The position numbers and the translations under genes are program-made. The notes under the pieces are model-generated. The model did no database searches and was not told where the DNA came from. It was given only the letters and a program-made list of their open reading frames with translations. Below are positions 1 through 64,000 of a DNA stretch of 64,000 bases, piece by piece. Source of the stretch: Sporosarcina sp. FSL K6-2383. Lineage in GTDB: Bacteria > Bacillota > Bacilli > Bacillales_A > Planococcaceae. Within the stretch, counting starts at the first letter, position 1; every line of letters begins with the position of its first letter. The stretch lies in NCBI RefSeq assembly GCF_038618305.1, contig NZ_CP152017.1, positions 2,271,501 through 2,335,500 of the forward strand, written 5' to 3'.

Positions 1-14
1 GCATTGATAGCCAT
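1..14 (-). CDS. 5' end of an unidentified gene (partial)
   Basis: Only the first codons (Met-Ala-Ile-Asn) lie in the window. An ATG at base 14 on the minus strand is preceded by a strong AGGAGGT ribosome binding site with normal spacing. The site lies just after the stop of the 128-aa gene upstream, so this is probably the third gene of one operon. The product cannot be identified. Confidence 0.5.
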
Positions 15-35
15 ATGATTTTACCTCCTATTATC

Positions 36-422
36 TCAAATTGACCTTTTATAAGCATTAATTGTTGAAGTATACGAATTACTTTGAAGTCTATTCCGGA
101 CTCTATTGAGAATCTCAGGACTTACCATTCCTTCACGAAAATCCATCATTCCTAACTCTCCCATTCTGTTCAGCAAAGGTATCATTGAACTACCACCTAA
201 AGTGTTATTTAACACTTTAATTTGCCCAAATGATAGTGATGAAACTTTACTCGCGCCCATAGGTACAATAGCATTTTCTATAGCTTCCTGAAAAGCTTTA
301 CTATCCACTTTGTACATATTTCCACCTAGGTGTTCAGAGAATCCTTTATAGCCATATGCTCCTCTAAGCATAAAGAGATTTTTACTTATTTCCATCTCCG
401 GACTATCAAATTTAACAGACAT
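36..422 (-). CDS. Hypothetical protein, 128 aa
   Basis: I do not recognise this family. The start chosen is the internal ATG at 422 (MSVKFDSPEM), because AGAAGAGGGG sits about 8 nt before it; the longer frame to 464 would overlap the upstream gene and has no comparable site. The protein is soluble with no signal peptide or membrane segment. It is rich in Gly, Ser and Met and has a Ser/Asn-rich tail. It lies 38 bp after another 128-aa gene and just before a third start, so it is probably the middle gene of a small operon. Function unknown. Confidence 0.55.
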   Translation of the reverse strand: MSVKFDSPEMEISKNLFMLRGAYGYKGFSEHLGGNMYKVDSKAFQEAIENAIVPMGASKVSSLSFGQIKVLNNTLGGSSMIPLLNRMGELGMMDFREGMVSPEILNRVRNRLQSNSYTSTINAYKRSI

Positions 423-460
423 TAATAATACCCCTCTTCTCCAATTTATTCTAACGAGAT

Positions 461-847
461 TCAAATGCCTGTTCTATATTTTGTAATCCCGCTGGCTTTC
501 TCCCAAGTCGCCTTTGCCTGTCTTTCTTGCTTCTGAGGGTCAGAAGACAGTTCAAGCTGTTTCATCAACTTATCATGAGACATATCAACTAAGTTTCCCG
601 ATTCATTTTCCACTGTGCCATCAAGATTCTCCTTTTGCTTTGTCTCCATAATCATGATTTCATCGCCATTGGCTTTCACAACATATTTACGTATGTATCC
701 CCCTTCATTTCTAACTACGAATTTGGGTTTGTTATTCTTCAGTTCCTCATCCAGCATTAAATGTGAAAGATTTTGCTCTTTTGCTTCTTCGTTTTTCAGT
801 GTATTGACATATCCCATTGTAGCAACACTTGTGAATTGAATGTTCAC
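461..847 (-). CDS. Hypothetical protein, 128 aa
   Basis: Unrecognised family. It starts at GTG (845-847) after AAAGGAGGTAATCGAG, a near-ideal ribosome binding site. The protein is hydrophilic and strongly charged (Lys/Glu-rich), with a helical, possibly coiled middle and C-terminus and no membrane segment. It is the first gene of the apparent minus-strand operon continuing to the 128-aa gene at 36-422. A secreted-effector or structural role can be imagined but nothing in the sequence shows it. Confidence 0.55.
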   Translation of the reverse strand: MNIQFTSVATMGYVNTLKNEEAKEQNLSHLMLDEELKNNKPKFVVRNEGGYIRKYVVKANGDEIMIMETKQKENLDGTVENESGNLVDMSHDKLMKQLELSSDPQKQERQAKATWEKASGITKYRTGI

Positions 848-938
848 CTCGATTACCTCCTTTTATTTATTGAATTTTCCAGTAAATTCTTCTATCGGTT
901 TACAGGAATTATTTTGAAGCTATCCCTTTAAAACTATC

Positions 939-988
939 AAAAAAACCGTCGTAAAAAGTCTTTAGCAGCACTTTTAGAACGGTTTTTG
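939..988. terminator. Bidirectional Rho-independent terminator
   Basis: AAAAACCGT pairs with ACGGTTTTT, and AAAAGT with ACTTTT inside the loop. A-rich and T-rich flanks allow termination on both strands. It sits directly after the stop of the DHA2 transporter fragment (minus strand), so it is probably that gene's original terminator. Confidence 0.7.
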
Positions 989-991
989 TGT

Positions 992-1276
992 TTATTTCTC
1001 TTGCCTTACGTTCCGTATGACTAACGATAATATAAATCCGATAATCGCAATGATTAATCCGAATGTTATCGAGTTTTGCACACCTTGAATCGAACCTTCT
1101 AGCTGTGTTGCTACCGTATTACCATTTACATTCACATAATTCGTCGTACTAATCGACATAATCGTAATCGCTATTGCTGCACCAATCGGACCAGCGACCT
1201 GTTGTAATATATTCATAATGGCCGTGCTATCGGGATATAACTGTTTAGGTAGCTGATTTAGTCCATCTGACCTCAC
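992..1276 (-). pseudogene. C-terminal fragment of a DHA2-family (EmrB/QacA-like) MFS drug transporter
   Basis: The 94-aa frame matches only the last two or three helices of a 14-TM DHA2 efflux pump. It begins in the motif LNQLPKQLYPDSTAIMNILQ, followed by the QQVAGPIGAAIA helix, and ends with a final TM segment and a basic tail. About 400 N-terminal residues are missing. The sequence upstream (to 1566) has stops in frame and no recognisable transporter. The native terminator is retained. The visible ATG has no convincing ribosome binding site, so I regard this as decayed. Confidence 0.75.
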
Positions 1277-1540
1277 TTAATTTGCAGTATAAAACGCTAT
1301 GTCTGGCCTGTAGAAGCCACCCGGTCCAATCAATGTAATCCTAATTATAAGCACATCCACTTGAATGAGAGATACGGGAATATACCACTAGTTAAACTGT
1401 AAATGGAGTGCGAGTTTTCTATCTCACATATGCACTAACGAGGTCTGATAATAAAGATAGATATACACTCTTTATAAGAGTCGGACCTGACAGTAAGTCA
1501 TTTGTATTCATGAAGCTAAAATCATTCTGCATCTTTTCAC

Positions 1541-1580
1541 AAAATATGTATTAATTAAAATATGTATTAATTAAAATATG
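1541..1580. repeat. 16-bp tandem duplication at a stop codon
   Basis: AAAATATGTATTAATT occurs twice in tandem, followed by a third AAAATATG. The last copy contains the stop codon and final residues of the PBECR4-like gene. The rest of 1277-1540 holds no gene that I can support. Confidence 0.8.
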
Positions 1581-2157
1581 CCCTTTCACCAAATTCATCT
1601 GTCTGGCACAATATTATTTTACTAAGTGTATGAGAATCGACCTTATAAATACAGTGAACAGGATAACCATTTTTAATGGTAGTTCCTTTTGAAGTTTTTA
1701 AATTTAGTAGTGAATTTGGTGCGTATAAGTCATTATGCGTCCGAATAAGTGCCAGGCAGAAAATTTGTTTCTGACTTCGTATTCCTTTATCAAATGATAA
1801 ATTCAAATAAACCGTTCTCTCATCGATTATGCGAACAGTACATTTCGTTAAATCATCTAAACAACTGATAGCTTGCAACTTTTGATCAGTAAATGTAGTT
1901 TTTAAAATACCTTCGGGTGATATTTTTCTTGCTTTGAGAGCTGAATAGAATTGTGCGGGTCTCATTGGTTGCTTACTCTTCGGGTTTCTATATTCTATAC
2001 CACACAAGTGCATAAAATTAGATTTTTGTGGTTTGAAAATAAGTTCATAATAAGTGCCTTCTTTAAAGTAAACGTAATGAATTTCTGTATCTACTACCTT
2101 TTCAAATGCAACTAACCCTTGAAGTAATTTTTCGATTGTTCTTTTGTCATTCATCAT
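1567..2157 (-). CDS. PBECR4-domain (barnase/EndoU/ColicinE5-like nuclease fold) protein
   Basis: 196 aa. The pattern fits the PBECR4 family (phage-associated BECR-fold RNases): an N-terminal helical part, then a strand with FKEGTYYELIFKP, then FMHLCGIEY, a lysine-rich RPAQFYSALKARKIS segment and a C-terminal APNSLLNL. The fold is known from prophage and toxin-like RNases; activity here is inference. No immunity gene is obvious beside it, unless it is one of the 128-aa genes. AGGTGA lies 6 nt before the double ATG at 2157/2154. It is a monocistronic minus-strand gene behind a strong terminator. Confidence 0.55.
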   Translation of the reverse strand: MMNDKRTIEKLLQGLVAFEKVVDTEIHYVYFKEGTYYELIFKPQKSNFMHLCGIEYRNPKSKQPMRPAQFYSALKARKISPEGILKTTFTDQKLQAISCLDDLTKCTVRIIDERTVYLNLSFDKGIRSQKQIFCLALIRTHNDLYAPNSLLNLKTSKGTTIKNGYPVHCIYKVDSHTLSKIILCQTDEFGERAYFN

Positions 2158-2179
2158 ATGAAATCACCTATTTTCAATC

Positions 2180-2221
2180 AAAAAGAGGGATGAAAGTATG
2201 ACTACTTCCACCCCTCTTTTT
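2180..2221. terminator. Bidirectional terminator hairpin
   Basis: AAAAAGAGGG pairs with CCCTCTTTTT, with an extra inner pairing GAAAGTA/TACTTC. It lies immediately upstream of the PBECR4-like gene and insulates it from the repeat region. Confidence 0.7.
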
Positions 2222-2236
2222 GAATATAATGATTAG

Positions 2237-2356
2237 GTTTTTATGTTGCTTGCCAACTCCCGGCACCCGAAGTCCGGAAAGGGTATCAAGTTTTTATGTT
2301 GCTTGCCAACTTCCAGCGCCCGAAGTCTGGAATGAGTATCAAGTTTTCACGGTGCC
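2237..2356. repeat. 53-bp tandem repeat (two full copies and the start of a third)
   Basis: Copies at 2237-2289 and 2290-2342 begin GTTTTTATGTTGCTTGCCAA; a third start at 2343 diverges after a few bases. Each copy contains a small hairpin around the loop CCCGAAG. The paired bases differ between copies in a compensating way (CCGG/CCGG against CCAG/CTGG). No believable gene crosses it. The remaining sequence to 2552 shows nothing that I can identify. Confidence 0.8.
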
Positions 2357-2552
2357 TAATCATCACCATATTTCTAATCTCAGGATACCATAAGGGCAGC
2401 CTGATGTCCATTAGCCTTTCCTTCGAAAAGGATCTTATTCAAGGTCAATGGTTAACTCCATTGTATGCATTTAGGCTACTGGAAATATCTTAATGCATTC
2501 TGTAAGTTTTTTAGCTGGCTATTTAGCACACTCCTGGGGCTATACATAGAAT

Positions 2553-2987
2553 TTAGCTAAATCTCATTACAAAGCCTGTACTTTTAGCAGTAAAGCCATT
2601 TTTAAAATAAAAGTTATGAGCATCTTCTCGATCAATTCTATTTCCACTATTCAAAACGATTGCGCTTCCCCCTTGCTCAATTACAATTTCTTTTGCTCTC
2701 GCTAGCAACTGTTTTCCAATACCATTTTTTCTATATTGATGATTTACCACTAAACAAATAACTCTTCCATAACACCCATTAAATTCGTATGCTAATCCAA
2801 TATGTAGGCCCAGTAGCCCAATCACTTGATTATCCGTTTCCGCAACAAGCGTATGATAATCAGGGTTGCTACTTAACTTAGATAATCTACTAGTTACTTC
2901 CCCCTCCGTTGATTCATATCCTAGTTCAGTCATAAGAGGAGTTATATTCGCTAGATCAGTTTCATTTGCATATCGTATGGATACCAT
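2553..2987 (-). CDS. GNAT-family N-acetyltransferase, 144 aa
   Basis: It has the GNAT core: an N-terminal strand (VSIRYANETD), the motif A acetyl-CoA loop NGIGKQLLARA after VVNHQYRK, and motif B with the typical AHNFYFKNGF near the C-terminus. The substrate cannot be predicted. The start at 2987 is chosen because AAAGGAG lies 8 nt upstream; the longer frame to 3077 has no such site. It is monocistronic. Confidence 0.8.
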   Translation of the reverse strand: MVSIRYANETDLANITPLMTELGYESTEGEVTSRLSKLSSNPDYHTLVAETDNQVIGLLGLHIGLAYEFNGCYGRVICLVVNHQYRKNGIGKQLLARAKEIVIEQGGSAIVLNSGNRIDREDAHNFYFKNGFTAKSTGFVMRFS

Positions 2988-3224
2988 TTTATTGCTCCTT
3001 TCTAGTTTTTCTCTACATATTTGATCAGACAACGTTACATTCAACTTGAAAAACGAGAACTCAAAGCAAACATACATGTAGCTTGAAACAGGAACTAAAC
3101 AGATTTTTCAACACACTATGTAAGTATATCGAATTTTGTATCTATAGAAATTTAAATTCACATGATTCAGTGGATAAATCCTATATTTCAGCTTAAAATT
3201 AATAGTAGAGAGGAGTCGTTTAGT

Positions 3225-3398
3225 ATGAAACAAATTCAATTAGATTCTCCTGAATTTAACCGCGTATTAAAAAATATGCAATTAGAAAACTTATATTTAA
3301 GCCTTTCCCTACAACAAAAGGCTCTCGATATCGTTAATTCCGGGGTAATTATAACACCAACTTTGATTAAGGAAACTTTAGCTCAATCAGTAAAATAA
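3225..3398 (+). CDS. Small hypothetical protein, 57 aa
   Basis: A short soluble protein (MKQIQLDSPEF...) with amphipathic helices, not recognised. The start at 3225 is preceded by GAGAGGAGTCG at good spacing. The stop runs straight into a strong terminator, so the gene has all the marks of a real transcription unit. It is convergent with the MFS gene. Confidence 0.6.
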   Translation: MKQIQLDSPEFNRVLKNMQLENLYLSLSLQQKALDIVNSGVIITPTLIKETLAQSVK

Positions 3399-3437
3399 AC
3401 CACCGTAGAAAAGTTAAGTACTTTCTGCGGTGGTTTT
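3398..3437. terminator. Shared bidirectional terminator
   Basis: AAACCACCG/CGGTGGTTT stem between convergent genes. The last codons and stop of the MFS gene (minus strand) lie inside the hairpin. Confidence 0.85.
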
Positions 3438-4631
3438 CGGTTGTTCCAATATAATATTACGTTTTTTCATCTGTACAAAGAACAAAACTGTCATGCTGAC
3501 ACTAATCAATCCGAACACGATGACCATCGACTGGAGCCCAATAATATCGAGGAAAGCACCTGCCGACAATAACACTACCTGGAACATAACCCGCTCCAAC
3601 ATATTGCGGAAGGAGAAAAATCGGCCGTGATACTCTTTCGGCATCTGTTTCTGAAAAATAACCATAGCTGTTGGGAAAAAACAGCCCAATGAAAAGCCTA
3701 AAACAGCAAAAGCGCTTAATGTAATGGCAGTACTGTCTACGAAAAATAACATGAATTCAGCAACGGCTACCATTGTTGCAAAGAAAAATAGAATCGTTGT
3801 TGTCCTCCATTTTGAAGAAATATACTTCACCGCAAAGGAACCGACCATAAAGGCAACTCCTTCGAATGTGTAGATAAGTCCTTTAATGGATGCTGAATCC
3901 TGGATAATACTAATATTAATAACAAGCAGGTTGAATGATCCTAGGAACAATAATGGAATAAGTGTCATAACTAATGTCATTCCGACAGCTGGATAAGCTT
4001 TCAACACTGGAAATACTTCCATGAAGCCACCTTTGCCGCCCGCGGTTTTCACTTTAGCCTCTCTTGTCTCTCCTTCATCAATGCGCAGCATCATCGTGAA
4101 TATAAGCAATCCACCGTAAGCAATCATTGATACCCAGTACAACGACGCCAATGACCAGTAAACGAGCATGATGCCTGCTAATGCAGTTCCCGCGACACGC
4201 GCGATGGTCGCGACGTTCATGTGTAGCCCATTCATGGTTAGCAAATCGTCATCTTTCACAACGAGTGGAATTACCGCCTGTAGCGCTGGAAAATAAAAAG
4301 TAGCTGCTAGTTGGATACTGATCATAAAGGCAACCATCCACCAAACAGATCCCGTTGAGATGGCAATCAGCATGAAGACAACACTAATCATCCTACCGAA
4401 GCCTGATATTAGCAGAACCGTCTTTTTCCTAGACTGGTCAATGACCTTTCCAGCTAGAGGGCCCGCAATGATTCCGGCTAATAGACCCGCTGACATAATA
4501 AGTGCTTTGATGAAATCTGAAGGGATTTTTTCTTGCATAAATTCAAGATTTCCAATAATACCGGTCCACAACCCTAACCCCGCGATCATTTCCCCCGTTA
4601 AAATGATCCAAATATTACGATTTTTCCACAT
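3414..4631 (-). CDS. MFS transporter (12-TM efflux type)
   Basis: 405 aa with twelve predicted hydrophobic segments. The loop 2-3 signature appears as AGKVIDQSRKK (about residues 60-70). The architecture (ALQAVIPLVV loop, weak second half) resembles the macrolide-efflux / enterobactin-exporter branch of MFS proteins, so drug or siderophore export by proton antiport is likely, but the substrate is unknown. ATG start at 4631. The stop lies within the convergent terminator. It stands alone on the minus strand. Confidence 0.8.
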   Translation of the reverse strand: MWKNRNIWIILTGEMIAGLGLWTGIIGNLEFMQEKIPSDFIKALIMSAGLLAGIIAGPLAGKVIDQSRKKTVLLISGFGRMISVVFMLIAISTGSVWWMVAFMISIQLAATFYFPALQAVIPLVVKDDDLLTMNGLHMNVATIARVAGTALAGIMLVYWSLASLYWVSMIAYGGLLIFTMMLRIDEGETREAKVKTAGGKGGFMEVFPVLKAYPAVGMTLVMTLIPLLFLGSFNLLVINISIIQDSASIKGLIYTFEGVAFMVGSFAVKYISSKWRTTTILFFFATMVAVAEFMLFFVDSTAITLSAFAVLGFSLGCFFPTAMVIFQKQMPKEYHGRFFSFRNMLERVMFQVVLLSAGAFLDIIGLQSMVIVFGLISVSMTVLFFVQMKKRNIILEQPKTTAEST

Positions 4632-4718
4632 AAATCTATCCCCGTTCTATTATTTCGCTTCTCGAACTATTATAAAGGAGGCATGAAAAAAAGTCACGGT
4701 AATTTTATCCTCGTGAAG

Positions 4719-4885
4719 TAAACAATGTAATCATGAAACTAAACAACATTCTTCGCAAACCTAACAACATTTCCTAAAAACTAGACAACGCTTTATTAAA
4801 AGTATGCAACGTTCAGTGAAGTAAACAACGTATTCACGAAACCAAGCAACGTTCCCCACAAACTTAATAACATCCCTTCATCTCG
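4719..4885. repeat. Array 1: eight degenerate units on a 21-bp step
   Basis: The core AAACTAAACAACGTT recurs with the central C at 4723, 4744, 4765, 4786, 4807, 4826, 4847 and 4868, that is steps of 21 bp with one of 19. The remaining 6 bp of each unit varies. The array is flanked by two copies of the parC terminator sequence, a degenerate one at 4686-4719 and the intact one at 4932-4965. It fills most of the 340-bp gap between parC and the MFS gene. Not coding. Confidence 0.8.
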
Positions 4886-4935
4886 CTAGAAATCTAACCT
4901 CCTAGTATCCAATTATTACGACTTACACTACAAAA

Positions 4936-4964
4936 AAGTCACGAGGAATTTATCCCCGTGACTT
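4936..4964 (-). terminator. parC terminator
   Basis: AAGTCACG/CGTGACTT stem with a GG/CC inner pair, followed by a run of T on the minus strand. It lies 8 bp after the parC stop. Confidence 0.85.
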
Positions 4965-4971
4965 CCCTTCT

Positions 4972-9438
<4,467 letters not shown>

Positions 9439-9594
9439 ATCAACGTTCCCTGAAGCTTGCTCCACTAATTGTATAGAAGAAGACGATTTAATGCAATGCT
9501 CATTCGATAAATGATACTTGCTTGAATCAAGTGTTCGTACCCAAACTTACTGCCAGCATTTAACTAAACCTGTAGGATTCTCTAGAGGATGGCA

Positions 9595-9623
9595 TTGTAG
9601 TAACCTCTTTATTCTGCTAAACT
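9595..9623 (+). promoter_or_regulatory. Possible sigma-A promoter of plsY
   Basis: TTGTAG and TAAACT are spaced 17 bp apart, ending about 35 bp before the plsY start. Moderate match only. The rest of the parE-plsY divergent gap shows no other feature that I can support. Confidence 0.35.
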
Positions 9624-9658
9624 AAAAATACTATAGAACTATATAAAAGGGGTATAAA

Positions 9659-10261
9659 ATGGAAACAATCTTACTGTTAGTTATTGCTTACTTACTTGGT
9701 TCCATCCCATCCGCATTATGGGTCGGACAGTTATTTTACAAAATGGATATCCGCCAACATGGCAGTGGTAATTTAGGTGGAACGAATACATTTCGTGTTT
9801 TGGGTAAAAAAGCAGGTATTGCTGTAACATTACTTGATATTTTAAAAGGAACAGCTGCCGTTTTGTTAGTGGTCTTGCCTTTTTTCGAACAGACAAACGT
9901 TCACCCACTCATCCCGGGCATTATTGCAGTCATTGGTCATATGTATCCTATCTTCGCCCACTTCAAAGGGGGCAAAGCGGTAGCAACCTCAGGCGGCGTG
10001 CTGTTAGGCTATAATTGGTTCGCCTTTGTCTTGCTTTTCATCACGTTTCTTCTTATTTTAAAAATAACGAAAATGGTATCACTCTCGTCAATGATGGTGG
10101 CTACTGTTGGTCTACTCTACAGTATCATTCATTATGTAAGAACAGGGGATTTCACCTTAATCATTATGATTGGCTTTTTTGCAACCTTCATCTTTTATCG
10201 TCATCGAGCTAACATCGCCCGTATCAGAGCAGGAACCGAGCCAAAAGTGAAGTGGTTGTAA
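9659..10261 (+). CDS. plsY: Glycerol-3-phosphate acyltransferase PlsY
   Basis: 200 aa integral membrane enzyme that moves the acyl group from acyl-phosphate to glycerol-3-phosphate, the first step of phospholipid synthesis in Gram-positives. The first PlsY motif, GSGNLGGTN, is at residues 35-43. The second is HMYPIFAHFKGGKAVAT near residues 93-110. It has five or so membrane segments. AAAGGGG precedes the ATG. It is divergent from parEC as in B. subtilis (yneS/grlBA), and yneR follows 38 bp downstream. Confidence 0.95.
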   Translation: METILLLVIAYLLGSIPSALWVGQLFYKMDIRQHGSGNLGGTNTFRVLGKKAGIAVTLLDILKGTAAVLLVVLPFFEQTNVHPLIPGIIAVIGHMYPIFAHFKGGKAVATSGGVLLGYNWFAFVLLFITFLLILKITKMVSLSSMMVATVGLLYSIIHYVRTGDFTLIIMIGFFATFIFYRHRANIARIRAGTEPKVKWL

Positions 10262-10299
10262 TACAATGAAGGCAGTAACTGAAAGGTTGGTGTGGGCAA

Positions 10300-10593
10300 A
10301 TGGAGATTATCTTATCAACTGAGGCCTTAAACTGGTTTAAAGAAGAGATGGCAGTTAAATCAGGAGATAGCATTCAATTTTTTGCGAGATATGGTGGAGC
10401 TAGCCCATTACATGAAGGTTTTTCACTCGGCGTCAGAATGGAAGACCCTGATGAGGCTGTTGTTCAAACCGAACATCAGGGTGTCCAGTACTATATTGAA
10501 CGTCGAGATGAATGGTATTTTCAAGAACATAACCTACATGTCAATGTAGATCCCACTGTAGACGAACTCATTTACTCATATGAAAAAGCGTGA
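10300..10593 (+). CDS. yneR: HesB-like (YneR family) protein
   Basis: 97 aa. It has the HesB/IscA-like fold signature (LSTEALNWFKEEM at the start, GFSLGV in the middle, NVDPTVDELIYSYE at the end). Unlike true A-type iron-sulfur carriers it has no cysteine at all, so it cannot ligate a cluster in the usual way; this is typical of the YneR subgroup of unknown role. It lies between plsY and the convergent yneQ. The stop codon sits inside the terminator stem. Confidence 0.8.
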   Translation: MEIILSTEALNWFKEEMAVKSGDSIQFFARYGGASPLHEGFSLGVRMEDPDEAVVQTEHQGVQYYIERRDEWYFQEHNLHVNVDPTVDELIYSYEKA

Positions 10594-10616
10594 GGCACTG
10601 TGCCTTCACGCTTTTT
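10583..10616. terminator. Bidirectional terminator between yneR and yneQ
   Basis: AAAAAGCGTGAGGCA pairs with TGCCTTCACGCTTTTT around a CTG loop. It overlaps the stop codons of both convergent genes. Confidence 0.9.
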
Positions 10617-10926
10617 TTATATCGTGTAATAAGCCGAATCGTTCGAGCTGTTCCGACAATCCTTCTGCTAGTAAAATATCATGCTCATGCTTACCGAATA
10701 AATCGAAATGCGGATAATCATTTCGGTGGTCGATCCATTCAGGCCTCAAGCCATATTGTTTCCCCCATGCCATTAGCTTATCAAGATCTGCACATCCTGC
10801 CTTTGTGACTGTATGACAGTCTGGAAAGCGTTCATCTAACCAATAATGTGTCAGAAAAGCAATTTCCCCATTGCCCACAGTCTTTTTCCAAGCAACAAGT
10901 TCGTCCCGCTTAATGCCAAATGCCAT
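10606..10926 (-). CDS. yneQ: YneQ-family hypothetical protein
   Basis: 106 aa, matched to B. subtilis YneQ by position and character: small, soluble, rich in His and Trp (THYWLDERFPDCHTVTKAGC, then EWIDHRNDYPHFDLF). Function unknown. The start is the ATG at 10926, which overlaps the stop of the thioesterase gene by one base (TAATG), indicating coupled translation; the longer frame to 10968 is rejected for that reason. Confidence 0.7.
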   Translation of the reverse strand: MAFGIKRDELVAWKKTVGNGEIAFLTHYWLDERFPDCHTVTKAGCADLDKLMAWGKQYGLRPEWIDHRNDYPHFDLFGKHEHDILLAEGLSEQLERFGLLHDIKKA

Positions 10927-11351
10927 TAGTCTGCCACCCGACGAATTTCGACGTACTTTGCATCCCATTCTGGGGCGATTTTCCGAAGGGAAACCGGTCG
11001 GAAGTTCTCTTTTTTGACGACAACGTGTTCTGATGTGGCTGTTGCGGCAAGCGTACCGTCCGCATGGAGGATTTCATAGCCGTATGTCGTACGCAATCTG
11101 CCATGTGATTCGACCCATGTCCGAATAATAGCCTTCTGCCCATATTTCATTGCCGCCTTATATTGGATTGATAAATCTGTCACAGGCGACAAATAGCCTT
11201 CTGTTTCGAGCCCTGCATATGTAAAGCCAAGATCCTCAATTAATTTCGTGCGCCCTATTTCCATCCACACTAAGTAGTTTGCATGATAGACAACCCCCAT
11301 TTGGTCTGTCTCTGCATATCTAATTTCAATTTCTTTTTCACTTATATACAC
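10926..11351 (-). CDS. yneP: Acyl-CoA thioesterase, YbgC/4HBT hot-dog family
   Basis: 141 aa single hot-dog domain. The 4HBT active-site segment RYAETDQMGVVYHANY is at residues 11-26, with Asp16 as the likely catalytic acid. The enzyme hydrolyses acyl-CoA or 4-hydroxybenzoyl-CoA-like thioesters; the physiological substrate is unknown. GTG start at 11351 after a GAGGTGAGAG site. It is followed by yneQ with a one-base overlap, in the citB-yneP-yneQ order known from B. subtilis. Confidence 0.85.
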   Translation of the reverse strand: MYISEKEIEIRYAETDQMGVVYHANYLVWMEIGRTKLIEDLGFTYAGLETEGYLSPVTDLSIQYKAAMKYGQKAIIRTWVESHGRLRTTYGYEILHADGTLAATATSEHVVVKKENFRPVSLRKIAPEWDAKYVEIRRVAD

Positions 11352-11393
11352 TTATCTCTCACCTCATCATTTATTATACAAAAAGAACGTGAA

Positions 11394-11424
11394 AAAGGGT
11401 GTCCGATTAACTCGGACACCCTTT
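11394..11424 (-). terminator. acnA terminator
   Basis: AAAGGGTGTCCGA/TCGGACACCCTTT, a 13-bp perfect stem with an A/T-rich continuation, 7 bp after the acnA stop. Confidence 0.9.
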
Positions 11425-11431
11425 CAACTAA

Positions 11432-14146
11432 TTAAGCTTCTTTCATTTTATCACGAAGAACCATCTGTAGGATTCCGCCGTGACGATAGTAGTCAACTTC
11501 AACTTCAGAGTCGAAACGTGCAAGCACGTCAAATTCTTTAACAGAACCGTCTGTAGCTGTTGCTGTTACTTTCAAGATGTCGCGTGGTTTTACGCCTTCC
11601 GCGATGTTAACGCTAATTGCTTCTTCACCTGTAAGGCCTAGTGTTTCAGCACTATCGCCTTTCATGAATTGAAGTGGAAGTACACCCATCATCACAAGGT
11701 TTGAACGGTGGATACGCTCATAGCTTTCAGCGATAACCGTTCTGATACCGAGAAGAGATGTACCTTTCGCAGCCCAGTCACGTGAAGAGCCCATTCCGTA
11801 GTCTTTACCAGTGATGATTGCAAGACCTGTACCGTCTTCTTGGTACTTCATCGCTGCATCATAGATCGGCATGATTTCTTTATTCGGCCAGTAAGTAGTG
11901 AAGCCACCTTCTGTACCTTTTGCAATCTGGTTACGAATACGGATATTCGCAAACGTACCGCGCATCATCACTTCATGGTTCCCACGACGTGAACCGTAAG
12001 AGTTGAAGAAACGTGGGCTAACGCCATTGTCAAGCAAGTATTTCCCTGCTGGCGTATCTTTACCGATTGCGCCTGCTGGTGAAATGTGGTCCGTTGTGAT
12101 GGAATCACCAAATTTACCAATAACACGTAGCCCTGAAAGTGCTTGAATGTCAGCTGGTTCTTTTGCAAGTCCTTCGAAGAACGGTGGATTTTGAATATAT
12201 GTTGAGTTTTCATCGAAATCGTACAAGGAATCATCAGTTGTTTCAATAGCGTTCCATGCTTCGTTTTCCGTGAATACGCGTGCATATTCTTTACGGAATA
12301 GCTCAGGTGTAACAGTTGCTTTCACAACAGCCTGTACTTCTTCTGTTGTTGGCCAAATGTCTTTGAAGAAGACGTTGTTGCCGTCTTTATCTTGACCAAT
12401 TGGATCTTTTTCAAAGTCAATATCGACAGTTCCAGCAAGTGCATACGCAACAACAAGTGGCGGTGAAGCCAAGTAGTTTGCTTTCACAAGTGGGTGGATA
12501 CGTCCTTCAAAGTTACGGTTACCCGAAAGAACCGATGACATTAACATATCGTTACCTGTAATCGCTGTTTCGATTTCTGGCAGAAGTGGCCCAGAGTTAC
12601 CGATACATGTTGTACAGCCGTAACCTACTGTTGTGAAGCCGATTTCGTCAAGGTATTTATTAAGACCTGAATCTTGCAGGTATCCTGTAACAACTTTAGA
12701 ACCTGGTGCCAATGACGTTTTCACGTAAGCTGGTGGCGTAAGCCCTTTTTCGACAGCTTTTTTCGCAACAAGACCCGCACCTAACATAACGTATGGGTTA
12801 GATGTGTTTGTACAAGATGTGATTGCCGCGATTGCTAGGTCCCCTGTTTTAAGGTCAACAGTGCGCCCATCTTCAAAATTGATTGTAGACGTTTTTTCAA
12901 GTTCTTTCGGTGTGAAACCGAAACCTTGGTTCCCTTCAGGAGCTACAACTGCATCGTTGAATGAACGTTGCATGTCTGTTAGTGGAATCATATCCTGTGG
13001 ACGTTTCGGTCCAGCAAGGTTCGCTACGATTTGAGATAAATCAATTTCCACAACTTCAGTATACGTCGGCTCTTCATTATCAGCTGTGAAGAACATATCG
13101 TTTTCAATCAAATATTGTTTAACAACTTGGATATTCTCTTCTTCGCGGCCTGTTAAGCGCATATAGTTCAACGCTTCTTCGTCAACTGGGAAGAAACCAC
13201 AAGTTGCACCGTATTCAGGTGCCATGTTTGCAATTGTTGCACGGTCTGCAAGTGGTAATTTAGAAACGCCAGGTCCGAAGAACTCAACGAATTTACCAAC
13301 AACGCCGTGTGCACGCAATGTTTGTGTTACTTTCAATGCTAAATCAGTTGCAGTTGTTCCGTTTGGAAGCTCTCCAACAAGTTTAACACCGATAACTTCT
13401 GGAATTGGGAAGTATGAAGGCTGTCCAAGCATTCCTGCTTCAGCTTCGATACCACCAACGCCCCATCCAAGCACACCGATACCGTTGATCATTGTTGTAT
13501 GTGAGTCTGTTCCAACAAGTGTATCTGGGTATGTTTCGAATGTGCCGTCTGCATTTTCAATTGCATGGACAACGTTTGCCAAATACTCCAGGTTAACTTG
13601 GTGAACGATACCTGTTGCAGGTGGTACTGCACGGTAGTTATCGTAAGCTTTTTGTGCCCAGCTTAGGAACTGATAACGTTCCGCGTTACGCTCGAACTCA
13701 AGCTCCATGTTTTTTTGCAATGCATCAAGTGTTCCGTAACGGTCAACTTGTACCGAGTGGTCAATAACTAGATCCACTGGAATTTCAGGGTTAATTTTGT
13801 TCGGGTCTCCACCCATTTTCGCCATTGCTGAACGAAGTGCTGCAAGGTCAACGACAACAGGTACACCTGTGAAGTCTTGAAGGATAACGCGTGACGGTTT
13901 GAATGGTACTTCTGCATCCGCGTCCGCATCTTTGCCCCATTTTGCTAGGTTTTCGACGTGTTCGTCTTTGATGACATAACCGTCATGTTGACGTAGTACG
14001 GATTCAAGTAGTACTTTTACGGAATAAGGTAGTTTTGAAATGTTTGCGATGCCTGCTTCTTCGAGTGCAGCTAGACGGTAATAGTTATACGTCTTGCCAT
14101 TCAAATCGAATGATTGACGGCTGTTGTGCAAATTGCTTTTTGCCAT
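11432..14146 (-). CDS. acnA: Aconitate hydratase
   Basis: 904 aa, the normal length of AcnA/CitB. It interconverts citrate and isocitrate in the TCA cycle with a 4Fe-4S cluster. Cluster cysteines are in ITSCTNTSN and [12 protein letters not shown]. The mobile C-terminal domain has [17 protein letters not shown]. subtilis CitB also binds RNA when iron is low; that is family knowledge, not shown here. The ATG is preceded by AAAGGAGGAAT. A copy of the dispersed repeat element lies in the 274-bp region upstream. Confidence 0.97.
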
Positions 14147-14189
14147 TACTAAATTCCTCCTTTTTTACTATAACTGCTGAAAAGGCTGT

Positions 14190-14290
14190 AAATTAATTAC
14201 GCCTCGGCGTAATTACATCCGGATTTTTTCGAGCAGGTTCGAAAAACTTCTCTACAAAATCCGTGATATTTGCAGAGGCTTTGCCTGTCT
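14190..14290 (-). repeat. Dispersed element, copy 1 (upstream of acnA)
   Basis: It contains the perfect palindrome AATTACGCC-TC-GGCGTAATT (14195-14214), then ATCCGGATTTT, a variable middle and AAATCCGTGAT...GAGGCTT. Read on the minus strand it has the same order of blocks as copies 2 and 3. It lies in the acnA 5' region. The rest of 14147-14420 holds a short hairpin (CCTGTCTTC/GAAGACGGG) and nothing else I can name. Confidence 0.65.
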
Positions 14291-14420
14291 TCTCCTGAAG
14301 ACGGGTAAGCGTCTTTTCCCTAGTCCATCATATAATACCAACGTACATAAGTAAAATACATTATATTTATAGTCTTTCATAAGTAATTGTAATGACTCGT
14401 TTGATTTCCGATAAGAATCT

Positions 14421-15743
14421 TCAAATAATAAAGATAGAGTGTAAATAGTTTGTCATGAAAACACTATTTGGATCACATTGCGCACGAATTGCCATGAAGC
14501 GATCTAGATTAGGGTATAACTCCTGCATTTTTTCACCCGTTAAATCATTTATCTTGCCAAAATGAGGTCGACCACCATAGGTTGCCATTAATCGATGGAC
14601 CCATTTGAAATAAGGTCCATCATCCATTCCCTTATACATATGAAAGGCTAAAAATGCAGTTGACTCACCTTGCGTTGGACTAAGAAAGGCGTCCTCACCA
14701 GCTGTTACACGACATTCAATCGGAAAATGAACGAAAAACGGATGAGCACGTAAAAACGCATGAATTTCTTCCATACATGCTTCAAATCTATCCAAAGGAA
14801 TGGCATATTCTGTTTCCGAAAACTTGACTAACCTGGGCGACGGGAAGATTTCATAATATAGACCCTCTTTTGAGCCAGTTGGAACACTCTTTGCTGATAA
14901 ATCGGTCATTTTTCGGGACATTTCCGGTTTCATGCGACATATTTCAGAAATAGTTTTGAAAGCGGCTGTTTCCACCAATCCATTTTTCATAAAATCAACC
15001 GCTTTGGATTGCACACTTTGTTTCACCAGCGGAATACTATTCGTTTTTTTCACTTGGACCGTATCTGCTCCAGGGAAATAAAACCATTCCAAATGTCGAT
15101 TATTCTGAAGTCCGGACGACCATTCAGTAAGCGCTGTAGCAAGTGAGCGCTTGTAGCTTGTCACTTGCAAACTGTAAAGAGGAACCGTTCGGATTGTCAC
15201 ATCTACAAGAACGCCTAGCATGCCTAGCGACAAGCTGAGTGCTTTCGACAAATCGTCATCCGCTCGCCTATGGTGTCTGACATTTCCTTTTCCATCCACC
15301 CATGTCCAAGCAATGACTTGATCTGATAATGAACCAAACGCAAGTCCTGTCCCATGTGTTCCTGTACTGATCGCTCCGGCAATTGTTTGCCGCTGAATAT
15401 CTCCCATATTTTCGAGCGCCATCCCTATAGAGGCAAGAAGTGGCGCCGCCTCATACAAATATGTCCCAGCCCACAGTCTGGCTTCCATCACTTCACTGTC
15501 ATATGAAATTAATCCATGCAAATAATCGAGTGACATCGCATCACTTTCTGGCTGTGCTACCGGGCTAAATGAATGAGCTGCCCCCGTCACACGTAGAGTT
15601 GCACCGCGAATTCGGCAACTATTGACGGTATCCTGTATGTCGCTGATACTTTTTGGAAAATGATAATAATCGGGAATTGCCTTGACATTTTTTGCCCAAT
15701 TCGTCCACTTGACTACTTTTTTCGGTCTATTCATAGAAAACAT
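14421..15743 (-). CDS. FAD-linked oxidoreductase, D-arabinono-1,4-lactone / L-gulonolactone oxidase family
   Basis: 440 aa. The PP-loop FAD domain has GAAHSFSP (His57, the family's covalent flavin histidine) and STGTHGTG (126-133). The C-terminal ALO domain has PHFGK near residue 394, the variant of the family HWGK motif. It should oxidise an aldonolactone or alditol with O2. GGAGAAGGCAG precedes the ATG. The start overlaps the end of the PLP-enzyme gene by 13 bp, so the two are translationally coupled and probably act in one pathway, perhaps sugar-acid or hydroxy-amino-acid breakdown (inference). Confidence 0.85.
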   Translation of the reverse strand: MFSMNRPKKVVKWTNWAKNVKAIPDYYHFPKSISDIQDTVNSCRIRGATLRVTGAAHSFSPVAQPESDAMSLDYLHGLISYDSEVMEARLWAGTYLYEAAPLLASIGMALENMGDIQRQTIAGAISTGTHGTGLAFGSLSDQVIAWTWVDGKGNVRHHRRADDDLSKALSLSLGMLGVLVDVTIRTVPLYSLQVTSYKRSLATALTEWSSGLQNNRHLEWFYFPGADTVQVKKTNSIPLVKQSVQSKAVDFMKNGLVETAAFKTISEICRMKPEMSRKMTDLSAKSVPTGSKEGLYYEIFPSPRLVKFSETEYAIPLDRFEACMEEIHAFLRAHPFFVHFPIECRVTAGEDAFLSPTQGESTAFLAFHMYKGMDDGPYFKWVHRLMATYGGRPHFGKINDLTGEKMQELYPNLDRFMAIRAQCDPNSVFMTNYLHSIFII

Positions 15744-16903
15744 CTGCCTTCTCCTCTATACGTTTTATAGGCACCTGCATATGCTGACCCTCTTCTTGCA
15801 TGTAATTCAGCAAAACGCTCACATAATTCCCCCGCTTTAGCATGCCGAAAATAGACAGTGTCACCGATTTCTACCGTTCCTTGTCGATCTACTAACGGTG
15901 TCTGCACTTCGCCCGCCCCTTCATTTTTTAGATACGAAAGGTCGTTCGGCCAAATCGGCACCGGATTTTTATCGACGCCTACTGCACCCGATGCAATATA
16001 ACCTCCACCCTGACAAACGATAATCCCTTGTTCAGGCTGTCTAGTGACACGTAATGCAAATGTCGCTGCCGGCTCAAGCGGCAAATTGTGATAGCGCGAG
16101 AACAGTGCTGGAAAATAGAAAGCCGAGCCGATCGTCACTTCCGTTACTTCCTCTTCTCCCGATGTGAAGTCGATGCTTCCTGAACCACCACCGTTGACAA
16201 ATCGAAGTGTCTTCACATTGTTCTTGACAAGTTCGACAGCATTTCTACGGAAATGGCGGACATTTTTACGCGCGATTCCTTTCAATTGTTTCATAACAAA
16301 TTGCTGCCAACGAGCGACAGGCACATCTGTCACCCCTGCAATTTGGGCCTCATAGCCCATAACACCCGTGATGCTCGTATATGTGAACGAACGCCCACTG
16401 GCCAATAGCTGCTCAATATCGCGCATCGTCCGCAGTGAAGAACGTTTCGTTCCAAAATAAAGCAATTTAAAATCAGTCGACACATTCAAATCAAGACAAA
16501 TCTCAAATACAATATCATGCTTCTCACCAATTACATCTAGCCATTGCCACTGTTCAATACAATCAATCATAAAAATAACCGTGCGACCTTCACGAATAAA
16601 AGGAATGATGCACTCCAATGGCTGCGCTTCGTATTGTGGATAGCCAAGCAACAAATCATCGAATCCGCATTCAAGGAGGTAAAGTGTTTCCCAAAGATCG
16701 AATGTCATCCAACCTGCCGGATGAGTAAGATGCTCAGCTATGTAACGTAGTAATTCTACTGAGCGCACCGATTTTGTTGCGATACGCACCCCTTTGTTCC
16801 CTGATGATTCATTGACAAATGCAATATTTCGATCTAATGCATTGAGGTCTATACAGGCAAACGGTCGAGCAAGGTTTGCGTAAGCCACTTCCGCTTCTTT
16901 CAA
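15731..16903 (-). CDS. Fold-type III PLP enzyme, D-threonine aldolase / D-serine dehydratase-like ('amino acid deaminase/aldolase')
   Basis: About 390 aa. The alanine-racemase N-terminal barrel has the PLP lysine in RIATKSVRS (near residue 44), and the C-terminal D-Ser-dehydratase-like domain has the pattern GGGYIASG. It should cleave or deaminate a D-hydroxy-amino acid. A longer frame starts at ATG 16921, but its first codons form the sequence AAAGGAGGT, which is an ideal ribosome binding site 6 nt before a TTG at 16903, so I prefer TTG. The FAD oxidase follows with a 13-bp overlap. Confidence 0.75.
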   Translation of the reverse strand: MKEAEVAYANLARPFACIDLNALDRNIAFVNESSGNKGVRIATKSVRSVELLRYIAEHLTHPAGWMTFDLWETLYLLECGFDDLLLGYPQYEAQPLECIIPFIREGRTVIFMIDCIEQWQWLDVIGEKHDIVFEICLDLNVSTDFKLLYFGTKRSSLRTMRDIEQLLASGRSFTYTSITGVMGYEAQIAGVTDVPVARWQQFVMKQLKGIARKNVRHFRRNAVELVKNNVKTLRFVNGGGSGSIDFTSGEEEVTEVTIGSAFYFPALFSRYHNLPLEPAATFALRVTRQPEQGIIVCQGGGYIASGAVGVDKNPVPIWPNDLSYLKNEGAGEVQTPLVDRQGTVEIGDTVYFRHAKAGELCERFAELHARRGSAYAGAYKTYRGEGRCFL

Positions 16904-17071
16904 AAAACTACCTCCTTTCATCGCAAAACTATTATTATAGTAAGTATATTCTGTTATTCATTTCCGAGCAAAGATATTCCACTATTCAATATTTTTCAAG
17001 TGTGCTGAAATAAATGTTTAAATATGGCATGATAAATGGGATGGTATATACGAGGCGAGGGAGTGATAGAG

Positions 17072-17617
17072 ATGAAAAAAGCATTACTAGTGATCGATTA
17101 TACAGTCGATTTTGTAGCGAAGGACGGCGCATTAACATGCGGAAAACCGGGGATCGCACTCGAAAATTATATTACCGAATTGACAACAGCATTTTTAAAT
17201 GAAGGACATTTTGTTGCCATGCCGGTTGATGTGCATGAACTCGACGATCCGCACCATCCTGAAACGAAACAGTTTCCCCCACATAATATCCGAGGGACTG
17301 CTGGAAGAAATTTATATGGTTCCCTTCAACAATTGTACGAAGCGCGTAAAAAGGACATCTATTGGATGGACAAAACGCGTTTTAGTGCATTTGCCGGAAC
17401 CGATTTAGAACTACTTTTACGAGCACGCGAAATTAAGCAGTTACATCTTGTAGGCGTCTGTACGGATATTTGTATCCTTCACACAGCTGTCGATGCTTAT
17501 AACCGTGGTTTTGACATCGTCATTCATGAACAAGGGGTCGCAAGTTTCGATCCTGCGGGTCATGAATGGGCATTGCGTCATTTTGAAAATACGTTAGGCG
17601 CTACGATTGTTCGCTAA
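17072..17617 (+). CDS. pncA: Nicotinamidase
   Basis: 181 aa isochorismatase-fold hydrolase that turns nicotinamide into nicotinate for NAD salvage. The catalytic triad is Asp9 (VIDYTVDF), Lys101 (MDKTRFSAFAG) and Cys134 (GVCTDIC). Likely metal ligands are in PVDVHELDDPHHPET. The pattern is close to B. subtilis YueJ/PncA. The start at 17072 is chosen over the in-frame 17036 ATG because GGGAGTGATAGAG sits in front of it. It is divergent from the aldolase gene and monocistronic. Confidence 0.9.
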   Translation: MKKALLVIDYTVDFVAKDGALTCGKPGIALENYITELTTAFLNEGHFVAMPVDVHELDDPHHPETKQFPPHNIRGTAGRNLYGSLQQLYEARKKDIYWMDKTRFSAFAGTDLELLLRAREIKQLHLVGVCTDICILHTAVDAYNRGFDIVIHEQGVASFDPAGHEWALRHFENTLGATIVR

Positions 17618-17734
17618 CTTCTTCTAAAAAATCTCTGGTAATTTTTTCGTATTTGTTGTTTAAAGTATTGTAAAGAAGGTTATTGTGAATACTACAGAAG
17701 CAACTACGAATTACTTCAAAGGAGATGGAATGCA

Positions 17735-17989
17735 ATGGGATTCATTTGGTTCTTGATTATCGGTGGAATCATCGGTTGGTTGGCTGGTATGATTTTAGGG
17801 AAAGACATTCCGGGCGGCATTATCGGAAATATTATCGCAGGGATTATCGGCGCCTGGATTGGTGGCAAACTACTTGGACAATGGGGATGGCGCGTATCCG
17901 ATTTTTACGTGTTCCCTGCCCTAATCGGTGCGATAATCCTTGTCTTCATTGTGAGCTTTATCATGAAAACCATGCGTAAAGCGACATGA
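17735..17989 (+). CDS. GlsB/YeaQ/YmgE-family membrane protein
   Basis: 84 aa with three hydrophobic, glycine-rich segments (GFIWFLIIGGIIGWLAGMIL, GGIIGNIIAGIIGAWIGG and a C-terminal helix), the hallmark of the small transglycosylase-associated stress membrane proteins. The biochemical role is unclear. A strong AAGGAGATGGAATGCA site precedes the ATG, and a terminator follows directly. It lies alone between pncA and the convergent lytic transglycosylase. Confidence 0.85.
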   Translation: MGFIWFLIIGGIIGWLAGMILGKDIPGGIIGNIIAGIIGAWIGGKLLGQWGWRVSDFYVFPALIGAIILVFIVSFIMKTMRKAT

Positions 17990-17996
17990 CGACAAC

Positions 17997-18036
17997 AAAA
18001 AAAGATGGACCCTTATAAACTGGGTCCATCTTTTTT
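17997..18036. terminator. Bidirectional terminator
   Basis: AAAAAAGATGGACCC pairs with GGGTCCATCTTTTTT between the convergent GlsB-like and lytic transglycosylase genes. Confidence 0.9.
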
Positions 18037-18715
18037 ACTTATTTTCCATTTCAATACGATATGTCTCAAATTCATTGAAGAAATAAAGAACATCCTGCAC
18101 GTATTTCTCACTGCGGTTATAGTCAAAAATCGCCTTTTCAAGCTCGCCATCAGCCGCTCCACTTTTTGCTAGGTATTTCGCAGCACTATGCATGGCATCT
18201 TCAATATTATATGGGTCGGCAATACCGTCACCATTTGCATCTACACCATAGCCACCATATTGCTTAATAATAGCTGGATTCGTTTTATCCTTTTCTGGAA
18301 TTTCTCCCTTGCCCAGTCCACCACAACCTGGGTAACCCCATCCTACAAACGTACAAGGCATGAACTGCATATGCCCCTCTGCCCCTACTGGCGAAAGAAG
18401 GGGATCCATCGTCGAAAAACGAGTTTCAATTCGATGATGGGCAGCTAGCAGTGTCCACGGAATACCGTAGGATTCAGCTGCATCTTTATACACTTGGATA
18501 TACTCTTCCGGAATCGTCGTCACACTATGATGCTCCTTCATCTCGAGCAGTGCGCTTGCTGATTTCCGAATCAGTTCCGGGTTTTGCAAACCTGTCCAGA
18601 TGATAGCAGTCAATGTAAAAACGGTGACCGCTATAGGAATAAGAAGAATAATGAGTAGTGCTTTTACCTTCATAGACAACCCTTTATTTTTCTTTTTTGC
18701 CACGACTCTTTCCAC
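18035..18715 (-). CDS. Membrane-anchored lytic transglycosylase (SLT domain)
   Basis: 226 aa. One N-terminal TM anchor (about residues 16-40) is followed by an SLT/CwlT-like lysozyme-fold domain. The catalytic glutamate is in HRIETRFS. The family motif appears as GAEGHMQFMPCTF, and the C-terminal part has NIEDAMHSAAKYLAKSG and FDYNRSEKYV. It would cut peptidoglycan between MurNAc and GlcNAc outside the membrane. The start may be GTG at 18715 or a second GTG at 18703; both have weak purine-rich sites. Confidence 0.85.
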   Translation of the reverse strand: MERVVAKKKNKGLSMKVKALLIILLIPIAVTVFTLTAIIWTGLQNPELIRKSASALLEMKEHHSVTTIPEEYIQVYKDAAESYGIPWTLLAAHHRIETRFSTMDPLLSPVGAEGHMQFMPCTFVGWGYPGCGGLGKGEIPEKDKTNPAIIKQYGGYGVDANGDGIADPYNIEDAMHSAAKYLAKSGAADGELEKAIFDYNRSEKYVQDVLYFFNEFETYRIEMENK

Positions 18716-18744
18716 CCCATCAGTTCCAGTCTTACATTTTTCGT

Positions 18745-19341
18745 TTAGGCACCTGCTTTAATCAACGCTTTCATATCCTTAGCAATTTGCTCGTAAGGTA
18801 CGTTTTCAACCCCATTATACATTTTGACAATTTGACCTTGCTGATTGACAAGCGAGAATTGAACACCGTGTGTAACCTGGTCAGAGTTCGGATCATCAAC
18901 TACAATTGCCTTAAAGGATTCCAACGCAAACTTCGAAATATCCTCCATTGCGTAACCTGTTAGCATCTCCCACTTACTTTGATCCTGAGTATCGTATCGA
19001 TCGAGATACTCTTGGAGCACTTCAGGTGTATCCACTTCTGGATCAACACTAAATGACACAATCTTATAGTCTTCTATGCCTTCTTCAGCTAATTCTGCTT
19101 CGATATCCACCATATTTACCATCATCGGTGGGCAGACTGATGTACACTTCGTGAATATAAATTGAGATAACCACACTTGCCCTTCCAAATCATCTAGCGA
19201 GACTTGCTCATTATGTTGATTTGTAAATTCAAACGGCGCGATTTGGTATTCAAAATCTGCTTTAAAGCCACCTGGCCCTGAACAGGCGACCAGTACAAGT
19301 ACTACAAGTAAAACATACGGTAATAATAACTTTTTACGCAT
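18745..19341 (-). CDS. SCO1/SenC-family lipoprotein
   Basis: 198 aa with a lipoprotein signal peptide ending LVLVAC (Cys20). The thioredoxin-like SCO domain has the copper/thiol motif CTSVC (Cys66, Cys70) and the conserved His158 in VTHGVQ. In B. subtilis the homologue (YpmQ/BsSco) helps assemble the CuA centre of cytochrome c oxidase. The ATG at 19341 has TGAGGGATAAAAGA upstream; the longer frame is rejected. It is near the ccd genes, which fits a cytochrome biogenesis role. Confidence 0.9.
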   Translation of the reverse strand: MRKKLLLPYVLLVVLVLVACSGPGGFKADFEYQIAPFEFTNQHNEQVSLDDLEGQVWLSQFIFTKCTSVCPPMMVNMVDIEAELAEEGIEDYKIVSFSVDPEVDTPEVLQEYLDRYDTQDQSKWEMLTGYAMEDISKFALESFKAIVVDDPNSDQVTHGVQFSLVNQQGQIVKMYNGVENVPYEQIAKDMKALIKAGA

Positions 19342-19563
19342 TCTTTTATCCCTCACTATACTATTTATACGTTCATCATAGCGGATGTAATTCACCTTCA
19401 CAAGCAAACTGGTCGATAATCACTTATTGAAATTTTGACGATTTTGTGAAGTTCATTCCCCTTTAAGCAGACAAGAGCAAATTAAGTATAGAAATACATT
19501 GTTCGTGTATTTTCTTGCTGATACTCTTATAATGGTGAATAGATATGGAAGAGGTGAAGACTA

Positions 19564-19986
19564 TTGCCAGATTTATTTATGTGGTTGATTATTTTATGGA
19601 CTTTTGTTCTCGTTGGACTTTTTGCTATAGGCGGCTTTTTCATGTTTCGGAAGTTTCTCAAAGTATTTCCGAAAGCAGACGGTAAATCGACGCTTGACTG
19701 GGAAGAGCATTATGTAGAAAGCTCCCTTCATCTATGGAATGATGAAGCAAAATTATTGCTAAATGAGCTCGTCATCCCAGTACCCGAATTATTCCGACCT
19801 GTTGCCAAGCAAAAGATCGCTGGGAAAATTGGTGAGATTGCATTAGATGAAAAAGCGCCAAAAATCAATCACGATCTTATCATTCGTGGCTATATACAAG
19901 CAACACCAAAGCGGGACCATAAATTTCTCCGTAAAAAGCTAACATCGATGGATATCGATTTAACTCCCTACGAACATCTATTTTAA
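19564..19986 (+). CDS. yneK: DUF2621 (YneK-family) membrane protein
   Basis: 140 aa. One N-terminal TM helix (residues 5-30) precedes a cytoplasmic domain with WEEHYVESSLHLWNDEAK, the recognisable DUF2621 core. In B. subtilis yneK lies beside ccdA and yneJ, the same neighbours as here. Function unknown. TTG start after GAGGTGAAGACTA. It is convergent with ccdC. Confidence 0.8.
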   Translation: MPDLFMWLIILWTFVLVGLFAIGGFFMFRKFLKVFPKADGKSTLDWEEHYVESSLHLWNDEAKLLLNELVIPVPELFRPVAKQKIAGKIGEIALDEKAPKINHDLIIRGYIQATPKRDHKFLRKKLTSMDIDLTPYEHLF

Positions 19987-20130
19987 CTTACTTCAGCAAA
20001 AGTCCCTTACATCTGCTGAAGTAAGTTAAGCCTCCGGCGGATGTCACAGATTTTGGAGGGAGCGAATTGTGCAAGCACAATTCAAAATCTGGACGCAATT
20101 ACGCCGAGACGTAATTGATCTTAATTCAGC
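19985..20130 (+). repeat. Dispersed element, copy 2 (after yneK)
   Basis: It opens with a 13-bp hairpin AACTTACTTCAGC/GCTGAAGTAAGTT (19985-20027). Blocks shared with copy 3 follow: AAGCCTCCGGCGGATGTCAC, AGATTTTG, GCGAATTGTGC, AATCTGGACGCAATTACGCC and GTAATTGAT. It ends with TTAATTCAGC. Compared with copy 3 it carries an extra stretch of about 12 bp (AAGCACAATTCA) that makes a small inner hairpin. Confidence 0.8.
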
Positions 20131-20166
20131 AAAAGGTGCCCACAGAGTTGTGTGAGCACCTTTTTT
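20131..20166. terminator. Terminator between yneK and ccdC
   Basis: AAAAGGTGC/GCACCTTTTTT stem, placed next to repeat copy 2 and just before the ccdC stop (minus strand). Confidence 0.75.
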
Positions 20167-20168
20167 GG

Positions 20169-20684
20169 TTATTCAGCTGAGATGTGCCTCTGTTGAAGCG
20201 AGTAAAACTTCGTTAGCATTCCAATTCGCCACGGAACAATCATGCCGAATGCAAGAATCCAGAACATGCCACCCAACTCACCAACGTCGATTGTATTGCT
20301 TAGTATGAGCTTCCCAACAAGCCGTACAACGAGCAGTCCCAGTAAGATAAATAGAAATGCTTTTGAACGTTTAACGTAAATGCCATTGTCCTTCCGCTCG
20401 AAGTGTGTTGTTTTAATCAAAATGACGGAGAAAAGCACCCCAACAATGAGAGCCTCCACAATTTGTAGCGGGGCGACTCTGAATTCTTCGAAGAAAAACA
20501 TCAACGCACCAGTTGACATAAAAAGAGGCGGTAGGATAATCCTTTTTGCTGTTACCGGCTTCTTTGCGGCTTTCGTTCGAACGATGAGTGCCAGTATGCC
20601 CATGAACAACGCGATAACCGTTGAACCAATAATTAGATAAACCGGGGGTACTTTTGTGAAAATCATTTCGATCAATTCGCTCAA
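20169..20684 (-). CDS. ccdC: CcdC-family membrane protein
   Basis: 171 aa with about five TM segments, matching the CcdC/YneJ family found beside ccdA in Bacillales; the role in cytochrome c maturation is suggested by location only. I place the start at TTG 20684, where TTGA overlaps the TGA stop of the thioredoxin-like gene and GGGGGAAA lies upstream; the first ATG is six codons later. The longer frame to 20924 is an out-of-frame shadow of the thioredoxin gene. Confidence 0.8.
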   Translation of the reverse strand: MSELIEMIFTKVPPVYLIIGSTVIALFMGILALIVRTKAAKKPVTAKRIILPPLFMSTGALMFFFEEFRVAPLQIVEALIVGVLFSVILIKTTHFERKDNGIYVKRSKAFLFILLGLLVVRLVGKLILSNTIDVGELGGMFWILAFGMIVPWRIGMLTKFYSLQQRHISAE

Positions 20685-21007
20685 TCTTGTTTCCCCCGTT
20701 CGATAACCTCTGCTAAACGTTGCTTTAACTCTTCTATCCGAACAAATCGGGCAAATCGCGTATACTCTTTGCCGCCGTAAAACAATAAGACGACCGGTGC
20801 CGTAAACAATGACAACTGTCCCGCTATTTCCGGCACTTGCGCTATATTCACTTGATAAAAAGGGATTGGATAGTCTACTTTTAATACTTCCACTTGCGGG
20901 TATAATCCATCGCAGACTGAACAATTATTGGTTTTCACGAAGAGAAGCAACTCATTTTTCAGCTTGATTGTCTCAACCCATTCTTCAAACGAAGCTATTT
21001 GTTTCAC
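20681..21007 (-). CDS. Thioredoxin-like protein
   Basis: 108 aa single thioredoxin fold without signal peptide. The active site CSVC is at Cys29-Cys32, and the cis-Pro appears in LFTAPVVLLFYGG. It lies between ccdA (23 bp upstream) and ccdC (overlapping stop and start), so it may deliver electrons to CcdA from the cytoplasm (inference). In B. subtilis this slot holds the response-regulator-like yneI, so the gene content differs. Confidence 0.85.
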   Translation of the reverse strand: MKQIASFEEWVETIKLKNELLLFVKTNNCSVCDGLYPQVEVLKVDYPIPFYQVNIAQVPEIAGQLSLFTAPVVLLFYGGKEYTRFARFVRIEELKQRLAEVIERGKQD

Positions 21008-21030
21008 GAGTGATCCCCCTCTTTATTCCA

Positions 21031-21741
21031 TCAAAAACCCGTAAAGTCCCCAAAAATCGGACTCAGTAAGCTGATGATGTACGTCATGCCATCAAAGAAC
21101 AACAGAATTCCGACTGCAATCATGATGTAACCACCAATTTTCATAATGATTCCACTAGATTTCCGAATCCAAGCAAGCCTTGTCACAAAGAATGATAAGA
21201 TGAAGAACGGTATTGCAAAACCAAGGACATAGGCTAGCATATATACCATACCAGATCCTGGATTGGCAGCAGCTAAGCTGATAATTACCCCGATGATAGG
21301 TCCGGAACATGGCGTCCAGCCCGCTGCAAATCCAAGTCCAATTAGCACGGACCCGAAGTAGCCAGAAGGTCTATTTTTAAACTGTAGCTTCTTTTCCTGC
21401 ATAAGAAACTTGGGTGTAAATAAACCCGCGATCATCACACCAAATAAGACAATGAAAATAGCTCCCACTTGCCTTAGAATTTCTTGATTTTCAATGAAGA
21501 ATCGACCTAGGAATGATGAACCAAAGCCAAGTACAACAAAAATAAGTGAAAAACCGATTAAAAAGAACAGTGTGTGTAACATCCCACTTTTGCTCATGCG
21601 TTTCGAATCTGATTTCAAATCATCTAGTGACATGCCTGTAATATACGAAAGAAATGCTGGATATAGTGGCAATGTACAAGGTGATATAAAACTTAAAAAT
21701 CCGGCGCCGAAAGCGAGAAATAGATTTAGGTCTGGTGCCAT
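21031..21741 (-). CDS. ccdA: Cytochrome c biogenesis / thiol-disulfide transporter CcdA
   Basis: 236 aa with six TM segments. It moves reducing equivalents across the membrane to extracytoplasmic thioredoxin-like proteins for cytochrome c maturation and, in spore formers, endospore cortex synthesis. The redox cysteines are in ISPCTLPLYPA (Cys22) and GWTPCSGP (Cys145). ATG start after AGAAGGGGAGAG. First gene of a ccdA-trx-ccdC operon. Confidence 0.95.
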   Translation of the reverse strand: MAPDLNLFLAFGAGFLSFISPCTLPLYPAFLSYITGMSLDDLKSDSKRMSKSGMLHTLFFLIGFSLIFVVLGFGSSFLGRFFIENQEILRQVGAIFIVLFGVMIAGLFTPKFLMQEKKLQFKNRPSGYFGSVLIGLGFAAGWTPCSGPIIGVIISLAAANPGSGMVYMLAYVLGFAIPFFILSFFVTRLAWIRKSSGIIMKIGGYIMIAVGILLFFDGMTYIISLLSPIFGDFTGF

Positions 21742-21842
21742 TATTCTCTCCCCTTCTATCTTTTCTGTCCTAATCGTATCAAAAGATGCGTCGGAATACG
21801 CCTAATTTGTCTGTGAACAGTTTATGACATTTTAACATCATA

Positions 21843-21970
21843 CACAATCAATTGCGCCTTGACGCGATTGCGTCCAGATTGCTCAATTCACTCCTTTCAA
21901 AATCTGTGACATCCGCCGAAGGCTTTACCTTAATTCAGCAGGGGTTTGGACCCCTGCTGAATTAAGGTAA
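21843..21970 (-). repeat. Dispersed element, copy 3 (upstream of ccdA)
   Basis: On the minus strand it starts with a long perfect hairpin, TACCTTAATTCAGCAGGGG closing with CCCCTGCTGAATTAAGGTA. AAAGCCTTCGGCGGATGTCA, CAGATTTTG, GTGAATTGAGC, AATCTGGACGCAATCGCGTC and GCAATTGAT follow. It is nearly collinear with copy 2 at 19985. It lies between the ABC exporter 3' end and ccdA, filling the 275-bp gap. Confidence 0.85.
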
Positions 21971-21972
21971 AG

Positions 21973-22007
21973 GGCCTACACGTTCCTCAAATAGGTTCGT
22001 GTAGGCC
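21973..22007. terminator. Hairpin at the end of the ABC exporter operon
   Basis: GGCCTACACG/CGTGTAGGCC, a 10-bp perfect stem directly after the exporter stop. The T-run on the minus strand is weak, and the adjacent repeat hairpin may help. Confidence 0.65.
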
Positions 22008-22016
22008 AATTGTATC

Positions 22017-23804
22017 TCAAACGATATCTTCTAAAATACCATTTTGCAGCAAATACATCTTATGATAGAGTCCTTTCTGCGTTAACAATTCCTGGTGCGT
22101 TCCACGTTCAACAATCTCTCCCTTATGAAGAACAAGTATCAGTTCTGCATCTTGAATCGTACTCAACCGGTGAGCAATGGCAATCGTTGTACGTCCTTTG
22201 CGCATCTTCTCCAAGCTTGCCTGGATTGCGACTTCTGTTTCTGTGTCAATGTTTGCTGTTGCTTCATCGAGAACAAGCACTTTTGGATTCGTTGCAATCG
22301 TCCGTGCGAACGCGACAAGCTGACGTTGACCGCTTGAAAAGGTCGAACCGCGCTCTGTCACTTTTTGTGCATATTTGTCAGGTAACCTTTCAATAAATTC
22401 ATTTGCCTGAACAAATTCAGCGGCCGCTCTCACTTCCGCAGAGGTCATCTCTTGATGATGCAAACGGATATTGCTTTCAATATCTCCGTAAAACAGGAAT
22501 GGATCTTGCAAAACTAGTCCCATTTTCTTGCGCAGTTCTTGCTTTGGAAACTCCTTCAATGAAATACCATCAATGTAGACTTCACCGCGCTCATATTCAT
22601 AAAAACGCATCAACAAATTGATGATAGAGCTTTTTCCGCTACCTGTATGTCCGACAAGGGCAACTGTTTCGCCCGCATTTGCGGTGAATGAAATGTTTTT
22701 CAACACATCCATTTTTCCATCATACGAAAACGTCACATCGCGAAATTCAATTTTCCCATCTTGTATTTCAGCATTACCGCTATCCTGTTGTTCCGGTTCC
22801 ATATCTGGATCATCCATCAATTTAAACACGCGGGATGCAGAAACAAGAGCTTGTTGGAAAATAGATAGCCGTTGCATTACTTGTTGAACAGGCTGGAAAA
22901 TGCGTCCAATTAATGTCGTGAATACATAAAGAATTCCCACTTCAATCGCATTGTCAAGTGACGAAAATCCGAAATAACCTAGGATGAAAACAATGGCTAC
23001 TGCATACAACAGGTCAATCGCGGGTCCTAGCAACACACTATCAAATTTAATATTGCGCATCCCCGCCCGGAAATGTTTTTCATTAATATCATCAAATTCG
23101 ATCTCTAATCGTTCTTCCTGTCTAAATGCTTGTACCATCCCCATGCCAGACAATGATTCAGCAATTTTAGCATTTAGTTGGCTTAAACGCTCACGAATAT
23201 CTTGATAAAAATCGGCACTGTAGCGTCGGTAAATGACAATGACTATTAAGAATAAAGGCAATAATATCAATGACATAAATGTTAGCTTGACATCTAGTGA
23301 AAATAAGGCAATATAAACACCGATTAAAACAAAAATGGCTTGTAAAAATGTCACAATGACACTAACGAACATTTCTTTGATAGATTCCGTATCGTTTGTA
23401 ACGCGCGACACGATACTTCCTGCTGGTGTTTTATCAAAATAACGCATGCCAAGCCCTTGGACTTTTGAAAATACGTCAATCCGCATTTGTTGAATAATTT
23501 TCAGGGCAATATCCTGGAAACGTATCAGTTGGAAATAAGACACCACGACGATAAACACTTGAATACTAATATAGACAATCGTGATAGTCATGATGGTATC
23601 CTTTGGGAAACTCATCGGTGTTAAATGATTGTCAATGAATCGTTGAATAATTAATGGCCCTATAATGCTACCAATCGTTGTAAATACTAACAAGGTGAGT
23701 GCAATGAGTATACTTTTCTTATGAGGGAGCGCGTAGCTTAATAGCCTTTTGAAGACCAACCACTGATCTTTCGCCGTTAGTTTTGGTTGTTTCTCCACTG
23801 ACAT
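22017..23804 (-). CDS. Heterodimeric ABC exporter, subunit with the catalytic Walker B glutamate
   Basis: 595 aa with six TM helices followed by an NBD. Walker A is GHTGSGKSS and Walker B VLVLDEAT has the catalytic Glu. The signature is FSSGQ instead of LSGGQ. Together with its partner this makes one full and one degenerate ATP site, as in the BmrC/BmrD, YfiBC and YknUV type multidrug exporters. The substrate is unknown. Its ATG overlaps the partner's stop (TAATG). Confidence 0.9.
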   Translation of the reverse strand: MSVEKQPKLTAKDQWLVFKRLLSYALPHKKSILIALTLLVFTTIGSIIGPLIIQRFIDNHLTPMSFPKDTIMTITIVYISIQVFIVVVSYFQLIRFQDIALKIIQQMRIDVFSKVQGLGMRYFDKTPAGSIVSRVTNDTESIKEMFVSVIVTFLQAIFVLIGVYIALFSLDVKLTFMSLILLPLFLIVIVIYRRYSADFYQDIRERLSQLNAKIAESLSGMGMVQAFRQEERLEIEFDDINEKHFRAGMRNIKFDSVLLGPAIDLLYAVAIVFILGYFGFSSLDNAIEVGILYVFTTLIGRIFQPVQQVMQRLSIFQQALVSASRVFKLMDDPDMEPEQQDSGNAEIQDGKIEFRDVTFSYDGKMDVLKNISFTANAGETVALVGHTGSGKSSIINLLMRFYEYERGEVYIDGISLKEFPKQELRKKMGLVLQDPFLFYGDIESNIRLHHQEMTSAEVRAAAEFVQANEFIERLPDKYAQKVTERGSTFSSGQRQLVAFARTIATNPKVLVLDEATANIDTETEVAIQASLEKMRKGRTTIAIAHRLSTIQDAELILVLHKGEIVERGTHQELLTQKGLYHKMYLLQNGILEDIV

Positions 23805-25558
23805 TACTCCTCACCTCCTTGTTCAACAAGCACTTCTAATTGTTGTAAATCATACATTTCTTTATATTTCCCATCCATTTCGATTAATTCCTCATGCGTA
23901 CCCGCCTCAACGATTGTTCCTTCGTCTAGGACGATAATCTTATGTGCATGTTGAATGGCGCTTAAACGATGCGATGTAATAATCGTCGTTTCGCCTGTCC
24001 GTGTTTGTTTAAGTGATTCCAAAATCGCTTCTTCTGTTTTAGCATCAACTGCCGATAATGAATCATCCAAAATCAATAATTCTGGTTCCATAATCAATGC
24101 ACGTGCAATGGAGACCCGTTGCTTTTGACCACCTGAAAGCGATACGCCACGTTCTCCGACCACAGTGTCATAACCTTCCGTAAACCCTAAAATGTCGTCG
24201 TGGATATGCGCAAGTCGTGCCGCCTCATAAATCTTCTCCGTCGCAATCTTAGGATTGGTAAACGCAATATTTTCAGAAAGCGTTGTGGAGAATAAGAAGT
24301 GATCTTGTGGTACATAACCAATAGATTCCCGTAAACGTTGCTGCTTGTACTGATTGATGGGATTATCACCATACACAACGCTTCCTTTGTATCCTTCAAA
24401 TTCTCTGAGCAATAATTTCAGGATTGCCGTTTTCCCTGAGCCTGTCTTCCCTACAATCCCCATCGTTTCTCCCCGTTTCAACGTGAAGTGAACATTATTC
24501 AAGGCGGGACGCTCATCCTCAGGGAATTTGAATTCATCTATATCGAAATAGAGATCGCCTTCCGGTCTTTTATCGATCGCACCGGGTAAGTCTTTGATTT
24601 CTGGTTCTATAGACAATAATTCCTTAATTCTGCTGTAAGAAGCATTTCCGCGTTCCACTATATTGAAAAGGAACCCAAATGCCAACATCGGCCAAACGAG
24701 AAGACCCAGATATGTACTAAACGCCACCATATCACCAATAGACATTTCGTCCGCTATGATAAACTTTGTTCCGAAAAAGAAGGATAAAATATACGAAATC
24801 GCAAAGATTCCTGTAATCGTTGGATCGAATAAAGCATCAATTTTGGCGACACGCATATTTTTAGCGACAACATCGGTCGATAAATTTGTGAAATCCTCAA
24901 TATCTTCCTGTTGCTGGCCAAATGTTTTGATGACCTTAATACCAGATATACTTTCCTGTGTCTTGTCATTCAAATTAGAAAAAGCTTCTTGTGCAAATCG
25001 GAATCGTTTACGTAACAATTTTCCATAATAGCCCGTCATAAAAATCATAAACGGTAGCGGAATGAGGGCAATCAATGTTAATTTCCAGTTGATGGTGATG
25101 GCCATTGTCAATATAACCAATCCACCCGTTGAAATGGAATCAACAAGTGTTAATACCCCCATGCCTGCAGTTTGCTGCACAGCATTAATATCATTCGTTG
25201 CATGGGCCATTAAATCCCCCACCCGCCTTTTTTGGTAGAAAGACGGTGACATTCTCGTGAAATGATTGAATAATTTTTCGCGCATCGTTCGGGATAATAG
25301 AACGGCTGAACCAAAAATCATCACACGCCAGTAAAAACGTGCAACATACATGAGTGCGCCTGCCACTCCCAAGATCACAAGCCATTTTGTCAATCCCGTA
25401 GCCGTCAATTCGCCTACTGTAATATCATCGACAATAATCCCGATGATTTTCGGTGGCAAAAGCTGCAAGAGCGATACGAATACAAGCATGACAACCCCAA
25501 ATATATATTGCTTTTTTTGTTGTTTAAAAAACCAACTCAGTTGTACTAAGACTTTCAC
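23804..25558 (-). CDS. Heterodimeric ABC exporter, subunit with degenerate Walker B
   Basis: 584 aa, six TM helices plus NBD. Walker A is GKTGSGKTA and the signature LSGGQ is canonical, but Walker B reads LLILDDS with Asp in place of the catalytic Glu, as in BmrC (YheI) and TM287-type subunits. GTG start at 25558 after AGGGGAAGTCAA. First gene of a two-gene operon. Likely a lipid or drug exporter. Confidence 0.9.
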   Translation of the reverse strand: MKVLVQLSWFFKQQKKQYIFGVVMLVFVSLLQLLPPKIIGIIVDDITVGELTATGLTKWLVILGVAGALMYVARFYWRVMIFGSAVLLSRTMREKLFNHFTRMSPSFYQKRRVGDLMAHATNDINAVQQTAGMGVLTLVDSISTGGLVILTMAITINWKLTLIALIPLPFMIFMTGYYGKLLRKRFRFAQEAFSNLNDKTQESISGIKVIKTFGQQQEDIEDFTNLSTDVVAKNMRVAKIDALFDPTITGIFAISYILSFFFGTKFIIADEMSIGDMVAFSTYLGLLVWPMLAFGFLFNIVERGNASYSRIKELLSIEPEIKDLPGAIDKRPEGDLYFDIDEFKFPEDERPALNNVHFTLKRGETMGIVGKTGSGKTAILKLLLREFEGYKGSVVYGDNPINQYKQQRLRESIGYVPQDHFLFSTTLSENIAFTNPKIATEKIYEAARLAHIHDDILGFTEGYDTVVGERGVSLSGGQKQRVSIARALIMEPELLILDDSLSAVDAKTEEAILESLKQTRTGETTIITSHRLSAIQHAHKIIVLDEGTIVEAGTHEELIEMDGKYKEMYDLQQLEVLVEQGGEE

Positions 25559-25587
25559 TTGACTTCCCCTACTTTTCTTTAAAAATC

Positions 25588-25663
25588 AATTTATGCCTCG
25601 GCCTAATTACATCCGAATTTTGAAACAGCAGGGAGTTTAGATTCCCACTGATTCAAATTGCCC
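25588..25663 (-). repeat. Dispersed element, copy 4 (truncated, upstream of the ABC exporter)
   Basis: It keeps only the ends. On the minus strand there is a hairpin-like CAGTGGGAATCTAAACTCCCTG, then TTCAAAATTCGGATGTAATT and AGGCCGAGGCATAAATT. The central GGCGGATGTCAC block is missing. The rest of 25559-25806 shows no other feature. Confidence 0.6.
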
Positions 25664-25806
25664 TTTGAATAGTTTAGCAAATGTCTGAACAATAGAAAAG
25701 GTCCGAGTTTTAAATTATTCGGATTTCGAAATAATAACAGTAATATAACTCGTGATAAAACCATATAGTGAAGGTGATGAGTCTAGTTAATTATTGGAGG
25801 GATAAA

Positions 25807-26256
25807 ATGCAGAAACTTCTTTACCCACTTTGGATTCTTGGAATCGTACTACTATCAGCTTGTTCGTATGATAGCGAAAAAGCAGTAAAAAACGGAGATG
25901 TCATTAATATGAACGGCCCCGTTTATAACTTTCCAAACTTTGAATTATTCTTGGACAGTATTGAATCGGATAAGCGGGATTCAATACGGATTGCGAATTA
26001 CACGCTCGAGGGGGATCCGACACTTTATAATTTGACTTTTGATGGTTCATTAATCCATTTTGAAATTGATCGCTCTAAAAATAACAACAGAGGAAATGAT
26101 CCTGCCAAGGTTACTATGACCTGTACGAATCTTGTCACAGGGGATGGTCAACAAGTGCTTACATATACTCTGGAAGGCTGCAATCAGGATTCATTGTCTG
26201 AAGGCTTCATGCTATTAACTGTCTTGAAAGAGCAAATAGACGAGCATGAACACTAA
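25807..26256 (+). CDS. DUF4362-family lipoprotein
   Basis: 149 aa. Signal peptide with lipobox LLSAC at residues 15-19, then the DUF4362 pattern: AVKNGDVINMNGPVYN, RIANYTLEGDPTLYNLTFDG and, near the end, CTNLVTGDGQQVLTYTLEGC with two cysteines that may pair. Function unknown. The start at 25807 has GGAGGGATAAA in front; the upstream in-frame ATG is rejected. Convergent with yolD. Confidence 0.85.
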   Translation: MQKLLYPLWILGIVLLSACSYDSEKAVKNGDVINMNGPVYNFPNFELFLDSIESDKRDSIRIANYTLEGDPTLYNLTFDGSLIHFEIDRSKNNNRGNDPAKVTMTCTNLVTGDGQQVLTYTLEGCNQDSLSEGFMLLTVLKEQIDEHEH

Positions 26257-26262
26257 GCGTAA

Positions 26263-26598
26263 TCAATCGAGCGTAACCGTTTCAATTCCCACAATGGTGT
26301 TCAACAATAGCTTCTGCATAGTTAACCCATCCGTTACATAAATGAGCTGGGCCTGTTCATCTAGCTTAGTTAAGGTACCTGTTATATCAGCAAGCATCCC
26401 CTTGTTCCAGGTCTTGACTCGAATTTCACACTGCGATTGGTAAGCAATAGCTAACTGCTGTTGAAACTCTTGCAACGTCCATTCGTCTATATCCGGTTTT
26501 TCTTCGTAGCCATCTTCCCCAACCCACTCACGTAGCTTGGTCAAGTGTTCCGGTAACATCATCGCTGTCCATTTGATATGCCCGCGATCACGAATCAT
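26263..26598 (-). CDS. YolD-like protein (partner of Y-family polymerases)
   Basis: 111 aa, the YolD family: DRGHIKWTAMMLPEHLTKL near the start and WNKGMLADITGTLTKLD towards the end. In Bacillus, YolD/YqzH-type proteins are encoded next to UmuC/UvrX polymerases and are damage-inducible. Here the polymerase of that type lies 4.3 kb away on the same strand. The start at 26598 follows GAAAGGAGG. A LexA-like palindrome overlaps its promoter. Confidence 0.85.
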   Translation of the reverse strand: MIRDRGHIKWTAMMLPEHLTKLREWVGEDGYEEKPDIDEWTLQEFQQQLAIAYQSQCEIRVKTWNKGMLADITGTLTKLDEQAQLIYVTDGLTMQKLLLNTIVGIETVTLD

Positions 26599-26625
26599 TT
26601 GCACGTCCTCCTTTCCATCATGCAA

Positions 26626-26669
26626 GAACATTAGTTCTTATTATAAATGTATTTATATACTTTTGGCAA
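26626..26669 (-). promoter_or_regulatory. yolD promoter with LexA-like operator
   Basis: On the minus strand TTGCCA (26664-26669) and TATAAT (26640-26645) are 18 bp apart. The palindrome AAGAAC-TAAT-GTTCTT directly follows (core 26626-26637). The arms match the Bacillus SOS box GAAC/GTTC perfectly, though the central four bases deviate from RNRY. The site would block initiation. Confidence 0.55.
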
Positions 26670-26771
26670 GGTATTGTTTATGAGCTGTTATCACACAAAA
26701 ATGAATTCAAACATACCCTGTATAAATGTGCTAATCACGCATATTTGAGATTATGAAGGAAGGATGTACTT

Positions 26772-27395
26772 ATGGGTTCAACTACCGATTACACGTCACC
26801 AGCAACACAGTTCACTTTTGATATGAATAACAGTCCGCTTTTCAAAAAAGATAATCAAAATTTTATTAACGTACTTGGTATCGACCAATTAAACACGCTA
26901 GAAAATGTGTCTTTACTTGATATTTTTCTTAACGCTGGGAATGTTATTGAGCCCCATTACCACCAACATGCTGCAGAGCTACTTTATTGTATTTCCGGAG
27001 CTGTTACTGTGTCATTACTCAACCCTTTTACAAAGCAAATTCAAGATTATCCGATTACACCCGGACAGGTAGCAAACGTACCCCAGGGCTGGTGGCATTA
27101 CATGGTATCCACGGCTGATGACACTCATTTTCTTGGGATTTTTAATGCACCTACTCCAGAAGTAATTTTAGGCTCTGACCTTTTAACACTAACGCCTGCA
27201 AATATTATGGCGCACACCTATTGTCTTGATGAAAATCAATGGGAAAAAGCAATTGCTCCCATTAAGCCATCCACATTTATTGGACCGCCTATCGATTGCA
27301 ATAGAGCAAATGACAACAGCACCTATCAATACATCAATCAAATGCATCCATATACTCATCAAAATTCTCTCAACCCTCAGTACTTCGATAATTAA
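26772..27395 (+). CDS. Cupin-domain protein (germin / oxalate decarboxylase-like)
   Basis: 207 aa with one cupin barrel. Motif 1 is EPHYHQHAAELLYCISG (two His and one Glu as metal ligands) and motif 2 is PQGWWHYMVS with the fourth His. The C-terminal 60 residues are Asn/Gln/His-rich. The single-domain form resembles the cupin proteins of unknown function in Bacillus and Lysinibacillus rather than the bicupin oxalate decarboxylases. A metal-dependent enzyme or a surface/spore protein are both possible. The ATG at 26772 follows GAAGGAAGGATG. Confidence 0.8.
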   Translation: MGSTTDYTSPATQFTFDMNNSPLFKKDNQNFINVLGIDQLNTLENVSLLDIFLNAGNVIEPHYHQHAAELLYCISGAVTVSLLNPFTKQIQDYPITPGQVANVPQGWWHYMVSTADDTHFLGIFNAPTPEVILGSDLLTLTPANIMAHTYCLDENQWEKAIAPIKPSTFIGPPIDCNRANDNSTYQYINQMHPYTHQNSLNPQYFDN

Positions 27396-27502
27396 TCAAC
27401 AATTCAGCCAGTGGGATCAAAATCTAAATTCCCTACACCTATCGCAACGAACTTGAAATTCGGAAGTACACAACGTATACTAGTAGTGAAGTAGCATATA
27501 TT

Positions 27503-27539
27503 AAAAAGACCGTCTGATGTGCAACCATCAAACGGCTTT
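27503..27539 (-). terminator. Terminator of the holin-like toxin transcript
   Basis: On the minus strand GCCGTTTGATG pairs with CATCAGACGGT and is followed by TCTTTTT. It ends the transcript containing the 27-aa toxin gene. Confidence 0.7.
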
Positions 27540-27584
27540 GCAATAAAATAGTATCGCTTCAAAGGCGATCAGCAAACTCTACAG

Positions 27585-27626
27585 AATAATCCGCTCATTT
27601 GCTTGGAGGCTCAAGGGCGGGTTATT
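27585..27626 (-). ncRNA. Structured 3' region of a type I toxin mRNA (hairpin over the stop codon)
   Basis: On the minus strand AATAACCCGC pairs with GCGGATTATT around a loop of about 22 nt. The stem includes the toxin stop codon. In the TxpA/BsrG-like families this region is where the antisense antitoxin pairs. I did not find a convincing promoter for the antitoxin. Confidence 0.5.
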
Positions 27627-27705
27627 TCTTTTGTGATAATGCGATGACAGCAACGATTAGGCTACCGAAGCTAATCATAAGAACAATTGCTTGAAACACG
27701 CTCAC
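27622..27705 (-). CDS. Putative holin-like type I toxin, 27 aa
   Basis: The short frame encodes one hydrophobic helix with the pattern LMISFGSLIVAVIALSQKK, which is the hallmark of the annotated 'putative holin-like toxin' peptides of Bacillales and Lactobacillales (type I toxin-antitoxin systems). The GTG start at 27705 follows GGAAGGGGGTG at 6 nt spacing. A TATAAT promoter lies about 95 bp upstream, and a structured 3' region and terminator follow. It would act at the membrane when the antitoxin RNA is lost. Confidence 0.7.
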   Translation of the reverse strand: MSVFQAIVLMISFGSLIVAVIALSQKK

Positions 27706-27799
27706 ATACAACACCCCCTTCCGTCAGGCGAATAGACCATGACTAGAACAAGAAACAGGAGTGCTGATTCCCCTTGAATCCCTATTTAATTGCTCTTAC

Positions 27800-27805
27800 A
27801 TTATA
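27800..27805 (-). promoter_or_regulatory. -10 box of the toxin gene
   Basis: A perfect TATAAT on the minus strand gives a leader of about 90 nt. The leader contains a GATTC/GAATC hairpin that could hide the ribosome binding site. The -35 is weak (TAGACA at 19 bp). Apart from this promoter and the terminator at 27901, the 323 bp between the toxin and the S66 gene hold nothing that I can identify. Confidence 0.45.
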
Positions 27806-27900
27806 CCACACATACGTTCCCATCTGTCTATTTATATATAATTCCCTTCATAAAGATTACCAATTATTCATGTGTAATAAAACTAAAATATTACTAATAA

Positions 27901-27945
27901 GTAAAATAAAGCATCTCTCGAATACCGAGGATGCTTTATTTTATT
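27901..27945. terminator. Bidirectional terminator
   Basis: AAAATAAAGCATC/GATGCTTTATTTT with an extra CTCG/CGAG pair, about 85 bp after the S66 peptidase gene. Confidence 0.85.
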
Positions 27946-28028
27946 GAACGAAAAAAGTCTTATGCTTGGTTAGAGTTCATAATTTTTTCATATTTCGATA
28001 AGTAAATCTGGCCAAACCAACGATATCA

Positions 28029-29021
28029 TCAAATCCACTTTTCTGTTAAATACACCTTCTTATTCGTTGCATCCAATGCGACATTGCGCCCGATTGGCAT
28101 CGGATGCATAGGATGTGTATGACATGCATCGAATTCCGCAAGCACCGGAATGGTCACATCATCTAGTATTTCTAACAGCACTTCATATGGCTTACGACCC
28201 GTTCCTAAATCGTCAAAGCATTCATGTTTCCCTAAAATAATACCGCCTACTTTATCCAAAATACCACTCAATTTGAGCATGGCAAAGTTTTTTTCGATAA
28301 TAGCTGTATCTTTAGCACAGTCCTCAATTAACAGGATGTCACCTTGTTGAATCTCAGGCATATATGGGCTACTTAACATGCCATACATGGCATTCAAATT
28401 ACCGCCAATCAATCTTCCTTCCGCTCGACCATCCATGACAGTAATCCATTCATTTTTATATAACATTTTTTCCTTTGTTTTCGTTTCCCAATTCACTGCC
28501 TCGTCTGACCAAAATGAGGGCATTGGAATTTCGTAAGGTAGACTTTGCGATGTCATAAAGATATTTTCAAAATAGCGATAGGTATCCTCGACAAGTGGTT
28601 CAAATTCACCGAATGACGGAATCAAAGCTGGTCCATAAAAAGTTGGAATCCCTGTTTTGGCATATAAACTCAATAATACTGCGGTTGCATCAGAATAACC
28701 CACGACTATTTTAGGGTTGGCTTTAAATGCTTCGTAATCAATATAAGGCAATATACTATTTGAATTTGTACCTCCAATTGTAGACATAATAAGTTTAATA
28801 GCAGGATTTCGTAGTAATTCGTTTAGTTCTGCTGCTCTTTCTTTGGGCGTGCCCGCACGATAAGTATCTATTTTTCCTGTTAAATTTCCTTCTACGATTT
28901 CAAATCCCTTACTTGCTAAAAATCGTTTACTTCTCTCAAATCGTAGCTGTGCAGTAACTGTCGCGGGTGCCGATGGCGAAAAGATTCCTATTTGATCACC
29001 TGGTTGCAAGTATTGAAACAT
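28029..29021 (-). CDS. S66-family LD-carboxypeptidase / MccF-like peptidase
   Basis: 330 aa, the usual length. The N-terminal motif GDQIGIFSPSAP, the nucleophile in VVGYSDATA (Ser110), the GRLIGGNL segment with the likely catalytic Glu after it, and HTHPMHPMPIG with the catalytic His define the S66 family. Members trim muropeptides (LdcA) or inactivate microcin C7 (MccF, B. subtilis YocD-like). Which activity applies here is not clear. The mepB gene lies 29 bp upstream, probably as one operon. Confidence 0.85.
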   Translation of the reverse strand: MFQYLQPGDQIGIFSPSAPATVTAQLRFERSKRFLASKGFEIVEGNLTGKIDTYRAGTPKERAAELNELLRNPAIKLIMSTIGGTNSNSILPYIDYEAFKANPKIVVGYSDATAVLLSLYAKTGIPTFYGPALIPSFGEFEPLVEDTYRYFENIFMTSQSLPYEIPMPSFWSDEAVNWETKTKEKMLYKNEWITVMDGRAEGRLIGGNLNAMYGMLSSPYMPEIQQGDILLIEDCAKDTAIIEKNFAMLKLSGILDKVGGIILGKHECFDDLGTGRKPYEVLLEILDDVTIPVLAEFDACHTHPMHPMPIGRNVALDATNKKVYLTEKWI

Positions 29022-29050
29022 TTCATGACCCCTTTATTTGTATTTCCCTA

Positions 29051-29599
29051 CTAATGTTTCAGCTCATAAAACTTTTGAACACGCTCACAATCTATCGGTC
29101 TATTTGTAGGTATCTCCAAGAAATAGTTTATCTGCCAGTCCTGTGTTTTTTGAGCTTGGCGGCTCGTCGGCTTGTCCCAAGATGGATAGACACGGATAGC
29201 TCGTTTGCCACCTTGCCCATTTTCAGAGACGATATCATGATCACATAGCAAAGCTTTTGGAAAGACGAACTGACCAAAATTATCGCCTTCACGAACACTA
29301 ATCACGAATAAATCTACTGAATCTGATAAATCATATGGTTGGATTGGTCCCGCCTCACTTCTCTCCCATAACGTCACGAACTGCCCGACCTTTGTCGGCG
29401 TAATTTTAGCAACACGAAATCTAACGGAGAGGGTATTCACTCGATAGACATAGGCCCCATATTCCGCGTTTTGTGCCTCTATTAGTGGCTGAGAACACTC
29501 AAACCCACAAGGATTATAGATGAGTTCCTTAGTCGCAAGAAGGTCACTGTGAATAGCGACCGAGGAAGTCCAAGGATTTTCTGAAGTGTTTATATTCAT
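29051..29599 (-). CDS. MepB-family protein
   Basis: 182 aa. The run VRFRVAKITPTKVGQFVTLW followed by GPIQPYD is characteristic of the MepB family, named after the third gene of the S. aureus mepRAB efflux locus; its biochemical function is unknown. There is no MATE pump or MarR regulator nearby. The start at 29599 follows AATGGAGGATATAAGC; the longer frame to 29632 is rejected. It precedes the S66 peptidase gene on the same strand. Confidence 0.8.
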   Translation of the reverse strand: MNINTSENPWTSSVAIHSDLLATKELIYNPCGFECSQPLIEAQNAEYGAYVYRVNTLSVRFRVAKITPTKVGQFVTLWERSEAGPIQPYDLSDSVDLFVISVREGDNFGQFVFPKALLCDHDIVSENGQGGKRAIRVYPSWDKPTSRQAQKTQDWQINYFLEIPTNRPIDCERVQKFYELKH

Positions 29600-29683
29600 G
29601 CTTATATCCTCCATTTTAGTGGGCGAAGCCACGGATCATACAGTTTTCATATTCGCTAGAATCCATGACTATATGACCGAGCA

Positions 29684-30673
29684 TTATGTATTCCCAAACA
29701 TAGACTCTAGTTCTTGTTGATTCTCAGATAGCCATAGCATTTCCTCTGCAAAACGTTCTGGTGGTCCACTATGCTGATCCATGCTTGAGTCTATCCACCA
29801 TGTACTTTCCATAAACCATAACATTTTTAAAGAGCTGCTTATGAACCCTTTGTCAACTAAACAGTGCTCACTATATCCTTCTATAAAAGCTTGAACAAGA
29901 GAAACATCAAAGTTATTTTTATATAAAGCCCCGGACATGACAGCTCTTGCAACATCGAGCTGTGGGTAATCATATTTCATTCGATCAAAATCTAAAATAG
30001 AACTTACTTTCTCCTCTTTAAACAATAAATTATCCACCCAGAGATCCCGATGAGCCCAACCAGTTGCATTCAGATTAAAACCTGCCAGATTTATAGTTTT
30101 AGTTACGTTATATTGTGTTTCTAATATGGGTAATACATCTGATTTGTTCATATTATTTGCATGATTCCAAGCAGATTCCCAATGAGTTAAACGTTCCTCA
30201 CGACTTGGGGGAATAAATTCGGGGCTTCTCTTAAGCCCAAATGTACCGTCATTTAACAAATGATGCATATTGCCGGTGACTCGTCCTAAATCATACATTT
30301 GATGAACATTTAATTTACCTGGAGGGATGACAGCACCATCACAATATTCCATTAACATAAACAGTTCGCCCTTATCCGATTCTAAAAGATACTGTCCTTC
30401 ATAAGAATAGAGCTTAGGGCACCGAAGCCCTCCCTGATGTAGCCGCATTTGTTGAGAGAAAGCTACTATTAGATCTTCACGATTATATAGTTTGTATCTT
30501 TCTTTGTTGTATTGCTTGAGCAAAAAAACGCCGGAATCTGTTGTTATTTTCCACTTTAAATTTAGCCATCCACGTTTTATAGGTGTAGCTTCTAATACTT
30601 TAAATTCAAAATATCGTTTACAAGTATCGATAAGGTCATTCAATATCATTTCTTCTGTTACTACAAAGTTCAT
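29684..30673 (-). CDS. CotS/YsxE-type kinase-like (APH fold) protein
   Basis: 329 aa. It belongs to the aminoglycoside-phosphotransferase fold branch that includes spore coat CotS, CotI and YutH. The catalytic loop is GWAHRDLWVDNLL (HxDxxxxN) and the metal-binding DFD is in ILDFDRMKYD. The N-terminal lobe has LLKQYNKERYKLYNRE. Spore-coat assembly or polysaccharide phosphorylation is plausible from the family; there is no direct context. The start at 30673 follows CAGGAGGTGCAAC. Confidence 0.8.
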   Translation of the reverse strand: MNFVVTEEMILNDLIDTCKRYFEFKVLEATPIKRGWLNLKWKITTDSGVFLLKQYNKERYKLYNREDLIVAFSQQMRLHQGGLRCPKLYSYEGQYLLESDKGELFMLMEYCDGAVIPPGKLNVHQMYDLGRVTGNMHHLLNDGTFGLKRSPEFIPPSREERLTHWESAWNHANNMNKSDVLPILETQYNVTKTINLAGFNLNATGWAHRDLWVDNLLFKEEKVSSILDFDRMKYDYPQLDVARAVMSGALYKNNFDVSLVQAFIEGYSEHCLVDKGFISSSLKMLWFMESTWWIDSSMDQHSGPPERFAEEMLWLSENQQELESMFGNT

Positions 30674-30855
30674 GTTGCACCTCCTGTTCTTCTTCGCTAT
30701 AGAGAAGTCATCATATGTCTGCAAAATCATTTGGATAATTCCTTACATAATCGTTTATGTTTAATTTCCATAGAAGCACTTCATTCGTCCGATTCTAGCT
30801 CCCCCGAATAATTAGTATTCCACACAAATTTGAGAATACCTCTAAAATAACACCA

Positions 30856-32109
30856 CTATTTCTTATGCCCGCCAATCAACTTATCTCTCTCAATAGCTGT
30901 TCCGGCTTCTGTATAAGACACTGCACGAAGAATGGCGTTCGATCCATATTTATTTCTGAGTGCATCAATGGTTGCACCTAATTGCCGGGTTCGTTCTGAA
31001 CGATCATCGAATAGGCTGAGCTGCATGGAATGCTCATCTTCCAAATTTGTTAGGCTAATCGATAAACGCCGAACCGGACTACCGTCATGAAACTTATCGA
31101 ATAATGCTATACATAGCTGATAGATTTTCATTGTTTCATTGGTCGCCTCGCCTATCGAACGCGAACGGCTAAAACCACCAGACAGTGCTCGTTTCGAATA
31201 GCCGATAGACAAATGAACCGTGCGCCCTGCCTTCCTCGCTTCCCTTGTCCTCTTTGCAACGTCTTCGCACATTTCAAGCATGACCGTGAGTACATCTTCT
31301 CGTTTATTATAATCGCGATACAACACTTGCCCTTTCCCATAGCTCTTTTGTCCTTCAACGAGTGGGGCGCCTAGTTCGGACAAGTCGATACCATGCGCAT
31401 GATGATATAATTGGTTGCCCATAAGGCCGAATTTCTTTTCTAGCGTTTCAAGAGGCGCGTGGGCAAGATCGCCGACAGAGAATATTCCCATGTCGTTCAA
31501 TGTCTTTTCCAATCGACTGCCGATTCCCCACATGCGACTTAACGGTGCGACAGGCCATAGCTTTGTAGGGACATCCTCATAAGTCCACCGCGCGACGCCC
31601 GTCTTTTTTGCTTCGATATCAAGGGCCAGTTTGGCCAACAGCATATTCGGTCCAATTCCACATGCTGAGCGTAATTGAAATTGGTTTTCAAGATCGTCTT
31701 GTATCCGTTTAACCGTCTCTTCCACAGGTCCCCATAATCGCTCCGTCCCACCTAGGTCAATAAAACTTTCATCGATACTATAAACATGGATAGCTTCTTT
31801 TGGCACATAATTATTTAGCAATCGGACAATTTCCATTGATATATCAATATATAACGCCATCTGTGGTTCGATAAGATGAATCGCGGGATCATCTGGAATT
31901 TCAAATAGCCGCATGCAAGACTGTACACGAAACTTTTCCTTCAGCATGGGAGATGCCGCCAGGACAATTCCGCCTTTCTTTTGTTTATTGCCAATAACGG
32001 CAATAGGGGTCTTCGTGACATCGAGCCCTTCAATCACCGCCGCACAGCTGGCATAAAAGCTACGCATATCAAGGCAGACGATTTGTCGGTCTGGTAACTG
32101 TTCATACAT
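30856..32109 (-). CDS. Y-family DNA polymerase, UvrX/YqjW type
   Basis: 417 aa translesion polymerase. The palm motif CLDMRSFYASCAA carries the first catalytic Asp, YSIDESFIDL carries the Asp-Glu pair, and the HhH region LSRMWGIGSRLEKTLNDMGI and little-finger domain follow. It resembles B. subtilis PolY2 (YqjW)/UvrX. The C-terminal segment MQLSLFDDR resembles a beta-clamp binding motif (QLSLF). The start at 32109 follows GAAGAGGG; an in-frame extension to 32223 runs through the promoter. A LexA box lies in the promoter. Confidence 0.92.
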   Translation of the reverse strand: MYEQLPDRQIVCLDMRSFYASCAAVIEGLDVTKTPIAVIGNKQKKGGIVLAASPMLKEKFRVQSCMRLFEIPDDPAIHLIEPQMALYIDISMEIVRLLNNYVPKEAIHVYSIDESFIDLGGTERLWGPVEETVKRIQDDLENQFQLRSACGIGPNMLLAKLALDIEAKKTGVARWTYEDVPTKLWPVAPLSRMWGIGSRLEKTLNDMGIFSVGDLAHAPLETLEKKFGLMGNQLYHHAHGIDLSELGAPLVEGQKSYGKGQVLYRDYNKREDVLTVMLEMCEDVAKRTREARKAGRTVHLSIGYSKRALSGGFSRSRSIGEATNETMKIYQLCIALFDKFHDGSPVRRLSISLTNLEDEHSMQLSLFDDRSERTRQLGATIDALRNKYGSNAILRAVSYTEAGTAIERDKLIGGHKK

Positions 32110-32145
32110 ACGAATACCCTCTTCCGAACATTCATTCTTATCAAT

Positions 32146-32175
32146 AGTATATACAGAACATACGTTCAAATTCAA
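32146..32175 (-). promoter_or_regulatory. LexA-controlled promoter of the Y-family polymerase
   Basis: On the minus strand TTGAAT (32170-32175) and TATACT (32146-32151) are 18 bp apart. GAACGTATGTTC (32156-32167), a perfect core match to the Bacillus SOS box, sits between them. This is the strongest LexA-site candidate of the window. Confidence 0.75.
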
Positions 32176-32203
32176 TCGGAATGATTTTCCACAAGAAATG
32201 ACA

Positions 32204-32240
32204 TAAAAAAAATCCCTTTCCATCAGTTAATGGGAAGGGA
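32204..32240 (-). terminator. Terminator of the MBL-SDR-DUF6440 operon
   Basis: TCCCTTCCCAT/ATGGAAAGGGA stem followed by eight T on the minus strand. It ends the upstream operon just before the polymerase promoter. Confidence 0.85.
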
Positions 32241-32304
32241 CCGGTAGTACTGCTTTATTTGCTCATGGTACATACAATGAGATGTCCCAGCTACTTGACA
32301 TTAA

Positions 32305-32469
32305 TTAATCAATCACTACTTTCCCATCTTTATCTAGCAACGGAGTCATTCCACTCAATCCAAGACCACTTGTGATGAGATAATTTACACCTGTTTCAGT
32401 ATCCACTACAATTTTAATAATGCCTCCACTGACGTGTTCTTTTAATTTTTCTTTAAATCTTTTTTTCAT
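32305..32469 (-). CDS. DUF6440-family small protein, 54 aa
   Basis: A short gene overlooked by length filters. It reads VSGGIIKIVVDTETGVNYL, then GLGLSGMTPLLDKDGKVV, the two halves of the DUF6440 pattern (conserved DxxTGVxYL and GxTPLLDxxGK). GGAGGGATTGTTTG lies in front of the ATG at 32469. It follows the SDR gene by 21 bp and is closed by a terminator. Function unknown. Confidence 0.8.
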   Translation of the reverse strand: MKKRFKEKLKEHVSGGIIKIVVDTETGVNYLITSGLGLSGMTPLLDKDGKVVID

Positions 32470-32490
32470 CAAACAATCCCTCCAGCTAAC

Positions 32491-33243
32491 TCATTTCTTC
32501 ATAAAATACTTACGCCCCAGCCGTTCTACAAGCGTTGGCGCGACAGCATGGAATTTACTCGTAACCCCCATATACCAAGGTAAATTGACATCCCTCACCG
32601 GACGTGCCACTGTTTTCATCACCGCATCGACAACATCTTCCACCGCCAATAAATGCCTGCCTAGTGATGTTCGGTAGGTGCCTGTATCATCTGCCAAATC
32701 CAAAAAGGGCGTGTCAATTGGCCCAGGATTGATTGTTGTAACGGCGATACCAAATGGTGCCACTTCCATACGCAATGCGTTGGTATAGCCGATAATGGCA
32801 TGCTTCGACGCTGCATAGATGGATGCTTTCGGTGTCGCTACTTTTCCGGCTTGCGACCCAAGAAAAATGAAGTGCCCACTTTTACGTTCCATCATCCCCG
32901 TCAACAATCGCTTAGTCAGTTGCATAGGCGCAACGACGTTGACAGCCATCATATTCTCGATTACTTCATCCGACATTTCGTAGGCATAATCGAACGCTCC
33001 TACACCAGCAGAAAAAATAACAACATCCGGCGTACCAATGTGAGCCAACAACCGTTCCATTTCCTCTTTGTCGGACAAATCCGCAGGTACTGTTTGTGCA
33101 CCTGCATTTTGCAATTCCCATAGCTTATCCGGTGCTCTACCCGTTGCCCAAACAGTATGACCTTCTAGCAACAGCCTTTTCGTCAGCGCATAGCCAACAC
33201 CGCTCGTCGCGCCTGTCACGACAACTGATTTACGCTTGTTCAT
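32491..33243 (-). CDS. SDR-family short-chain dehydrogenase
   Basis: 250 aa classical SDR. The Rossmann glycine motif TGATSGVG is at residues 9-16, then NNAG-like FSAGVGAF, the catalytic Ser in FLGSQAG, and Tyr/Lys in SIYAASKHA. PGPIDTPF is typical of the family's substrate loop. The substrate is unknown. The start at 33243 overlaps the MBL gene by 14 bp, so the two enzymes are co-translated; the longer in-frame extension lies entirely in the MBL gene. Confidence 0.88.
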   Translation of the reverse strand: MNKRKSVVVTGATSGVGYALTKRLLLEGHTVWATGRAPDKLWELQNAGAQTVPADLSDKEEMERLLAHIGTPDVVIFSAGVGAFDYAYEMSDEVIENMMAVNVVAPMQLTKRLLTGMMERKSGHFIFLGSQAGKVATPKASIYAASKHAIIGYTNALRMEVAPFGIAVTTINPGPIDTPFLDLADDTGTYRTSLGRHLLAVEDVVDAVMKTVARPVRDVNLPWYMGVTSKFHAVAPTLVERLGRKYFMKK

Positions 33244-34174
33244 AGTGATAGACGCCGCCTTCGTCACATGTTTCAACAACAAGCCCCTCATCGACAAGAT
33301 AATCTGTTTGACCAATTGTTTCGGACAATGTCAGCCCTAATTCTTTTTCATAAACAGCCGGGAATAACTCTTTTGTGAGTTCAAAAATCGTGCGCGGTCC
33401 ACCGTCCATCATAGCCAACACCTTCATCGCTCGTTCACGCTGCTTCACCAGGCGACCTTCAATCAGCGGATGAATATTGCGCACGTCATTGCCATGCCCG
33501 CTGTAAATGATATCAATAGGCAATGTTAGTAGCCGTTTCAATGACGCGTTATATTGTAATAGCGAACGCGGACGTCCCATCTTCGGATCAAGTGGCGGCT
33601 CAATGAGTGGATTAGAAGATACTTTTTCAAGCACAAGATCCCCACCAATCATTTCGCCCGTTTGTTCATGCCAAAAAACGAGATGACTTTGCGCATGTCC
33701 TGGTGTTTCCATGACCGTCCAACCTTCATGTCCAGGCAGTGCATCTCCCTCGGCAAGTAGACGATCGAGCGGTCTCTCCCCCATTAACGCGGCGGAGCGC
33801 TTCATGCGCTTGACCCAGAAGAGATATTCCTCAGGAACCCCTTCTTCCAAAAGACGCTCCAAGTAAAATGCATCATGATACTGGAAGAAATCGTCGTCCC
33901 GCTTCAGCCAAAGATCGTTATAGGTATGCCCCAACACATTTGCCCGATCAAATGCGTCAATCCATCCGGCGTGATCAGGATGGTGATGTGTCAAAATGAC
34001 TTGTTCAATATCGTTGAATGCATACCCCGCTTCCTTAATGCCATGCTCAAGCGCCGCGTAGGCCTCGGGTGTTTTTGGTCCTGCATCGACGAGCGACAGC
34101 GTATCCCCTTTTACAAGAAATGAATTAACATCGCCAACTGCGAATGGTGTTGGAAGTATAATTTTATGTATCAT
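33230..34174 (-). CDS. MBL-fold metallo-hydrolase
   Basis: 314 aa. The zinc motif HHHPDH (63-68) follows the beta strand QVILT; a second His is in METPGHAQSHL, an Asp in MIGGDLVLEK and a last His in YSGHGND. The C-terminal winged-helix-like extension resembles the LACTB2 / YqgX-like hydrolases, so a thioester or lactone substrate is possible. ATG at 34174 (or the preceding TTG). First gene of the MBL-SDR-DUF6440 operon. Confidence 0.85.
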   Translation of the reverse strand: MIHKIILPTPFAVGDVNSFLVKGDTLSLVDAGPKTPEAYAALEHGIKEAGYAFNDIEQVILTHHHPDHAGWIDAFDRANVLGHTYNDLWLKRDDDFFQYHDAFYLERLLEEGVPEEYLFWVKRMKRSAALMGERPLDRLLAEGDALPGHEGWTVMETPGHAQSHLVFWHEQTGEMIGGDLVLEKVSSNPLIEPPLDPKMGRPRSLLQYNASLKRLLTLPIDIIYSGHGNDVRNIHPLIEGRLVKQRERAMKVLAMMDGGPRTIFELTKELFPAVYEKELGLTLSETIGQTDYLVDEGLVVETCDEGGVYHYEQA

Positions 34175-34319
34175 CAATAAAAGTCCCCTTTGTATAAATG
34201 AATGAGTATTCAGTTCATTGTACCTTTTTTAGAGAGGGACGTCACCTTTTGATTTCTTAAAATATGCTATAATAAAATTAAATTCACAGAATCATTATCT
34301 TAGTTAGGAGAGTGTCTAC

Positions 34320-35453
34320 ATGGGCTTATTCGGATTTTTCAAAAGTCAATTTATCGAAGTCATTGAATGGACGGATAGCAGTACAAATACGTTAGTCTAC
34401 CGCTTCCCCGTTGAAAACAATGAAATTAAAATGGGTGCAGAGTTAACTGTACGAGAATCGCAAGTCGCGATTTTTGTCAATGAAGGCGAGATTGCAGACG
34501 TCTTTGGGCCTGGGCGACATCTCTTGTATACACAAAATATGCCGATTTTGACGAAGTTAAAATCCTGGAAACACGGCTTTGAATCACCTTTTAAAGCCGA
34601 AGTCTATTTTGTCAATACAAAGCAATTTGTCAATCAAAAATGGGGCACTTCTAACCCAATTATGATGCGGGATGCTGAATTTGGCATGATTCGTTTACGG
34701 GGTTATGGGATTTATTCCTACCGAGTATCTGAACCAACTGTATTTCTCAAAGAACTGTTTGGAACGAGTGCATCTTACGAGACAAATGCAATTGAGGATC
34801 AACTGAAAAAGATGATTTTGTCCGGATTGACAGATCTTTTTGCGGAGTCAAAAATTCCTGCATTGGATTTGGCGATGCATTACGATGAATTGAGCGAGCA
34901 AGGGCAAACGAAGATGAAACAACGCTTCAACGCGTTCGGCTTCGACATCACTTCCCTCTATATTGAAAACTTATCATTGCCTGAAGAAGTCGAAAAAGCG
35001 ATGGATAAGCGCACAACGATGGGCGTACTCGGTGACATGAATCAGTATCAGCAATACCAAGCGGCGGAAGCAATTCGTGAAGCAGCTCGCAATGAAGGCG
35101 GCGGATTGGCAGGCGCTGGTGCGGGACTTGGTGCAGGTGCTGCTCTCGGCGGCATGATGGCCAATGCATTTTCAGCATCCCCACAACAACCAGCGGCAGC
35201 ACAGCCAGCCAAAATAAACTGTCCGCATTGCCAAGCACAAATTCTAGCAACCGCTAAATTTTGTGGAGAATGTGGCAAAACGGTTCAAACCGAGAAAGTC
35301 CCTTGTATTAGCTGTCAAGCTCCAATCAATGCAGATGCCAAATTCTGCGGAGAATGTGGCACACAGCAAGTAACAGAAAAAACTTGTACGAAATGCGGCA
35401 AGAAAAATACACCAACAGCAAAATTCTGTGGCGACTGTGGAGATACGCTATAA
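34320..35453 (+). CDS. SPFH-domain protein with C-terminal zinc ribbons (YdjI-like)
   Basis: 377 aa. The N-terminal SPFH/'virion core-like' domain (about residues 20-250) is as in B. subtilis YdjI. A short Ala/Gly-rich linker follows, then three zinc-ribbon repeats, each with two CxxC pairs (CPHC/CGEC, CISC/CGEC, CTKC/CGDC). In B. subtilis YdjI recruits the PspA homologue YdjF to the membrane with YdjG and YdjH. Here no PspA is adjacent. The ATG follows TTAGGAGAGTGTCTAC. The YdjG-like gene follows after 24 bp. Confidence 0.85.
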   Translation: MGLFGFFKSQFIEVIEWTDSSTNTLVYRFPVENNEIKMGAELTVRESQVAIFVNEGEIADVFGPGRHLLYTQNMPILTKLKSWKHGFESPFKAEVYFVNTKQFVNQKWGTSNPIMMRDAEFGMIRLRGYGIYSYRVSEPTVFLKELFGTSASYETNAIEDQLKKMILSGLTDLFAESKIPALDLAMHYDELSEQGQTKMKQRFNAFGFDITSLYIENLSLPEEVEKAMDKRTTMGVLGDMNQYQQYQAAEAIREAARNEGGGLAGAGAGLGAGAALGGMMANAFSASPQQPAAAQPAKINCPHCQAQILATAKFCGECGKTVQTEKVPCISCQAPINADAKFCGECGTQQVTEKTCTKCGKKNTPTAKFCGDCGDTL

Positions 35454-35477
35454 CATGCATGCAAATGGGGTGGTCTC

Positions 35478-36590
35478 ATGACAGGTGAAGAAAACGAATC
35501 CTATACAGTCGAACAGACAGAAGTGACGAAATGCCCTTCCTGTGGTGGTAATGCAGTATTTGATCCCACGAGTGGGACACTAAAATGCCCGTTTTGTGGA
35601 AGCGAACGGGAAATTGAAATGACTCAGCACAATACGATTGAACATGATTTTTTACAAGCACTAGAACAAGACGATCATGGCTGGGACGATGAAAAAAGAG
35701 TGTTTAAATGTGCTAACTGTGGTGCGGAAACACTATTGGATAAAGATAAGGTAGCAGATTTCTGTTCATTTTGCGGCTCATCACACATCACCGTCAGTGA
35801 GCATCACGCCGGCATCAAGCCCGCATTGGTACTGCCCTTTCAAGTTCCAAAGGAAGAAGCGATTGATAAATTTAAAGTGTGGATACGAAAAAGATATTTT
35901 GCCCCAAACAAGCTAAAAAAGTCGTATACATTAGATAAATTATCAGGTGCCTATATTCCCTATTGGACATTTGATTCGCAAACGGATTCCGGCTATGTCG
36001 TCAGAATTGGTACGTATTATTATGTCATGGTAACGCGAACTGTCATGGAAGACGGCAAACCGAAACAAGTGACCGAACAGGTACGGAAAATTAGATGGCG
36101 CACGGAACACGGCCGTTATAGTGAGTTTTTTGATGATGTATTAGTCAAAGCTTCTCGCAATGTAGCTAGTGGGTTGATTGATCATATTGAGCCTTTTCGT
36201 CTACATGAACTGGTTGATTATAAAACTCCCTATCTATCGGGCTTTTTAGCAGAAAGATATTCTATTCCACTAAAGGATGGCTGGACAGATGCTAAAGGAA
36301 TGATTGACCAGGGGATTAGGAGTGGAATTCACGGGCAAGTCCATGGCGATGAAGTCCAAATAGTAAGTGTTTCCACCGACTATACAGGGATTACGTATAA
36401 GCATATTTTATTACCTATTTGGATTTCATCCTTTAGCTTTAATAATAAAATTTATCGTTTCCTTGTCAATGGCCAGACAGGCAAGGTTAGTGGAAAATCA
36501 CCGGTGAGTGCGGTCAAAGTAACATTGGCCGTATTAGTCGCCATCGCGGTCATCGGTGTCGTCTGGTTTTTCATTCAGGCAAACCAATAA
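35478..36590 (+). CDS. Zinc-ribbon membrane protein (YdjG-like)
   Basis: 370 aa. Two N-terminal zinc ribbons (CPSCGG...CPFCGS and CANCGA...CSFCGS, residues about 15-95), a large middle domain with PYWTFDSQTDSGY, and a single C-terminal TM helix (about 345-366). It resembles YdjG, part of the YdjFGHI membrane-stress complex. The pair with the SPFH gene probably forms a membrane-associated complex; the missing ydjF and ydjH could be elsewhere. ATG after GGGGTGGTCTC. Confidence 0.8.
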   Translation: MTGEENESYTVEQTEVTKCPSCGGNAVFDPTSGTLKCPFCGSEREIEMTQHNTIEHDFLQALEQDDHGWDDEKRVFKCANCGAETLLDKDKVADFCSFCGSSHITVSEHHAGIKPALVLPFQVPKEEAIDKFKVWIRKRYFAPNKLKKSYTLDKLSGAYIPYWTFDSQTDSGYVVRIGTYYYVMVTRTVMEDGKPKQVTEQVRKIRWRTEHGRYSEFFDDVLVKASRNVASGLIDHIEPFRLHELVDYKTPYLSGFLAERYSIPLKDGWTDAKGMIDQGIRSGIHGQVHGDEVQIVSVSTDYTGITYKHILLPIWISSFSFNNKIYRFLVNGQTGKVSGKSPVSAVKVTLAVLVAIAVIGVVWFFIQANQ

Positions 36591-36602
36591 CCGGACAGAA
36601 TG

Positions 36603-36894
36603 TTGACTTTGTTCAGACAACGTGTAATAATCATTCTAATTCATGAAACGATAAGCGTAGACGAAGATTAGTACTGGTAGAAATGGACAACAGAAAATGT
36701 GGTCACCGGCTGAAAGCCACAGTCCCCCTCCTACCCTGAACCTCCTTCTGAGCTGCCGTGGAAACCCGGCCGTGCCTTTCGCGTTACGAAAGAACGAGAT
36801 GTACTAGCCATATAATTAGCTAGTAAAACTAGGTGGTACCGCGGAAACATGCGTTTTCGTCCTTCTATTAAAGGATGAGAGCGCATGTTTTTTT
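36603..36894 (+). promoter_or_regulatory. T-box riboswitch upstream of proC (proline candidate)
   Basis: The conserved T-box AGGTGGTACCGCGG is at 36830-36843. The terminator follows: AAACATGCG at 36845 pairing with CGCATGTTT at 36882-36890 plus a T-run. A promoter TTGACT-(16/17)-TAATAA starts the leader at about 36603-36631. Upstream stems and a CTGAACCTCC segment (36737-36746) on the 3' side of stem I offer CCT, a proline codon, as specifier. Together with proC downstream this suggests tRNA-Pro sensing; the specifier assignment is inference. Confidence 0.88.
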
Positions 36895-36917
36895 ATTTGA
36901 ATGAAGGAGTGATTGAT

Positions 36918-37727
36918 ATGAAGAAAATTGTATTTATAGGTGCAGGTTCAATGGCAGAAGCCGTTATTGCAGGGATTGTTAAACAAGGTGTCATTGAGCC
37001 ACAGCAAGTCTATGTGATGAATAAATCAGATGACGAAAGACTGATTTCACTACAAAATAAATATGGTATTTCGATCGTTTGTAAAAATAAAGAAGCATTG
37101 AAAACAGCCGATTTAGTTGTACTGGCGACAAAACCGAAAGACATTCATCAGGCGATGTCGGACATTCGCCCTCTTCTTACGACACAAGCAGCTGTTTTAT
37201 CTGTCATTGCGGGCGTTTCCATCGAGACGATTGAAAATGGACTCGGCACAAGGCCAGTCGCTCGTTCCATGCCAAACACCTCTGCAACAATCGGTAAATC
37301 AGCAACTGGTGTTGCTATGAATAATGCTGTCGATGAAACTTTGCGTAAGCATGTCCTCGGTCTATTGGAAGCCATCGGTCTCGTGAAAGAAGTCGAAGAA
37401 GACGATCTTCATGCAGTCACCGCCCTATCCGGCAGTGGACCTGCTTATGTTTACTATTTGGCAGAAGCCCTTGAAGAAGCCGCAATCGCCAAAGGCATTT
37501 CCAAAGACGTCGCACGCTCTCTTATCATCCAAACACTCGAAGGCGCCGCGGCGATGATGAAAGAAACGGGCACAGAACCAGCGGAATTGCGGAAAAATGT
37601 AACGAGTCCGAATGGCACGACTGAAGCAGGATTAAAAGCATTGGAAGGTAGATTGTTTAAAGAAGCGATTGGAGAATGTATTGATAAAGCGACAGCACGC
37701 TCGCGGGAGCTTGGTGCGCAGTCTTAA
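36918..37727 (+). CDS. proC: Pyrroline-5-carboxylate reductase
   Basis: 269 aa. NAD(P)-binding GAGSMAEA at residues 8-15. The C-terminal signature covers VTALSGSGPAYVYYLAEAL and the terminal TSPNGTTEAGL. It makes proline from P5C. The start at 36918 is preceded by AAGGAGTG; the frame open from 36885 lies in the T-box terminator and is rejected. It is controlled by the T-box leader. The 21-bp array 2 forms its 3' untranslated region. Confidence 0.96.
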   Translation: MKKIVFIGAGSMAEAVIAGIVKQGVIEPQQVYVMNKSDDERLISLQNKYGISIVCKNKEALKTADLVVLATKPKDIHQAMSDIRPLLTTQAAVLSVIAGVSIETIENGLGTRPVARSMPNTSATIGKSATGVAMNNAVDETLRKHVLGLLEAIGLVKEVEEDDLHAVTALSGSGPAYVYYLAEALEEAAIAKGISKDVARSLIIQTLEGAAAMMKETGTEPAELRKNVTSPNGTTEAGLKALEGRLFKEAIGECIDKATARSRELGAQS

Positions 37728-37985
37728 GGTTAATGAACTCGGCTACTGGTTTCGGAAACTGGACTACCTCAGGGGCGAACTGAACTACCTTTTTTGCAAA
37801 ACTAGACTACCCCGGTGGAACTCAACTACCTATTTAGCTAACTGGACTACCTCAGAGACAAACTGAGCTACCTATTCAGCAAACTGGACTACCTCGGCGA
37901 AACTCGACTACCTATTTCGCTAACTGGATTACCCTGAGGACTAACTGAGCTACCTTTTCGGAAAACTTGGCTACCCACTCCAGAA
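37728..37985. repeat. Array 2: twelve degenerate units on a 21-bp step
   Basis: The core AAACTGGACTACC recurs with its first C of CTAC at 37743, 37764, 37785, 37807, 37826, 37847, 37868, 37889, 37908, 37929, 37950 and 37971, so mostly 21 bp with single steps of 22 and two of 19. Units alternate between endings like TCAGAGAC and TATTTCGC, giving a higher-order step of about 42 bp. It occupies the whole gap from the proC stop to the shared terminator. Confidence 0.85.
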
Positions 37986-38016
37986 ACAAACATTTTCTCT
38001 ATCTAAACAAACGGCA

Positions 38017-38045
38017 AAACCCCGAAGCATCTACTCTTCGGGTTT
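38017..38045. terminator. Bidirectional terminator
   Basis: AAACCCCGAAG pairs with CTTCGGGTTT between convergent proC and the FtsW-like gene, beyond array 2. Confidence 0.85.
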
Positions 38046-38051
38046 CCCCAC

Positions 38052-39353
38052 CTATTGCTGTGGCTGCGCCGATCTCATAGACGTCAAGTCCTTCCGCCGA
38101 TAAACACTCAACACAACACCTATTATAAAAGCATTCAGCAAAATCGGCATTAAGCCGTAACTGATGAACGGCAAAGAAATGGAAGTAATCGGAATCAATC
38201 CTAACGTCATTGCAATATTGCTAACTAACTGAACCGTATACAGCGCAACTGCGCCCACTAACAACAGCTTGCCAAATGGATCATGGACGTTTCGAGCAAT
38301 CAATATAATTCTCACTATAAAAAGTGCAAGAATGGTGAATAGTGCAAAGGCAGCTAGCCAGCCAAAGTAATATGTAAAGCCAGCAAAAACAAAATCGGCG
38401 TGGACATCTGGTATCACTCCACTATTCAGTACGTTTCCAAACCAACCTGCCTTTGATATATGTTCTTGGAGGAGCAACATCATATAGCCCTCCCCCTCTG
38501 CATACTGTTCTGGATTGACAAATGCCAAAAGCCGAACTACCTGATACATTTTCATAGATGGCCAAGCTGTAAAAACTAGCAAAAGAAATGAGCCCACTAT
38601 TCCGCCGGTAATCGTAAGTTTTATTTTTCGACTAAACCGACTGCACCAAAATAGCCCAAATACCATGACGGTATAGATATACACTGCCGGAAGATTCGCA
38701 GTGTTCAAGAGGAACCAAAAAGAAACTATGAACAATAAACCTAAATGCCAAAGCTTCAACTTTTTATGATTAAAAAAGGAAGCCCATGCTAAAAGAAAAA
38801 ATGGCATAGTTATCAAGCTATCCAACGAATAGGGTCCTATCACTAGGAGAGATTTACCATTGCGTAAATTTGGAGAAAGTTGCAGTATCACTAAAAAAAG
38901 CATAGCAAGCCCATAAAATAACCAGCCAAACCTTTCTACTCTTCGATAATTTATTAACATTATGCTGAAAGCCAACATCCCACCTACCAAGGAATAGATA
39001 ACTTTCTGTGTAGTAAAATAGCTGGCATTTACGTTAAACCGCAATAGAAATTCTGTTTCAATAAACAAAATCGGTAAAAACCCCAACCCCATCGTCGTAA
39101 CCAACAACATCACCATCAGCCAATCCACTTTAGGTCGATGAAGCTTATTCAGCTTTTGCCCCAGCGTTATCGGACTACCCATCTGCATGACCGCTTTTTC
39201 TTCGGCTACTGTTTCATCTAATCCTTTTTCCAACCACTTGTTCTTCGCTTCTTTTAGATGATAATCCAACTCAACCGCCACAAACTCTTTCGCTTCTTTT
39301 GATTTAATCTGATCCCTGACTTCTCCTAAAAAGGATTGACTACTCTTGCGCAC
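38052..39353 (-). CDS. FtsW/RodA/SpoVE-like membrane protein with N-terminal HAAS-like domain
   Basis: 433 aa. Residues 1-75 are soluble and helical (HLKEAKNKWLEKGLDETVAEEKAV, then MGSP), resembling the HAAS/DUF1700 domain linked to PadR regulators. About ten TM helices of the SEDS type follow, ending with LPFISYGLMPILLNA, a version of the SEDS 'PFISYGG' motif. It may be a peptidoglycan polymerase or a signalling relative. Its start overlaps the PadR-like gene by 14 bp; third gene of the sigma operon. Confidence 0.75.
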   Translation of the reverse strand: MRKSSQSFLGEVRDQIKSKEAKEFVAVELDYHLKEAKNKWLEKGLDETVAEEKAVMQMGSPITLGQKLNKLHRPKVDWLMVMLLVTTMGLGFLPILFIETEFLLRFNVNASYFTTQKVIYSLVGGMLAFSIMLINYRRVERFGWLFYGLAMLFLVILQLSPNLRNGKSLLVIGPYSLDSLITMPFFLLAWASFFNHKKLKLWHLGLLFIVSFWFLLNTANLPAVYIYTVMVFGLFWCSRFSRKIKLTITGGIVGSFLLLVFTAWPSMKMYQVVRLLAFVNPEQYAEGEGYMMLLLQEHISKAGWFGNVLNSGVIPDVHADFVFAGFTYYFGWLAAFALFTILALFIVRIILIARNVHDPFGKLLLVGAVALYTVQLVSNIAMTLGLIPITSISLPFISYGLMPILLNAFIIGVVLSVYRRKDLTSMRSAQPQQ

Positions 39354-39759
39354 TTGTCACTCCCCCCTTCACGATGTCTTTCAAAGCGAATCTTCTATTG
39401 CTAGATTGCTTCTCCATTTTCCGTAATAACTTATTGCCTTTATTGTTTAACTGATAATATTTCACCGCCGCCTCGTTCCAGCTGGATTGTAAGCAACCAT
39501 TTTGCTCTAGCCGATGCAACAACGCATATAAGCTGCCTTCGTTGTCTTCAAATTTACGAATGCCCCGTCCTCCTAAAAACTGCACCAATTCATAACCCGT
39601 TTTTTCTTCGACCAGTAGCTGCATGACCGCCAATAAAACACTGTCATCCGTTTCACTAATTTTTGTCCGAATTTCCTTGCGATGCTGTTCCGTAAAATGG
39701 AGTTGGCTAAATGCAGTCTCATCCATTGATTTTTTTAGTCCTTTTAAACGATTCTCCAT
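39340..39759 (-). CDS. PadR-family regulator with an anti-sigma-like N-terminus
   Basis: 139 aa. The first 35 residues (FSQLHFTEQHRKEIRTKI) look like the short N-terminal segment of many Bacillus ECF anti-sigma proteins. A PadR winged helix follows: LLAVMQLLVEEKTGYELVQF, then EGSLYALLHRLEQNG and KYYQLNNKG. It lies between an ECF sigma gene (3 bp upstream) and the FtsW-like gene (14-bp overlap). It could act on DNA or on the sigma factor; neither is shown. Confidence 0.7.
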   Translation of the reverse strand: MENRLKGLKKSMDETAFSQLHFTEQHRKEIRTKISETDDSVLLAVMQLLVEEKTGYELVQFLGGRGIRKFEDNEGSLYALLHRLEQNGCLQSSWNEAAVKYYQLNNKGNKLLRKMEKQSSNRRFALKDIVKGGVTSAQE

Positions 39760-39762
39760 TCC

Positions 39763-40296
39763 TTACGCCTCCAATCGTTCTTTCAATAATTCTTTCGCAC
39801 GTCTAAGCCGCGTTTTAACCGTATTCACACTAGCCACAGTGATAACCGCAATTTCCTTGATCAACAATTCCTCGTAATAAAAAAGATAGATGACTTCTCG
39901 ATATTTAATCGGCAGCGCCATAAGCGCGGCAATTAATTGATCATCCTCTTCTTTTTGAATAACAACCTCTTCCACCATTTCTTTTGTCGTTCGGTGGCTA
40001 ATCGGTTGTTCCTCTGTAATGACAACATGTTTGTTATACCAACTTTTCAAAAAGTCCTTACAATGATTGATCGCAATACGCCACAACCACGTACGCAGAG
40101 ATGATCTTCCTTTGTATGTATGAAGAGATTTATAACATTTCACAAAAATATCCTGTGTTAAATCCTCTGCCAATTCTTTATTATTCACGTAGGAATACAC
40201 AAGCCTTAAGATATCCTGTCCATAGCGACTCATAATCTCATCCATTAGGACTTCCCTGTCTTCTGTTTCAAACGCTTTAACAATTACTTCCTCCAC
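39763..40296 (-). CDS. ECF-type RNA polymerase sigma factor
   Basis: 177 aa. Region 2 contains DLTQDIFVKCYKSLHTYKG and SSLRTWLWRIAINHCKDFL. Region 4 has LPIKYREVIYLFYYEELLIK and the helix-turn-helix SVNTVKTRLRRAKELL. It directs RNA polymerase to a small regulon, possibly envelope-related given the FtsW-like partner. GTG start with AGGAGGAGGGATATTAA upstream. First gene of the operon; an ECF-like promoter lies just upstream, suggesting autoregulation. Confidence 0.9.
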   Translation of the reverse strand: MEEVIVKAFETEDREVLMDEIMSRYGQDILRLVYSYVNNKELAEDLTQDIFVKCYKSLHTYKGRSSLRTWLWRIAINHCKDFLKSWYNKHVVITEEQPISHRTTKEMVEEVVIQKEEDDQLIAALMALPIKYREVIYLFYYEELLIKEIAVITVASVNTVKTRLRRAKELLKERLEA

Positions 40297-40321
40297 TTAA
40301 TATCCCTCCTCCTAATCAATA

Positions 40322-40348
40322 GACGACATGCCCTCGTAGAAGGTTTTT
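40322..40348 (-). promoter_or_regulatory. Possible ECF promoter (autoregulation)
   Basis: On the minus strand AAAAAC, 17 bp and CGTC resemble the ECF consensus (TGAAAC/TGTAAC - N16-17 - CGTC). It is placed about 25 bp before the sigma gene start. Confidence 0.4.
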
Positions 40349-40380
40349 GTTAAAGGCACGGAAAACAACATATATATCGC

Positions 40381-40430
40381 AAAAAAAGATAGAAACAAGC
40401 AGAAATTTTCTGCCTGCTCTATCCTTTTTA
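40381..40430 (-). terminator. Terminator of the 107-aa membrane protein gene
   Basis: On the minus strand AAAAGGATAGA...GCAGGCAGAAA pairs with TCTGCTTG...TCTATCTTTTT. It separates that gene from the sigma operon. Confidence 0.7.
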
Positions 40431-40456
40431 CAACTAACTGCATTATTTCCAGTCCA

Positions 40457-40780
40457 TTATCTCATCGATTTTCCAGAGTTAGAAAACTTAAAAATACCCA
40501 TCACCAAACAAACCATACTAAAAAACCAAATGACCCCGGCAACCCCTAGTTGAAATGAATTTTCTTCAGAAGCCATTACATGTTCATAATCAAAAGAAAT
40601 AGCCTTTATCAAAAAATAAACTGCAACCCCCAAAAATAGAAAATGCAATACCGTCCAGGCATAGGCAGCATTATTATTTTTCTTTCGTAGCCAAAGTAAC
40701 AATAGAGCTGCAATTGCAATCCCCATTACAACAGAGAATCCTATAATAAATAACTCTAGAACACCTTCTTCTAACGGCAT
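40457..40780 (-). CDS. Small membrane protein, 107 aa (paralogue of 47692-48018)
   Basis: Three or four TM segments; family not recognised. The middle KAISFDYEHVMASEENSFQ and the last helix CLVMGIFKFS are closely matched in the gene at 47692. The ATG at 40780 has GAGGAGGGTTTACGT in front; the longer frame is rejected. It follows the nucleotide-sugar-like oxidoreductase gene on the same strand by 40 bp. Confidence 0.65.
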   Translation of the reverse strand: MPLEEGVLELFIIGFSVVMGIAIAALLLLWLRKKNNNAAYAWTVLHFLFLGVAVYFLIKAISFDYEHVMASEENSFQLGVAGVIWFFSMVCLVMGIFKFSNSGKSMR

Positions 40781-40820
40781 ACGTAAACCCTCCTCGTCCA
40801 AATATGACTAAGTGAATAAC

Positions 40821-41639
40821 TCATCCAACCAAATAAGAAATAATATCCTCGGTCGTGATGTTAAGATTATCCGGTAAGTCCTCACGATTTGACACAAGGC
40901 CAAAATAATAAGTAGCCTCTTTATCTTCATAAGCTTTATATTGCATACTTATGTCCTGAGTTGTTAATCTACTCGCTACCCTTTCGACGAACGTGTTTTC
41001 TTTCACTTTGTCTACTGCAGCTAAATGGACTATTCCAGTCAATTCATTTTCAAAAATGAAGCGTACTTGGCGCGCTAACTGGACATCCGATAGAAAGCTA
41101 CACTCTAAATTACAATAAGCTTGAATAGGCTCAGCTGCTTCAAGATTCTTTTTCAGATTATCCATGCGAGATGAGCTTTTTCCCCAAATACCAGGAATTC
41201 TAATAATCGTCGCACGATTTCCCAGTGATTGCGTTAGCATATTTTCACAGTTTATTTTAAAACGTCCGTAATCCGATTCAGCAATCGGTGCATCTGATTC
41301 ACAATGATGCCTAGACAAATCACCATCAAAAACATTTGTCGTTGAAAAATAATAAAGCCTTGTTGTTTTATTTGTTATTGCCTCGGACAAGTTTTGATGG
41401 AATGTGAACTGCTCTTCAAAATCTCCTCGTAAACTTGAAAGAATAATATCGGGCTGAACTACTTGAAATATTTCTTTCATCGCTCCCTCATCCTGAATGT
41501 TTAATTGAAATTGTTTGTCGTCCGCAAGATCCGTTTCTGTTGAAAAATATGTACCATATACATCAAAATCCTCTACGCATTCCTTCACAATCGCTTTTCC
41601 AACCAATCCACTAGCACCAAGTATCAGTACTTTTTTCAT
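40821..41639 (-). CDS. NAD-dependent epimerase/RmlD-like oxidoreductase
   Basis: 272 aa extended SDR. The Rossmann motif GASGLVGKA is at residues 7-15. FFSTTNVFDG-like YYFSTTNVFDG and YGRFKINCE carry the Ser/Tyr/Lys active residues in the RmlD manner, and IRIPGIWG follows. It would act on a nucleotide sugar or related compound; no sugar operon is nearby. The start at 41639 follows CGAGGGGGTTGTTTC. Confidence 0.8.
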   Translation of the reverse strand: MKKVLILGASGLVGKAIVKECVEDFDVYGTYFSTETDLADDKQFQLNIQDEGAMKEIFQVVQPDIILSSLRGDFEEQFTFHQNLSEAITNKTTRLYYFSTTNVFDGDLSRHHCESDAPIAESDYGRFKINCENMLTQSLGNRATIIRIPGIWGKSSSRMDNLKKNLEAAEPIQAYCNLECSFLSDVQLARQVRFIFENELTGIVHLAAVDKVKENTFVERVASRLTTQDISMQYKAYEDKEATYYFGLVSNREDLPDNLNITTEDIISYLVG

Positions 41640-41813
41640 GAAACAACCCCCTCGAAGTTTATCCAATCAAACACTTTATGAACAGTGCACACAAACCCTG
41701 ACAAAAATATAGTCTTTTATAATAATCTCTTATGGCTTACAGTTATGAGTCAAGGTGTAAAGTTCATTCCTTGAACAAATTCACTTACTATATATTTGAA
41801 AGAGGTAGTTCAT

Positions 41814-42449
41814 ATGAAAATTGATTCGCCCAAAATCCCTAACGATTTACCTGTAATGAATTTCCAAGATATTTTTTATCAAGAAGATCCAGAACTTGAA
41901 TTGTGCGTCATTAATGATTCCGTTTTTACAAATGAAGTATTGGATAGGCCACGATTATCTCAAATGTTTGTGAAAAATTGTAAGTTTAACAATACGGATT
42001 TTAGCCATATCGAAATGACTGACGTTATTTTTGAGAATTGTGATTTTTCAAATGCGAATTTAAGTAACTCATCCATACATAGGGTCGTATTTAAAAATTG
42101 CAAATTATTAGGGCTAGATTTGACAGAGTCTCGCTTCGGCAATGTAGAATTTGATAATTCTGTATTAAACTTAACCGGATTTGGCAATTCAAAACTCGAA
42201 AAAGTTAAATTTCAGGAGAGCTCATTAATCAGTGCTGATTTTTATGATTGCATCTTCAAAAATATCGAGTTTAACTCATGCAAAATTGATGGTTCAAACT
42301 TTGAAAAAACGCGACTTAAAGGGGTTGACCTAAGTAACTCTACTTTTGAGTCGCTTATCGTATCTTTTGAGGACCTTAATGGCTGTAAAATAAATTCTTA
42401 TCAGGCAGTTCAAATCGCTTCTTTATTAGGCTTGATAGTTACTGATTAA
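41814..42449 (+). CDS. Pentapeptide-repeat protein, Qnr-like
   Basis: 211 aa right-handed quadrilateral beta helix. Repeats of A(N/D)LXX type run from about residue 45 to 180 (DFSNANLSNSSIHRVVFKN, then DFYDCIFKNIEF, NFEKTRLKGVDLSNSTF). The C-terminal helix reads DLNGCKINSYQAVQIASLLG, the same pattern as the dimerisation end of Qnr proteins (YQA...LGI). Qnr and MfpA mimic DNA and protect gyrase/topoisomerase IV; such a role here is inference. ATG at 41814 after AGAGGTAG. It is one of the few plus-strand genes in the accessory zone. Confidence 0.8.
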   Translation: MKIDSPKIPNDLPVMNFQDIFYQEDPELELCVINDSVFTNEVLDRPRLSQMFVKNCKFNNTDFSHIEMTDVIFENCDFSNANLSNSSIHRVVFKNCKLLGLDLTESRFGNVEFDNSVLNLTGFGNSKLEKVKFQESSLISADFYDCIFKNIEFNSCKIDGSNFEKTRLKGVDLSNSTFESLIVSFEDLNGCKINSYQAVQIASLLGLIVTD

Positions 42450-42461
42450 ATACTGAAAAGT

Positions 42462-42490
42462 AAAAGTAGAAGAGTTGTACATCTGCTTTT
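42462..42490 (+). terminator. Terminator of the pentapeptide-repeat gene
   Basis: AAAAGTAGA pairs with TCTGCTTTT, with one mismatch, 12 bp after the stop. Confidence 0.55.
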
Positions 42491-42595
42491 CCCACATTGT
42501 ATCAAAGTAGTATGCTCGCACATTTAACAACAGCTACTGCTTTGATTCTATCTTTTTAACTAAATTTCCCTGCTAGCTATACATATGTGACATCT

Positions 42596-43102
42596 TCAAT
42601 AGTAAATATCTGAAAAGAATAGTTTTTTACAAAGTATTTCCCCCGGTAACCCACCAATTTCACAAATTACTTCAGAGACAAATCCTTGCTTAATTAATAT
42701 TTTTCTAGAGGCAATATTATCTGGGTCAATAATGGCTTTGATTTTCTTTACATCTGATTTCCTAGCTCTTTCAATTAATACTTTCGCTATCTCACCTCCA
42801 TACCCTTTACCCCAATGTTCTGGCTTTATCATATAACCTATTTCAGCTACTTCACTGTTTTCTTCATCCAAAGTTAAATGGCCAAGTCCAATAAATTCAT
42901 TGATTGAATTATCGTAGATTTTATAGGAACCAAAGTGTTCATATTGTTCATTACGTATTAATAACTTTTGAAAATTGATTTGGGCCTCTTCAAAAGGAAT
43001 AGCATACTCTGTAATTTGCGCCATAACACTTTCATTAGATACGAGACTAAAATATTCAGCGAAATCGATTAAGGTAAATTTTAGTAAATTTAGTGTGTGC
43101 AC
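42596..43102 (-). CDS. GNAT N-acetyltransferase (RimJ/RimL type), 168 aa
   Basis: RimJ/L-like layout: FEEAQINFQKLL in the N-terminal half, EIGYMIKPEHWGKGYGGEIA as strand 4 and the acetyl-CoA loop, and NIASRKILIKQGF near the C-terminus. The target is unknown. GTG start at 43102 after AGGGGAGATACA. Monocistronic. Confidence 0.82.
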   Translation of the reverse strand: MHTLNLLKFTLIDFAEYFSLVSNESVMAQITEYAIPFEEAQINFQKLLIRNEQYEHFGSYKIYDNSINEFIGLGHLTLDEENSEVAEIGYMIKPEHWGKGYGGEIAKVLIERARKSDVKKIKAIIDPDNIASRKILIKQGFVSEVICEIGGLPGEILCKKLFFSDIYY

Positions 43103-43212
43103 TGTATCTCCCCTAGATCACCCTTTTGTTTAATAGCACTTCTTATTTTACAGTATCTTAATTCGGAAAATTCAACACCTTGTTTGCTAGGTATCAGCTT
43201 GCGATTTTCAGC

Positions 43213-44691
43213 TTATGCATCCAAAGTATTTTTCTTTAGTATTACTTTACCTAATTTAACGAATCCCACAATTAAAAGGAGTAAAGGTATTAAAAATACC
43301 AGATGCCCTATTCCAGGAGCAAATAATTTTACCGTAGACAGAGGGCCAAATAATGTAGGGAATCCAATTAAAGTAATCAATGGCAGCAGCCAGTTAAATA
43401 CTACTATAGATAATCCAGTTAGAATCTTACGGGATGTTGTTATTTTACGTTTTCCGGGTTTGAAAGTTCTAAAAGCCGACCAAACAATTAAAGAAACAAT
43501 TATCAGTAAAACCAAATCAATAATTACATATTTCATAAAAGGATTGCTATTAGATAGAGAAGGTTCTTCATTATGTACCAGCTTGTTTATCCCACTTACG
43601 ATGGCATCGTATTCATTAAGATTAAAATAATCCATTGAATTGATCTGCAGGCTGATACCATACTCGCCATCTAACAATACTTTTGAATATGTGTTTTCTG
43701 TCCACCCATTATGGGAGATTATTTCGTTATTCACTTCCCATCCCATAGCATAATAGGTATCATTCCCGATAAATGATGATGGATGATGCACTACACTCAT
43801 GGCATTCGCTGCTAAAATATTTTTCCCTTTGAATTCTCCCTGATTCAATTGTGCAATCATACAATTTGCCATATCTTCCGCACTAGAGATAATGTAACCA
43901 GAAGAAACAGTTCCTTCATGGACTAATTGCTGTGTTGGCACCTTGAATCCAAATACAGTTTGATATCCTTCCACAATAGTATTATTTTCAACATCATTCG
44001 GGTCAGTATAGCTATTGTTCATTTCAAGTGGCTTAAATATATATTCTCTTATATACTCTTTATATGACTTTTTCGTAACTTCTTCAATGACTAAACCTAA
44101 AATGTTATAATTTAAATTCGAATATTGATATTGATCACCAACAGGATATGTCAATTCTATAATTTCCAAGCTTTGAACATGCTCTTTTAATGTTTGATCC
44201 CCTTGTGATATAGCTACTTGACCATCATATGTAGAAAGACCACTTGTTTGGTTCAGTAAGTGTTGAATGGTGATTTTTTTAGATGCTGCTTCATCTACAA
44301 CTCGAAACCAAGGTATGTATGATAGCACCGGTTCTTCTAAATTGATTTTTCCTTGTTCTACTAGCTGCATTATTGCAAGAGCTGTGAACGATTTAGTAGT
44401 CGATCCAAGAACAATTGGCGTTTGCGATGTCATTTCTGCCCCCTCTGGGTTCGAAACACCATATCCTCGCATGTATTCAACCTGATTTCCCTTTACGATG
44501 GCTAATGCAGCACCTGGAATGTTCAGTCTCTCAATTTCATTTTTCATAAATTCATCAATCTTAGCAATATCTCGATTACCATTTGTGAATTCATTTTCGT
44601 TTGCGAATACTACTCCATTAGTGCTTGTCTTTAGCATTAGTAGTATGGCGATTATTAACATTTTAACGATTACAAATTGTTTTTTCGACAT
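43213..44691 (-). CDS. Serine hydrolase, beta-lactamase class C / CubicO-like, membrane-anchored
   Basis: 492 aa. The N-terminal signal/TM segment (10-30) precedes a penicillin-binding-protein-like domain with GSTTK (Ser97, Lys100) as SxxK and YSNLNYN as the YxN motif. Three TM helices at the C-terminus (about 390-485) anchor it. Relatives are esterases, D-aminopeptidases or PBP-like proteins. There is no evidence that it gives beta-lactam resistance. The start at 44691 follows AGAAAGGTGAAATT. Confidence 0.85.
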   Translation of the reverse strand: MSKKQFVIVKMLIIAILLMLKTSTNGVVFANENEFTNGNRDIAKIDEFMKNEIERLNIPGAALAIVKGNQVEYMRGYGVSNPEGAEMTSQTPIVLGSTTKSFTALAIMQLVEQGKINLEEPVLSYIPWFRVVDEAASKKITIQHLLNQTSGLSTYDGQVAISQGDQTLKEHVQSLEIIELTYPVGDQYQYSNLNYNILGLVIEEVTKKSYKEYIREYIFKPLEMNNSYTDPNDVENNTIVEGYQTVFGFKVPTQQLVHEGTVSSGYIISSAEDMANCMIAQLNQGEFKGKNILAANAMSVVHHPSSFIGNDTYYAMGWEVNNEIISHNGWTENTYSKVLLDGEYGISLQINSMDYFNLNEYDAIVSGINKLVHNEEPSLSNSNPFMKYVIIDLVLLIIVSLIVWSAFRTFKPGKRKITTSRKILTGLSIVVFNWLLPLITLIGFPTLFGPLSTVKLFAPGIGHLVFLIPLLLLIVGFVKLGKVILKKNTLDA

Positions 44692-44783
44692 AATTTCACC
44701 TTTCTTTATCTGCTGCTTTTTCACAAGATCTTATAATCTATTACATAAAATAGCGCGCGAACAAATTTCCTGATAGTCACCTT

Positions 44784-44808
44784 TTCAACTAACCATCATT
44801 TAGTTGAA
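44784..44808. repeat. ACTAA-type hairpin
   Basis: TTCAACTAA-CCATCAT-TTAGTTGAA, a 9-bp perfect stem, one of several ACTAA/TTAGT hairpins between the small genes of 44-55 kb. It lies upstream of the serine hydrolase, next to the IS110 remnant. Confidence 0.6.
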
Positions 44809-44816
44809 GAACAGTA

Positions 44817-45012
44817 AAGCCTATCTACCGTTAACCATACATGTAGCGCAAAATCAACGCTACATCGTGGGGGATAAAAATCGGTGCAGAACGATATTGG
44901 ATGCTACAGCTCACGAAAAAGGTCAATCGACTATGTGTCCATCGATCCTGACTCAAACAAACACAATGCATCACAGCCATTCGCACCCAGTACGGTTAGC
45001 ACTTAATCCCCC
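44817..45012 (+). mobile_element. IS110-family left-end remnant without transposase (copy A)
   Basis: It shares an ordered series of blocks with the IS110 remnant at 53425: CCGTTAACCATACATGTAGC, the hairpin TGTAGCG...CGCTACA (44842-44864), GAACG.TATTG, GGTCAATC.ACTATG, TGCATCACAG and AGCACTTAATCC. No transposase follows. In IS110 elements this end encodes the bridge RNA. The rest of the gap to 45050 shows nothing else. Confidence 0.65.
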
Positions 45013-45050
45013 CCTTCCTTGCTTTTATTCTCTAAAGGGTGAGGCTACTT

Positions 45051-45758
45051 TTAACACCTCACATGCCTACGCTTAAAACCAATCTTCCCTTTATCAACCA
45101 TTTTATCGATATTTTCACCCACATTTATAAAACTGCTCTTTTTATTATCTTTTTTAATTTCTACTACTCCAATCGCTTTTGCGGTCTCGACTGCCTTTTC
45201 GTGGAGCGGCAAATAGGAAGTTCCCACCGTGTATACAAAATTATTCATAGCGGATTTCGTCCGCTCAGGTGAATCATGAATCGTATTTTCCACAAAATCA
45301 AGCATATCGGACATCTTACTTTCCGAAAACTCCACATCTTTCCGACTCCCTAATAGCCAACAGTAGCAGCTCCAGCCCGCCGACATTCTTAGCTCGTCCC
45401 CACTTGCGATCCATTTATCGGCAACTTCTTGTGCAATATCTGACTCCGATAACGTTACGGACACTACATAATCGGACAGCATATAAAAATACGCTGCGTC
45501 CATCCAACGATCATAATCCGACTCTGTCATGGCTTTGGGGTCTGCAATAACACCTGCAAAGTACATGGCATCGTAGTTCCCAGTCGCATAAAGCTCTTCA
45601 GCTAAAGGCTGGTTTATTTTTATGGTTTTTACCATTGGTTTCATAGCACCTGTAGCCACGCCGAAAAGCGGCTCATGCGCACCATTGGACATGTACATTT
45701 TTTTCATTCGTTCCTTACCAAGAGTTTCAAGCTCCTCCATAACCGTTTCTACATTCAT
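45051..45758 (-). CDS. DNA alkylation repair (AlkC/AlkD-like HEAT-repeat) protein
   Basis: 235 aa all-helical protein of the DNA alkylation repair family. The family tokens are EPLFGVATGAMKPMVKTIK, YDAMYFAGVIADP, YDRWMDAAYFYMLSDYV and MSAGWSCYCWLLG. AlkD-type enzymes are glycosylases for 3-methyl/7-methyl purines; this shorter branch is uncharacterised. ATG start after AAAAAGGAAGTGCTAAACG. The 3' end abuts the IS110 remnant but the protein looks complete. Confidence 0.85.
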   Translation of the reverse strand: MNVETVMEELETLGKERMKKMYMSNGAHEPLFGVATGAMKPMVKTIKINQPLAEELYATGNYDAMYFAGVIADPKAMTESDYDRWMDAAYFYMLSDYVVSVTLSESDIAQEVADKWIASGDELRMSAGWSCYCWLLGSRKDVEFSESKMSDMLDFVENTIHDSPERTKSAMNNFVYTVGTSYLPLHEKAVETAKAIGVVEIKKDNKKSSFINVGENIDKMVDKGKIGFKRRHVRC

Positions 45759-45842
45759 CGTTTAGCACTTCCTTTTTGTGGGGTTCCCCCATAATATTTT
45801 GCTTATCGAGCACATTACCACAAATACCCATATAGTATAAAC

Positions 45843-46397
45843 CTAACTTCCTTTGTCCTTTCCCCTGTCACTTTTCAACAAGCTATAGACAACCAAGTTA
45901 TGTACATCCCCATTCAAATAGTGATGATCACGCAAAATGCCTTCCTTAACAAATCCCAGCTTTTCAGGTAAGGCTCTACTTCTAACATTATCTTCTGCAC
46001 AACTAATTTCAATGCGATTTAGGTCTAATCTATCGAAAGCATATTGTATTAATTCATTAACACATCTTATGACAGTACCTTTTCCTTCGAACTCAGGCGA
46101 AAGCCAATAGCCAAGGCTTGTCTTCTTTCCTTGCCAATCGATGTCAGGAAAAGCCACCATTCCTACCAGCTGCCCTTTAAAGAAAATTCCGGCATTTATT
46201 GCCGTATTGGCTATGTATTTATGTCCCCATCTTTCAATTGAATCTTGAACATCTTCAACAGTTTTTTTACTATCAATCCACGGAAGCCATTCTCTCAAAA
46301 AATCACGATTTTTGTCTATAATCGTAAATAGACCAGTAGCATTCTGCAGGGTTAATAATTGTAGTGTAAGATCCTTATCAACGTTATAATAAAACAT
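45843..46397 (-). CDS. GNAT N-acetyltransferase, RimL/YdaF-like
   Basis: 184 aa. It has FLREWLPWIDSKKTVEDVQ, the signature of the YdaF/RimL ribosomal-protein-serine acetyltransferases, then SLGYWLSPEFEGKGTVIRCV and EDNVRSRALPEKLGFVKEG. The start is taken at 46397, where GGGAG lies 8 nt before ATG; the GTG three codons earlier overlaps that site. Monocistronic. Confidence 0.88.
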   Translation of the reverse strand: MFYYNVDKDLTLQLLTLQNATGLFTIIDKNRDFLREWLPWIDSKKTVEDVQDSIERWGHKYIANTAINAGIFFKGQLVGMVAFPDIDWQGKKTSLGYWLSPEFEGKGTVIRCVNELIQYAFDRLDLNRIEISCAEDNVRSRALPEKLGFVKEGILRDHHYLNGDVHNLVVYSLLKSDRGKDKGS

Positions 46398-46535
46398 CGG
46401 TTTCACTCCCTATACTTGCCTTCACTTTTTAAACTCCGCATTCAGAAGGTAAACAACGTCATACTCATTCAACTCACTCATATGACCCTCAAATGGTCCG
46501 ATTAATGAATATCATAAATACACGTCCTGTCTGTA

Positions 46536-46991
46536 TTAAACTAATTCCTTTTCCATTGTCCAGTAAGTCTCAAACCAACCAACGTGTACATATCCGAATT
46601 GTTCGTATAAATGACGAGCTGGATTTCTCGGGTCTACGCTTAAACATAATTTCTGATACCCATAAGTCTTCGCTTCAATTTCAAGAACACGCATTAAAGA
46701 TTTTCCAATTCCTCTACCTCGGAATCCCTTCAGGACTGCCATTCCTATTTCCGGTGCTTCATCAAACAGACGTAACCAAATGGCACCAATGGGTTGGTTG
46801 TTTATTTCCGCAATCAATCCAATATCACCGCTCTGGTTTCCCCATCCGTCCACATATTTTGAAACAGATGGATCGTCTAGTATGTCTCGTGGAAAAGGTT
46901 TTTGCCCTTCAGGTACAAACGCGGACTCATATACCATATCCCACAAGAAGGAGATATCATGTTTTTCCAGATTTCTTATTTCGAAATTCAT
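46536..46991 (-). CDS. GNAT N-acetyltransferase, 151 aa
   Basis: A compact GNAT with IGMAVLKGFRGRGIGKSLMR as strand 4 and the acetyl-CoA loop, and NPARHLYEQFGYVHVGW as motif B. Substrate unknown. The ATG at 46991 is preceded by GGAGCAGGTGATATAGCTT. It is the third acetyltransferase within 5 kb. Confidence 0.85.
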   Translation of the reverse strand: MNFEIRNLEKHDISFLWDMVYESAFVPEGQKPFPRDILDDPSVSKYVDGWGNQSGDIGLIAEINNQPIGAIWLRLFDEAPEIGMAVLKGFRGRGIGKSLMRVLEIEAKTYGYQKLCLSVDPRNPARHLYEQFGYVHVGWFETYWTMEKELV

Positions 46992-47096
46992 AAGCTATAT
47001 CACCTGCTCCTTGTTAGTCCATTTGTTTGATGCAATTAAATGGCCCGATTACGGCGAATACTTAGCGAACTATCGCGCTAGATTGTGAATGATTTT

Positions 47097-47240
47097 TCAT
47101 TTTCGTTTGTTAAAATATATTGAAAGCGCAAAGAAGACTACTAACCCTATTAGAATTGAGCGAAGTAGTTTACCATCTACGTACACCCCTATTGCTCCTC
47201 CCACAATCATAGCAATAAACATAATGATAATAAATCTCAT
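47097..47240 (-). CDS. Tiny membrane protein, 47 aa
   Basis: A short frame with two hydrophobic helices: MRFIIIMFIAMIVGGAIGVY, a VDGKLLRS turn, then ILIGLVVFFALSIYF and a basic tail NKRK. GGGGGAAGTAGTTTT precedes the ATG at 47240. Not recognised; the small-membrane-protein layout and good start signals support it. Confidence 0.55.
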   Translation of the reverse strand: MRFIIIMFIAMIVGGAIGVYVDGKLLRSILIGLVVFFALSIYFNKRK

Positions 47241-47354
47241 AAAACTACTTCCCCCATAACCTTATTCTGTAATCTGGCCCGTTCACGAAAATTGAGCGCT
47301 GATCTTTCTTCAAGAAAAGCGCCTGATTGCTTTAAACTAAATGGTTTGAATCGC

Positions 47355-47561
47355 TTATTGCAGTTTTAGAAGGTATGCAATAATCTCAGAACTATTGGGC
47401 GTTAATAAAAATACCGAAACGGCAATAAATAGTACCCCTGTAAACAGGGGAACAAAAGCTTTAGCTCCTCCCACAGTCTTTATTTTAACGAAGCCCTTAG
47501 CTGAAATGGCAACACCGATTAGAAGTAAAAGCAAGTACCAAAAACCCATAAACTCACCCAT
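47355..47561 (-). CDS. Small membrane protein, 64-68 aa
   Basis: Two TM helices separated by KIKTVGGAKAF. Family unknown. There are two possible starts: ATG 47561 with a weak site, or ATG 47549 with GGGTGAG just upstream (preferred by spacing). It is in a run of tiny membrane protein genes. Confidence 0.5.
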   Translation of the reverse strand: MGEFMGFWYLLLLLIGVAISAKGFVKIKTVGGAKAFVPLFTGVLFIAVSVFLLTPNSSEIIAYLLKLQ

Positions 47562-47691
47562 TTCTTTTCAGATGATTATTAACGATGCACCAGCAAAAAT
47601 CTTTCTCTTAATCATTTATGATATTCTTTCAAGTTCCTCACACTTTTATTTACCATGTCTAATCAAATGATTTTCCATAATCCACGTTAAT

Positions 47692-48018
47692 TCAAGAAAC
47701 TGTACTACTTTTAGTCTTAGAAAAATTAACTATACCCATCATTAAACATAAAATGCCCAACGCCCAAACAACCCCGGAAATCCCAATCCGAAGTGAAATC
47801 TCTTCAGATGCCATTGGGTGGTTATAATCAAACGAAATAGCCTTTAAGAAAAAATATATAGAAACTGAAAATAAAAGGAAATATAATAATGTACAGGTGT
47901 ATGCAAAACTATTATTTCTAGTTTTCAACCAAAGTAATAGCGTAGTTAATATCGCCATGCCGATTACAATTATGAAACCGCCTGTTAACAGATTTACTAC
48001 TTCCTTTTCTAACGGCAT
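47692..48018 (-). CDS. Small membrane protein, 108 aa (paralogue of 40457-40780)
   Basis: Same start (MPLE), same membrane layout and the shared segment FLKAISFDYNHPMASEEISL followed by a last helix CLMMGIVNFSK. It is a clear paralogue of the gene 7 kb to the left. The ATG at 48018 follows GCGGAGGAGTCTT. Function unknown. The following 198 bp (48019-48216) hold no supported feature. Confidence 0.65.
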   Translation of the reverse strand: MPLEKEVVNLLTGGFIIVIGMAILTTLLLWLKTRNNSFAYTCTLLYFLLFSVSIYFFLKAISFDYNHPMASEEISLRIGISGVVWALGILCLMMGIVNFSKTKSSTVS

Positions 48019-48216
48019 AAGACTCCTCCGCATTCAGTTAAATTTTTGTAATAAATTTGGCCCAACTGACCTGCTATTAGTACAATAAGAAAAAAAGCAG
48101 CCTATATTCTTTAATAAAAATACCGGTTAACAGAACATTTTACACTCCTACAATCAACCAATCATTGCTATTTAACCGTAATATCCAAGATCCGATTTTA
48201 TTAAAACTCACAATAA

Positions 48217-48717
48217 TCATTTCACTTTGTGAAAATACGGCCCACACGTAGATTCGTGGGTGTGTACATACGTCCAAGTAAAGTTTTTGTCAAAAATATA
48301 AATATCTTGCCGAGAATCAAAATCAGCTGCAATGACTTTGTGTGCTTCGCTGTATTGTATAACATAGGGCAAATCTTGATACATAACATAGAGTTCATCC
48401 TTTGGGACAACATCAAAAGCTTTTCTTGCTGCTACTTCCTTCAAACATTTTTGTTTTTCATAGCTAAAAACATGCCATTTGTGTTGGTTATAATGAATGG
48501 ATTCCCGCATTTCTTCATTGATACTTTTAGCAAATGTGTTATCCCATAAATCTTTAATTTCTTCTGCTTCTTCAAATAACTCTGTAATGATTACGCCTTT
48601 ATCAAGTAAATTCTTCTTGAACAGGTACTCATCTTCTATAAACTTAATGGACCAATACACATTTTCCATCTCATCTTTTGGTAATCTATCTACTATTTCA
48701 TCAATTTTGTTTCTCAT
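48217..48717 (-). CDS. DUF4275-family protein
   Basis: About 166 aa, soluble. The C-terminal half gives the DUF4275 pattern: YNQHKWHVFSYEKQKCLKE, AARKAFD, YVMYQDLPYVIQYSEAHKVI and FTWTYVHTHESTCGPYF. No function known. GGAGG precedes three consecutive ATG codons (48723, 48720, 48717); the last has the best spacing. The longer frame to 48768 is rejected. Confidence 0.8.
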   Translation of the reverse strand: MRNKIDEIVDRLPKDEMENVYWSIKFIEDEYLFKKNLLDKGVIITELFEEAEEIKDLWDNTFAKSINEEMRESIHYNQHKWHVFSYEKQKCLKEVAARKAFDVVPKDELYVMYQDLPYVIQYSEAHKVIAADFDSRQDIYIFDKNFTWTYVHTHESTCGPYFHKVK

Positions 48718-48830
48718 CATCATAACCTCCACTATTTCCTCTAAAAAACACCTTACATCTTTCAGCAAGTTCGCTATAGAATAATTTCAAACAAATTACG
48801 CATCCTACGGAAAAGGAGATGGCATGCATT

Positions 48831-49160
48831 ATGCGAAAAACGTTTCTTGCACTTGGAATTTTTACAATTATTAACGCTGGACCAACGCCTATCCCAACGA
48901 TTGCTCATGCTCAGCAAGAAATTCCATCCTACGCCAAATGGGGAAGGCTCGCTATGCAAGAAACACAATTAAAGTATCCCCATGCAACTATTATTGACTA
49001 CCTGCATGAAGGCAGCGAATTGAAGGAGTATTCGACAATTGAAAAGTTTAAGCTCTGGCTAAGGGAGGATGACCACGAATTCGGCGTTTTTGTAAGAATT
49101 GAGTATGCTACCGTTACTGAAAGAGTGATCACTATTTCTTTTCAAGAAACCCCGAGATAA
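48831..49160 (+). CDS. Secreted DUF3889-family protein
   Basis: 109 aa. A cleavable signal peptide (MRKTFLALGIFT... to AHA about residue 26) is followed by the DUF3889 core: YAKWGRLAMQETQLKYPHA, DYLHEG and EKFKLWLREDDHEFGVFVRI. Role unknown, extracytoplasmic. An AAAAGGAG site lies upstream; the ATG at 48831 gives the natural signal peptide, although its spacing (12 nt) is long. Convergent with the DUF3139 gene. Confidence 0.8.
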   Translation: MRKTFLALGIFTIINAGPTPIPTIAHAQQEIPSYAKWGRLAMQETQLKYPHATIIDYLHEGSELKEYSTIEKFKLWLREDDHEFGVFVRIEYATVTERVITISFQETPR

Positions 49161-49164
49161 TTCA

Positions 49165-49503
49165 TTAAAAACGTGGATCATAATTCTTTAGGTTTTCTTC
49201 TGTAATACCTTTAGAAATTTCATGGCTAAATTGAATTACATCATTGCCATGAGCAAAATAGGTATACTTGACATTTGGTTCATTTTTGAAAGTGACAATT
49301 ACATAGAAAGTTGGAAGCTTCCCCCACTTTCCCACAATCGATTCAATATCCTCGTTTACAAAGCCCTTTTCTTCAATTAGATAAGTAGACACCCTATTTT
49401 TGTAAATATACTTATTCGCTTGAATCGCTATTATTGGTGTAAGGACTAGTACGATAAGAATAACGAATAGGCTGATTATCATGACCCTTTTAGCTCTACT
49501 CAT
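49165..49503 (-). CDS. DUF3139-family membrane-anchored protein
   Basis: About 112 aa. One N-terminal TM helix (VMIISLFVILIVLVLTPI), then YLIEEKGFVNEDIESIVGKW and FYVIVTFKNEPNVKYTYF, typical of DUF3139. Function unknown. GGAG lies 5-8 nt before the ATG pair 49506/49503; an earlier ATG at 49521 is also possible. Confidence 0.78.
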   Translation of the reverse strand: MSRAKRVMIISLFVILIVLVLTPIIAIQANKYIYKNRVSTYLIEEKGFVNEDIESIVGKWGKLPTFYVIVTFKNEPNVKYTYFAHGNDVIQFSHEISKGITEENLKNYDPRF

Positions 49504-49566
49504 CATTCCAACTCCATTCATAGATGCTTTCCCTTTTTAATACGCCTGCAAAGGTTATTTACTACG

Positions 49567-49618
49567 GGTATTAAGGCCTACCTTCAAAAACAACTAACCC
49601 GCTGTTAGTTTCAATAAG
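49567..49618. repeat. Dispersed ~52-bp intergenic repeat, copy X
   Basis: GGTATTAAGGCCTACC, then AAAAACAACTAACC-GC-GTTAGTTT-AA. It contains the hairpin AACTAAC-CCGCT-GTTAGTT (49592-49610). A second copy is at 51344-51396. Confidence 0.7.
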
Positions 49619-49690
49619 TACATAATTTATTCAGAAAAGGTAATAATATAATAAATTAGATAAAATCGTAAGGAAGTGTATTGCAAAAAA

Positions 49691-50110
49691 ATGAAAAAGA
49701 TGTTAATCGTTTTTATACTATCCCTTACTCTTGTTACTTCTTTTCAAAAAACAATCCTCTCACCAGCTGAACCAACACCAGACTCTGAAGAGCTTAAGTT
49801 ACAGGATATGCTTATGAACATGCTTACTCCTTATATTTCAAAGGATTTGAATAACTATTATTACCCGGAGATTTTAAAGGATTTTTCACCTCAAGTCACT
49901 CCATGGGAAATTGAAGTAATTGAAACAAGAAGAGTCAATGATTTCCGTGGCTTTCTATTGGAAATCACATTTGAAATTGAACCTACCGATGGTGGACACT
50001 GGATTCCAGTAGGGAAAGACCGAATGACCTATGAAATTGTTCCTGGACCCGAGGTTAAATTGATAAATCACACGCATCTAAAGACGTATGAATACCCTCC
50101 CGAATTATAA
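49691..50110 (+). CDS. Secreted DUF3888-family protein
   Basis: 139 aa with a signal peptide (KKMLIVFILSLTLVTS). The DUF3888 tokens are DSEELKLQDMLMNMLTPYI, NYYYPEILKD, RRVNDFRGFLLEITFEI and VGKDRMTYEIVPG. Role unknown. Starts at ATG 49691 or 49700; a GTG at 49676 is in frame but overlaps the only purine-rich site. Confidence 0.78.
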   Translation: MKKMLIVFILSLTLVTSFQKTILSPAEPTPDSEELKLQDMLMNMLTPYISKDLNNYYYPEILKDFSPQVTPWEIEVIETRRVNDFRGFLLEITFEIEPTDGGHWIPVGKDRMTYEIVPGPEVKLINHTHLKTYEYPPEL

Positions 50111-50120
50111 ATAAGCCTCC

Positions 50121-50139
50121 ACTAAACTGCCCAGTTAGT
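50121..50139. repeat. ACTAA-type hairpin
   Basis: ACTAA(A)CTG-CC-CAGTTAGT, an 8-bp stem with one bulge, between the DUF3888 and DinB-like genes (convergent), possibly working as a terminator. Confidence 0.5.
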
Positions 50140-50157
50140 AAAAATGTGTACTCTCAT

Positions 50158-50634
50158 TTAATAAGAATGAATTGGTTTGAACTTTATTCCAATAAAGTTA
50201 GCGGACACAGGGCAAAGTTCTAATTCCCTTGCCCAAACAGAAAGTTGACCAATATGATGAATTTCATGAATAACTATATGGTGTAATATTTCATCTACAA
50301 TATATTTATCTTCATCCCAAGAAACACTCACAATTTCCTTTTTTAATTCATCTAAACCCAATTTCAAAAATTCAACTATTTCTTTCCGGAATGTATCTGA
50401 TAGTGATTTGATTTTATCAAGTGTATTATAATCAGCAAACTGAACTACTAAATCTTCTTTACCTTGAATACCGCGAAGCCAACTGTATTCAACCTCAATA
50501 ATGTGAAAAAGAGTATATAAAATACTTCGTACTCCTCCTGTTCGTTCTTTTATCAACTCCTCTTTTGATAGTTGATAACACCATTCAAACCATTCATCTC
50601 TTACTTGCCAGTTAAATTCAAATAACTTTATCAA
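50158..50634 (-). CDS. DinB/YfiT-like metal-dependent protein
   Basis: 158 aa four-helix bundle of the DinB superfamily. The metal triad is likely His in TLFHIIEVEYSWL and the two His in HHIVIHEIHHIGQL. Relatives include bacillithiol transferases (BstA/YfiT) and other thiol transferases, so a thiol-transfer role is possible. TTG start at 50634 with AGGAG 8 nt upstream; the GTG at 50643 overlaps that site. It is unrelated to the DinB polymerase. Confidence 0.85.
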   Translation of the reverse strand: MIKLFEFNWQVRDEWFEWCYQLSKEELIKERTGGVRSILYTLFHIIEVEYSWLRGIQGKEDLVVQFADYNTLDKIKSLSDTFRKEIVEFLKLGLDELKKEIVSVSWDEDKYIVDEILHHIVIHEIHHIGQLSVWARELELCPVSANFIGIKFKPIHSY

Positions 50635-50750
50635 TGTAAACACTCCTATAAATAATTGTTTATGACAATAATAATTAGCTTTTTCTACTAAAACCTCTTA
50701 TGTAAAACAAATTGCCTTGGTAGTGAAATATCATGAAGAAATTCCATGTA

Positions 50751-51305
50751 TCACTTAACCCAATTCGGAATAATATCACCAAAGTATTTACCAATCTTTT
50801 CAACCTCGGTCATGATACGACTAATCCCCACTTCGGATAAAAACCAATTTTCTTTGGTTATTCCATACCTATCTATAACAGGTGATACTAGAAAATCGGT
50901 TTCTTTTGGAAATTCAGATTGATAACATAATAGTGCTCGACGAGAATGACCTGCTTTACAAACAATTATTACTTTGTTCGGATGGATGCCTGCTTTTTTT
51001 AGAACCTCCAACGAAAAACGAGCGTTTTCCAACGTATGCTGTGCTTGATTTTCTCTTAAAATGGCTTCTTCTGGCACTCCGTTGTCAATACCAATATTCC
51101 GTAAGTAATTCCACTCAGTAGTCCCTACATGTGGCTTATATCCACCAGATGGTAATATGTATGGTGCAAATCCTTGCTGATATAAAGAGGCAGCTTTCTC
51201 CATTAATTGGGGATGATTGGCGCCAGGTACTAAAATGACATCTGCTGAAGTAATTTCAGTTTCCACAAAAACAAAGTCAGTAATGCAATCAAATGGATAA
51301 GTCAC
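50751..51305 (-). CDS. YdcF/ElyC-family (DUF218) protein
   Basis: 184 aa. DUF218 Rossmann-like fold: DVILVPGANHP, ASLYQQGFAPYILPSGG, then AILRENQAQHTLENARFSLE, VIIVCKAGHSRRALLCYQ. Family members (SanA, ElyC, YdcF) act in envelope or undecaprenyl-phosphate biology; this version lacks a TM anchor and is therefore probably cytoplasmic. GTG start after GGGAAGAATGATTA. Confidence 0.85.
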   Translation of the reverse strand: MTYPFDCITDFVFVETEITSADVILVPGANHPQLMEKAASLYQQGFAPYILPSGGYKPHVGTTEWNYLRNIGIDNGVPEEAILRENQAQHTLENARFSLEVLKKAGIHPNKVIIVCKAGHSRRALLCYQSEFPKETDFLVSPVIDRYGITKENWFLSEVGISRIMTEVEKIGKYFGDIIPNWVK

Positions 51306-51343
51306 TAATCATTCTTCCCTTCCCTTTCTTACACGCTGGCTAA

Positions 51344-51396
51344 GGCTATTAAAGCCTGCTGCGAAAAACAACTTACCTGCCGTTTGTTTAAGAAGT
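51344..51396. repeat. Dispersed ~52-bp intergenic repeat, copy Y
   Basis: GGCTATTAAAGCCTGC, then AAAAACAACTTACC-GC-GTTTGTTT-AA. It aligns over its whole length with copy X at 49567. Confidence 0.7.
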
Positions 51397-51453
51397 AAAA
51401 AGAACAACATGAGTAGTTGCAATCGGAATAAAGATATCCGTAGTATAAAATGT

Positions 51454-51729
51454 CTATGTCCCAAAATCACCAAAAAACATGATACCAACACTGAATAAAG
51501 TTAGAACCAATAAAGCTAACATACCAAGTGAAGAAATAAGTACAGCAATTGTTTTCAAATGCCCCTTCATACTAAATAGCGCAGTGAAAAACGAACCAAA
51601 TAGTAATGATATGACTATCAATATGTCCCATGAATCAGGTAAGAGATTCAATACTTGCGGGATAATAAAACCCAAGATGATAAACATCAACATTAACACT
51701 AATGAAATCATGCTCAAATGTTTCTTCAT
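51454..51729 (-). CDS. Small membrane protein, 91 aa
   Basis: Three hydrophobic helices, the last ending GIMFFGDFG; not assigned to a family. The start MKKHLSMISL at 51729 is preceded by AAGGGAGGTTAATACG. Probably a free-standing membrane protein gene. Confidence 0.6.
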   Translation of the reverse strand: MKKHLSMISLVLMLMFIILGFIIPQVLNLLPDSWDILIVISLLFGSFFTALFSMKGHLKTIAVLISSLGMLALLVLTLFSVGIMFFGDFGT

Positions 51730-51772
51730 CGTATTAACCTCCCTTCCACATTTGACATAGCCGTAAAAAACA

Positions 51773-52282
51773 TTAAATCTTACGGTAATACCTTAATGAA
51801 ATATAACTTTCTCCATCAACGTTTCCATGTCCATCCCGTTCGTGATCAAGAACGAACCCTCTTGCCTCATAGAAAGGAATTCCTTTTTGATTTCCTTTCG
51901 CGACAGAAACCCATTGCTCCGTTGCGTTAAACTCTTCCTTTTGTTGTTTGGTAATAGCGTCTACTATCTTTGTGCCAATACCTTCGTTGCGTCTGCCGGG
52001 ATTTAAATACAAAACAAAAATTTCTCCAGATCTGTCCCCAACCAGTCCACCTCCACCAGCCCCAATTACTTCATTCTCTTCTACTGCAACAAAATAGCCT
52101 CCCCATTCCTTACTCGTTTCTGTAACCTCTTTTAGAATTCTATCATGATTATAAAAATCCTTAATTATTCCTTCAATGTATGCTTCAGAATGTGTTTCTT
52201 TGTATGTTGCCCAATAACCATCGCTACAAACTTTTGCTATTCCTTCAACGTGATTAGCATTGGCTTTTATAATATGTATCAT
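51773..52282 (-). CDS. GNAT N-acetyltransferase, 169 aa
   Basis: GNAT with IFVLYLNPGRRNEGIGTKIV as strand 4 and the acetyl-CoA loop, and WVSVAKGNQKGIPFYEARGF as motif B, the layout of the YkwB/PaiA-like group. The start at 52282 has AGAGGAGTTAGTT upstream; the longer frame is rejected. Substrate unknown. Confidence 0.85.
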   Translation of the reverse strand: MIHIIKANANHVEGIAKVCSDGYWATYKETHSEAYIEGIIKDFYNHDRILKEVTETSKEWGGYFVAVEENEVIGAGGGGLVGDRSGEIFVLYLNPGRRNEGIGTKIVDAITKQQKEEFNATEQWVSVAKGNQKGIPFYEARGFVLDHERDGHGNVDGESYISLRYYRKI

Positions 52283-52346
52283 AACTAACTCCTCTTCCGT
52301 ACAATTTATCACTACTGGTTAAATTCACTATTTCAGGTACATTTCT

Positions 52347-52884
52347 TCACATTTCGTCTCTCCATAATCGTTCATAAGTTACTTTTTTACCTGTATTTAT
52401 TAATAGAAATATGTCAGGGTTACTAAGTTTTTGCCAATCTTCAAATCCGAAATTTTCATTATAATAATTTAAAAGTAATGACATTATATTTCCATGTGTA
52501 ACGATGATTGTATTTTCAGATTCACCTTTAAAAATATCCTCTACAACTTCTACTATTCGTTTCATTGCTTCTTGACTGGACTCCCCGCCTTCAAATTTCA
52601 ATGCCATGTTCTCAAAGGATGTGCTTAGTTTTTCCAACCAGTCAGTAAGATTTTCAGTACTTAGTACACGTTCTGTTAATTGTCTATCAATCTCTATTTC
52701 AACACTCAGTTGCTCTGCAAGTGGTTGTATAGATTGAATAGCACGCTTATAAGGACTTGAAATAATACGGTCGATTTTAAAATTCAGATACATCTAATGC
52801 TTGTTTAAAACCTCTAGCTGTAAGTTGTGCTTCAGATGGCTGCCCTTCAGCCTCACAATGCCTTATAATATAAACTTTTTTCAC
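52347..52884 (-). pseudogene. Histidine phosphatase (phosphoglycerate-mutase-like), frameshifted
   Basis: The N-terminal 35 codons from GTG 52884 (GGAG at 8 nt) carry the catalytic VYIIRHCEAEG (RH motif) and end ALDVSEF-stop at 52777. The next frame carries the rest, KIDRIISSPYKRAIQSIQ to VTHGNIMSLLL with the second catalytic His. One extra T in the run GAATTTTAAAATCGAC separates them; deleting one T gives SEFKIDRIISSP, a continuous protein of about 178 aa. It is either a decayed gene or an error in the sequence. Confidence 0.85.
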
Positions 52885-52918
52885 CTTAACCACTCCAATA
52901 TTATGTATAATGACGTTA

Positions 52919-53353
52919 TTATGACGAACAAGTTAGATTTAACGATTCAGCACGTTTAATACTTTCTTTCAAATAAACAGGTGCTTTTGGATCGCTTAAT
53001 ATCTCTTCAGTAGTTAACCATAATACTTTTTCTACCTCATCAGGACTTTTTGGAAATGCCTCCCCAGAATAATGTTCGCAAAGAAAAACAATATTAACTA
53101 CATTTTCACCCGTATCAATAACAAAGGACGTACTATGTACATAATTTAACCTGTCTTTTACTTTCACACCGACTTCTTCTAAAATTTCACGCTTCACTGT
53201 TCTTTCGAATATATCGGAGGAGTTCCCTTCTATATCTACCTTGCCTCCAACAAGTGAAAGCATACCACCAGCGTGTTCTTCTCTTTTACTTCTTTCAATT
53301 ATTAGCCACTTATCATTTTTCCTTATGGCACCTTCAACATTTACAATAAACAT
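52919..53353 (-). CDS. NUDIX hydrolase, 144 aa
   Basis: The NUDIX helix reads GGKVDIEG...RTVKREILEEVGV. About five residues (NSSDI region) are inserted between the usual Gx5E and REUXEEXGU parts, so the loop is longer than the classic box, but the metal-binding REILEE is intact. The substrate is unknown, perhaps a nucleotide sugar or damaged nucleotide. ATG at 53353 with TGGGGG upstream. The histidine phosphatase remnant follows 34 bp downstream. Confidence 0.83.
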   Translation of the reverse strand: MFIVNVEGAIRKNDKWLIIERSKREEHAGGMLSLVGGKVDIEGNSSDIFERTVKREILEEVGVKVKDRLNYVHSTSFVIDTGENVVNIVFLCEHYSGEAFPKSPDEVEKVLWLTTEEILSDPKAPVYLKESIKRAESLNLTCSS

Positions 53354-53424
53354 TTGTGAATTACCCCCAATAAATTCGTTTTTCCTGCTTCTTCAAAACC
53401 TACTTATTCCATCATCCCGTTCCG

Positions 53425-53800
53425 TTAGCCATACATGTAGCACAAAATCAGCGCTACACCACAGAGGATGAAAAGTATGCCGAACGGGTATTGTATACTG
53501 CGGCTGGGAGAGGAAGGTCGATCAACTATGGTGCCATAGAGCCCATCCGGTAATCTAGCTCCAACGACCACGTTGCATCACAGAATGTCGCTCCCTTACG
53601 GGAAGCACTCATGGGAGATTAATCCTACTCTGGTTGTTGCACCGGCCTCCAATACTATTCGCCGTAGAAAGGATGTTTACAATGGAAGTAATCATTGAGC
53701 ATGCATGCGGTATGGACGTTCATAAAGATTCGATTACTGCGTGTATTATGACTCCAAAAGGAAAGTAGATTCGAACGTTTTCCACTAAGACTGTCTCCTA
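53425..53800 (+). mobile_element. IS110-family remnant: left end plus start of the transposase (copy B)
   Basis: About 250 bp of non-coding left end is followed by a transposase start at 53682. The left end has the hairpin TGTAGC...GCTACA (53436-53458) and the blocks shared with copy A. The end of the element beyond about 53800 is lost. In IS110 elements the left end is transcribed as the bridge RNA that guides insertion. The remaining sequence of this 584-bp gap (53800-53937) shows only a short GAGC/GCTC hairpin. Confidence 0.75.
53682..53768 (+). pseudogene. IS110-family transposase, N-terminal stub
   Basis: 28 codons, from AAAGGATG-TTTACA-ATG: HACGMDVHKDSITACIMTP is the DEDD-recombinase N-terminus with the first catalytic Asp. 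A TAG stop follows at the position of a Glu codon (GAA or GAG expected). IRTFSTKT continues in the same frame behind it before homology ends. Not functional. Confidence 0.85.
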
Positions 53801-53937
53801 ATCCAACAAATAATCTGAGTCAGGAACTAGACGCTGCACTCTTTTAAAAAAAATAAATGAGCTGCGGCTCCTTTAGTGTTGTCATTTTTGCGAAGTTTGG
53901 CGTTTAATTTTCGTGGGAGTTCAATAAGCATTTATTT

Positions 53938-54495
53938 TTAACTTTTGTTTAAATCATTTAAAATCCAGCTAACTGCGTTTACTAGATTATCCGCAATATA
54001 ATCAGGTTCAATTTCTTGCCATTCATGCCGAAATTCAGTCAATGAACCTTCTCCCTATCCTGTTTTCACTAATACTTTTTTCGCTCCTGCTTTGTTTGCA
54101 GCTAACATATCTGAACCACCCGTATCACCCACAACATAACATTCTTCAAGGTTTAAATTGTGCACTTCCTTTGCTTTTAATAATAATCCGATATTTGGCT
54201 TTTGGCATTCACATCCGTCATCAGGCTTATGTGAACAGTAGTAAATACCATCAAGAAAAGCGGAATGATTCGCTAGTTCTTCCTCCATCATCTTAAATCC
54301 CTTTAACAATTCATCTTCTGTAAAATATCCTCTACCTACTCTAGTTTGATTTGTAAAAAGAAATACTTTTACTCCTATTTCATTTAGAGTTTTTATAGCT
54401 TTGGGAGCAAAATCATACATTGAAAAATCAAATGGGTGCATTCCTCCACCAGTTCCCCCAATCGTTCCATCTCTGTCTAAAAACACAGCTTTCAT
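53938..54495 (-). pseudogene. HAD-IIIA phosphatase (GmhB/HisB-N-like) with an in-frame nonsense codon
   Basis: From ATG 54495 (AGGGGGATGTGG upstream): FLDRDGTIGG with the catalytic Asp pair, FLFTNQTRVG, CECQKPNIGLLL and VGDTGGSDMLAANKAG. The frame then hits TAG at 54055-54057 where TGG (Trp of TGWGEGS) is expected. It continues unbroken for 38 more codons (EGSLTEFRHEWQEIEPDYIA to the stop at 53938). The full protein would be 185 aa. All motifs precede the stop, so the 146-aa product could keep some activity. Confidence 0.85.
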
Positions 54496-54551
54496 CCACA
54501 TCCCCCTATTTTTCGCTAGATTTAGTGAGAAACCACCTCAATATTTATTGA

Positions 54552-54570
54552 ACTAAACTGCTCCTTTAGT
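54552..54570. repeat. ACTAA-type hairpin
   Basis: ACTAAA-CTGCTCC-TTTAGT, a 6-bp stem, between the methyltransferase and HAD genes. Confidence 0.45.
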
Positions 54571-54589
54571 AGAACCAAAGATGTTGAGA

Positions 54590-55474
54590 TTAGTTACAAT
54601 TTTTTATCTCTCCAAAAGTAATTTTCATGCTAGGGGCGTATAGTAAAGAGGTATCGATATTAAATACTTGCGAAAACAGTAGTTCAGCCTCAAATTGTTC
54701 CTGTGCTTCCTTCAATGTAACCCCATGTTTTGTCAAACTTCCGATAAACTGTTCTTTATTCACAGGTTCTCCACCTACTCCTTCTTCTTTAAGCGAATAA
54801 AACAATTTTTGCTTATCTTGTTGATTCTTATCGAGATAGAGGAAGTTAACCTTATCACTGACTCTGCACTCGATGTTCTTTACGCCTAATTCAGATAGAT
54901 ATTTAGGAATTTTTGCTCCAATATTTCCATCATTTCCAGTTTTATTTGCACTCTCTTCGAATAATTTCTGAAGAATACCAAGTGGAACAATTTGTGATTG
55001 TTTATACCCTTCAATTTCGTATGATGACATACCTGAAATCCAGTGTGGTTCAAAACAAATTATTTTTCCATCGTTAACAATAGAATTTACCATTCTTTGA
55101 AGCATTTTTTGGGGGTCGGGCATGTGTAATAAAAAAGCATGGCAAATAGCAATATCGTACTTATTCTCTAATTCTATCCCATTAGTATCTGCTACAAAGA
55201 ATTCAGTTTCATACGGAAGATTATGAAAGTACTCTATCGCCTTATTAATAAGTTCTTGTCCTTTATCTATTCCAGTATATTTAGAACCTTTCGGTAGAAT
55301 AGGTAATAATTTCAGTCCTAAATACCCATATCCACAACCAAAATCAATAATGTTTACTGGTTTAGAAATCTTCCAAACAAAATTCACCAAGAACTCTAAA
55401 TAGTCATCGTTATAATATAAATCTCTTGTTCTTTTCAGGTATTCCAGTTGGGTATCCCAATAATACTCCTCCAT
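54590..55474 (-). CDS. Class I SAM-dependent methyltransferase, 294 aa
   Basis: Motif I is VNIIDFGCGYGYLG (residues about 36-49), then TGIDKGQELINKA and CHAFLLHMPDPQKMLQRM as motifs II and post-II. The C-terminal 120 residues carry charged helices and no known domain. It probably methylates a small molecule. ATG after AAAGGTAGGACTTAA. Monocistronic; nothing else is seen between it and the IS200 remnant (55475-55690). Confidence 0.85.
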   Translation of the reverse strand: MEEYYWDTQLEYLKRTRDLYYNDDYLEFLVNFVWKISKPVNIIDFGCGYGYLGLKLLPILPKGSKYTGIDKGQELINKAIEYFHNLPYETEFFVADTNGIELENKYDIAICHAFLLHMPDPQKMLQRMVNSIVNDGKIICFEPHWISGMSSYEIEGYKQSQIVPLGILQKLFEESANKTGNDGNIGAKIPKYLSELGVKNIECRVSDKVNFLYLDKNQQDKQKLFYSLKEEGVGGEPVNKEQFIGSLTKHGVTLKEAQEQFEAELLFSQVFNIDTSLLYAPSMKITFGEIKNCN

Positions 55475-55689
55475 TTAAGTCCTACCTTTCTTATTAAGTA
55501 AGATATTCTATTCAGTGAAAATTCGCATATTAGTTTAAAGACGCTGGGATGCTTTTCCAAAGATTTCAGGTGACTGTTTTGATGAACTTCAAGTAAAGCA
55601 GCCTTTAGTTTAGTTACTTTATTTTACTTAGCCAAATAGGTTATTTGAGATTATATATTTTATAATCTCCATATCTGAAGAAAACCTTA

Positions 55690-56330
55690 AACGACCACCT
55701 GTTAAAGCAGGTGGATTTGGACATAAAATGTCGACGACTAAAGTCGTTGCTTAAGACTAAAGTCATCTCAAAGCCTTTATGCTCAAGCAAACTAAATATC
55801 GACTAAACTCAATCTTCAATCCTAAATATATCGCTCCTGTCTTCATTGAGTTGGTTAGCAATAGAATTTCTAATCGTTTCTTCATCTACCGTTCCACCAG
55901 TGGCACAAAAATAGCCTCTTTCCCACAAATATTACTCCCAATATTTCTTTTTCAAATCGGGAAACTGCTCCTGCAATAGTCTTGATGATCTTCCTTTAAG
56001 ATATTGCATAGTTTTACTTGGAGCAAGACTTGGTGGATATGATAACAACAAGTAGATGTGGTCGTCCCTACACTTCCTTGCAAAATTGTGATTCCTCTCG
56101 CTTCACATCCTAGCCTGATTAACTCCCGTGTTCTTACGGCAATCGGACCACGTAACACCTTGTATCTGTATTTCGTTACCCAGATTACATGATACTTGAT
56201 GTCAAAAACCGCATGACTATTTTTTCCGTATCCGTCCATACTTTTCACCCCATCCCAAGTATAGACATCGAAGGAGAAGGCTAAAAGCGTATACCATCTA
56301 TAGACGGTGGGGTTAGACCACGTATTTGAA
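55690..56330 (-). mobile_element. IS200/IS605-family element (decayed)
   Basis: A tnpA-like gene lies between hairpin-bearing ends: CCACCTG-TTAAAG-CAGGTGG (55695-55714) and ACGACT-AA-AGTCGT (55734-55747) at one side, ACCATCTATAGACGGTGG near 56300 at the other. IS200 elements move as single-stranded circles via such subterminal hairpins. tnpA is broken, so this copy cannot move on its own. Confidence 0.75.
55809..56239 (-). pseudogene. tnpA, IS200/IS605 Y1 transposase, frameshifted and with a stop
   Basis: The start KYHVIWVTKYRYKVLRGPIA to ILQGSVG is intact. One base is then missing near 56067-56090, and the continuation DDHIYLLLSYPPSLAPSKTM, QYLKGRSSRLLQEQFP, KYWE-stop (55932-55934), WERGYFCATGGTVDEETI is in the next frame. 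The HUH motif is changed (HIY instead of HIH), so the metal site is also damaged. Confidence 0.85.
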
Positions 56331-56332
56331 AA

Positions 56333-56746
56333 TTAAAATTCAATACAAAATGGCTGCATTTCGTCATTTAAACAATATTCAATTCTTTGCCGGAAGTTTC
56401 CGCAAGTAACCATTTCCAATGCTTTTTCAATAGGGAAATAACCTACTTCCAGACTCTCACTACTCGTTGTAGGTTCTCCTCCAATCGGTGTACCCAAAAA
56501 TAATGTATTACAAATTGAAGCATTTATATTTTGAAATATACCGCAAAATTTCGTTATCTCAATATCTATGCCCGATTCTTCTTTTGTTTCCCTAATTGCA
56601 GCTTCCTTCAAGGACTCACCTTCTTCAACCTGTCCGCCAGGCATTTCCCAGCCCCTTCTTGGTCCTTTAATTAATAGAATTTCATTTTTGTCATTTAGCA
56701 CAATAGTTGCTGCTGAAACAATATGTTTTGGTGGTACAAATTCCAT
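56333..56746 (-). CDS. NUDIX hydrolase, MutT-like
   Basis: 137 aa with a canonical NUDIX box: GGQVEEGESLKEAAIRETKE followed by ESGI (about residues 37-59). Likely a nucleotide-diphosphate hydrolase. It ends at the edge of the IS200 remnant but is complete. ATG at 56746 after TGGAGTGATATTGA. Confidence 0.9.
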   Translation of the reverse strand: MEFVPPKHIVSAATIVLNDKNEILLIKGPRRGWEMPGGQVEEGESLKEAAIRETKEESGIDIEITKFCGIFQNINASICNTLFLGTPIGGEPTTSSESLEVGYFPIEKALEMVTCGNFRQRIEYCLNDEMQPFCIEF

Positions 56747-56791
56747 TCAATATCACTCCATATAGTAGATTTTTAGTCCTATACTTTCCAA

Positions 56792-57511
56792 TCAATCTTG
56801 AATGCTTAAGAGTTCAGTTTCGTATTTTTCAAGCTTTTCAAAAACAGCATTCACCCATTTTTGTTCATGCCATAATTTTGGATTATCAACTTTTCTAACC
56901 GCCGGGTGACCTGTTACAATGGTATCTACACCATCTTTGTTTCCAAAATATACATCAACAATTTTTAATGACTTGTTTTCAGATTGAACCAACATTTCAC
57001 AGCGCCTTGTAGACCCCTGGTTAGAAAAAGGTAAACTTAGGTAGTAAAGATTTTCATCCCATTTCTTGAACTCCACATCCATAAATTCATTTTCTAAACC
57101 GAAAATCACACCGATGCCACCCTTCAATTCCTTCTTTTGCTCTAATTCCAACATTTTATTTGTGAATTTAAGTAGGTTTTCATTTGAAATATAATTTTTA
57201 AATGATACTGTTTCCTGTTCTGCTACAGCTCCCGTATAAAGATTCACAAAGGCTTCTCCAAAGGTTTTAATGGTCTTGGGTGCAGCAATAATCTGATCTT
57301 CTTCAATTGAAAATTCCTGATTAGCCAAGTCACTTAATATTTTTGATGATGATTTCTCTGGTGGCTGAGAAGTATTTTCTACACTTACTATAGGTTCTGT
57401 TTTATTTAAGCTATTCTCTTTTGGTGAACATCCCATAAGAATAAAAAGTACAAATACTACCATTCCTAATGTCAATTTATTTGTCGTAATTATAAACTGT
57501 TTATTGAACAC
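56792..57511 (-). CDS. Lipoprotein of unknown function, 239 aa
   Basis: Signal peptide with lipobox LMGCS (Cys about residue 28), a Ser/Pro/Glu-rich linker and a soluble domain containing FGEAFVNLYTGA and FGNKDGVDTIVTGHPAV. No family assigned; the fold could be of the NTF2-like conjugation/lipoprotein sort, which is a guess. GTG start at 57511 with GGGGAGG at 8 nt. It directly follows the GrpB gene (3 bp), suggesting an operon. Confidence 0.7.
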   Translation of the reverse strand: MFNKQFIITTNKLTLGMVVFVLFILMGCSPKENSLNKTEPIVSVENTSQPPEKSSSKILSDLANQEFSIEEDQIIAAPKTIKTFGEAFVNLYTGAVAEQETVSFKNYISNENLLKFTNKMLELEQKKELKGGIGVIFGLENEFMDVEFKKWDENLYYLSLPFSNQGSTRRCEMLVQSENKSLKIVDVYFGNKDGVDTIVTGHPAVRKVDNPKLWHEQKWVNAVFEKLEKYETELLSIQD

Positions 57512-57514
57512 AGA

Positions 57515-58033
57515 TTAAACCTCCCCTCTTTCAAAAACCTTCGCTTTTCGCTCAATCTCGGATGCTAACTGTTCTTTGCCCTTGATATACGATTCGATAT
57601 CAAAGGGAAAGCGTTGAGACAATTTCTCTTTTAAATCCCCATATTCTTGTGAAACATCTGGATGCGCTCGTAAATAATCCCGAAATGCAAGATGTCGTTT
57701 AATTTCTGAATTACCGCATGCATATATATGGACATGATGAGTTCGATTGTCTCCACCTTTTTGGAAATAACGACGGCCAGCTATTCCGTTTTCCCCTTTT
57801 GCTTCATAGCCAATGGCAATCATAGCTGTGTTGTAGTCATTTACTCGGTGTATATCGTTTACTATGGGCATCATATCAATGATTGGCTTTGCATGTAGCC
57901 CTTTCACCGAGGTGCTCCCAATATGATGTATTTCAATTATTTCAGCACCGAAAATCTCATACAATTTACGAGACTCTTCTGCAAACATGGAAGCCCATTG
58001 TTTGTCATAAGGCAGAACCTCAACTTTTCTCAT
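57515..58033 (-). CDS. GrpB/UPF0157-family nucleotidyltransferase-fold protein
   Basis: 172 aa. Signature: VEVLPYDKQWASMFAEE, IIEIHHIGSTSVKGLHAKPI, IIDMMPIV, FQKGGDNRTHHVHIYACG and RDYLRAHPDV. The nucleotidyltransferase-like G-S...D...D residues are present. The function of the family is not established; CoaE fusions exist in other species. ATG after AGGGGTTTGGA. Confidence 0.9.
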   Translation of the reverse strand: MRKVEVLPYDKQWASMFAEESRKLYEIFGAEIIEIHHIGSTSVKGLHAKPIIDMMPIVNDIHRVNDYNTAMIAIGYEAKGENGIAGRRYFQKGGDNRTHHVHIYACGNSEIKRHLAFRDYLRAHPDVSQEYGDLKEKLSQRFPFDIESYIKGKEQLASEIERKAKVFERGEV

Positions 58034-58067
58034 TCCAAACCCCTCATCTATTTTTCAAATTCCTGAT

Positions 58068-58517
58068 TCATAGGTTCTCAATCAACCGCTGTATAGTCGT
58101 CAAAGTGGTTTTAATGTAAAATAGCGGTAAAAGGATTGCGATAATCAGATTACTTTCCCAAATTGCATACCACCAATGCTTTCCACCACGCAATTTTAAA
58201 ATAAGCATGAGAAGTGAAAAGCTGCTTGCCGTAAATAGAAACCATAAAAAATCTTTCTGTTTCTTGATTTCATCACTCAAATAATCGATTTTCCATATAT
58301 CATCTTCTGGAAACACTACGGTTGTTGTATCTTTTTCCAACCCAAACAGATTAAATGATTTCACAGTGACACGATCTTTTTGCTGCGAAACAATGTCATA
58401 ACCGTTTGGCAAAAATGAAGCCTTGTACACGGCAAAATAAGACAGTGAACCCACAATCACAATAAATAGGATAAAGGCTGAAATTTTTTTCAACTTATCT
58501 CTAACGAAAGAATTCAT
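58068..58517 (-). CDS. Membrane protein, 149 aa
   Basis: Three TM helices: one N-terminal (14-32) followed by an extracytoplasmic segment with GYDIVSQQKDRVTVKSFNLF, then two C-terminal ones. Not assigned to a family. The gene lies in the run of small minus-strand genes and has its own spacing on both sides. Confidence 0.6.
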   Translation of the reverse strand: MNSFVRDKLKKISAFILFIVIVGSLSYFAVYKASFLPNGYDIVSQQKDRVTVKSFNLFGLEKDTTTVVFPEDDIWKIDYLSDEIKKQKDFLWFLFTASSFSLLMLILKLRGGKHWWYAIWESNLIIAILLPLFYIKTTLTTIQRLIENL

Positions 58518-58551
58518 TGTCTACATGCCTACCTTTCATCAAATAGCCTAA

Positions 58552-58983
58552 CTAATTTCCCACTAAGTCTATAGCCTCTATTATATTTTGCTGCATAACT
58601 TGTAATCTGTGTACATCTACAGTAAATCCATCTTCACCTACTGCGTAAAACTCCGAAAAATTTTGATACTGATAACGAGGCACTAGGTGAAAATGCACAT
58701 GCCCAAGTTCATTGAAAATGCCCCCATTTTGAAGAATAGATATACCATCTGGCTTGACCAACTTATGTACAACTCCTGATAAAAGATGAATAACTTGTTG
58801 TATTTCTAAATGCTCTTGTACCGTTAATTCCGTAAAATCTTGCCGATGATGTTTTGGTAATACTAAAATATGTCCATCATTAAATGGTTCATGATCTAAT
58901 AAACCTATTACATTTTCACTTTCATATACTTTATAAATCGGTAATTCACCTTGTACTAATGAGCAACCCAAACAAGTTTCCAT
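58552..58983 (-). CDS. HIT-family hydrolase
   Basis: 143 aa. The zinc-like pair CLGC at the N-terminus, EPFNDGHILVLPKHHRQDF in the middle and the catalytic HVHFHLVPR (histidine triad) near residue 100. Hydrolyses nucleotide phosphoramidates or dinucleotides. The start at 58983 has AAAGGGAGATATTGTA; the longer frame is rejected. Confidence 0.92.
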   Translation of the reverse strand: METCLGCSLVQGELPIYKVYESENVIGLLDHEPFNDGHILVLPKHHRQDFTELTVQEHLEIQQVIHLLSGVVHKLVKPDGISILQNGGIFNELGHVHFHLVPRYQYQNFSEFYAVGEDGFTVDVHRLQVMQQNIIEAIDLVGN

Positions 58984-59031
58984 TACAATATCTCCCTTTG
59001 TAAAATCGTTTAAATACATGCAAACACGTCG

Positions 59032-59166
59032 TTATGACGCAAAATAATCAATCGTGAACAATAGCATAATGATGAAACCAAAGCCAAATAACAATAATAA
59101 GAGCCCACAGACTGTAAAAAATACGATTTCATAAAGTTTACTCCATATTTTTTTACTAGCAGCCAC
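59032..59166 (-). CDS. Tiny single-pass membrane protein, 44 aa
   Basis: A short frame: basic N-terminus AASKKIWSKLYE, then one long hydrophobic stretch (VCGLLLLLFGFGFIIMLLF). GTG start at 59166 with GGAGCGATAGAT. Unrecognised. It lies between the NUDIX and HIT genes with suitable spacing, so I consider it probably real. Confidence 0.5.
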   Translation of the reverse strand: MAASKKIWSKLYEIVFFTVCGLLLLLFGFGFIIMLLFTIDYFAS

Positions 59167-59180
59167 ATCTATCGCTCCAT

Positions 59181-59798
59181 TCAATCAAATAAGGTTTCTT
59201 TATTAGGGTCCCTTGAAAATTCAAAAAGGGTTTTGATTTGCGACTCAACGACTCTGTTAGCCGACAGGTCTGGGATTTCGCTTTCGGGGAAAAATTTGAT
59301 ATCACTCGTTTCGATACCCGTCATCGGCTGTCCTCCGATAATTTCGCATTGGACAAATAGCTTATAATAATGAAAGGGTTCTGGTGGATGCGGATGTTTG
59401 TTTTTATCCCACACTGCAAGCAATTTGGTCGGCACCGCGTCATAACCAGATTCTTCTTTGATTTCCTTAATAATATTTTCAGCAGCAGACAGACCAATAT
59501 CGCAAAATCCGCCTGGTAAAGACCATCGATCATCCAACTTTTCTTTGACCATTAATATCTTGTCATCTTGAAAAATGACACCCCGTACATCCAATTTAGG
59601 CGTTTGGTAGCCTGTGTCATTCAGAAATAAATCCTTGATTTTCTGCATCTCTAATCCAGTGTGTTCCTGCATGATTTCTGCGCTAATCATGCGCAATTCT
59701 TCATAGCGTTCAATATCGTAAATGTCTTTAGAAAAGGCTAAACCGGATTGTGATAGTGCTTGAATTCTTTGTGCCCATTCTAGCCATTTAATACTCAT
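59181..59798 (-). CDS. NUDIX hydrolase with N-terminal helical domain (ADP-ribose-pyrophosphatase-like)
   Basis: 205 aa. Residues 1-65 form the helical NUDIX_N domain (SIKWLEWAQRIQALSQSGL, IYDIERYEELRMISAEI). The catalytic box follows: GGFCDIGLSAAENIIKEIKE then ESGYDA. Family members split ADP-ribose or nucleotide sugars. ATG at 59798 with AAGAAGGTGCACCTC. Confidence 0.88.
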   Translation of the reverse strand: MSIKWLEWAQRIQALSQSGLAFSKDIYDIERYEELRMISAEIMQEHTGLEMQKIKDLFLNDTGYQTPKLDVRGVIFQDDKILMVKEKLDDRWSLPGGFCDIGLSAAENIIKEIKEESGYDAVPTKLLAVWDKNKHPHPPEPFHYYKLFVQCEIIGGQPMTGIETSDIKFFPESEIPDLSANRVVESQIKTLFEFSRDPNKETLFD

Positions 59799-59914
59799 GA
59801 GGTGCACCTTCTTTCGTTGTTCAATGTATTATGTAGACGAGCCACTGATTTCTAAAGTTCCAAATTTTTCTTTTAATTAGGCGAATCATAAAAAAGAGCT
59901 GGACTTTATCAATC

Positions 59915-60361
59915 TCAGCTCTTTAAACGATTCGTATAATCCGTTAAATTACGAAGGTCTCCAAAAAGATCTTTATAAGCATCTATCTCCCAGCCAATCA
60001 CAAGAGCAAAAAATAGCATATACGCTGTCACATACCATTTAAATTTTTTCTCCTGTCTCAATGATGAATGAAATAAACCAAAAAGACCTGCAACAAAAAG
60101 GGCGATGATAAAAATGTCACGTTGCCACAAACTTTGTGCTTGATTAATTGGTAACATCACATCTTGTATTATTCGTATTGAATAGTCCTCCCTAGTATTC
60201 ATATCATAAGATTTCTTGTCAAAAAAACCATCTTGAATGGTCAAGACCCTTGTTTTTTCATCAAAATCATACGAATATCCAGTTAAATTAAAGTCGGTTG
60301 TCATTGTAAAAAGAAAGAGTATCACGACAATTAAAGAATAAATAAAAAGGGACAATGACAC
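59915..60361 (-). CDS. Membrane protein, 148 aa
   Basis: One TM helix at the N-terminus, an outside segment (about 25-70), then two TM helices towards the C-terminus and a short tail. The layout is similar to the 149-aa membrane protein at 58068, so the two may be distant relatives (not proven). Function unknown. Confidence 0.55.
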   Translation of the reverse strand: MSLSLFIYSLIVVILFLFTMTTDFNLTGYSYDFDEKTRVLTIQDGFFDKKSYDMNTREDYSIRIIQDVMLPINQAQSLWQRDIFIIALFVAGLFGLFHSSLRQEKKFKWYVTAYMLFFALVIGWEIDAYKDLFGDLRNLTDYTNRLKS

Positions 60362-60414
60362 TGATTTACTTCTGGGCTTTTCGATTATAAATCTCCTCCC
60401 ATTGAAAATATATT

Positions 60415-60544
60415 CTATGCCCTAATTTTTCCATCTGCATATTCTTCAACATATTCATCATTTACTAATAACGCTCGCATTTCCAATAACTCCTTTTTTC
60501 CATGTAGACAAACTTCTACATAAGGCGCCAGTTCTCCTGCTGGT
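60415..60544 (-). pseudogene. Possible gene remnant or very small gene
   Basis: A 42-codon frame is open between two stops (VCLHGKKELLEMRALLVNDE, then YVEEYADGKIRA). Inside it an ATG with AAAAAGGAG at 9 nt would give a 21-aa peptide. It has the composition of a real protein C-terminus but I cannot name it. The rest of 60362-60632 shows only the namA promoter region (TATAAT at 60595). Confidence 0.25.
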
Positions 60545-60632
60545 TAATTTAAATTCCATAAGCAAGATACACTGCTATGCCCTCATCCCTTTGTTATAAT
60601 ACCAATGTAAAGCACCATAGGAGGTTGGAAAC

Positions 60633-61652
60633 ATGGCTAAATTATTTGAACCATTTACAATACGTAACACTACATTCAAAAACCGCATCGTCATGGCACC
60701 GATGTGTATGTATTCAAGTCATAACGAAGATGGGATGGTTCAGGATTGGCATAAAATTCATTATGCGACACGTGCGGTTGGGCAAGTTGGACTTATTATT
60801 GTAGAAGCGACTGCCGTACAGCCCGCCGGACGGATTTCAGCGCAGGATCTAGGCATTTGGAGTGATGATCATATCGAGGAATTGTCAGAAACGGTTCGTT
60901 TAATGCAGGAGCACGGAGCCAAATCGGGCATTCAACTCGCACATGCCGGGCGGAAAGCGACAGTGGACGGCGATATTTACGCCCCCTCTGCTATTGCGTT
61001 CAGCGATGGTTATCGGACGCCAGTTGAGATGACAATTGAGGATATTAAGGAGACCGTGCAATCGTTCAAAGAGGGGGCTAGCCGTGCGAAAAAAGCAGGG
61101 TTCGATGTCATTGAACTCCATGCGGCACACGGCTATCTCATTAACGAGTTTCTATCGCCTTTATCCAATAAAAGAGCGGATGCGTATGGTGGCACAGCAG
61201 AAAACCGTTATCGTCTATTGCGCGAAGTGATTGATGAAGTGAAAACAGTTTGGGAGGGTCCCCTTTTCGTTCGGATTTCTGCTCATGATTATGCAGACGG
61301 TGGTATGACAGCAGATAGCTATGTGGAAATGGCACAGTGGATGAAGGAACAAGGTGTCGATTTGATCGATGTTAGCTCAGGCGCAGTTGTCCCAGCAGCA
61401 ATCGATGTATTCCCTGGCTATCAAGTAACATTTTCTGAAATAATCAAGGCGGGTGCCGATATTGCAACTGGTGCGGTCGGGTTGATTACAACAGGCATTC
61501 AAGCGGAGGAAATATTGAAAAATGGACGTGCAGATGTCGTGTTATTGGCACGCGAATTGTTACGGGATCCGTACTGGGCTTATACAGCTGCGAAAGAGTT
61601 AGGTGTGGAGATTGTAGCGCCGAAACAGTATTCGCGAGGTTGGGTGTTCTAA
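60633..61652 (+). CDS. namA: NADPH dehydrogenase, Old Yellow Enzyme family
   Basis: 339 aa FMN enzyme of the YqjM type that reduces activated C=C bonds in alpha,beta-unsaturated carbonyls and nitro compounds. Cys25 and Tyr27 are in MAPMCMYSS, the redox-tuning Cys of Yqj[11 protein letters not shown] gives the substrate-binding His pair, and the end QYSRGWVF has the Arg-Gly-Trp of the YqjM dimer interface. A strong AGGAGGTTGGAAAC site precedes the ATG. Monocistronic with its own terminator. Confidence 0.95.
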
Positions 61653-61666
61653 CGAAAATAAATTCA

Positions 61667-61704
61667 GAACCTCCATGAAGAGATTGCACTATTCTTGGAG
61701 GTTC
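61667..61704. terminator. Terminator between namA and the lipoprotein gene
   Basis: GAACCTCCA/TGGAGGTTC, a 9-bp stem with a 20-nt loop, 15 bp after the namA stop. Confidence 0.75.
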
Positions 61705-61730
61705 CATTAAAGTAAAAATGTAAGCAAAAA

Positions 61731-62171
61731 TCATTTTCTTGAATTTCGCAATTCAATAGACTCCTCAAATGTATCCCATTTGATCGTTACATGAACAACT
61801 CCATCTTCTCGCACTCTTGCCCCGCCACCTCCACCTCTATGTGAAACAAGGACCTTGGAGATAGGTGGTTCATCGAATTCCTCTGATCCACCTCCACTAA
61901 TCCCACCCGCTTCATAAGCATACTCCAGATTTCTGAGAGTGGACAACTCTTCTAAAGGTCCTTTGTATTTCATTGTAAATGTATGATTGTTGTCACTTGA
62001 AAACGTCGTTCTATTATTTTTTTCTTTCCATACATCCCTTCCCTCGACAAAATATTCACTTTCCCAATGTTCGCTCTCTCCTTTAAGCGTATATGCATAA
62101 TTGTCTGTTTTTTTGTGTGTACACGCCGTCAAAATGAGCAGCGTACACAATACCATAAGTACTTTTTTCAA
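61731..62171 (-). CDS. Lipoprotein of unknown function, 146 aa
   Basis: Lipobox LTAC at about residues 15-18 after KKVLMVLCTLLI. The mature part has SEYFVEGRDVWKEKNN and ends with SHRGGGGGARV-type glycine-rich turns. No family assigned. TTG start at 62171, with GGGAGGTGGAGATATA in front; the ATG in frame upstream (62189) overlaps the ribosome binding site. Confidence 0.7.
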   Translation of the reverse strand: MKKVLMVLCTLLILTACTHKKTDNYAYTLKGESEHWESEYFVEGRDVWKEKNNRTTFSSDNNHTFTMKYKGPLEELSTLRNLEYAYEAGGISGGGSEEFDEPPISKVLVSHRGGGGGARVREDGVVHVTIKWDTFEESIELRNSRK

Positions 62172-62338
62172 TATATCTCCACCTCCCATTTGACTGAATT
62201 TCCCCCTATTAATATATGTATTCTGCATACGAGAAACAATCACCTCCTTAATGCTTGCAATAGAATATAATATAATATATTAACTAATGAACTACTTATT
62301 CTGATAATAAAGAGAAGGGGGTGAAAGGATTGGGAACC

Positions 62339-62815
62339 ATGACAAATTTGACGTCTAGCTCGCAACTTGTGCAGGATAAATTACAGGAGCTACAGCATCC
62401 AAATGAAGTAATCATATTGGCAGATAGCGCACGAACAGCGCAAGAGGCAGCTGACGCACTAGGCTGTGAGGTTGCCCAAATTGCCAAGTCGATTATTTTC
62501 CGATTAAAAAGTACTAATGAGCCGCTGTTAGTTGTGGCAAGTGGCGTTAATCGGATCAATGAGAAGTTAATCGCTAAGCAATTGGAGGATAAATTAGGAA
62601 AGGCAGATGCTGATTTTGTCCGTGAGACGACAGGGTTTGTTATCGGTGGGGTTCCACCATTAGGACATAAGAATCCTGTACGTACGTTAATCGATGAGGA
62701 TTTGTTTCAATATGACACAATTTGGGCTGCTGCCGGACACCCAAAAGCGGTGTTTCAATTGACGCCTCTTGAGTTGGAGGGCATGACAAAAGGACAAGTT
62801 ATGGCAGTGAAATAA
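62339..62815 (+). CDS. YbaK/ProX-type aminoacyl-tRNA deacylase
   Basis: 158 aa. YbaK domain: DSARTAQEAADALGCEVAQI, AKSIIFRL, then FVIGGVPPLGHKNPVRTLID, DEDLFQYDTIWAAAGHPKAVFQL. Such proteins clear mischarged tRNA-Pro (Cys- or Ala-tRNA). Start at ATG 62339 with AAAGGA at 9 nt; an in-frame GTG at 62321 overlaps a GGGGG run. Convergent with rnz. Confidence 0.9.
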   Translation: MTNLTSSSQLVQDKLQELQHPNEVIILADSARTAQEAADALGCEVAQIAKSIIFRLKSTNEPLLVVASGVNRINEKLIAKQLEDKLGKADADFVRETTGFVIGGVPPLGHKNPVRTLIDEDLFQYDTIWAAAGHPKAVFQLTPLELEGMTKGQVMAVK

Positions 62816-62828
62816 TATAAAATAACGG

Positions 62829-62863
62829 AACCCCACCTCTCCTTGACAGAGAAAGTGGGGTTT
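62829..62863 (+). terminator. Terminator of the YbaK-type gene
   Basis: AACCCCAC/GTGGGGTT stem with an inner TCTC/GAGA pair and a T-run, 13 bp after the stop. Confidence 0.85.
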
Positions 62864-62870
62864 GGAAGAC

Positions 62871-62945
62871 TTTATGACCGTCTTGACTGTAGTTATGATC
62901 GTCACGAACTACTTTATGACCGTCTTAGCTATCGTTATGACCGCC
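62871..62945. repeat. Array 3: four units on an exact 21-bp step
   Basis: The core TTATGACCGTC recurs with the A of ATG at 62874, 62895, 62916 and 62937. Units 1 and 3 (CTTTATGACCGTCTT) resemble each other more than units 2 and 4, again giving a 42-bp order. The last unit contains the stop codon and final residues of rnz. Confidence 0.8.
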
Positions 62946-63879
62946 ATTCGATTACTGCGCCATCTTTCCACTCAAAACGTGAAAAATCCTCCGCTATGTA
63001 CAAATCGGAAAAAATAGCCTTGCCTTGTTCCTTGAGCTTGGCCACATCACTCGGCATGAAACGTGCACTAATATGATTGGCAATCAGCGTCTTCACACCT
63101 GCTTCTTGTGCCACACGTGCTGCATCACCAATGGTCGAATGTCCATACTCTTTTGCTAAATTTCCAGTATCCATATCGAAGGTAGCCTCGTGGACAAGGA
63201 TATCTGCATTTCGGGCTAGCTCAACAGCAGCTGGACAATAACTTGTATCGCCAAGAATGGCAACTCTAAACCCATCCTGCGGTTCGCCTGTGACCTCATG
63301 ACTATGCACAATCCGTCCATCTTCCAATGTCACATCCTGCCCATCTTTTAACTGTTTCAGCAGCGGGCCACTTGGCACTCCAGCTTCTTTCACATTGTCT
63401 ATGAGCAACTTTCCTGGAAGTGGCTTTTGTTCAATTCGATAGCCTAGACATGGAATGACGTGCTGTAAATTGTTTGCAACCACTAAGAATTCATCATCTT
63501 CAACGACAATGCCATCTTCAATTTCATGAATCTGTAGCGCATAATTCAAATGTGTGTTGGTAATCCGTAACGTCGTTTCCAACCATTCTTCAAGACCCAC
63601 TGGTCCATAAATATCAAGTGGCTCATTGCCACCTAGAAATGATCGTGAGCCGATTAACCCAGGCAAGCCAAAAATATGATCACCATGCAAATGCGTGATA
63701 AATACTTTGCTAATTTTTCGCGGTTTCAATGAGGTATGTAAAATTTGATGTTGTGTCGCTTCTCCACAGTCAAACAGCCAGTAGCCTTTCCCTTCAGCAG
63801 ATAGATTCAACACTAATGCAGATGTATTACGCAGTTTGGATGGCATTCCTGCACCTGTCCCTAAAAACTGTAGTTCCAT
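62935..63879 (-). CDS. rnz: Ribonuclease Z
   Basis: 314 aa. Zinc motif THLHGDHIFGLPG (His63, His65, Asp67, His68) and the RNase Z exosite/PxKxRN-like start FLGTGAGMPSKLRN. It removes the 3' trailer of tRNA precursors that lack encoded CCA. ATG at 63879 after AAAGGAGGGATGTTATT. It directly follows the Pol IV-like gene, whose TGA overlaps the leader, as yqjH/yqjK lie close in B. subtilis. The 3' end is embedded in 21-bp array 3. Confidence 0.95.
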   Translation of the reverse strand: MELQFLGTGAGMPSKLRNTSALVLNLSAEGKGYWLFDCGEATQHQILHTSLKPRKISKVFITHLHGDHIFGLPGLIGSRSFLGGNEPLDIYGPVGLEEWLETTLRITNTHLNYALQIHEIEDGIVVEDDEFLVVANNLQHVIPCLGYRIEQKPLPGKLLIDNVKEAGVPSGPLLKQLKDGQDVTLEDGRIVHSHEVTGEPQDGFRVAILGDTSYCPAAVELARNADILVHEATFDMDTGNLAKEYGHSTIGDAARVAQEAGVKTLIANHISARFMPSDVAKLKEQGKAIFSDLYIAEDFSRFEWKDGAVIEWRS

Positions 63880-63895
63880 AATAACATCCCTCCTT

Positions 63896-64000
63896 TCATA
63901 CATTGCCCCGCTTCACTGAACCGGGACCAAATTTTTGCTCTAACTGTGACAGCAAACTATCCATTTGTTCTTCTTTAGCATGTTTTTCAAAATTATAAAA
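63896..64000 (-). CDS. C-terminus of a DNA polymerase IV-like (DinB) gene, partial
   Basis: 34 codons before a TGA: NFEKHAKEEQMDSLLSQLEQ, then KFGPGSVKRG. This matches the end of Bacillus DinB proteins (FSYEKHAKEE...L..KYG....RG). Position next to rnz agrees with yqjH. The beginning of the gene is outside the window. Confidence 0.6.
   Translation of the reverse strand, partial: FYNFEKHAKEEQMDSLLSQLEQKFGPGSVKRGNV

Follow-up and report, generated by a model that had tools for sequence, protein, structure and literature searches.

Plasmid iterons are direct repeats about two helical turns apart, whose sequence differs from system to system and whose initiator binds one face of the helix, and CRISPR arrays combine a constant repeat of approximately 21-50 bp with unique spacers of similar, fixed length. 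Closest among known systems to the arrays described here are the staphylococcal STAR elements, which excerpts of one source (PMC3532100) present as direct repeats, roughly 50 bp long, in intergenic DNA, with a constant 14-bp box of one consensus, T(G/A/T)TGTTG(G/T)GGCCC(C/A), at least 40 bp between boxes, and spacers that resemble one another inside a locus but not from one locus to the next; STAR loci expand and contract, differ from species to species and have no known function. REP sequences, according to the parts of two further sources that deal with them, are palindromic and are spread by RAYT transposases (PMC6379681, PMC8049555). We found no account of two-turn arrays in the open-access literature.

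The array studied here lies in a 64,000-nucleotide stretch of Sporosarcina sp. FSL K6-2383 DNA (the window), for which a preliminary description had reported a twelve-unit array in the 3' region of proC. The array and its neighbors are listed below; proC, parC and rnz are names taken from the preliminary description, which was made from the sequence alone.

36918..37727, plus strand: proC, with its end 8 bp away from the array's far edge.
37735..37975, minus strand: family-A array of 12 boxes, a profile match at genome position 2309235-2309475.
38018..38045, minus strand: intrinsic-terminator hairpin of the host gene, with its T-run on the minus strand and its end about 43 nt short of the first box.
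38052..39353, minus strand: host gene by position and orientation, for a FTSW_RODA_SPOVE family protein of 433 aa.

When up to 4 mismatches to the core AAACTGGACTACC were allowed, the array at 37735..37975 resolved into 12 boxes, starting at 37735, 37756, 37777, 37799, 37818, 37839, 37860, 37881, 37900, 37921, 37942 and 37963. Re-measurement returned exactly the series of steps first reported (21, 21, 22, 19, 21, 21, 21, 19, 21, 21 and 21 bp) and upheld the two-turn phase. Read in the minus-strand sense, which is the sense of the host gene, each box is approximately GGTAGYYSAGTT. Self-identity of positions 37728-37985 reached 0.48 at lag 21, 0.46 at lag 42 and 0.56 at lag 82, compared with a maximum of at most 0.41 at lags 10 to 99 in 2000 first-order Markov shuffles. 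The 42-bp order described earlier proved to be real but secondary to one of 82 bp (21+21+21+19); as a main period it was discarded, since Tandem Repeats Finder scored period 82 at 275, period 42 at 189 and period 21 at 83. Each of the six frames holds 3 to 11 stops, in agreement with the earlier view that the array is not coding, and a heptad-repeat protein was rejected on these stops and on the 19- and 22-bp steps. Of its two neighbors, proC and the ftsW/rodA-like gene, the array adjoins the end of proC, as had been stated, but it belongs with the convergent ftsW/rodA-like gene, because box orientation, position and the terminator lying between gene and array all indicate this gene, and not proC, as host. 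Upstream of proC is a T-box leader (36649-36867, plus strand; 79.5 bits, E 3.5e-17) that scores below the Rfam gathering score of 93 and is therefore missed by a default scan. A 53-bp tandem repeat found by Tandem Repeats Finder at 2237-2347 (two copies, 89% matches) is not of the 21-bp class.

Compared with STAR elements as those excerpts describe them, arrays of the family to which the window array belongs (family A) likewise lie in intergenic DNA and have a short box that stays constant and spacers particular to each locus. They differ in the box itself, GGTAGYYSAGTT, and in having spacers of approximately 6-10 bp (at steps of 18-22 bp) and a two-turn step where STAR has at least 40 bp between boxes; the 82-bp four-box unit, the position after terminators and the many unrelated boxes at one step also set the arrays apart from STAR in that account. 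Like iterons, they are direct repeats about two helical turns apart; unlike iterons, they are chromosomal and stand behind ordinary genes at dozens of loci, and a 34-box family-A array elsewhere in the genome (L220) had no match in 72,556 plasmid records, nor any phage match when used as a query, which speaks against carriage by a plasmid or phage. Long open reading frames (237 aa, KLDYL-type repeats) run through that array at L220:3214-3927 on the minus strand; they are probably spurious and could be annotated as proteins. The likeness to CRISPR is that of a constant repeat with fixed-length spacers, but boxes of 9-12 bp, spacers of 7-12 bp and the recurrence of family-A spacers 82 bp apart bear out the earlier statement that the array is not CRISPR-like. 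The same holds for its distinction from a plain tandem duplication. Enterobacterial BIME-2/REP elements, in the parts of the sources that treat them, are similarly extragenic, repeated and locally amplified, with a possible topological role (PMC6379681, PMC8049555); the present arrays differ in having no palindromic unit (in fold tests the window array did not surpass its shuffles), and an intact Y1 gene was not found in the genome that contains the window (G000).

A search for the box pair with spacer length left free found 162 occurrences in the 3.67-Mb G000 genome and 0 in a reversed control. A sequence-only profile built from 44 superunits gave 98 matches at E 0.001 or better; among the matches listed, merging yielded 34 loci, one of which (1284599) is of family B, leaving at least 33 family-A loci, and weaker ones may be unseen. 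The family-A consensus, in the minus-strand reading of the window, is approximately GGTAG-Y-Y-S-AGTT: the middle positions are almost always pyrimidine, pyrimidine, and C or G, with all eight combinations occurring, and most other positions are nearly invariant. Four boxes spaced 21-21-21-19 form the principal repeating unit of the family, of 82 bp. Across 32 family-A loci of three species, steps of 21 bp occurred 297 times, 19 bp 89 times, 20 bp seven times, 22 bp three times and 18 bp once, so that 386 of 397 adjacent steps below 30 bp (97%) were exactly 21 or 19. The 19-bp step comes mostly every fourth, which makes 82 bp equal to eight turns of 10.25 bp. Spacers are largely common to copies 82 bp apart and unrelated between loci; we read the fixed steps despite unrelated spacers as a constraint on helical phase.

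Family-A arrays occupy a characteristic position. Using a scan that overlooks visible terminators (after eno and before the L005 array) and probably makes a few false calls, with intergenic sets that are approximate owing to a crude ORF caller (minimum 60-100 aa, no homology), we found an intrinsic terminator upstream in the box sense of 24 of 30 family-A arrays compared with 11 of 116 control intergenic blocks (Fisher p about 7e-14). The 30 are G000 loci with sufficient flanking sequence and do not include the first array at 1073416, L205 or L207/L221; at L205 and L207/L221 a separate scan found the terminator absent, giving 24 of 32 overall. In 20 of 28 family-A rows that have a terminator, 7-43 bp separate its end from the first box. 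The upstream gene is co-oriented with the box sense in 30 of 32 G000 family-A arrays, a count that includes the correction of two spurious ORF calls (L032, L220), and its end is separated from the array by 44 to about 205 bp, with a gap of 2 bp in L209; the downstream gene may have either orientation. Hosts are ordinary terminator-ended genes, among them rpsI, rpsO, ftsZ, minD, pyrE, lipoamide dehydrogenase, prfC, glucose PTS and wecB. Exceptions to the position rule are L205, a two-box remnant, L209, whose array begins at the stop codon, and L207/L221, an array pair split by a NERD-domain (nuclease-related) gene. That gene (L207:2218-3270, minus strand) stands between the two G000 arrays, and the ortholog of the locus in strain REN13 (L066) is undivided. 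Outside family A, the scan gave no terminator for 7 of 20 arrays, and of the 13 that it did call, two or more (B4, G014p) are weak in appearance. In this group the boxes vary in their orientation to the terminator, as in two G008 arrays, and one G014 array (L185:13969) apparently lies between divergent gene starts.

The preliminary description had also pointed to a 21-bp step with other unit sequences beside parC and at the end of rnz, and both arrays are present:

4716..4872, minus strand: family-B array, box CGTTGTYTAGTT, 8 boxes, steps 21, 21, 19, 21, 21, 21, 21.
4936..4966, minus strand: intrinsic terminator between an 809-aa minus-strand gene (4972-7401, named parC) and the family-B array.
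62872..62955, strand given as ".": family-E array, box TTATGAYCGYC, 4 boxes, steps exactly 21, 21, 21.
62935..63903, minus strand: gene named rnz.

The last family-E box (62935-62955) overlaps the final residues and the stop codon of the rnz-named gene and gives the impression that the array extended into the end of the gene.

Autocorrelation of intergenic DNA at lags 14-49, in 400 kb of even stretches plus the window, produced ten strong hits in G000, eight of them with a lag of 21 or 42; leaving out the window reduces this to six of eight. By comparison, there were 2 hits in 573 segments of Markov nulls and 0 in 36 of E. coli; a lag-27 hit at L145 falls in an apparent real short gene. Hits at these lags made up 1/1 in G005, 2/2 in G008, 1/3 in G018 and 3/3 in G014, all congeners, and 1/1 in 319 kb sampled from eighteen other genera of the family. 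All family samples together gave 16 of 20 with the window and 14 of 18 without it. None of six hits in 646 kb from other families of the class was at lag 21 or 42; two of them, both in G038 at lags 41 and 22, were by eye not of the 21-bp class. Thus the excess of 21-bp autocorrelation that had been proposed as a check was found in relatives.

Unrelated boxes share the step in G000, in the congeners G005, G008, G014, G015, G016 and G018, and in G061 and G071 of other genera: CGTTGTYTAGTT, CTACCG, AACTGTMATG, TTATGAYCGYC, TTATCGATCA, TGCAAGCAAA, TGTCCGATA, ATAGAGCGG, GTCGCYGGTAAA, TTATTGGC, GCRCTGAAA, TGTAAACTC, TATTGGGCG and CGGTCGCTAA. In several short arrays a 9-11 bp box is constant, the rest is apparently unrelated and all steps are 21. 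The 21-21-21-19 scheme is common to families A, B and D, and in a G016 array 20 and 21 alternate. The G008 box TGTCCGATA recurs in G071, from another genus and the sole genome with the exact pair among 121 of the family. Behind eno, arrays with three different boxes occur in 3 of 23 genomes of the genus, with a single remnant box in G014, and behind proC again 3 of 23 genomes carry arrays, with three different boxes; the gene after proC varies among congeners, being ftsW-like in G000 and G014 and not in G015. Autocorrelation detected no array in 20 of 23 congeners behind eno and in 20 of 23 behind proC, and therefore no single array is essential.

Family A itself is narrowly distributed. Its exact box pair was found in one species, Arthrobacter beigongshangensis REN13, among 84,980 named species genomes, a collection that may omit the window's own genome and near kin; the only other match, in a Bordetella MAG (L073), was single, in 60% GC DNA, and was judged to be chance. 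The REN13 loci are L063-L079 except L073 (records NZ_JADHDX...). Five of them have 40-45% GC, with flanking DNA 77-91% identical to G000; REN13 is close kin of G000 whatever its label, and the genus label Arthrobacter looks wrong. Exact box-A pairs were present in 2 of 61 genomes and profile matches in 5 of 38, three of which (G002, G011, G021) had one weak match each and no clear array. Nine of 16 REN13 family-A loci, including that of the window (L070), and 5 of 7 compared G014 loci are at sites where G000 has an array.

Conservation within these arrays is concentrated in the boxes. Among same-phase copies 82 bp apart, with pairs of more than 8 differences left out, fixed box positions differed in 0.4-8% of pairs (G2, T3 and T11 in 0.4-1.2%), spacers in 12-29%, and the YYS positions in 13-21%, mostly as C/T at Y and C/G at S. 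Four clean between-species pairs, picked after the alignments were seen, were 92-98% identical in the fixed box, 65-74% in spacers, 60-84% at YYS and 80-92% in flanks; over all 12 pairs, which include poor alignments such as L207/L066, the values were 0.88 for the fixed box, 0.66 for spacers and 0.81 for flanks.

We favor the explanation, with a probability of roughly 40%, that proteins bind the arrays in a row, all on the same side of the helix and directly after a terminator, and that the arrays act as a boundary. Direct observation covers how the arrays are built, how strictly they keep the step, that their boxes are constrained, that they follow terminators and that they are conserved at orthologous loci; from these we infer protein binding, its cooperativity and the role of the resulting patch. 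The double helix, not RNA or a coding sequence, would be what is read, because the step equals two turns while spacers drift, and recognition of the boxes is suggested because they are under constraint. Short recognition boxes two helical turns apart would face one side of the helix, and a DNA-binding protein occupying them side by side could form a cooperative, possibly bent or wrapped patch. Such a patch would most likely be a boundary at the end of a transcription unit, obstructing RNA polymerase that reads through, offering a topological docking site, or doing both. The preliminary description had left a protein platform and a structured 3' RNA side by side; we favor the platform, as the more plausible interpretation, and fold tests disfavor the RNA. 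Two-turn rows with changing words suggest an undescribed DNA-level device, probably a docking platform for proteins. Our analysis found no binding protein for the arrays, and the five or more box families in one genome would require either several proteins or a single protein able to recognize more than sequence. Also counting against the platform are the absence of arrays from most congeners behind eno and behind proC, the arrays outside family A that lack a terminator, vary in box orientation or apparently lie between divergent gene starts, and the position of L205 and L207/L221 within family A. If the protein row is real, a bacterial family places helix-phased DNA platforms behind many transcription units, where annotation overlooks them. 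Phase, box and position are separable here, with the same gene end carrying the same step and a different box as a natural control, so that the protein-scaffold question for intergenic direct repeats becomes directly testable by a phase shift.

It is also possible, though on balance doubtful, that the two-turn phase itself is the conserved trait, with boxes freely exchanged at fixed spacing, and that the arrays form a class of chromosomal elements, scaffolds kept behind transcription units, defined by geometry and not by sequence. The partner in this doubtful case might read helical phase or shape, or fast-evolving box readers might share one architecture. A functional role for the exchange of boxes at constant phase would make such a class categorically new.

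A somewhat unlikely alternative to a protein row is a selfish or neutral minisatellite that arises behind genes by unequal recombination and slippage, the 21-bp step being a functionless by-product. The detected units of orthologous arrays do vary (21 and 28, 12 and 6, 3 and 17), recent amplification has occurred in blocks of 82, 103 and 41 bp, and the rarity of box A among genomes points the same way. Under neutral drift, however, boxes should decay together with spacers and indels should appear, yet boxes were kept and spacers were not, 97% of the counted steps are 19 or 21, and unrelated boxes converge on one step. A minisatellite thus explains the turnover but not the held boxes.

Unlikely in itself, yet a strong rival to the protein row, is a dock for gyrase or another wrapping nucleoid protein, in which phased bendable DNA would wrap a topoisomerase at sites of positive supercoiling built up by transcription, in the way that BIME-2 elements of E. 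coli may, and box sequence would be of minor importance. Excerpts of one source count in its favor: E. coli gyrase sites have a motif with phased 10-bp G/C variation, gyrase accumulates downstream of highly transcribed operons, and BIME-2 elements resemble strong gyrase sites in their properties (PMC6379681). In a test that this motif suggested after the arrays had been seen, the unit GC profile of 15 box families showed a surplus of power at 10.5 bp (Fisher p 1.9e-4) and none at the other six harmonics (p 0.27-0.98). A gyrase dock would also account for exchangeable boxes at fixed phase. Against it, the 10.5-bp signal is absent from families A, B and D (p 0.68, 0.57 and 0.87), and box A is kept letter by letter at about 33 loci.

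We consider it improbable that the arrays are replication-polar elements, fork barriers or orienting sequences that place GGTAGYYSAGTT on the leading strand. With dnaA at 0.465 Mb in G000 and the terminus assumed near 2.05 Mb, the family-A box is on the leading strand at all 33 loci merged from the matches listed, in excess of the 300 of 414 genes (72%) that are co-directional in sampled stretches (binomial p 2.4e-5), and on the main G014 contig, where the origin position was not located, six plus-strand loci are followed by five minus-strand loci. The bias of family A may instead reflect which genes acquired arrays, and family B, some of whose loci were detected as no more than a single box pair, is leading in 8 of 11, no more than genes generally; replication polarity therefore holds for family A and fails for family B, and as a general rule it was rejected.

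A structured or regulatory RNA in a 3' read-through transcript is very improbable. The sense orientation of family A is fixed and the window array contains short local inverted repeats such as GCGAAA/TTTCGC, but the array stands behind a terminator, its fold z-scores are -0.41 and -0.30, RNAalifold placed 0 consensus pairs on 44 aligned superunits, and none of the 40 strongest column pairs showed convincing pairing-type covariation, high pairing fractions stemming from nearly fixed columns (the A/T column pair 41/62 pairs in 48%). Rfam likewise gave no family at gathering score in the window, and the best match inside the array was a snoRNA family (E 0.15, 17.6 bits, gathering score 50). The D-loop of tRNAs carries GG, and GGTAGCTCAGTT was dropped by eye as a tRNA D-arm on finding that the next bases are not this GG.

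GTAG is the hallmark tetranucleotide of REPs. It occurs within the box, and the arrays are dispersed, directional and extragenic, but a mobile element of REP type, dispersed through a Y1 (RAYT/IS200) transposase, is highly improbable and was rejected, because G000 has Y1_Tnp only as a frame-broken copy and congeners with unbroken Y1 matches (e.g., G003, G004 and G013) have no family-A match; hairpin units are also absent from the 44 superunits in fold tests. The frame-broken copy, of IS200 type, lies at about 55851-56209 on the minus strand and is the sole Y1_Tnp region matched in G000.
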